Of a stretch of 24,382 nt of DNA, positions 1 to 24,382 are shown one piece after another. The translations under genes were made by a program, and so were the position numbers. Within the stretch, counting starts at the first letter, position 1. Every line of letters begins with the position of its first letter. This DNA is from a virus. The notes below the pieces were generated by a model that was given only the letters and a program-made list of their open reading frames with translations, had not been told where the DNA came from and searched no databases. The DNA is taken from positions 1-24,382 of IMG/VR virus record IMGVR_UViG_3300021964_000516; one strand, 5' to 3'.

Positions 1-1681
1 TCCTGACTCTGGTGAAACTAAAACCTTTGGGCCTACTGAGATTGTTAATGGTCTTGCATTTCTTACGACTGCTGAGAAGCTGATAGGCCATAATATTATT
101 GGCTATGATCTTCCAGCTATCAAGAAGATACATAACATAGACCTATCAGAAGGGCGAGCGATTGTAGATACACTTGTACTCTCTCGCCTATTTAATCCCA
201 CCAGAGAAGGAGGGCATAGCCTTGAGTCTTGGGGCTATCGCATTGGCCTACAGAAAATAGATCATACAGAGTTTGGGGAGTACACCCCAGAGATGTTGAA
301 CTATTGTCGCAATGATGCTGTCCTCAACGCAAAAATGTTCAATCAATTAAAGTCTGAGTCTCGTGGCTTTAGCCGACAGTCGGTAACGATAGAGCATGAC
401 ACCCTGAAGATTATTGCAGAACAAAGGGATCATGGCTTCTTATTGGACATTCGTGCGGCTACACTCCTTGAAGCTGAACTGACTGATCGCCTCAAAGAAG
501 TAGAGCGTGAGGTTCAGAAGACCTTCAGACCTAAGCAACTAAAAACTATTCTTCTACCACACTTCACCAAGACAGGTGCGCTATCTAAGATGGGCCTCAT
601 CCAAGGCTCAACAAAGAAAAGCCGTCTGACTCAAGAAGAATATGAAGAGCTTGCAACCAAGCGTAAAGCTGTACGCATTGAAGAAGTTCCTTTCAATCTT
701 GGCTCACGCAAACAGATTGGTGAATATCTAATTGACTTTGGATGGGCGCCAAAGAAGTTTACTCCTACGGGCCAGCCAATCGTAGATGAATCTACACTCA
801 GCAAGATCACAGACATACCTGAAGCAAAGCTTATTGCAGAGTATCTTCTTTTACAAAAGCGTATAGCACAGGTATCCTCTTGGCTCAAAGCGACCCATGA
901 AGATGAGCGTGTACGTGGTTTTGTAAATCCTAATGGTACTATCACAGGACGCATGACACACAACAGCCCTAATATGGCACAGGTGCCTAGTGTTTCTGCA
1001 CCCTATGGTAAAGAGTGTCGAGCCTGCTGGACTGTATCAGAGGGCTATAAGCTAGTTGGTATTGATGCTAGTGGCCTTGAGCTAAGAATGCTTGCACACT
1101 ACATGAAGGACGAGGACTTCAAAAATGAAATACTGCACGGAGACATACACTCAACTAACCAAAGACTTGCAGGGCTTAAATCAAGAAATCAGGCAAAGAC
1201 ATTTATCTATGCACTCTTATACGGAGCAGGAGATGAAAAACTTGGCAGTGTGGTTGGAGGAAACAAACGCGATGGTGCGAAACTTAGAAAGCGTTTCTTC
1301 GATAATCTCCCTGCATTTAAACATCTTAAAGACGCAGTTGGACGAGCGGCTTCAAAAGGTTTCTTGAAGGGCCTTGATGGTCGCAAGCTATATGTTCGCT
1401 CTGAACACGCCGCACTGAATACATTGCTCCAGAGTGCTGGTGCTATTGTTATGAAACACGCTATGATAAACTTACACCGCGACATAAAACTTAATACTCT
1501 TGACGCACACTTTGTCTGCAACGTCCATGATGAATGGCAGATAGAAGCTTTAGAAAAACAATCTGATGCTGTCGGTCAGCTAGGTGTAGACGCTATTCGT
1601 AGAACGGGGGAAGAGCTTGAGCTTTTCTGTGAGCTTGATGGCGAGTATAAGATAGGAGATAACTGGAGTGAAACACACTAA
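1..1681 (+). CDS. DNA polymerase, family A, T7-like (5' end outside window)
   Basis: Replicative DNA polymerase with 3'-5' proofreading. The reading frame is open from base 2, so the gene begins upstream of the window; the first in-frame ATG (293) is internal. The exonuclease domain is visible: an Exo II-like stretch GHNIIGYDLPAI with its Asp at 107-109, then DTLVLSRLFNP and Exo III YCRND with Asp at 314-316. The polymerase motifs follow: motif A IDASGLELR (catalytic Asp at 1064-1066), motif B RNQAKTFIYALLYG (1184-1225) and motif C VHDEW (His-Asp-Glu at 1526-1534). These closely match T7 gp5 (DASGLELR, KTFIYGFLYG, VHDE), and LDGRK..VRS.HAALNTLLQSAGA is also T7-like. Tyr (1208-1210) occupies the position of E. 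coli Pol I Phe762. About 50 basic residues (524-685) precede the VPFNLGSR segment, where T7 carries its thioredoxin-binding insert. The next gene overlaps the 3' end by 14 bases. Confidence 0.97.
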   Translation, partial: PDSGETKTFGPTEIVNGLAFLTTAEKLIGHNIIGYDLPAIKKIHNIDLSEGRAIVDTLVLSRLFNPTREGGHSLESWGYRIGLQKIDHTEFGEYTPEMLNYCRNDAVLNAKMFNQLKSESRGFSRQSVTIEHDTLKIIAEQRDHGFLLDIRAATLLEAELTDRLKEVEREVQKTFRPKQLKTILLPHFTKTGALSKMGLIQGSTKKSRLTQEEYEELATKRKAVRIEEVPFNLGSRKQIGEYLIDFGWAPKKFTPTGQPIVDESTLSKITDIPEAKLIAEYLLLQKRIAQVSSWLKATHEDERVRGFVNPNGTITGRMTHNSPNMAQVPSVSAPYGKECRACWTVSEGYKLVGIDASGLELRMLAHYMKDEDFKNEILHGDIHSTNQRLAGLKSRNQAKTFIYALLYGAGDEKLGSVVGGNKRDGAKLRKRFFDNLPAFKHLKDAVGRAASKGFLKGLDGRKLYVRSEHAALNTLLQSAGAIVMKHAMINLHRDIKLNTLDAHFVCNVHDEWQIEALEKQSDAVGQLGVDAIRRTGEELELFCELDGEYKIGDNWSETH

Positions 1682-2180
1682 GTACCCTTATAAAAGATAT
1701 TTGGAAAATAAATCTAGGGTTACTCTGAATGGTAAAAGGTATAGACTAGGAAATCCTAACCACCCATTTAATTTCATTTATAAAAGGTTTGGGATGGAAG
1801 CGGCTTTTACAGTAATGGGGCTTGTTCCTTCTGGTCTAGAGCAAATTAAATTAACTGTAAATAATCTTTTTGCTGAAGTAAAAAGTGGTCATATATATTT
1901 AATGACTAATCCTGCATACCCCGGATGGTGCAAAGTGGGGATGGCTGTTGATGCTGAAGATCGTGTCAATCAATTTCAGACAGGATCACCGTTTAGAGAC
2001 TATAAGCTTTTTAAGTTTTTTGAAACTGATGATAGGCGTGGGTCTGAAAAGAAGGCACATGATGTACTAGAAGAAAAGATAGATGATCGTAGAGGCGAAT
2101 GGTTCCATATAAGTCCAGAAGATGCTGAAAAAATATTAACTGAATTATTTGAAAAAGAAGGCGATGCAAGTGAAACTTGA
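1668..2180 (+). CDS. T5orf172 / GIY-YIG-like domain protein
   Basis: A 170-aa protein whose C-terminal half resembles the T5orf172/MUG113 branch of the GIY-YIG nuclease fold. In order it shows GHIYLM (Tyr77), CKVG (residues 88-91, replacing YIG), Arg99 in EDRV, Glu127 and His131 in SEKKAHDVL, and a GEWFHIS end (143-149). These are the positions of the fold's catalytic Arg and Glu, so nuclease activity is possible but unproven; T5orf172 proteins are often described only as DNA-binding. The N-terminal 70 residues are unrecognised and basic. The start is GTG at 1668, with AGGAG at 1654-1658 (9-base spacing), inside the end of the polymerase gene. The gene reads AT-richer, with more AAA/AGA/TTA-type codons, than the polymerase and nuclease genes around it, which would fit separate acquisition. 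It overlaps the next gene. Confidence 0.8.
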   Translation: MKHTKYPYKRYLENKSRVTLNGKRYRLGNPNHPFNFIYKRFGMEAAFTVMGLVPSGLEQIKLTVNNLFAEVKSGHIYLMTNPAYPGWCKVGMAVDAEDRVNQFQTGSPFRDYKLFKFFETDDRRGSEKKAHDVLEEKIDDRRGEWFHISPEDAEKILTELFEKEGDASET

Positions 2181-3024
2181 CACACTAATTGACGATATCT
2201 ATGGACAGCTTTCAGCTTTATCCGAAGGCCGTGAATTTAATTTATCAGAAGAAGATCTAGACTTTACTCTAGCTCGTATGAAAGATTCCATCTTGGCTTG
2301 GGCTAGACCATCCGAAAGGAACTCAGAGTTTACTCTGCGTATGTCTAACATTGGTCGCCCTACTAGACAGCTTTGGTATGAGCAGAATATGCCTACTGAA
2401 TCTTCAGGCCCAACGCCTTCCACACAAATCAAGTTCTTGTACGGACATATCCTAGAAGAGATTCTTCTTATGTTTGTCAGGGCCGCAGGCCATAAAGTTA
2501 CTGACGAGCAGAAGGAGGTCGATGTTCGTGGCATCAAAGGACACATTGATTGCAAGATAGATGGCGAAGTAGTCGATGTAAAGACTGCTTCTAAGATAGC
2601 CTTCAATAAGTTTCGTGAGGGCCGTCTGCGTGAAGATGATCCCTTTGGTTATATGTCCCAGCTTGCTGGCTACGAAGAGGCTGAGAAGTCCTCTGAAGGG
2701 GGTTTCCTTGTCATTAATAAAGAGAGCGGTGAGTTGTGCTTATATCGGCCAGAAGAACTTGACAAGCCTAGTATAAACTCTCAGATACAGCGCACACGTA
2801 AAGCATTAAAGCTGGCTACACCTCCAGAAAGATGTTATGAGTCTGTACCAGAAGGTAAGAAAGGCAACATGAAGCTGAACCGCAACTGTAATTATTGTGC
2901 TTATAAGTTTGAATGCTATAAAGATTCTAATAACGGTCAAGGCTTACGAACATTTAAGTATGCTAATGGGCCTGCTTACTTTACGCACGTTGAGGTTGCA
3001 CCAAGAGTAGAGGAAATAACATGA
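2164..3024 (+). CDS. PD-(D/E)XK exonuclease, RecB/Cas4-like, with C-terminal Cys cluster
   Basis: Predicted DNA exonuclease, probably serving host DNA breakdown or recombination as T7 gp6 does. Numbered from the upstream TTG at 2149, the core has GHILEE (Glu103/104), GHIDCKIDG with Asp134, the VDVKT motif (Asp143, Lys145) and QLAGY (Gln171, Tyr175), which is the Q-x3-Y motif of RecB-type nucleases. Cys229, Cys247, Cys250 and Cys256 lie after the nuclease core, reminiscent of the Fe-S cysteines of Cas4 and AddB; Cas4 places one ligand upstream of the core, so cluster binding here is inference. The start is uncertain: TTG 2149, ATG 2164 or GTG 2170. GTG 2170 has GAAGG 8 bases upstream; I list the ATG. 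The gene overlaps the previous one, and its stop overlaps the next start (ATGA). Confidence 0.85.
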   Translation: MQVKLDTLIDDIYGQLSALSEGREFNLSEEDLDFTLARMKDSILAWARPSERNSEFTLRMSNIGRPTRQLWYEQNMPTESSGPTPSTQIKFLYGHILEEILLMFVRAAGHKVTDEQKEVDVRGIKGHIDCKIDGEVVDVKTASKIAFNKFREGRLREDDPFGYMSQLAGYEEAEKSSEGGFLVINKESGELCLYRPEELDKPSINSQIQRTRKALKLATPPERCYESVPEGKKGNMKLNRNCNYCAYKFECYKDSNNGQGLRTFKYANGPAYFTHVEVAPRVEEIT

Positions 3025-3290
3025 ACCAGAAGACAATGAAAAAGATTAATCGTCAGGTAAGAGTTATTTCTGTTGAGTGGTTGCAGAGCATCATGCCAGA
3101 AGAAGAAGCAGAAAAGATAAACCTAAAAAACTATAAGCAGTTTCTCAGTCAAACTTCCCACTATTTCAAGGAAAAACAGTTCTTGAACTCTTCCTTCACA
3201 GAAAGGTGGACAAGAAATAAGCTGAAGGATTTTTATAATAAGAATCCAGACAAGCCTATTGACAGCTACACTGCCGCTGATCTAAAATGA
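3021..3290 (+). CDS. Hypothetical protein, 89 aa
   Basis: Not recognised. It is a basic, Lys/Asn/Gln-rich protein with no membrane segment and no clear motif. A helical start (MNQKTMKKINRQ) is followed by VRVISVEWLQSIMPEEEAEK and a charged C-terminus ending SYTAADLK. ATG 3021 overlaps the stop of the nuclease gene (ATGA), with AGAGGA at 3009-3014, so translation is coupled. The next small gene starts inside its end (ATGA at 3287-3290). Its position inside the nuclease/RNR operon suggests a DNA-metabolism accessory role, which is inference. Confidence 0.7.
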   Translation: MNQKTMKKINRQVRVISVEWLQSIMPEEEAEKINLKNYKQFLSQTSHYFKEKQFLNSSFTERWTRNKLKDFYNKNPDKPIDSYTAADLK

Positions 3291-3427
3291 AAGCTACCAC
3301 TCTTGAGGCGCTAATATTCTTTTGTGCCAAACAACTGGCAGACGATGAAACAATAGATGATGATCTTCTATTTGAATTGTATGCTGTATTGAAGTTACAC
3401 TTTGAAGGAATACCTACAGTACATTGA
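3287..3427 (+). CDS. Small acidic hypothetical protein, 46 aa
   Basis: A 46-codon reading frame that exactly fills the space between its neighbours. Its ATG overlaps the upstream TGA (ATGA, 3287-3290), and its own TGA overlaps the TTG start of the endonuclease I gene (TTGA, 3424-3427). The product has a hydrophobic helical N-terminus (TLEALIFFCAKQLAD) and an acidic middle (DDETIDDDLLFELY), looking like one compact helical domain. Function is unknown. Support comes from the two 4-base stop/start overlaps and the sensible composition. It could be missed by annotation with a length cutoff. Confidence 0.6.
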   Translation: MKATTLEALIFFCAKQLADDETIDDDLLFELYAVLKLHFEGIPTVH

Positions 3428-3903
3428 AACCAAAAATAAAAAAGGGATATAGAAAGGCTCGCGTTAAGCGCCCCGTCGATAAAGCGCCTGTTCGTGGATA
3501 CGATTCTAATTGGGAGTATGAGTTACACTCAGGCATCCTAAACGATTGGAAGATACATTCAGAGCAGGCAAGCTATATCGTTGAGCATACTTATCATCCA
3601 GATTTCATTCGTGAAATAAATGGAAAGAAAATTTATCTAGAGGCAAAAGGCCGCTTCTGGGATCATAATGAGTACAACAAGTATGTGTGGATAGCAAAAG
3701 CTTTACCAGAAGATATTGAACTGGTATTTTTGTTTGCTGATCCTAATGCTCCAATGCCCCAAGCAAAGCGCCGTAAAGATGGCACCAAAAGAAATCACGC
3801 TGAGTGGGCTTCCTCTAAAGGATTTAGATGGTTTTCTGAAGATAGTATCCCAGAAGATTGGATAGATGTTTCAAAGAGGGGGAGTATAGGGGATGATGAA
3901 TGA
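3424..3903 (+). CDS. Endonuclease I (T7 gp3-like Holliday-junction resolvase)
   Basis: A 159-aa homologue of T7 endonuclease I (149 aa), a PD-(D/E)XK enzyme that resolves branched DNA before packaging and helps degrade host DNA. Visible catalytic pattern: Glu in SNWEYELHSG (T7 Glu20 region), HTYHPDFI with the Asp equivalent to T7 Asp55, and IYLEAKGRFW providing the E-x-K pair (T7 Glu65/Lys67). The C-terminus GFRWFSEDSIPEDWID parallels the T7 ending with IPAEWI. The N-terminus is strongly basic. The start is TTG at 3424, coupled to the stop of the 46-aa gene; the nearest Shine-Dalgarno-like AAGGA is 14 bases upstream, so reinitiation probably matters. The next gene starts 11 bases before its end. 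Confidence 0.92.
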   Translation: MKPKIKKGYRKARVKRPVDKAPVRGYDSNWEYELHSGILNDWKIHSEQASYIVEHTYHPDFIREINGKKIYLEAKGRFWDHNEYNKYVWIAKALPEDIELVFLFADPNAPMPQAKRRKDGTKRNHAEWASSKGFRWFSEDSIPEDWIDVSKRGSIGDDE

Positions 3904-4051
3904 TCGCAAGCGCGAGCGTTTAGAAAAGTTTAGCCGCCATAAAAGAAAGAAGTACGAAGAGCGGCCTGACGAGAAATACAAACCAATAAAAAAGCGCAAC
4001 AAATATAAGCTAAACATTAATGACCTGAACGACATTGAAGAGTTGGAATGA
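3893..4051 (+). CDS. Small basic hypothetical protein, 52 aa
   Basis: A 52-codon frame bridging endonuclease I and the DUF1289 gene. It overlaps the former by 11 bases and its TGA overlaps the next ATG (ATGA, 4048-4051). The product is extremely basic through its first 40 residues (RKRERLEKFSRHKRKKYEER..., KPIKKRNKYK) and ends with a short acidic tail (NDLNDIEELE). That layout suits a small nucleic-acid-binding protein, but no family is recognised. A purine-rich GGGGGAG (3878-3884) sits 8 bases before ATG 3893; ATG 3896 is the alternative. Confidence 0.6.
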   Translation: MMNDRKRERLEKFSRHKRKKYEERPDEKYKPIKKRNKYKLNINDLNDIEELE

Positions 4052-4227
4052 AATCACCATGCACAAAAGTTTGTAAGATAGAAAACGGAGTTTGCATTGG
4101 GTGCGGAAGAAACCTAAACGAAATAAGTAATTGGTCTAAATACACAACCGAAGAAAGGAGTAAGATCATTGGACGCCTATCAACAATACATACACAAAAG
4201 CCGGTACGCACGTTACCTACCAAATGA
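4048..4227 (+). CDS. DUF1289-family Cys-rich protein, 59 aa
   Basis: A match by eye to DUF1289, a short domain of unknown function widespread in Proteobacteria and suspected, not shown, to bind metal or Fe-S. The N-terminal 44 residues carry the whole signature: SPCTKVC, then CIGCGR (Cys5, Cys9, Cys16, Cys19, spacing C-x3-C-x6-C-x2-C), then NEISNWSKYTTEERSKII, the usual E-I-x-x-W helix. The last 15 residues lie in the region that also encodes the start of RNR (59-base overlap, different frame) and look like an unconstrained tail. ATG 4048 overlaps the preceding stop. Being translated just ahead of RNR suggests a link to nucleotide reduction or redox, but this is inference. Confidence 0.8.
   Translation: MKSPCTKVCKIENGVCIGCGRNLNEISNWSKYTTEERSKIIGRLSTIHTQKPVRTLPTK
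4155..4160 (+). promoter_or_regulatory. Ribosome binding site deciding the TTG start of RNR
   Basis: AAGGAG lies 8 bases upstream of TTG 4169, within the DUF1289 coding region. It supports a non-ATG start for the RNR, whose homology (conserved YLPNEERRETW segment) also begins right after this codon. Confidence 0.75.
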
Positions 4228-6028
4228 AGAACGTCGAGAGACATGGCAAGAAACAGTAACTCGCTATGTAAATTATTGGGGATCTAAACTTGATGTAGAT
4301 GAGCAAGTAGAAATCCATAAAGCTATACATGATTTAGAAGTCATGCCGTCCATGCGGGCATTGATGACTGCTGGTGAAGCTTTAGATCGTGACAATGTAG
4401 CAGGATTCAATTGCAGTTATATTGCTATTGATAGTCCTCGCGCCTTTGATGAAATGATGTACGTACTTATGTGCGGTACAGGCGTTGGCTTCAGTGTCGA
4501 AGAGCAATATGTTTCTAAACTTCCAGAAATCGCAGAGGATTTCCATGCAACAGATACAGTCATACACGTTCCGGATTCAAAAATTGGATGGGCGAAATCG
4601 TTTAGGGAACTGGTATCGTTGCTTTATTCTGGTCAAATTCCAGAATGGGACACAACTAGAGTTCGACCTGCGGGTGCCAGCCTTAAAACTTTTGGAGGTC
4701 GAGCAAGTGGCCCAGAACCTCTTGTCGAACTCTTCAAATTTACAGTTAGATTATTTAAGGGAGCGGCTGGACGAAAGCTTACGCCCCTTGAATGCCACGA
4801 TCTTTGCTGTAAAATCGCTCAAATAGTTGTTGTAGGTGGGGTTAGGCGCAGTGCGTTAATTAGCCTCTCTGATCTATCGGATGATGATATCCGACAAGCA
4901 AAGCACGGTGCTTGGTACAATACAGAACCACAACGTGGCCTTGCAAATAACAGTGCCTGCTATACTAGCAAGCCTTCCTTTAATTTATTTAGTGCAGAAT
5001 GGAGTAGCTTACATGAATCACAAAGCGGAGAACGAGGAATATTCAGCCGTGCGGCTAGTAAAAAACAAGCTTCAAGAAACGGTAGACGAGATAGTGAACG
5101 AGATTTCGGAACGAACCCATGCAGTGAAATCATCCTTAGACCAAATCAATTCTGCAACCTTTCAGAAGTTGTCGTCAGACCGAAAGATACACTTAACACT
5201 CTTCGGAGAAAAGTACGAATTGCGACTATCTTGGGTACTCTCCAAGCCACGCTCACGGACTTCCGCTACCTGAGAGGTATTTGGAAAACTAATACAGAAG
5301 AAGAATCTTTGCTGGGCGTGAGCCTTACAGGGATTCTTGACAACCCACTACTGACGCTGGAGAACAAGAACCTTGATAAGCTTCTTACGACTCTGCGTGA
5401 AGAGGCTGTCGAAACTAATAAGATCTGGGCAGAACGCTTAGGCATTCCTCAGAGTGCGGCTATTACCTGTGTTAAGCCTAGCGGTACGGTTTCCCAACTA
5501 GTAGATTCGGCATCAGGCATCCACGGACGTTATGCCCCTTTCTATATTCGACGGGTCAGGGCTGATGTAAGAGATCCTCTGTGCAAGATCTTAGAAGACG
5601 CTGGAGTGCCTTGTGAGATGGATAACTTCTCACCTAGTACTAAGGTATTCGCCTTCCCCAAGAAGGCTCCAGAGGACGCTGTGTTCGCTTCTGAGCAGAC
5701 AGGGATGGAGCAGTTAGAACTCTGGGCCACATACCAAGAACACTGGTGTGAACACAAGCCTAGTATTACTGTATACTATCGGGACTCTGACTTCCTTGAG
5801 ATTGGTAATTGGGTATACAATAACTTTGATACAATCTCTGGTATTAGTTTCTTACCGTATGACGAACACACATATGCTCAAGCCCCATACGAGCAGATCA
5901 CGGAAGAGGAATACAATGAAATGGTAAAAGATTTTCCGACAGCCTTTGATTGGGATCTCAACGAAGCAGATGACTTCACTGAAGGAGCGCAAACACTAGC
6001 TTGTGTTGGCGGTGCTTGCGAACTCTAA
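4169..6028 (+). CDS. nrdJ: Ribonucleotide reductase, class II (adenosylcobalamin-dependent), monomeric type
   Basis: Reduces ribonucleotides to deoxynucleotides for phage DNA synthesis, using B12 rather than oxygen and a partner radical subunit. Active-site residues are in place: Cys82 in GFNCSYI (equivalent to Cys119 of the Lactobacillus leichmannii enzyme), NPCSEI with Cys318 and Glu320, Cys329 in FCNLSE (11 residues after Cys318, the same spacing as Cys408/Cys419), and the C-terminal redox pair ACVGGACEL (Cys612, Cys617). VKPSGTVSQLV and GVRRSALISLSD are further RNR blocks. At 619 aa it is shorter than the roughly 739-aa L. leichmannii enzyme: about 37 residues before the first Cys and about 53 between Cys82 and Cys318. 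No ATP-cone and no NrdB/NrdG neighbour is seen, as expected for class II. The host would need to supply or take up cobalamin. The stop overlaps the next start (TAATG). Confidence 0.95.
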   Translation: MDAYQQYIHKSRYARYLPNEERRETWQETVTRYVNYWGSKLDVDEQVEIHKAIHDLEVMPSMRALMTAGEALDRDNVAGFNCSYIAIDSPRAFDEMMYVLMCGTGVGFSVEEQYVSKLPEIAEDFHATDTVIHVPDSKIGWAKSFRELVSLLYSGQIPEWDTTRVRPAGASLKTFGGRASGPEPLVELFKFTVRLFKGAAGRKLTPLECHDLCCKIAQIVVVGGVRRSALISLSDLSDDDIRQAKHGAWYNTEPQRGLANNSACYTSKPSFNLFSAEWSSLHESQSGERGIFSRAASKKQASRNGRRDSERDFGTNPCSEIILRPNQFCNLSEVVVRPKDTLNTLRRKVRIATILGTLQATLTDFRYLRGIWKTNTEEESLLGVSLTGILDNPLLTLENKNLDKLLTTLREEAVETNKIWAERLGIPQSAAITCVKPSGTVSQLVDSASGIHGRYAPFYIRRVRADVRDPLCKILEDAGVPCEMDNFSPSTKVFAFPKKAPEDAVFASEQTGMEQLELWATYQEHWCEHKPSITVYYRDSDFLEIGNWVYNNFDTISGISFLPYDEHTYAQAPYEQITEEEYNEMVKDFPTAFDWDLNEADDFTEGAQTLACVGGACEL

Positions 6029-6255
6029 TGTCTCAGAAGGATGCAACAATAATAGGCTTCCGCATCCTGATAGATTCAGAAGGGCTTTTTGTCACCGAAG
6101 CTACTGAACTTCCTGACGAACATATTGCAAAAGTATTTCGTGAAGAAGAAACTCAGATACTGGTTCGTGCGGCAATAAAGTCCTTTAAAGAACAGACCGG
6201 GGATATGCACTCAAAATTAGAAGCAGACATAGACGCTATCAATAGAATACTCTGA
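6028..6255 (+). CDS. Hypothetical protein, 75 aa
   Basis: Not recognised. A mixed alpha/beta start (DATIIGFRILIDSEGLFV) is followed by an acidic helical C-terminus. ATG 6028 overlaps the RNR stop (TAATG), and its TGA overlaps the ATG of the metalloprotease gene (TGATG), so it depends on coupled translation; no strong Shine-Dalgarno is seen. A longer reading from TTG 6001 would lie inside the RNR C-terminus and is unlikely. Confidence 0.65.
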   Translation: MSQKDATIIGFRILIDSEGLFVTEATELPDEHIAKVFREEETQILVRAAIKSFKEQTGDMHSKLEADIDAINRIL

Positions 6256-7517
6256 TGTTCAAGTACATTCTATTTGCGTTTATGTTGGTGTCTGCGCCTT
6301 TGGCGAACACTGACACCCTAATAAGATCCGGTTGTTCTAAAGATTATCTGGGGGTAGAGTGGTTTATCTACGAAGACGCTGACGGTAAGCGCTATTCAAC
6401 AAAAGATCCTAGATCTAGAAAGTGTGGTTATCGTCGTTATCTAAACCTGTCGATGGAAAAAGATGCCGGAGACAGGTTTGATCCTGCCATAGTCAACGTA
6501 GATTATAAAGATATGCTGGGCCGCAATGAGCCTTGGGGAATGGTTCATCATTCAACTACTATAGGCGAGGCGGTTAGAGTCGGTAGAGATACTGTCCACA
6601 TCTTTGGAGATGGTCGTATAGGCGATGGAGTCTTTACGTTAGGCAGACAAGAAATACAATTCCGTATAGAAAAAGAACCTCTATGTGAAGTTGATAATAG
6701 AGTTGACTGTGAAGGACATACTCAAAGAAGTAATCAACAGTTTATTTATTATGGAGAAGATGACGATAGGATCGTAACGTGGGAGCTAGGTGTATTGGTG
6801 TACGCCTCCCATAGAGACTATGGAATAGATGTACCTATAGAGATCCTTGAAGAGTGGGATGAAGATCATCCTCAGTGGACTAAGTGGGAAAAGCGTTTAG
6901 CAGAGTACAACAAAGTCTATTGGCTGTCTGGTGTTCACGTAAACTACAGGCTTACCAAATTATATCTTGCACACTGGCATAGGTTAGGAGAGATTGGAAA
7001 CATGACGGCGGGCTTACCCGTTGATGTTATTCTTGGATACGGGACATCTTATCCCGACACTTGCGGTGTTGCTAGAGTTAAAACATACTTTAGTGAAGGT
7101 AAGCCGCCATATTCTATGAGCCGTTGCAGTATATATACAGACCTACATGAGATTGGACACTCAGTAGGGCTTGCACATGGCCCAGAGAACCAAGACTACA
7201 AAGCCAGAGGATATATCTTTCCTGATTTTGGACATGGTTGGAATGATATTTGTAACACCAAAGATGATCTCATGTCTTATGGACGCGAGGGAGTCTTTCA
7301 TTCTAATTCTAAATTGTACTGCGATGAGATCTTTGATATGTGGTATGATGGGGTGTTGGCAGGAGGAACAGAGTTCTCAGATACTGCCAAAGCAATCAAT
7401 AGAGTTAGATATAATGTGTCGCTTATTCACGACGAGAACAAGTACGTAGATCCAGACGCTAGGCTACGACCTGTAATGTCCAGAGCTAGGCGTATTGAAA
7501 TAGAGGTTATTGACTAG
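6255..7517 (+). CDS. Secreted zinc metalloprotease, metzincin type
   Basis: A 420-aa predicted exported peptidase. The N-terminus is a classical signal peptide: MFKYILFAFMLVSAPLANTD, with a hydrophobic core and a likely cleavage after SAPLA or nearby. The zinc site is the full metzincin consensus HEIGHSVGLAH (His298, Glu299, His302, His308), followed 32 residues after His308 by DLMSYG (Met340), a plausible Met-turn. Eight cysteines (27, 57, 144, 152, 270, 291, 333, 356) suit disulfides outside the cytoplasm. The roughly 200 residues between the signal and the catalytic domain are unrecognised and could be a propeptide or binding domain. It starts at the stop of the 75-aa gene (TGATG) and ends the plus-strand operon. 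Possible roles are cleavage of host surface or periplasmic protein, or superinfection exclusion; none is shown by the sequence. It is not placed among the virion genes. Confidence 0.85.
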   Translation: MFKYILFAFMLVSAPLANTDTLIRSGCSKDYLGVEWFIYEDADGKRYSTKDPRSRKCGYRRYLNLSMEKDAGDRFDPAIVNVDYKDMLGRNEPWGMVHHSTTIGEAVRVGRDTVHIFGDGRIGDGVFTLGRQEIQFRIEKEPLCEVDNRVDCEGHTQRSNQQFIYYGEDDDRIVTWELGVLVYASHRDYGIDVPIEILEEWDEDHPQWTKWEKRLAEYNKVYWLSGVHVNYRLTKLYLAHWHRLGEIGNMTAGLPVDVILGYGTSYPDTCGVARVKTYFSEGKPPYSMSRCSIYTDLHEIGHSVGLAHGPENQDYKARGYIFPDFGHGWNDICNTKDDLMSYGREGVFHSNSKLYCDEIFDMWYDGVLAGGTEFSDTAKAINRVRYNVSLIHDENKYVDPDARLRPVMSRARRIEIEVID

Positions 7518-7816
7518 CAGGGTTTGCTAACGTCCATTGCAGACGCAATTAGCCCACCCGTACTAGCTCTATGGCGAGCAGTTTTCTTAGCAGTCTTTTT
7601 AGGTTGCTTTGAAAATTGCTTGCCTTTTTTTGTGTCTTCTCTTTTCTTTGCAGACGTTGCGGCATACTCCGAATCTGATAGAGAAGCAATGGCACTTTCT
7701 GGTAGATAGCGTTCACCTGTAGCCTCTGGGCCTTGTGTAGAAGGCTTACCAGACTTAGTTCCCCAATCTTCATCTGTCCAACTCTTTAGGGACTGCTGAG
7801 ACTTTTTAAGTGCCAT
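7514..7816 (-). CDS. Small conserved marine-phage protein, 100 aa
   Basis: A highly basic, Ser/Thr/Lys-rich 100-aa protein. The core EDWGTKSGKPS, then GERYLPESAI, YAATSAKKREDTKKGKQ and SKQPKKTAKKTA, resembles a small family I associate with marine phage genomes; I am not certain of its DUF number and know of no function. The composition suggests a DNA-associated or packaged protein, which is inference. ATG 7816 has AGAGGA a few bases upstream in a 38-48 base AT-rich gap. It is the last gene of the minus-strand operon, and its TAG overlaps the metalloprotease TAG on the other strand. An alternative minus frame (7549-7773) is an out-of-frame shadow. Confidence 0.75.
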   Translation of the reverse strand: MALKKSQQSLKSWTDEDWGTKSGKPSTQGPEATGERYLPESAIASLSDSEYAATSAKKREDTKKGKQFSKQPKKTAKKTARHRASTGGLIASAMDVSKPC

Positions 7817-7828
7817 ACAAATTCCTCT

Positions 7829-7844
7829 TATATAATTTTATATA
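7829..7844. promoter_or_regulatory. AT-rich inverted sequence, weak promoter candidate
   Basis: TATATAATTTTATATA, with 6-base self-complementary arms, lies in the small gap before the 100-aa gene. It contains a TATAAT on the plus strand and TATAAA on the minus strand, so it could be a -10 element for the last minus-strand gene. No matching -35 is evident, and AT-rich gaps of this kind arise by chance. Confidence 0.2.
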
Positions 7845-7854
7845 GAACTTGGCT

Positions 7855-8064
7855 TTATGTGTAGCCGCCTCCCGCGTCTTTGTACTGCTTGGCAAGAAAT
7901 TGGGCTTTACGTGCAGACCACTGCCCCGACTTACCGCCTTTGCTACCCGCTTTAATTTTGTTAAACAGACGCTTACGCATCCCCGGCTTAGTGTAGTTTC
8001 CTGCCTCATTAACTTTACTTCCTTCATTATACATTTGGCGTTCTAGATCAAAAATACTTTTCAT
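7855..8064 (-). CDS. Small basic protein, DUF6321-like, 69 aa
   Basis: A small basic protein with the block KPGMRKRLFNKIKAG, GGKSGQWSARKAQ and LAKQYKDAGGGY, which I recognise as the DUF6321-type family common in marine phages and metagenomes; its function is unknown, although the Lys/Arg/Gly composition suggests nucleic-acid contact. The chosen start is ATG at 8064, because GGAG (8073-8076) is spaced 8 bases from it. A TTG two codons further upstream (8070) would overlap the preceding stop. Another minus frame over the same bases (7806-8027) has no family resemblance and is rejected. Confidence 0.8.
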   Translation of the reverse strand: MKSIFDLERQMYNEGSKVNEAGNYTKPGMRKRLFNKIKAGSKGGKSGQWSARKAQFLAKQYKDAGGGYT

Positions 8065-8066
8065 CG

Positions 8067-8360
8067 TCAACGCTCCATGTCTGATATAGACTTATAAGAT
8101 ACTAAGCCGCCCTTATTTAAACGACCAACCCTCATGTTTTTTGGGCCTAGCTGTGCTGGATCATAGCTAACACCTACAGGATCATCGTCCTTTTTCTTTT
8201 TATTGTTATTAGTATTGGTGGTGGTTGTTGTGGGCTGTGTACCGCCTTTCTTTACGGCTTGAGTAGCTACTTTTACCATAGCGCCCAACCCCGGATTCAA
8301 AACGGTAGGTAACACACTTGCAAGAGCCTTTACATCTTTAATACTTATTTTGCTTGCCAT
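8067..8360 (-). CDS. Hypothetical protein with KGG-type C-terminus, 97 aa
   Basis: Not recognised as a named family. The N-terminal half is hydrophobic and Ala/Val-rich (VKALASVLPTVLNPGLGAMV, possibly membrane-active). A low-complexity Thr/Asn/Lys linker (PTTTTTNTNNN, KKKKDDDP) follows, then a C-terminal tail GRLNKGGLVSYKSI ending DMER. A related R-x-x-K-G-G element occurs twice near the end of the 1395-aa protein (8622-12809). ATG 8360 has GGAG (8367-8370) spaced 6 bases away, inside the end of the previous gene. Probably a small virion-associated protein by context. Confidence 0.65.
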   Translation of the reverse strand: MASKISIKDVKALASVLPTVLNPGLGAMVKVATQAVKKGGTQPTTTTTNTNNNKKKKDDDPVGVSYDPAQLGPKNMRVGRLNKGGLVSYKSISDMER

Positions 8361-8361
8361 T

Positions 8362-8577
8362 CTAATCTCCCGGCGGTAGCGCCAATAGTTTTTCGTTTGA
8401 AATTATCCAAGCCTTTGGGATGGCTATTTCTGCATCACCCTGCACGGCTTTACCATCTTCAATCAACACATGAGGACATATAATTATAAGGTCATCGTCC
8501 TCGTGGATTACCATGCCGCAAGAGACTGCAATAGCGGCTGTAATCTGTTTGAGTTCATTGATGTCTCTCCAGCCCAT
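8362..8577 (-). CDS. Hypothetical protein, 71 aa
   Basis: A conserved-looking alpha/beta protein: MGWRDINELKQITAAIAVSC is followed by EDDDLIIICPHVLIEDG and IAIPKAWIISNEKLL. No function is recognised. ATG 8577 is chosen because GGAGG (8585-8589) sits 7 bases upstream. A GTG at 8628, overlapping the end of the 1395-aa gene, would add 17 residues but has no Shine-Dalgarno. Position between the giant virion-type protein and the small KGG protein suggests a virion or assembly role, unproven. Confidence 0.65.
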   Translation of the reverse strand: MGWRDINELKQITAAIAVSCGMVIHEDDDLIIICPHVLIEDGKAVQGDAEIAIPKAWIISNEKLLALPPGD

Positions 8578-8584
8578 GTTTGAG

Positions 8585-8589
8585 CCTCC
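8585..8589 (-). promoter_or_regulatory. Ribosome binding site deciding start at 8577
   Basis: GGAGG on the minus strand, 7 bases before ATG 8577. It is the best Shine-Dalgarno in this stretch and argues against the upstream GTG at 8628. Confidence 0.6.
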
Positions 8590-8621
8590 AGAGGCATCGT
8601 GCCATACAATCTTACTGAGCG

Positions 8622-11600
8622 TTACCACTTGACTTTATCAGCCCAGTAAGCCGCAGACATTTTACCCTTCTTGATATTACGGCCATGACGGGCTTTGAAG
8701 CTCTTGCGCTTGGCTTTCATACGCGCAGATTCACCAGCCTTGGGCTTACCCGCAGTCTTAGCGCCCTGCTCACCAAAGCGAATAATTTTTTCTTTACCGC
8801 CTTCGCAGGCTTTGACAACATGAGACTTTTTAGGATGGTTGGGTGTGCGTCTAGGCTTGTTACAGGCCATTTTTTTCTTGTCGATCTTACCGCCCTTGGC
8901 AAGACGCCTTCTAATACCTATACGATCTTCTTCATCCGTAAAGGCTTCTCCAGCCTGCTCGTTGTAGGGGCGTCCTGTTAGCTTATCTACACGCTCGTCA
9001 GGCTCTACAGGGGCTTGAGGTACGTTTAGTACTACCCCGCCCTTAGCTCTTGGTAAACGCGCTTGACGCTCTCTTCCTGTCTCATCAACAGGTATTAAAG
9101 GTGTACTACGATACTGATATTGAGCGCCGTTTAACTCTCTAATTAGTCGCTGTATTTTTTCTGGTTGTCCTTGTACTTTTGTAAATAAATCTTCGGATCT
9201 TGTTCGCGCATAATCTATATCATAATAACTATTTCCTGCGATTCTGGTGATTGCTTGATCACTCAGACCTGCGCTCTTCATAACTTTGCGAGCTTCTACG
9301 TCACCAACTAGTTCTTTTACACTATCGTACATAAGATAAAGGTCTTGCTGGGCGTCATAGTTTGATCGCAAGTTTCTTTTTTGTTCTCTTGAAATATCTT
9401 CTGGCTTATCGCCAAAATTTATTTTCTTAGAAAAATCAGCGCGACCATGATTTTGAAAATCACTAGACGCATAAAACATTTTGTCTTTAGGGTCTAATCG
9501 ACTAAAACGAATTCCAATAAGATTGGCGGCAAGCTCTGCGCGTTTGTCGTAGCGTATTGCTCCTGTAGCCGCACTAACTTTTGGTGGCTTATCAAAATAC
9601 ATTTCACCCATGCCTGTAGCGTCTGCATCAACGAAGAGCCTGTATAGGCTATCAACACTTCCCGGCATCATCGACATAGCGACATGGGAAACACCATCTA
9701 TAAGCTTATTAATGCTTGTTTCATTCTCAGGAAAAAGTTGTTTACCTTCTGCTGTACGCCCATCGTCGCTTTTAGCCGCAACATAAACATCTGCTAAAGC
9801 TTGTGTAATAATTGAAGCATCTGTATAAGGCGTTAAAGACTTTTCAAAGAACGATCCTGCGGCATCAACTAAATACTCATCCAGTTCTTTTCCTTTTAGT
9901 GAACCATCAGCTATCATGTGATAGGCTTCTTTTATAGGTTCTTTCAAAACACTATAAGAATCTATAAATTGAGTATCAGCAACAAATATGTCTCCCTCTG
10001 GGCCTCTAAATGGAATGCGTGTAGCCTTAGACCAAGGAGTATGTGAAACTCTTTGAACGGCTTCTTCTTCTTCGTTAGTAATTCCTGTAAGATAGGCCGC
10101 TGTACCGGCTATTCCTTCAAAGGCTCCCATAGATGCTGTAAAGCCAGCAAGCCTTGCTCGTCCTCTTGCGGCAATAACCCTATTACCAGAAGTAATTTCT
10201 TTTGATGCCTGCCTAACAATGTGTGCAGAAGTTCTTACAATCTCAGCAGGGAATGAAACAAAACTACCAATCGGTAAATACCTAAAAGCCTTTACACCGT
10301 TAGGTACTTTGTCGTAGTTGGGCATAGTATCTTGAATAATTTGTGCGGCCCTGCGCTCCAAAACCTCAATAGGCTCATCTGGAAAAGCTTTCTTTAAAAC
10401 ATCTAGTTCTTTTTCAAACGCATTTATTTTAAAGAAATCATCTGTAGCCACATATTTTTTTTCGGCCCACTTATAGAGATCAGCGGCCTTTTCGCCAGCC
10501 ATGCCGTATCCTCTAAGGCCATCAAAAAAATCATCGGCAGAGCCATCAAGTTCTGTGCCAGCCCTCATAAGCTTTCGGAACTCATTTACTTTGACGTTAG
10601 TATTGATTACGCCAAGCCCTAAATATTTTTCGTACAGCGCATCTAAGCCAGTATCACCTTGATTCTTAATAGCGTTTGTTAAAATTCTTTTTGTTTCAGA
10701 TCTATTAAAAAATGGATTAATTCCATTAGCCAAACCAAACTGCATACCGCCCAAATAGTTTCTTAGGTGGGTTACATGACTAAGTACAGTCTTAGAAGCT
10801 TGAGAAACACCCTTAGCCTTCATAAAAGCAATATAAGATTCTTGCAAAGGACGAATCATTCGATTACCAGAGCGTGAAGTATCCAACAGTTCTGACTGCC
10901 TTCCCGCAATAGCTATGCCCATTTCTCTTGTTGTATATTTACCGTCTAATGATGAGTTAGTACCTGTAATTTTATAGTCGTACTTAACATTGCCTATGGT
11001 TTCTGGGCCGGTAAAAATGTATTTATCTCTACCTAACTGCAAAAGATTATCAGCAAACTTATTTGTTTCAACAAGCTGAGACATTTTACCTACAGTTAAA
11101 AGAATATTATCAACAGGATCTGTAACTTCTCCCATAAGCCGTCTTATATCAGCATCAATATCTTTTTTACCTGTAAGAATTTCTTTATTTACCCGCACTG
11201 CTTTGCCATAGTGGTCTAGCCCTGAGTAATCCCCACGATTTAGAATAGCATCTACTTGACCTAAAGCTTGATCATAGGCTTTTTCAGGCGTTAGGTTTGG
11301 GTTGTCCAGCAATTTACTTGCTTGTAGTTTTTTAACTACCTGATGCTTGAGATTTTCATCTGGCTTAAAACCAGAATCTTCAAACAACCGATACGATCTT
11401 CTAATATACTCTCCTGAATTAGCTGTAATAATTTCTTTAAACTGTTCGTTAGGTATACTAGAGTTAGCAAGTTTTGCAGACAGGTCATCTATAAGGTTTC
11501 TTGCGTTTAGTAGCTCTATTGCCGCATCGTCTGGAATACCCATGCGCTGTGCCACACGCAACGCCTCTTCTTCATATTCGCCTTTAGTAATTAAACCCTT

Positions 11601-12809
11601 GTAAAAGTCTGATGAAGCATTTAAAGAAGCTGTTAAAAAATCTGTTAAGGTTTCTTCAGATACTGAATCAACAGGAAGCTTGTCCAATGCTTTACTTAAA
11701 CGATTAGCAATGTTTTCTGCTTCGCGTACAGTTTGTCTTTGTGCGTATTCTTTACCACGAAATAAATTATAGGCGTTGGTTGTAAAGTATCCGCGAGACG
11801 TAATCATTTGTTGATAAAAGCGCCGTAGTAAACTACTATTTTGCTGATCAACTTGTGCTTGATTTTTAGGCGTTTCTGAAAACTTTAGGTCTTGATGAAT
11901 ATTAGACTTATTTATTTTTACAGCTTCTCTAGCTTCTTTTAATTGTTTTACAGCAGACTCAGCTTGTTTTTCAAGGGTATCTGCTTTTGGCAATACAATA
12001 CCTAAACCCCTAAAAAATCCTTCTGCAACACCACCAATAATCATGCCTTCAAAAGCAATTTTAAGGCGTTGCTCTGCAATACTATCGTCTTCGTCTACAG
12101 ATAAAAACTCTACAATATCTTTTCCAAAACCTTCTAAAAGTCCTTCGTCTTCAGACCTTTCAAAGTCTGTTGCGAAGCCTTCTTCACCACTTTTATGTAA
12201 AACTGAATCAATAGTTGCACCCGAAATAAGACCATTTGCAATTATAGGAAGTTGAGGAGCAACCCTAGATAGGGTAGTTCCTATTTTAGCACCACCAACA
12301 AAATATGGAGCAAGTTCTAAACCAACTCCTGTTAGTGTTGTAGCCTCTTTAAAGCGCCCCTGCTCATCAATAACTCTTTCTTTGATATCGCTTTCTTCGC
12401 CTGTTACAGCGCCTGTGACTGCCGCAATATTATCTAAAAATTGTTCTCGTGAACTGCCCTCTAGTGTTCGACGCATAGCCTCTTTTTGAGTGCTGTTTAA
12501 ACCAGTCATCCCTAAGACTTGTTCCATAACAAAGTTTTGAGGGATTTCTGCAACACGCATAAAACCTTTTGCAATGTCAGCAACTAAATCATCTTCTGGC
12601 TCTTCCTCCTCCTCCTGAACAGGTTTACTATCTATAGGCGAAAAACCACTAGGCTGATTATTGACTGATAAGTTTTGGTCAATCTTTGAAAGTTTTTCTT
12701 TTTCTTGAGCCTTATCCATAGCCATACGATACAGTTCTTCATCGGTTGGATTACCTTCGTATGCAACCGTGATAGTGCCATAAACAGTTGGGACATTTGC
12801 AGTACTCAT
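8622..12809 (-). CDS. Giant virion-associated protein, 1395 aa (candidate internal virion/ejection protein)
   Basis: The largest gene of the window, at a size comparable to T7 gp16 (1318 aa) and last of a 198/481/1395-aa gene series; a role as internal virion or DNA-ejection protein is inference. The N-terminus carries YGTITVAYEGNPTDEELYRM. Hydrophobic Gly/Ala stretches occur around residues 160-200 (LELAPYFVGGAKIG) and 890-920. A segment around residues 820-870 (MPNYDKVP, then RYLPIGSFVSFPAEIVRT) resembles a domain I know from large polyvalent phage proteins (LPD38-like, tentative). No transglycosylase motif was recognised. The last 82 residues (8622-8870) look like an independent small marine-phage protein (MACNKPRRTPNHPKKSHVVK ... 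SAAYWADKVKW) fused in frame. Two K-G-G elements (LPRAKGGVV, RRLAKGGKI) precede that tail. ATG 12809 follows closely on the 481-aa gene; Shine-Dalgarno is weak. Confidence 0.75.
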   Translation of the reverse strand: MSTANVPTVYGTITVAYEGNPTDEELYRMAMDKAQEKEKLSKIDQNLSVNNQPSGFSPIDSKPVQEEEEEPEDDLVADIAKGFMRVAEIPQNFVMEQVLGMTGLNSTQKEAMRRTLEGSSREQFLDNIAAVTGAVTGEESDIKERVIDEQGRFKEATTLTGVGLELAPYFVGGAKIGTTLSRVAPQLPIIANGLISGATIDSVLHKSGEEGFATDFERSEDEGLLEGFGKDIVEFLSVDEDDSIAEQRLKIAFEGMIIGGVAEGFFRGLGIVLPKADTLEKQAESAVKQLKEAREAVKINKSNIHQDLKFSETPKNQAQVDQQNSSLLRRFYQQMITSRGYFTTNAYNLFRGKEYAQRQTVREAENIANRLSKALDKLPVDSVSEETLTDFLTASLNASSDFYKGLITKGEYEEEALRVAQRMGIPDDAAIELLNARNLIDDLSAKLANSSIPNEQFKEIITANSGEYIRRSYRLFEDSGFKPDENLKHQVVKKLQASKLLDNPNLTPEKAYDQALGQVDAILNRGDYSGLDHYGKAVRVNKEILTGKKDIDADIRRLMGEVTDPVDNILLTVGKMSQLVETNKFADNLLQLGRDKYIFTGPETIGNVKYDYKITGTNSSLDGKYTTREMGIAIAGRQSELLDTSRSGNRMIRPLQESYIAFMKAKGVSQASKTVLSHVTHLRNYLGGMQFGLANGINPFFNRSETKRILTNAIKNQGDTGLDALYEKYLGLGVINTNVKVNEFRKLMRAGTELDGSADDFFDGLRGYGMAGEKAADLYKWAEKKYVATDDFFKINAFEKELDVLKKAFPDEPIEVLERRAAQIIQDTMPNYDKVPNGVKAFRYLPIGSFVSFPAEIVRTSAHIVRQASKEITSGNRVIAARGRARLAGFTASMGAFEGIAGTAAYLTGITNEEEEAVQRVSHTPWSKATRIPFRGPEGDIFVADTQFIDSYSVLKEPIKEAYHMIADGSLKGKELDEYLVDAAGSFFEKSLTPYTDASIITQALADVYVAAKSDDGRTAEGKQLFPENETSINKLIDGVSHVAMSMMPGSVDSLYRLFVDADATGMGEMYFDKPPKVSAATGAIRYDKRAELAANLIGIRFSRLDPKDKMFYASSDFQNHGRADFSKKINFGDKPEDISREQKRNLRSNYDAQQDLYLMYDSVKELVGDVEARKVMKSAGLSDQAITRIAGNSYYDIDYARTRSEDLFTKVQGQPEKIQRLIRELNGAQYQYRSTPLIPVDETGRERQARLPRAKGGVVLNVPQAPVEPDERVDKLTGRPYNEQAGEAFTDEEDRIGIRRRLAKGGKIDKKKMACNKPRRTPNHPKKSHVVKACEGGKEKIIRFGEQGAKTAGKPKAGESARMKAKRKSFKARHGRNIKKGKMSAAYWADKVKW

Positions 12810-12813
12810 ATTT

Positions 12814-14259
12814 TTATGGGATCCTTTGTATTGCTGGCGAAATACCTGTAGCTTGATCTACACGCCCACGTATATCTGCTAGGTGTGAAAAGAACTTAAT
12901 CATTTCTTCTTGTTGATCTGTAATGCCATCGCCGTTACTATCTAGGTTGGGATCCATCTGTGAAATTGAACCATAGTTTGCCCATAGGTCTACTCTAACT
13001 AGCTCTGTATAAAGGGCCGCTTGGTTTTTAGCTTCAAGATCATCATTCAAAAGATTAGGATCTTTTACTTCCCCAGTTGCTGGATCAACTTCTGAACCAA
13101 CAACAACCTCAAACATGATATCTGCAACCATTTTATATTTTTCAGGGCTATCAATGTCTCCAAAAGATAAAGGTGCTGGGCTACCATTTTCATCTGTAAG
13201 CTCTCTTAATCGTTTTGCAATAATTCTTTGACCTTCAGGCTTAACATGATTTTGATAAAACTCTTGTAGGTCAAAAGCACTTCTAGTAGCAGTCAACAAC
13301 TGAGTAGGAGTTATAGTTTCACTTTCATCTATAACTGTGTATGTTGGATCGTCGTATGTTTTTACGGGTTTCCCGTCTAAATCTTTTCGGGACATATCAG
13401 TTGTTTCATTTTGATTGACTAAAACCATAGTGCCGCCAACATTTTTAACGGTTAAAACTGGTTTTGTTGTTATCGGCCCACGATTAGGATCAATCTCTTG
13501 ATCAGCAATCATTTTATTTACAGCATCTACTTGGGCTAGTAACATACTGCCAGTTTCTTCATAAGAATCTACTAGAGCATTTAGTTTTTTAGCGTGGTAC
13601 GCACGAGAGGTTGAGTCTTGAGCATCAATAAAGTCTCTATATGCAAGCATCTCTTCCATATCAAGATCCTCTTGAGACTTACCATCAAAAGCTTTAGCAA
13701 AAGTAGAAGTAAACAAATCTTCAAGTGAGTTAGGTCGATACTGACTTCTTACCATTTCTAGTTGATTTGAAAAATTATTCATGTCTTGGCCTTCGTAAAT
13801 ACCTCTAGCCTCAGTTAGAATTTTTAATCTTTCTTTTGCGACTTCTTGTGCCGCCGCATAAACTTTACTTTGATAACCAACTTCATCTAAGCCTTCTTTC
13901 CAATCAGGTGTGTTTGCTTTAACACTTTGCTCCATAAATGGAATTGCTTTCTGAGTTAAGTACTCTAAAGGGGTTAGCCCTTGTGCGGCGTCTATTTCAG
14001 CCCACTCTGCTTGTAGTCTTGCAATATTAGTATCGGCTTGAGCCGCTAGTTGAGTAGCCCCACGTTGCTCAGTAGTATTCAAAAAATCATATGTTTTATT
14101 TTTTAATACAGCATTACCAATTGCAACACCACCCTTGATAAGACCACCCAGAATAGTATCTGTAAGGTCTTGATCTCTTTGGCGCTTTGCAATCTCTTCA
14201 GCACGATCTTGTTGTTGTTTTTGTAGCAGACTAAATGTTGCGTCTATACCCTGTACCAT
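12814..14259 (-). CDS. Virion-associated protein, 481 aa, with EF-hand-like loop
   Basis: Not assignable by eye to a named family; by neighbourhood it is a candidate internal virion protein. The N-terminus is a Gln/Arg-rich helix (LLQKQQQDRAEEIAKRQR), followed by a Gly-rich hydrophobic patch (ILGGLIKGGVAIGNAVL) that could touch membrane, then a largely helical acidic body. Near the C-terminus a 12-residue loop DSNGDGITDQQE (residues 440-451: Asp440, Asn442, Asp444, Gly445, Asp448, Glu451) fits a calcium-binding EF-hand-like consensus. ATG 14259 overlaps the preceding gene by one base (TAATG on the minus strand), so the two are probably translated together; it ends 4 bases before the 1395-aa gene. 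Confidence 0.7.
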   Translation of the reverse strand: MVQGIDATFSLLQKQQQDRAEEIAKRQRDQDLTDTILGGLIKGGVAIGNAVLKNKTYDFLNTTEQRGATQLAAQADTNIARLQAEWAEIDAAQGLTPLEYLTQKAIPFMEQSVKANTPDWKEGLDEVGYQSKVYAAAQEVAKERLKILTEARGIYEGQDMNNFSNQLEMVRSQYRPNSLEDLFTSTFAKAFDGKSQEDLDMEEMLAYRDFIDAQDSTSRAYHAKKLNALVDSYEETGSMLLAQVDAVNKMIADQEIDPNRGPITTKPVLTVKNVGGTMVLVNQNETTDMSRKDLDGKPVKTYDDPTYTVIDESETITPTQLLTATRSAFDLQEFYQNHVKPEGQRIIAKRLRELTDENGSPAPLSFGDIDSPEKYKMVADIMFEVVVGSEVDPATGEVKDPNLLNDDLEAKNQAALYTELVRVDLWANYGSISQMDPNLDSNGDGITDQQEEMIKFFSHLADIRGRVDQATGISPAIQRIP

Positions 14260-14855
14260 TATCCCATGACCTCTTGTTGTGGAGCCGCAAGAAGACTTTC
14301 AGTAGGCTCTTCTTGCATTTCTGCATTAACATTACCGTCTACAGCTTCAGAAGGCTCTATTGTTCTAAGTCTTTCTTGACTAGTTTCAGACAAGAATGGA
14401 AGAGACATTTTCATTTCTTTAAACTTTTGTATATTGTCTCTACGCTCTTTAGATAGCCTAGCCCCTAAAACCACAGGATCGTTTTCTTCTTCAGAGGCTT
14501 CGCCCCTTTCTATTACAAAGTCCACTCCTGCTCTTTCTGCAAGAGCCATGATAATATAGGCTGTAGGCTCTATCAAAAGAGTCATTAAATTTACATCCCA
14601 TTTGCCCTGTGTAAAGCCTGTAAAAAGAATTACTTGCACAACATCCATTACAGGAATACCTTCAAGTAGACTTTGTATTAGCTGATCATAACGATCTTCA
14701 TCAATTAGTTCAGAAAAAATCCATTCTGAAGCCGCATGAATATCTACATACTCAGGCGGCTTTTCATAAGGTGCGGGGTCATCTGGATCTGAAGTTAGGC
14801 TAGAGCCGGGAATAGGCCCACCCCGCAATATTGCATCAAAATATTCTTCATCCAT
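14259..14855 (-). CDS. Acidic virion-associated hypothetical protein, 198 aa
   Basis: A 198-aa acidic protein. The central part (HAASEWIFSELIDEDRYDQL, IPVMDVVQVILFTGFTQGKW, LLIEPTAYIIMALAERAGVD) is hydrophobic-helical and resembles a conserved hypothetical family that I recall from marine phage structural modules. The C-terminal third is Glu/Ser-rich and probably disordered. Its length equals T7 gp14 (196 aa) and it sits before the 481- and 1395-aa genes, but its composition is unlike gp14, so equivalence is not claimed. The start ATG 14855 and the stop of the 402-aa gene overlap by one base. Confidence 0.65.
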   Translation of the reverse strand: MDEEYFDAILRGGPIPGSSLTSDPDDPAPYEKPPEYVDIHAASEWIFSELIDEDRYDQLIQSLLEGIPVMDVVQVILFTGFTQGKWDVNLMTLLIEPTAYIIMALAERAGVDFVIERGEASEEENDPVVLGARLSKERRDNIQKFKEMKMSLPFLSETSQERLRTIEPSEAVDGNVNAEMQEEPTESLLAAPQQEVMG

Positions 14856-16063
14856 TATGCCGGTACTCCCCTAGCCCTTGCTTGTTCTACATATTGATTA
14901 AAGTTGTATTGCTGTGACATTACCCCATAAGGATTAGCCATAGCATACTGTGTACCTACCTGACTTATAAGACCTTCATATGGGTTTGCACTAGAAGTCA
15001 CAGGACTAATAGAAGTTTCAAAGTCTCCTAATGCTACTGAACTTGAATAAGCAATTGGTCTTAGTTGTTCAGCGGTTGGTGAAAGCCCTGTTGCTTGTGC
15101 TATAGCTTCTCGCCCTAAAGCCTTTCCAGTTTCAGGTATAAAATCAGTAACTGCTTCCCTAATTTTTGCTCTTCCAACCCCTAAAAGTTCATCTGAGCTT
15201 TTGCCCGTTAAAAACTTACTTGTTTTATCTAGCAAAGAACTTTCTGAAGCAACATAGTCTGGTACACCCGTTGATATAGGTGCAGTAGTTGTGCCGCTTG
15301 CAACAGTTGCTGGTGGTGGCCCTTTCATATAAGTTACACCATCTATTGTTCCAACAGGGCCAAAGGGATCTCCTCCCAATAAAGGCTCTCCCCCAACTCT
15401 CGCCATAGCCGCTTCAGTTTGAAGCCTGTCTTTTGTTAAAGCATCTAAGGCGCTCTCACTATCAATAGCCTCTCTTAGAGGTGCTTCATTCATTAATGAA
15501 TCTTCTGGAATTTCTTTTAAAGTTCTTTGAGGTACTGATACTTCAGACAATGGATCAAGATTAAAAATATTGCCTCCTGCTTTGGCTATATCTGTCATAG
15601 ACTTTTGAGTAACTTCCCAAGCACTAGAAAAAGTTTTCTGAGTTATGTCTAGTCTTCCACCTGTAAGAGTGTTTAAAGCGTCACCTAAGCCCGGAATTTT
15701 ATTGGCTACAGCGCCTATTGTTTCGCCTATAACATTTGTAACGCCTTTTGTCACAGTGCTAAAAAACTTAGAGGTATTAGAAGCTACTTTTACGGCCCCT
15801 TGAATAAAGCTAGAGGCCGCTTGACCAACAGCACCCATGCCCTGCAAAGCTCCTGCAAGACCACCAACAGTACTGCCTGTCCCAACTAATAAGCCCGATA
15901 ACATTTGCCCGACCCCCGGCAGGACAAGTGCAAGACCGATTTGACCAATAATCCCAATCTTGCCCATAAATTTTCCAATCTTTTTAAAGGCGCTTTTAAT
16001 TCCCTTGCCAATTTTTTTAATGACTTTCTTTATACCTTTAAATATTTTCTTGAAGAATCCCAT
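14855..16063 (-). CDS. Virion protein with cationic amphipathic, membrane-active N-terminus, 402 aa
   Basis: Residues 1-37 are a Lys-rich amphipathic helix (MGFFKKIFKGIKKVIKKIGK and onward) with 13 Lys and no acidic residue, looking like a cationic antimicrobial peptide. Residues 38-95 are a Gly/Ala/Leu-rich hydrophobic region (IGLALVLPGVGQMLSGLLVG). The first acidic residue is Glu114. The remainder is soluble and Ser/Thr/Pro-rich. In marine phages such proteins lie among the structural genes; I infer a pore or membrane-contact role during DNA ejection. A phage-made lytic peptide is an alternative. ATG 16063 has GGGAGG spaced 8 bases away. It follows the 932-aa repeat protein by 4 bases. Confidence 0.75.
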   Translation of the reverse strand: MGFFKKIFKGIKKVIKKIGKGIKSAFKKIGKFMGKIGIIGQIGLALVLPGVGQMLSGLLVGTGSTVGGLAGALQGMGAVGQAASSFIQGAVKVASNTSKFFSTVTKGVTNVIGETIGAVANKIPGLGDALNTLTGGRLDITQKTFSSAWEVTQKSMTDIAKAGGNIFNLDPLSEVSVPQRTLKEIPEDSLMNEAPLREAIDSESALDALTKDRLQTEAAMARVGGEPLLGGDPFGPVGTIDGVTYMKGPPPATVASGTTTAPISTGVPDYVASESSLLDKTSKFLTGKSSDELLGVGRAKIREAVTDFIPETGKALGREAIAQATGLSPTAEQLRPIAYSSSVALGDFETSISPVTSSANPYEGLISQVGTQYAMANPYGVMSQQYNFNQYVEQARARGVPA

Positions 16064-16067
16064 TTAC

Positions 16068-18866
16068 TTAGCCTCCCGGAAATATTGCATCAACTAGATT
16101 TTTCAAAGCAGTAGTGCCCGTTCTTGAGTCCTTACCAGCCGCCGCTTCGTTACCAAGAGCTACAGCATATAGCTGAGTCTTTCTAGTTTCTTCGTTTTCA
16201 TATTGCTGTCTGAGATAGTTTGCTTCATCTCTAAACTGTTGCCACATATTTTGTTGCTCTTGTAAACTGATGTTAAAGGCGTTCTGAGCATTTTGTTGAT
16301 TAGCGGCATTTTGTGCGGCAGTGTCTGCTGTAGCCAACTGTCGCTTCCAAGCTACATCTGCCTGTGCAATCGCTTGTGCATTTGCGGCATTAAACTGATC
16401 ACGCCTAAACTCTTGATCAGCTACAAACTGTTGAGCCTGTAAAGTCATTTGATTGTTTGCAATATATTCATTACTAGAAACTTGCATTCTTGTTTGTTGT
16501 AGATTTGCCGCAATTCCAGCATTAGTTAAAGAAGCTTGATTTTTAGCTTGTTGATTAGCTAACTCTTGGCGGTTCTGTTGTTCAGTATTAAACTGTGCCA
16601 TAGCATTTTGCTGTGAAACATTAAACTGATCTACCTGAGATGCCAAACTTGCATTAAATTGATTTACTTGATTTGTGCTTTGAGCATTAAACTGTCTTGC
16701 GGCATTCTGAGCCGCTTGATTAGACAGCAAAGCTTGTTGTTGCATCTGAGCATCAATCACTGCCGCCTGCTGACGATTGTTTAGGTTTGCTAAATCCATT
16801 TGCAAAAACGACTGTGCGTTCTGTGCCGCAAGTTTTGTCTGAGCATCAAGGTTAGCTATATCTAACTGAGCCATAGCCGTAGCATTTTGAATAACGGTTT
16901 GCTGTCTATTATTCAAATCTTGCATGGTCATAGTTTGCATAAACTTACTATTAGCCAGAATAACTTGTTGGTCAGCACTAAACTGAGCCATATCCATGTT
17001 TGCGACCATTGAAGCATTTTGAAGCGCACGTTGCTGGTCAGCATTAAGCTGTGCAACATTCATACGATTTGCAACTTCGGCCTGAAGCAAATTAGTCTTC
17101 ATGCGAGAATCAAGATTAGCAAGTCTTGTTTGTTGTTCAGCCGTCAGATTTTCTGAGCCTGCTTGATTTAAGGCAGTTAGATTTGCAAGTTCCATTTGCT
17201 GTTCGTTGCTAAGGTTTGCCAACTCCATCTGTTGCTTAAAGCCTGCATTCTTAGAAAGAAAGTCTGCGGCAGTTTGCATTTCAACAAGACGAGACTGATT
17301 TTCAGCAGACATATTCGCCGCATTAGTCTGAAACTCAAACTGAAGATTTGCTAGTTCAGTCTGCTGTTCGTTACCTAAGTTCTGAGCATTGATCGACTGT
17401 TGGTTCTGAACATTCTGGATTGCTGTTTGCTGACGATTTTGAAGGTTCGCCATTCTCGTTTGCTGTGCTTGAGCCGCAGAAGTAATCATAGCGTCCTGTG
17501 CAAACTGGCTTTGAAGCACTGACATTTGCTGTGCCATCTGAGCCGTCTGAGAAGCCGCTGTTTGACGATTAGCGGTGTTTTGAAGCCTTCGCTGTGCGTC
17601 TAGGTTAGCTTGCTGTACATTGGCCTGTTGCTCGTTTGAGAGGTTCTGAGCGGCCCTTTGTTGTAAAGCCTGTGCATTAGACTGAGCAATCGGCATAGCA
17701 CTTTGAATAATAGAATTTAAAAGTGCATCACGGCCTACGGTAGAAGCTGATAAGCCTCTTTGAGCCAGCATTCTATTTACTTGTTCTACTGCTGGTCTAG
17801 CCCATACAGGTACTTCACCATCTTCAATACCACCAAGAAGCGTTTCCATCTGTGAAGATACAAGAGCCTCTGTAGGCAAAGCCGCAACAGCCGCCTGCAC
17901 CTCTATAGGCTCATTATCTATTTGAGCTTCAACAGTGGCAGGGTCTTCAACGATAGTTGCACTAAGCTCTGGAGGAATCTCTCCAACTTCTGCAACCATC
18001 TCAGCCGCCGCACCTTTAGCCGCTGTGCCCTTTACTTGACGTACTTGAGCGGCCTCATAGTTTAAAGTTTCTAATATCTGAGCGGCTTCTGCATCTTGAG
18101 CGGCCTTACCAATAATAGCTTCTCTCTGAGCTACTTCTGCTTCTTTTGTTGGAGCTACATCTGTAACTTGACCTGTAACTTTATCGACATAGGCACCGTC
18201 AGAAATGTCGTACTGTGCGGCCTGCTTAGTTAAAGCGGCTTGTTCTTGTGCGGCATCTCTTTCAGCCGCTACAGCCCTTTCAGTAAGTTCTTTTTCATCT
18301 ACTCTAGCTATAGCGCCTTCGCTTAGTTCACCTTGTGCCGCCTGTACTGTAGGAACATCTTCTGGAGATATTGTAGCCGCCCGATATGTTGCGGCTGGTA
18401 TAGGTGTAGGTGCCTGTGCTGTCGTCGCATCCCCAGCAGTTTTTGCCCGTCCAGTAAATGCTGTAGCTGTTGGTGCGGCCCCGCCACCTCCTGTACCACC
18501 AGTAAAACTAGTGTCTACCGTAGCCTGCCCCGGCCCTAATGTAATAACTTCTGAAGGGTCTGTAATACCGGGAACATTTCCAAGCAACTCTACTGTTGCT
18601 GGTGTAGGAGGCGTCATAGCTGTGGGAGGTGTAAGATCCTTTGCAGGATCACCTATAGGCTCTGCACCGCCAGCACCACCACCGGGGCCACCACCGCCGG
18701 GGCCACCACCGCCGGGGCCACCGCCACCACCACCGTTTGCGTTGTGCTCAGGATCGGCAGGACTATGCGGTGTAAACTGGCCTACTTTATTTATAGAGTG
18801 TGAGCCGCTGTGATATTCCCGCCTGACCTTTCTACGCTTACGATTCTTTTTCTTTGCTTGAGCCAT
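16068..18866 (-). CDS. 932-aa structural protein with 46 hendecad repeats
   Basis: A large fibrous, presumably virion, protein. In order: a very basic N-terminus (KKKNRKRRKVRR, residues 5-16); a Gly/Pro tandem repeat (45-68); an Ala/Pro/Thr-rich region with charged helices (70-350); a conserved-looking block VPVWARPAVEQVNRMLAQRG, LSASTVGRD and QSAMPIAQ (352-395) that resembles part of marine phage structural proteins; an exact 11-residue repeat from 396 to 901; and a 31-residue tail ending AIFPGG. The repeat is Gln/Asn/Ala-rich with hydrophobics at fixed positions, pointing to a long hendecad-type coiled coil. The role could be internal core, tail or fibre scaffold; neighbours favour a virion or ejection role. 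ATG 18866 has GAGGA spaced 8 bases away. Confidence 0.85.
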   Translation of the reverse strand: MAQAKKKNRKRRKVRREYHSGSHSINKVGQFTPHSPADPEHNANGGGGGGPGGGGPGGGGPGGGAGGAEPIGDPAKDLTPPTAMTPPTPATVELLGNVPGITDPSEVITLGPGQATVDTSFTGGTGGGGAAPTATAFTGRAKTAGDATTAQAPTPIPAATYRAATISPEDVPTVQAAQGELSEGAIARVDEKELTERAVAAERDAAQEQAALTKQAAQYDISDGAYVDKVTGQVTDVAPTKEAEVAQREAIIGKAAQDAEAAQILETLNYEAAQVRQVKGTAAKGAAAEMVAEVGEIPPELSATIVEDPATVEAQIDNEPIEVQAAVAALPTEALVSSQMETLLGGIEDGEVPVWARPAVEQVNRMLAQRGLSASTVGRDALLNSIIQSAMPIAQSNAQALQQRAAQNLSNEQQANVQQANLDAQRRLQNTANRQTAASQTAQMAQQMSVLQSQFAQDAMITSAAQAQQTRMANLQNRQQTAIQNVQNQQSINAQNLGNEQQTELANLQFEFQTNAANMSAENQSRLVEMQTAADFLSKNAGFKQQMELANLSNEQQMELANLTALNQAGSENLTAEQQTRLANLDSRMKTNLLQAEVANRMNVAQLNADQQRALQNASMVANMDMAQFSADQQVILANSKFMQTMTMQDLNNRQQTVIQNATAMAQLDIANLDAQTKLAAQNAQSFLQMDLANLNNRQQAAVIDAQMQQQALLSNQAAQNAARQFNAQSTNQVNQFNASLASQVDQFNVSQQNAMAQFNTEQQNRQELANQQAKNQASLTNAGIAANLQQTRMQVSSNEYIANNQMTLQAQQFVADQEFRRDQFNAANAQAIAQADVAWKRQLATADTAAQNAANQQNAQNAFNISLQEQQNMWQQFRDEANYLRQQYENEETRKTQLYAVALGNEAAAGKDSRTGTTALKNLVDAIFPGG
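16164..17681 (-). repeat. 46 x 11-residue (33-bp) hendecad array inside the 932-aa gene
   Basis: 1518 bp equal 46 units of 33 bp with no insertion or deletion. Typical units are ANLNNRQQAAV, ANLSNEQQMEL, QNLGNEQQTEL and AQLNADQQRAL. Asn at position 2, Gln at positions 7-8 and a hydrophobic residue at positions 3 and 11 recur. Towards the C-terminus position 1 becomes Phe in several units (FNAQSTNQVNQ, FNASLASQVDQ, FNVSQQNAMAQ). Units are diverged at DNA level, so this is an old, selected protein repeat. Confidence 0.9.
18684..18728 (-). repeat. 15-bp tandem repeat encoding GGGGP
   Basis: Three copies of GGGGCCACCACCGCC (plus-strand sense), the first two identical (18684-18698, 18699-18713) and the third with two changes. 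They encode the Gly-Gly-Gly-Gly-Pro linker of the 932-aa protein, and the low-complexity Gly stretch continues on both sides. Copy number is likely to vary by slippage. Confidence 0.85.
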
Positions 18867-18877
18867 TTATATATTCC

Positions 18878-19237
18878 TCAGTACGACCAGATTGCAGGAG
18901 ATGGAAAAGCTTCTTCTGCCATATCTAAGTGTATAAATCGTCCTTTTCCTTTTTGATTAACACCTATTCTTTTTACGCCATGCTTCATGGCAACTTCAAG
19001 AACCTTTAAAGCTTTATCCCCGCTTACGGCTATATCGACTGCACACCCTGTTGTATGTGCGCCTACGCGACTCTTAGAAGCCTCTATAGGATGGTCAACA
19101 CATCTGTATCCAGAGCTAATAACAAAAGCAAAACCACACTCTTCTCTAATGTTATTTAAAACCTTTAAAAATTCTTCATCAAACTTATATGCACCACAAT
19201 GTTGACAACTCAACTCTTCTTTTGTAAAGTAACTCAT
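18878..19237 (-). CDS. M15-family peptidase endolysin, 119 aa
   Basis: A small zinc peptidase of the M15 (D-Ala-D-Ala carboxypeptidase / L-Ala-D-Glu endopeptidase) type that would cut the peptide cross-links of peptidoglycan. It shows SSGYRC (Arg45), GAHTTGCAVDIAV giving zinc ligands His61 and Asp68, and RFIHLDM giving His103 with Asp105. The length is typical for a single-domain phage Peptidase_M15-type protein. A Cys pair near the N-terminus (CQHCG, 11 and 14) is a common extra in this subgroup. There is no signal peptide, so release would depend on the adjacent holin. ATG 19237 has AGAG spaced 7 bases away; it lies 2 bases after the holin gene. Confidence 0.9.
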   Translation of the reverse strand: MSYFTKEELSCQHCGAYKFDEEFLKVLNNIREECGFAFVISSGYRCVDHPIEASKSRVGAHTTGCAVDIAVSGDKALKVLEVAMKHGVKRIGVNQKGKGRFIHLDMAEEAFPSPAIWSY

Positions 19238-19239
19238 TC

Positions 19240-19635
19240 TTAGTCTCTAGCGACCTTTTTAGTTTTCTCTACAGTTCTCATAGCTCCTAAGCCTAACATA
19301 CCCAAAAGTACTGGCATCATCTCACCAATATCTAAATTAGGCATGATAACATTTATACCAGCCAAAGCACAAGCAAAGTTCCCAATAGGGACAGCAATAA
19401 AATTAAACCCCATACCGGCAACACAAATCCAACCTGTCGCTGGACGCCATCCAGACACAAAGATGCTAGTGTGTTTAGCTTCTTCACGATTAATTGATAT
19501 TTGTTCTTTAGCCAATTCATGGGCGTGTCTTGTAGCCATTGTAGAAATTTCATGGGCCAACCTCGCTTTTTCGTCTGCATCTGGAATAAACTTATCTAGC
19601 AAGCCCGTGACAGGGCCAATCAACATATCTAACAT
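19240..19635 (-). CDS. Holin (3TM-type), 131 aa
   Basis: The membrane protein expected to time lysis and release the M15 endolysin. The N-terminal 60 residues form a soluble helix (FIPDADEKARLAHEI). The marker segment SIFVSGWRPATGWICVAGMG, which resembles the Phage_holin_3TMs family signature (...WRP..GW), starts the first hydrophobic region, extended by FNFIAVPIGNFACALAG. A second hydrophobic stretch is MMPVLLGMLGLGAM near the C-terminus, ending in a basic tail. I choose ATG 19635 (MLDMLIGPV): GAGG sits 5 bases upstream and the preceding gene stops 2 bases before. A longer frame reaching 19689 has no support and would lie inside that gene. Confidence 0.85.
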   Translation of the reverse strand: MLDMLIGPVTGLLDKFIPDADEKARLAHEISTMATRHAHELAKEQISINREEAKHTSIFVSGWRPATGWICVAGMGFNFIAVPIGNFACALAGINVIMPNLDIGEMMPVLLGMLGLGAMRTVEKTKKVARD

Positions 19636-19637
19636 AC

Positions 19638-19907
19638 TTACCTCATCATATACACAAGGAATGATGCGCCTGCTGAGATAGCAACCCACATTAGTCTTTC
19701 TGCACCCTTAACAGTTTTAGAGTTTAAAATTACATCGTTACTAAGTTGTTTAATGTCTTCTTCTTGATCGTCTAATCTTTTTTCATGTCTATCAAGCCTT
19801 TTGAAGACTGATAATAATCTTTCGTCAATACGAGCAAGATCAGCAATTGTATTAGAAAGCTTATCTAGTTTTTCTTCTATGCGCTCTAAGCGTTGTTCTG
19901 TAGCCAC
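19638..19907 (-). CDS. Coiled-coil protein with C-terminal membrane anchor, 89 aa
   Basis: A predicted heptad coiled coil (EQRLERIEEKLDKLSNTIAD, RLDRHEKRLDDQEEDIKQL) followed by one C-terminal TM helix (MWVAISAGASFLVYMM). This resembles the small hemolysin XhlA-like or holin-associated proteins of phage lysis blocks; the exact family is uncertain. The start is probably GTG 19907, because GGAGG (19914-19918) lies 6 bases upstream. A GTG two codons earlier (19913) overlaps the previous stop but has no spacing to that Shine-Dalgarno. It is sandwiched between the 157-aa TM protein and the holin. Confidence 0.75.
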   Translation of the reverse strand: MATEQRLERIEEKLDKLSNTIADLARIDERLLSVFKRLDRHEKRLDDQEEDIKQLSNDVILNSKTVKGAERLMWVAISAGASFLVYMMR

Positions 19908-19909
19908 TG

Positions 19910-20383
19910 TCACCCTCCAAAACTCTGTATAAAACTAACGGTTGTCCATATAACTCCACCAGCTACCATTAGTCCTACAACAATGGCTGATACGTCTAGC
20001 ATTCTTCTTTGTCTACGTCTTTGTTTGTAGATCATGCGTTCACGCTTGGCTTTTATGTCCTTACGCATCTGCATCATTTCTTTATATGTTTCAGTTCCAT
20101 AAGCCCAAGTAATTAGTTCTCTTACTTGTTTCTCTTGTTCTTCTATTTTCTTTTTAGCTATAACGGCATTGAGTGCTTGTTCTTCTACAGAGTTACCGTC
20201 AAACATCTTTTTAAATAACGGTGGGTTCTCTGCTTCTTTTTCAGCTTCTTTTATATCAGAAACTAAACCGTACCAGTGTCCTAGCTTTTGAGCTACGTGT
20301 TCAATTTCAGCGCCTTTACTGACAAGGACTTGAATGCCCTTGAATGTAGAAGACGCTATAGCTACTAACGATACGGGATCCAT
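19910..20383 (-). CDS. Lysis-block membrane protein, 157 aa
   Basis: A conserved-looking phage protein whose N-terminus MDPVSLVAIASSTFKGIQVL and central AEIEHVAQKLGHWYGLVSDI, PPLFKKMF, and AVIAKKKIEEQEKQVREL are familiar from marine phage genomes, without known function. A long charged helix with a strongly basic end (RRRQRR) leads into one TM helix (VSAIVVGLMVAGGVIWTTV) near the C-terminus, so it is probably tail-anchored with the bulk in the cytoplasm. It precedes the coiled-coil/TM protein and holin, which suggests a lysis-control role (inference). Its stop overlaps the next start region. Confidence 0.75.
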   Translation of the reverse strand: MDPVSLVAIASSTFKGIQVLVSKGAEIEHVAQKLGHWYGLVSDIKEAEKEAENPPLFKKMFDGNSVEEQALNAVIAKKKIEEQEKQVRELITWAYGTETYKEMMQMRKDIKAKRERMIYKQRRRQRRMLDVSAIVVGLMVAGGVIWTTVSFIQSFGG

Positions 20384-20386
20384 AGA

Positions 20387-20893
20387 TTACTCTGGCTTTG
20401 TAGGCCACGTAATAGTCTGTGGAAATCCTTCTTGCTGTGGTACGTCTCGTAGAGCCTGTCTGTAGGTCGCCATATCCGCTGACATTGTTATATCTGATAA
20501 GCCATAGTGATCTGTAGCTTTTAACAGATCGTCCCGTGTAGCGCGTTCTGTGGCCTCTGCTTCTTTTAAATCAAAAGCCGCTTTATCTGCCCTTTGTTCG
20601 TCGGCAGTAACAACGCCTACAACATTTCTATTTTCATCATAAATATTAGAGTCTGCGAACATTGGCTTTAATATCCACTTTTCCTGCCAAACCCCATCAA
20701 CATTTTCTACGCCATCACGAATTAACTCTTCTTCATTTCCGGGCGTGGGTGGCGTGACTTTTTGAACCTCAACTACATTAAGCGTTCTTAATGTTTCAGC
20801 AGTCCAATGCAAAGGAAGCGAAATATGTTTATTTTCAGACAATAATTCAGATTTGGTTTTTGTTTCTTCAGTTGTTAAATCAACATATAGCAT
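20387..20893 (-). CDS. Tail assembly chaperone-like protein, 168 aa
   Basis: The C-terminal 45 residues (SADMATYRQALRDV..., then GFPQTITWPTKP) match the pattern of Phage_tail_APC-type tail/fibre assembly proteins, including the YRQALRD and GFP-x-x-I-x-WP motifs. The 5' region encodes a helix-rich acidic body with a W-x-x-K/W-x-L element. The second paralogue is the 94-aa gene at 23603-23887; both flank the fibre genes, implying fibre chaperoning. ATG 20893 is chosen because GAGG (20901-20904) sits 7 bases upstream; ATG 20899 is too close to it. Confidence 0.75.
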   Translation of the reverse strand: MLYVDLTTEETKTKSELLSENKHISLPLHWTAETLRTLNVVEVQKVTPPTPGNEEELIRDGVENVDGVWQEKWILKPMFADSNIYDENRNVVGVVTADEQRADKAAFDLKEAEATERATRDDLLKATDHYGLSDITMSADMATYRQALRDVPQQEGFPQTITWPTKPE

Positions 20894-20906
20894 TGTCATT
20901 CCTCAC

Positions 20907-22937
20907 TTAATACTTTGGAAAAGCTGATTCTGGTGGATTAAAGTCTTCGGTATATACAGCCTTTCTAGTAATTCTAAATTGATCCATAAAGCCTTCTGCA
21001 TTTCCTACTGAGGTGTTGCCCAGCTTCATTTTTAAGCCACCGTTCATAAGGCTAAAGCTAGTAAATGAGCTATCAGACCCAACAGATTCACCATTAATGT
21101 AAAGAGTCATTACTCCAGAGCTAACAACAACAGCAATATGATCCCAATTATTTGTCGTAAGAGCGCCACTAGAGCTAGATATACTTACTACATCTGCGCC
21201 ACTTTTTTTCAATAGCGTTCTAACGGAACCTCCGCTAAGCCTATCTATTGAAAAGTAATTGCTACTATTTAAAAAAACTTGAAATAACCCAGCGTTAGTT
21301 GTGGTTGTGCCATAAAACCAAAACTCAATTGTTATATCTTCTTCGAATGTTGAAATTAAAGGCTGTGTGTGAACAGCCTGTAAATAATCGCTAGCTGAAG
21401 TTGTATCAAATCGAAGAGAGGTATTTCCAAATTTAGCTTGCGTATTAGTCAGCTTACAATCGCCTTCACTGCTGAAATTAAAGTTTCCAGCCAGATCATA
21501 AATCTTGCCATCATCATAGAATTGATAATGCGCTGTTGCAGATGTAGGGCTAAATCCACCAGCAGAAGATGGAACGCTTGAAACAATGCTGGAGTCATTT
21601 GCTGATCTAACATACCAATCAGAATAGAATGCCGATGCTCCACCACCGGCAATCCGGCTCATAATAAATGAATCGCCACCTAAAGCACCGCTTTCACTAA
21701 TGGAGCCAACACTTGATCCATTTAAATAAAATGTGCCAGAGCTACTTCCTTTGTGAAACCCAACCCAATTCCAAGAATTAAAATTAAATGTTTGGCTTGT
21801 ATTTCCATATACAAAGTTTGGGCTTCCATTCCAGTAATAAAAAATCAAACGACCATTGCTAAGTGTGCCAAACGAAAAATATTCTGTGCTTGTGCTAAGT
21901 TGCCCAACCCCAATAAATGCGCCATTGCCATTATTTGTAGTTCGATTGCCCTTTAAATAAACCCAAGCCGCAAACGTCATTGAGCTTGCATGGATACTGG
22001 TGCTAATACCTGTCGAAAAATAACTGTTGCGATTTTGTCCATCACAAAAAACAGAGCCACCGTCAGTTGATGGATCAAGTGCGGATGAATTTCTAAACGG
22101 ACTATATGCAACAACCTCTGGGCCATTAACATTACTGCTAAGCTCAATCGTTCTGGTCGAATCGCCATTATCAATAAATCTATTTGACTGAAGGCAAAGA
22201 AATTTTTCGGTATAGCTGGGGCTACTTGTAAGAGGCGAAGTTGGCGGGGTAAACGCGCTTGTATATATAGCAGTTCCACTAACAACCCTTACATTAGAAA
22301 GGTAGCCCCTAAAATAACCAAGAGTGCCATATGCTACGCGCAGGCCATTGTTACCACTGTAATTTGCAGAATCAGAAAATGATCCAGATTTGGCGCTTTG
22401 AGAAACACCATCAAAATAAACAGAAACAGTGCCGCTATCCCTAACAATAGCGACATGATGCCATGCGCCATCAATTATTCCAGAGGCGTCAACAGTCCAT
22501 TTATTCGTAGTATTTGCATCATTCCAACACAAATCACTACTAACAAGTACAACGCCCCACCAAGCAGAGCCTGTTCCAGACGTTGGAATAAAAATAGTGC
22601 CAGCAGTGTCTGTAGTGTTTATCCAAAACTCAACGGTAAAGTCGCCACTTCCAATATCAGTACCCGTAGTGCCAACGTCTAAGTAGTTGTCGCCTTCAAA
22701 ATAAACAGACCAATTATCGCCATACGGACTAAATGATCCGGGCGCTGGGCTAATATTGGAAACTTTTTGAGGTGTTAATGAGTCACCGCCTAATGTCCTT
22801 GTAAAAGAATCGTTGTTATCGCCAGAAGACCCCTCAAAATCCATAAGGCAAATAACGTCATTAAAATCAACGTCTGGGGCATCTGGAAGACCACCACCTC
22901 CCGAAGCCTGAATTAATTTTTTAGCTACGCTACTCAT
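20907..22937 (-). CDS. Tail fibre-like protein with three LamG (concanavalin-like) domains, 676 aa
   Basis: A Ser/Gly-rich beta-sandwich protein likely to contact host surface glycans. Domain 1 (about residues 75-235) has FTVEFWINTTD, HHVAIVRDSGTVSVYFDG and YLSNVRVVSG...YTSAFTPP. Domain 2 (about 293-445) has MTFAAWVYLKG and a FYLNGSSVGS edge. Domain 3 (about 500-672) has ITIEFWFYGT, WDHIAVVVSSGVMTLYING and FMDQFRITRKAVYT. The F-x-V/I-E-F-W and D-x-H-x-A-V strands are typical LamG/Laminin_G_3 motifs. A short N-terminus (SSVAKKLIQASGG) may attach to the virion. It overlaps the start of the upstream fibre gene by 4 bases. No catalytic motif is seen, so binding rather than depolymerisation is inferred. 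Confidence 0.85.
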   Translation of the reverse strand: MSSVAKKLIQASGGGGLPDAPDVDFNDVICLMDFEGSSGDNNDSFTRTLGGDSLTPQKVSNISPAPGSFSPYGDNWSVYFEGDNYLDVGTTGTDIGSGDFTVEFWINTTDTAGTIFIPTSGTGSAWWGVVLVSSDLCWNDANTTNKWTVDASGIIDGAWHHVAIVRDSGTVSVYFDGVSQSAKSGSFSDSANYSGNNGLRVAYGTLGYFRGYLSNVRVVSGTAIYTSAFTPPTSPLTSSPSYTEKFLCLQSNRFIDNGDSTRTIELSSNVNGPEVVAYSPFRNSSALDPSTDGGSVFCDGQNRNSYFSTGISTSIHASSMTFAAWVYLKGNRTTNNGNGAFIGVGQLSTSTEYFSFGTLSNGRLIFYYWNGSPNFVYGNTSQTFNFNSWNWVGFHKGSSSGTFYLNGSSVGSISESGALGGDSFIMSRIAGGGASAFYSDWYVRSANDSSIVSSVPSSAGGFSPTSATAHYQFYDDGKIYDLAGNFNFSSEGDCKLTNTQAKFGNTSLRFDTTSASDYLQAVHTQPLISTFEEDITIEFWFYGTTTTNAGLFQVFLNSSNYFSIDRLSGGSVRTLLKKSGADVVSISSSSGALTTNNWDHIAVVVSSGVMTLYINGESVGSDSSFTSFSLMNGGLKMKLGNTSVGNAEGFMDQFRITRKAVYTEDFNPPESAFPKY

Positions 22938-23596
22938 CCAAGTGCTTGCCCCGCTGTAAAGCCGTAATAGGTTGTTCCGCCGTCATGCGTATAAAACACA
23001 AAAACATCCACAGCACTGGCTGTTGCTGTAAGCGTAGGTGCTGTAGCACTAGGCCAATCTACTGACGCAGGCCATGTTATTGTGTAACCAGATGCACTAG
23101 CATCTTGGACAACCTTCAACGTAAATGCAGATACTTTACCGCTTGCCGCAGGATTACTAAAAGTATAAGTAGTGTTCCCAGATAACGTGTGAACAAAATT
23201 AGTACCATCCTGCAAATTTATTGTTACGGTTGTTCCAGATAAAGTTGTTGATTCTTCAATCATTCCATTATCAAAAGTCACTACGCCATTAGAATCTGCT
23301 GTGATCGCCTTTGACGCTTCTGATGTTCCCAGCGTTGTAATATCTAAATAGTTAATTTCTGCTGTAGTTGCTGTAACGCCATCTAATATATTAAGTTCGG
23401 TTGCTGTTGCTGTAACGCTTAAATCAGACAAACTGGAAACAGTGCCTTTAGCGTCAAGTTGTGTTTGAATGGCTGATGTAACACCATCTGTATAATTAAG
23501 CTCTGTTACATCAGATGTAATCCCATCTAAAGCATTCAGTTCTGTAGCAGTCGCTGTAACTGCGGCTAAGTCTGCAATTGTTCTAGCATTACTCAT
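22934..23596 (-). CDS. Tail fibre-like repeat protein, 220 aa
   Basis: The N-terminal half contains four 13-residue-spaced copies of the T/A-E-L/I-N-x-x-D element (ATELNALDGIT, TELNYTDGVT, ATELNILDGVT, AEINYLDITT), a repeat seen in phage fibre-type proteins, and a SAIQTQLDAKG segment. The C-terminal half is Thr/Ser/Ala-rich beta sequence with YTITWPASVDWP and a terminal TTYYGFTAGQ, resembling the end domain of phage collar/fibre proteins. ATG 23596 has GGAG spaced 9 bases away. Attachment to the LamG protein is suggested only by gene order and 4-base overlap. Confidence 0.8.
   Translation of the reverse strand: MSNARTIADLAAVTATATELNALDGITSDVTELNYTDGVTSAIQTQLDAKGTVSSLSDLSVTATATELNILDGVTATTAEINYLDITTLGTSEASKAITADSNGVVTFDNGMIEESTTLSGTTVTINLQDGTNFVHTLSGNTTYTFSNPAASGKVSAFTLKVVQDASASGYTITWPASVDWPSATAPTLTATASAVDVFVFYTHDGGTTYYGFTAGQALG
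23327..23560 (-). repeat. Four ELN-x-x-DG fibre repeats
   Basis: Residues 13-90 of the 220-aa fibre protein. Two pairs of units have a 13-residue internal spacing, and the two pairs are 48 residues apart (VTATATELN at 13-21 and 61-69). Confidence 0.75.
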
Positions 23597-23602
23597 GTTT
23601 TA

Positions 23603-23887
23603 TTACTCCGATGGTTTGGTAGGCCATGTAATAGTATTAGGAAATCCTGCTTGTGCTGTCACATCACGAAGGGCTTGGCGGTATGCCACCCACTCTGCGG
23701 ATAAAGTTAGATCAGCACCTGCTCGCCAATCCGTATCAGCTAATAATCTATTTCTTTTGGCACGTTCTTTTTCTGCCTTTCGGTTGTCAGCATCCGCAGT
23801 CCATGCCGCTTCTGCCGCATCAAATTCAGCTTCTTCTTCAGCAGTAAAAGGGACGTTCCCATTAGCCGTTGCGTGGTATCTAGTCAT
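23603..23887 (-). CDS. Tail assembly chaperone-like protein, 94 aa
   Basis: An Ala/Glu-rich helix (EEEAEFDAAEAAWTADADNR) precedes RNRLLADTDW and the terminal YRQALRDVTAQAGFPNTITW, matching the Phage_tail_APC pattern (R-x-x-L-L-x-x-x-D at the start and WP at the end). It is a paralogue of the C-terminus of the 168-aa protein at 20387-20893. ATG 23887 has AAGGG about 6 bases upstream. It sits between the partial tail protein and the fibre repeat protein; a role in folding or attaching fibres is inference. Confidence 0.8.
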   Translation of the reverse strand: MTRYHATANGNVPFTAEEEAEFDAAEAAWTADADNRKAEKERAKRNRLLADTDWRAGADLTLSAEWVAYRQALRDVTAQAGFPNTITWPTKPSE

Positions 23888-23896
23888 ATTTTACCC

Positions 23897-24382
23897 TTAT
23901 CCGTTAGTAATTCCGTAAAGACGAAACTTTCCGTTAAATGTCCCTGCTGATACCGTAAAACGTATACCTGTCAATGCGCCAGTGTTTGAGTTTTGGCCTA
24001 TGCCGTATACATAGTGGATATCGTTATCGTCCTCATAATAACTACCTTCAAACCTTATAACGTGGCGGGCTGATGTATCGGTAGGGTTGTATATACTAAA
24101 CTCAAAATTTGCGCTTGCATGACTAGCATTGCCTGTGCCTTGAGCAACAATAATATTAGAAGCATTACCAAACCCGTTGCTGTATGTGCTGGCGGAACCG
24201 TCTGTGTCCATTCTTCTGAGTACATGATCATAAGTACTGGTCGTTATATATGATCCGCCAATCTTTAATAGCGCGCGAAATTGCGCGCCATCACTACTTA
24301 CGGTCATGTCGCTTATTATCAGCTTGTATGCGTCATAGGTAGAATCAAACGTAGTTTCTATATCTACAGTTGATGCACCGCT
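23897..24382 (-). CDS. Tail/fibre-like structural protein (5' end outside window)
   Basis: The frame is open to the window edge (25 more codons beyond the first internal ATG at 24307, reading SGASTVDIETTFDSTYDAYK and LIISDMTVSSDG), so the gene continues upstream and 24307 is not a real start. The recognisable pattern, TFDSTYDAYKLIISD followed by SSDGAQFRALL, IGGSYITTS and a terminal beta-rich GKFRLYGI, is common in marine phage virion proteins with unknown ligand. No transmembrane segment or enzyme motif is seen. By position it belongs to the tail/fibre block. Confidence 0.7.
   Translation of the reverse strand, partial: SGASTVDIETTFDSTYDAYKLIISDMTVSSDGAQFRALLKIGGSYITTSTYDHVLRRMDTDGSASTYSNGFGNASNIIVAQGTGNASHASANFEFSIYNPTDTSARHVIRFEGSYYEDDNDIHYVYGIGQNSNTGALTGIRFTVSAGTFNGKFRLYGITNG

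Follow-up and report, generated by a model that had tools for sequence, protein, structure and literature searches.

The locus examined here raises the question of what a phage might do with a 932-residue protein in which eleven-residue units (hendecads) follow one another over hundreds of residues. The window, a fragment 24,382 bases long, comes from an uncultivated virus (IMG/VR record IMGVR_UViG_3300021964_000516) and encodes a family A DNA polymerase and a B12-type ribonucleotide reductase. Its late genes lie on the strand opposite the DNA polymerase and comprise those for a LamG-type fibre, a holin, an M15 endolysin and the repeat protein, together with four others. The repeat protein has the following layout:

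16068..18866, minus strand: hendecad-array protein, a 932-aa ORF (ORF list and homologues), orthologue of HMO-2011 gp25
17853..18866, minus strand: residues 1-338, variable N-terminal region rich in Pro, Gly, Ala and Thr, in which relatives differ by arbitrary indels
17694..17852, minus strand: residues 339-391, flank A, conserved helix-turn-helix start (..PVWARPAV..RGLSAST..), from alignments and predicted structure
16728..17693, minus strand: residues 392-713, sub-array 1, 29 hendecads of NLSNxQQ type with a 22-residue super-repeat
16347..16727, minus strand: residues 714-840, sub-array 2, 11 and a half QFNA-type hendecads
16071..16346, minus strand: residues 841-932, flank D, conserved C-terminal helix and tail without a significant 11-residue period

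Within the N-terminal region, positions 18674-18722 hold a short Gly/Pro-rich tandem repeat of period 15. Elsewhere in the window, 1668-2180 (plus strand) encodes a T5orf172/MUG113 (GIY-YIG-like) protein and overlaps the end of the DNA polymerase gene, and 6255-7517 (plus strand) encodes a 420-aa protein with a signal-like N-terminus and a HEIGHSVGLAH metalloprotease-type motif. The latter has a weak NCBIfam match only (CpaA metalloendopeptidase) and is possibly a phage-encoded secreted metalloprotease.

Sequence searches of Pfam, PHROG, NCBIfam and the PDB with the 932-aa protein returned nothing useful, and the repeat-protein family is undescribed in Pfam and NCBIfam. When used as a tblastn query the protein matched 26 phage records, namely HMO-2011, Roseobacter CRP phages, Pelagibacter HTVC phages, Vibrio CHOED, Aeromonas MQM1 and 1233, Pseudoalteromonas Slicky01, rhizobial phages (phiM6 among them) and one unclassified Caudoviricetes genome. 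These matches identify it as an HMO-2011-type podovirus protein. Judged by its sequence, the phage is an HMO-2011-type podovirus, a common marine bacterial virus, rather than a classical T7-like phage. Passages of PMC6918029 and PMC9038755 describe the relatives as short-tailed podoviruses, and those passages make no mention of an 11-residue repeat in the orthologues.

By the same comparison the repeat protein is the orthologue of HMO-2011 gp25. Further orthologues, labelled 'hypothetical protein' almost throughout, are found in CRP-1, -2, -3, -13, -345 and -738, HTVC033P, HTVC104P and HTVC115P, as CHOED_013, MQM1_018 and phiM6_25, and in Slicky01. Because flanks A, C and D, both sub-arrays and the downstream cassette are the same as in the window protein, we regard these as true orthologues; they differ in having 5-19 hendecads in sub-array 1, compared with 29 in the window protein. 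The family is recognized by the flank A motif (W-A..RGLS.S..PIAQ), the array, the flank D motif (N.xWRR..) and the cassette genes downstream, all of which were found here. All homologues match the flank profiles, and flank D is ungapped in all of them.

Column information over residues 396-901 gave z values of 17.9 at period 11, 14.3 at period 22 and -2.1 at period 7; for the N-terminal 340 aa the value at period 11 was -0.1. Fourier analysis agreed, with peaks at 11/2, 11/3 and 11/4 for Asn/Gln, for Gln and for Ile/Leu/Val/Met/Phe that exceeded the 99% shuffle level. A significant period of 11 with no heptad signal is the pattern of a hendecad coiled coil, and the periodicity originally assigned to these residues is borne out. 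They run from 17681 down to 16166 on the minus strand, 2 nt short of the lower bound first given (16164). Proline is absent from residues 396-901, compared with 31 in residues 1-395. When the region is divided into 46 units, Asn at position 2 (29 units), Gln at position 8 (28), Ala or Leu at position 3 (29) and Leu, Ile, Val or Met at position 11 (about 26) do occur in most of them, as had been proposed, but Gln at position 7 occurs in 19, under half.

The figure of 46 exact units was an overcount. Residues 841-901 alone have no significant 11-residue period (z 0.9), so the lattice covers about residues 392-840, or roughly 41 hendecads. Nor does it carry any information that 46 x 11 + 31 closes on 932, because every length is a multiple of 11 plus some remainder. 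At the DNA level Tandem Repeats Finder detected no tandem repeat in the array; its copies are too diverged for the program, and the repeat is therefore old.

Array lengths in relatives were taken as distances between anchors. This avoids a property of gapped pairwise comparison, in which the aligner splits many array gaps into pieces summing to 11 or 22. Among 73 close homologues (4 without a usable anchor, and 2 fragments of a split gene, in L062, set aside) the anchors were 510, 521, 532, 543 or 554 residues apart, values that are constant modulo 11. A wider set comprised 234 complete homologues (66 non-redundant, below 80% identity), with flanks A and D located by profile HMM anchors. Here the flank A-to-D spacing took 12 values between 151 and 470 aa and was 8 modulo 11 in 234/234. 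Ten loci from bacterial genome contigs, fetched afterwards, served as a held-out test; their nine measurable arrays spanned 118-536 residues from flank A to D and were 8 modulo 11 in 9/9. The longest array (39+9 hendecads, 536 residues) lies on a Sphingobacteriales MAG contig. The expectation that relatives would differ in 11-residue steps thus held in all 243, among which there was no array indel of any other size. As an internal control we counted gaps in the N-terminal half of these proteins; of 702 gaps, only 10 were multiples of 11. A quick tree built from the flanks alone, with several long branches, requires at least 16-18 independent length changes, with at least 6 in sub-array 1 and at least 12 in sub-array 2.

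A conserved junction, LSDQAAxN, divides the array into its two parts. Phe at position 1 of the late units, remarked on in the original prediction, is real, but these units belong to a separate QFNA-type sub-array 2 that is conserved family-wide, consists of 6-13 hendecads and changes in single steps. Sub-array 1 contained 5, 7, 9, 13, 19, 23 or 29 hendecads in the 234 homologues and 3, 5, 5, 12, 13, 15, 19, 29 and 39 in the held-out loci, so that over a range of 3-39 the number is odd in all loci but one. Across one whole clade it is constant at 29. The autocorrelation of sub-array 1 has a higher peak at 22 than at 11, and Leu-rich and Ala-rich halves alternate in its 22-residue consensus. A strict 22-residue rule held in 234/234 homologues and was broken by one of the nine held-out loci, a Maricaulis MAG contig that is the sole homologue with an even count (12 hendecads); given this exception the rule is a strong tendency only.

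AlphaFold2 modelled a short homologue (5+9 hendecads) as a single uninterrupted helix of 226 residues (residues 40-265, mostly pLDDT 80-89), supporting the near-straight helix that had been proposed. Flank A was predicted to form a short helix and a turn at GLSASS, with the long helix next. A fragment of the window protein was all helix with no strand, at low confidence (pLDDT 59.8), and neither model had the globular or beta fold that would speak against the proposal. A single continuous helix over the array is thus predicted, more confidently for the short form than for the long one, and on condition that it is continuous the length of 76 nm first calculated is reasonable. Foldseek found no match in the PDB for the short-homologue model, as expected for a lone helix.

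The consensus hendecad has hydrophobic residues at positions 1, 4 and 10, and N3, Q8 and Q9 are its most conserved positions. On an 11/3 wheel positions 1 and 4 would lie opposite position 10, giving the helix two hydrophobic faces. Helices with two faces of this kind are able to form bundles or tubes, suggesting an oligomer here, and the 11/3 period would make this a right-handed oligomeric coiled coil. The case for a register-locked rod or tube is well founded as far as the helix is concerned; its assembly and function we infer.

The late genes end in a conserved cassette of five, headed by the repeat gene. Its other members are:

14855..16063, minus strand: cassette gene 2, a 402-aa protein with a Lys-rich, glycine-rich hydrophobic N-terminus and a weak match to tape-measure PHROGs
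14259..14855, minus strand: cassette gene 3, a 198-aa acidic protein (ORF list and synteny)
12814..14259, minus strand: cassette gene 4, a 481-aa protein in the position of a gp15-like protein (ORF list and synteny)
8622..12809, minus strand: cassette gene 5, a 1395-aa protein in the position of a gp16-like protein (phrog_22602), virion structural by homology

In every annotated phage inspected, the repeat gene is followed by genes for a small protein (often Lys-rich and hydrophobic), a protein of ~180 residues and one of ~300-930 residues, and by a giant last gene; HTVC104P carries extra small genes. This order mirrors the gp14-gp15-gp16 ejection operon (PMC8954989), and the repeat gene has the position expected in a podovirus ejection cassette, whose last gene encodes a giant internal virion protein. 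The 1395-aa giant protein matches phi18:3 gp123, which is structural by MS/MS, and the giant cassette protein of HTVC104P has an endolysin/internal virion lysozyme match. The CRP-3 orthologue of the repeat protein matches a virion structural PHROG. We found no proteomics for the repeat protein itself in the literature; a passage of PMC6918029 includes internal virion protein D (IVP-D) among the gene labels for these phages.

The C-terminal 86 residues of the 1395-aa protein (8625-8882, minus strand) constitute a basic module (phrog_7595), which is fused to the giant protein here and occupies a distant genome position in CRP phages. The module also occurs in SIO1 and cyanophages, and the identities are 65-80%.

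Since the repeat gene heads a cassette whose last product is the giant protein in the gp16 position, it most likely encodes an internal (ejection) protein. The explanation we favour, in which we place about even confidence, is a virion structural protein of the ejection cassette whose hendecad helices, very long and locked in register, form a bundle or tube. The flank A helix-turn motif would start one continuous alpha-helix of about 500 residues. At 11/3 = 3.67 residues per turn, identical residues would recur at identical helical angles throughout. Several copies would pack laterally into an almost straight bundle or tube, their register kept by the hydrophobic positions on two opposite faces and the strictly repeated Gln and Asn. 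Both the packing and the rotation of one end relative to the other would be sensitive to phase, so that the array would tolerate the gain or loss of whole hendecads only. In sub-array 1, with its alternation of large and small core residues, the changes would mostly be of two hendecads. Array length could in this way evolve from about 18 to 80 nm with the ends unchanged. The interior of a podovirus head measures roughly 60 nm, so that a rod of 67-80 nm would have to bend, break or adopt another state inside it.

A more speculative extension, which we consider rather unlikely, is that the protein acts as a molecular ruler in short-tailed phages, the number of modules determining how long a DNA-delivery conduit or internal core becomes. 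On this reading a register-locked hendecad helix tube of 11-residue (often 22-residue) modules would evolve in the manner of a tape measure in phages that have no long tail. If the array does span the envelope or the head axis, the repeat count should predict a length measurable by cryo-EM.

A possible but less probable alternative makes the rod an external one, attached to the tail or capsid as a trimeric coiled-coil fibre, needle or appendage, with its reach set by the repeat number. The repeat gene does come after the tail-fibre and lysis genes, and array length varies more than fourfold, as that of a reach-setting rod could. Peptidase_S74 forms the C-terminal end of the orthologues from CRP-3 and CRP-738 (L098:3191-5050, L096:2597-5011), the sole cases among the orthologues scanned. 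This domain, the chaperone of endosialidase, is best known from trimeric tail fibres; in these two proteins it suggests either trimeric assembly or module exchange at the protein end, and it keeps the external-fibre reading alive. Most family members, however, lack S74. The window protein has no C-terminal Peptidase_S74, in which it differs from tail fibres with an S74 chaperone, and its ends carry no receptor-binding-like domain. The repeat gene moreover shares its cassette with the giant gp16-position virion protein and not with LamG or fibre genes, and the invariance of sub-array 1 over its clade contrasts with host-binding fibres, which usually diverge.

It is improbable that the array instead binds membranes or fills the head by means of amphipathic, partly disordered 11-mer helices, like those of LEA proteins, synuclein and apolipoproteins, without building a rigid bundle. 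Periods of 11 and 22 residues and very low sequence complexity are known in such proteins, and the low-confidence monomer prediction for the long form is consistent with this idea. Flexible arrays should, however, accept indels of other sizes, none of which occurred among the 243 relatives, and two hydrophobic faces with N3, Q8 and Q9 most conserved are unlike a charged amphipathic helix. Least probable of all is a purely mutational quantization, in which recombination between 33-bp DNA repeats copies or loses units and structure is irrelevant: the repeat unit does equal the length step, but at the DNA level the units have diverged too far for Tandem Repeats Finder to recognize them, and small indels, abundant upstream in the same gene, are absent from the array and so must be removed by selection.

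The register-locked bundle that we prefer resembles the podovirus ejection proteins (T7 gp14/gp15/gp16, P22 gp7/gp20/gp16 and DEV gp73/gp72/gp71) in its helical nature and in its operon position before a giant last gene; the DEV gp72:gp73 tube is ~300 A long (PMC10925440). The T7 and P22 counterparts lack a hendecad array, and the repeat protein has no detectable homology to them: a likeness to gp14 and gp7 seen by eye (GL.S..A...L..IAP) received no support from hhalign, which gave a probability below 2% for profile-level homology to T7 gp14 or P22 gp7. No comparable hendecad arrays were found in the structural regions of T7, P22, phi18:3, HTVC027P, Y3 and SIO1.

Siphophage tape measure proteins also consist of tandem 11-residue units in variable number, and their length is meaningful (PMC3271669). 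They differ in having Trp/Phe anchors and mixed 11-11-18 periods, whereas the repeat protein has strict, Gln/Asn-based elevens, and they serve a long tail, which phages of the window type do not have to measure. Identity with these proteins was rejected, as the repeat protein has no PHROG or Pfam match to them and its relatives are short-tailed podoviruses. With right-handed hendecad coiled coils the family shares the 11/3 period, the absence of a heptad signal and a long Pro-free helix, here a predicted one; it is set apart by polar Gln/Asn in every unit, the 22-residue super-period and arrays of up to 48 units. It provides an exact sequence rule for recognizing such rods, and its natural length series (118-536 residues, always in 11-residue steps) offers a ready-made test of how far a helix can grow without a break in register.
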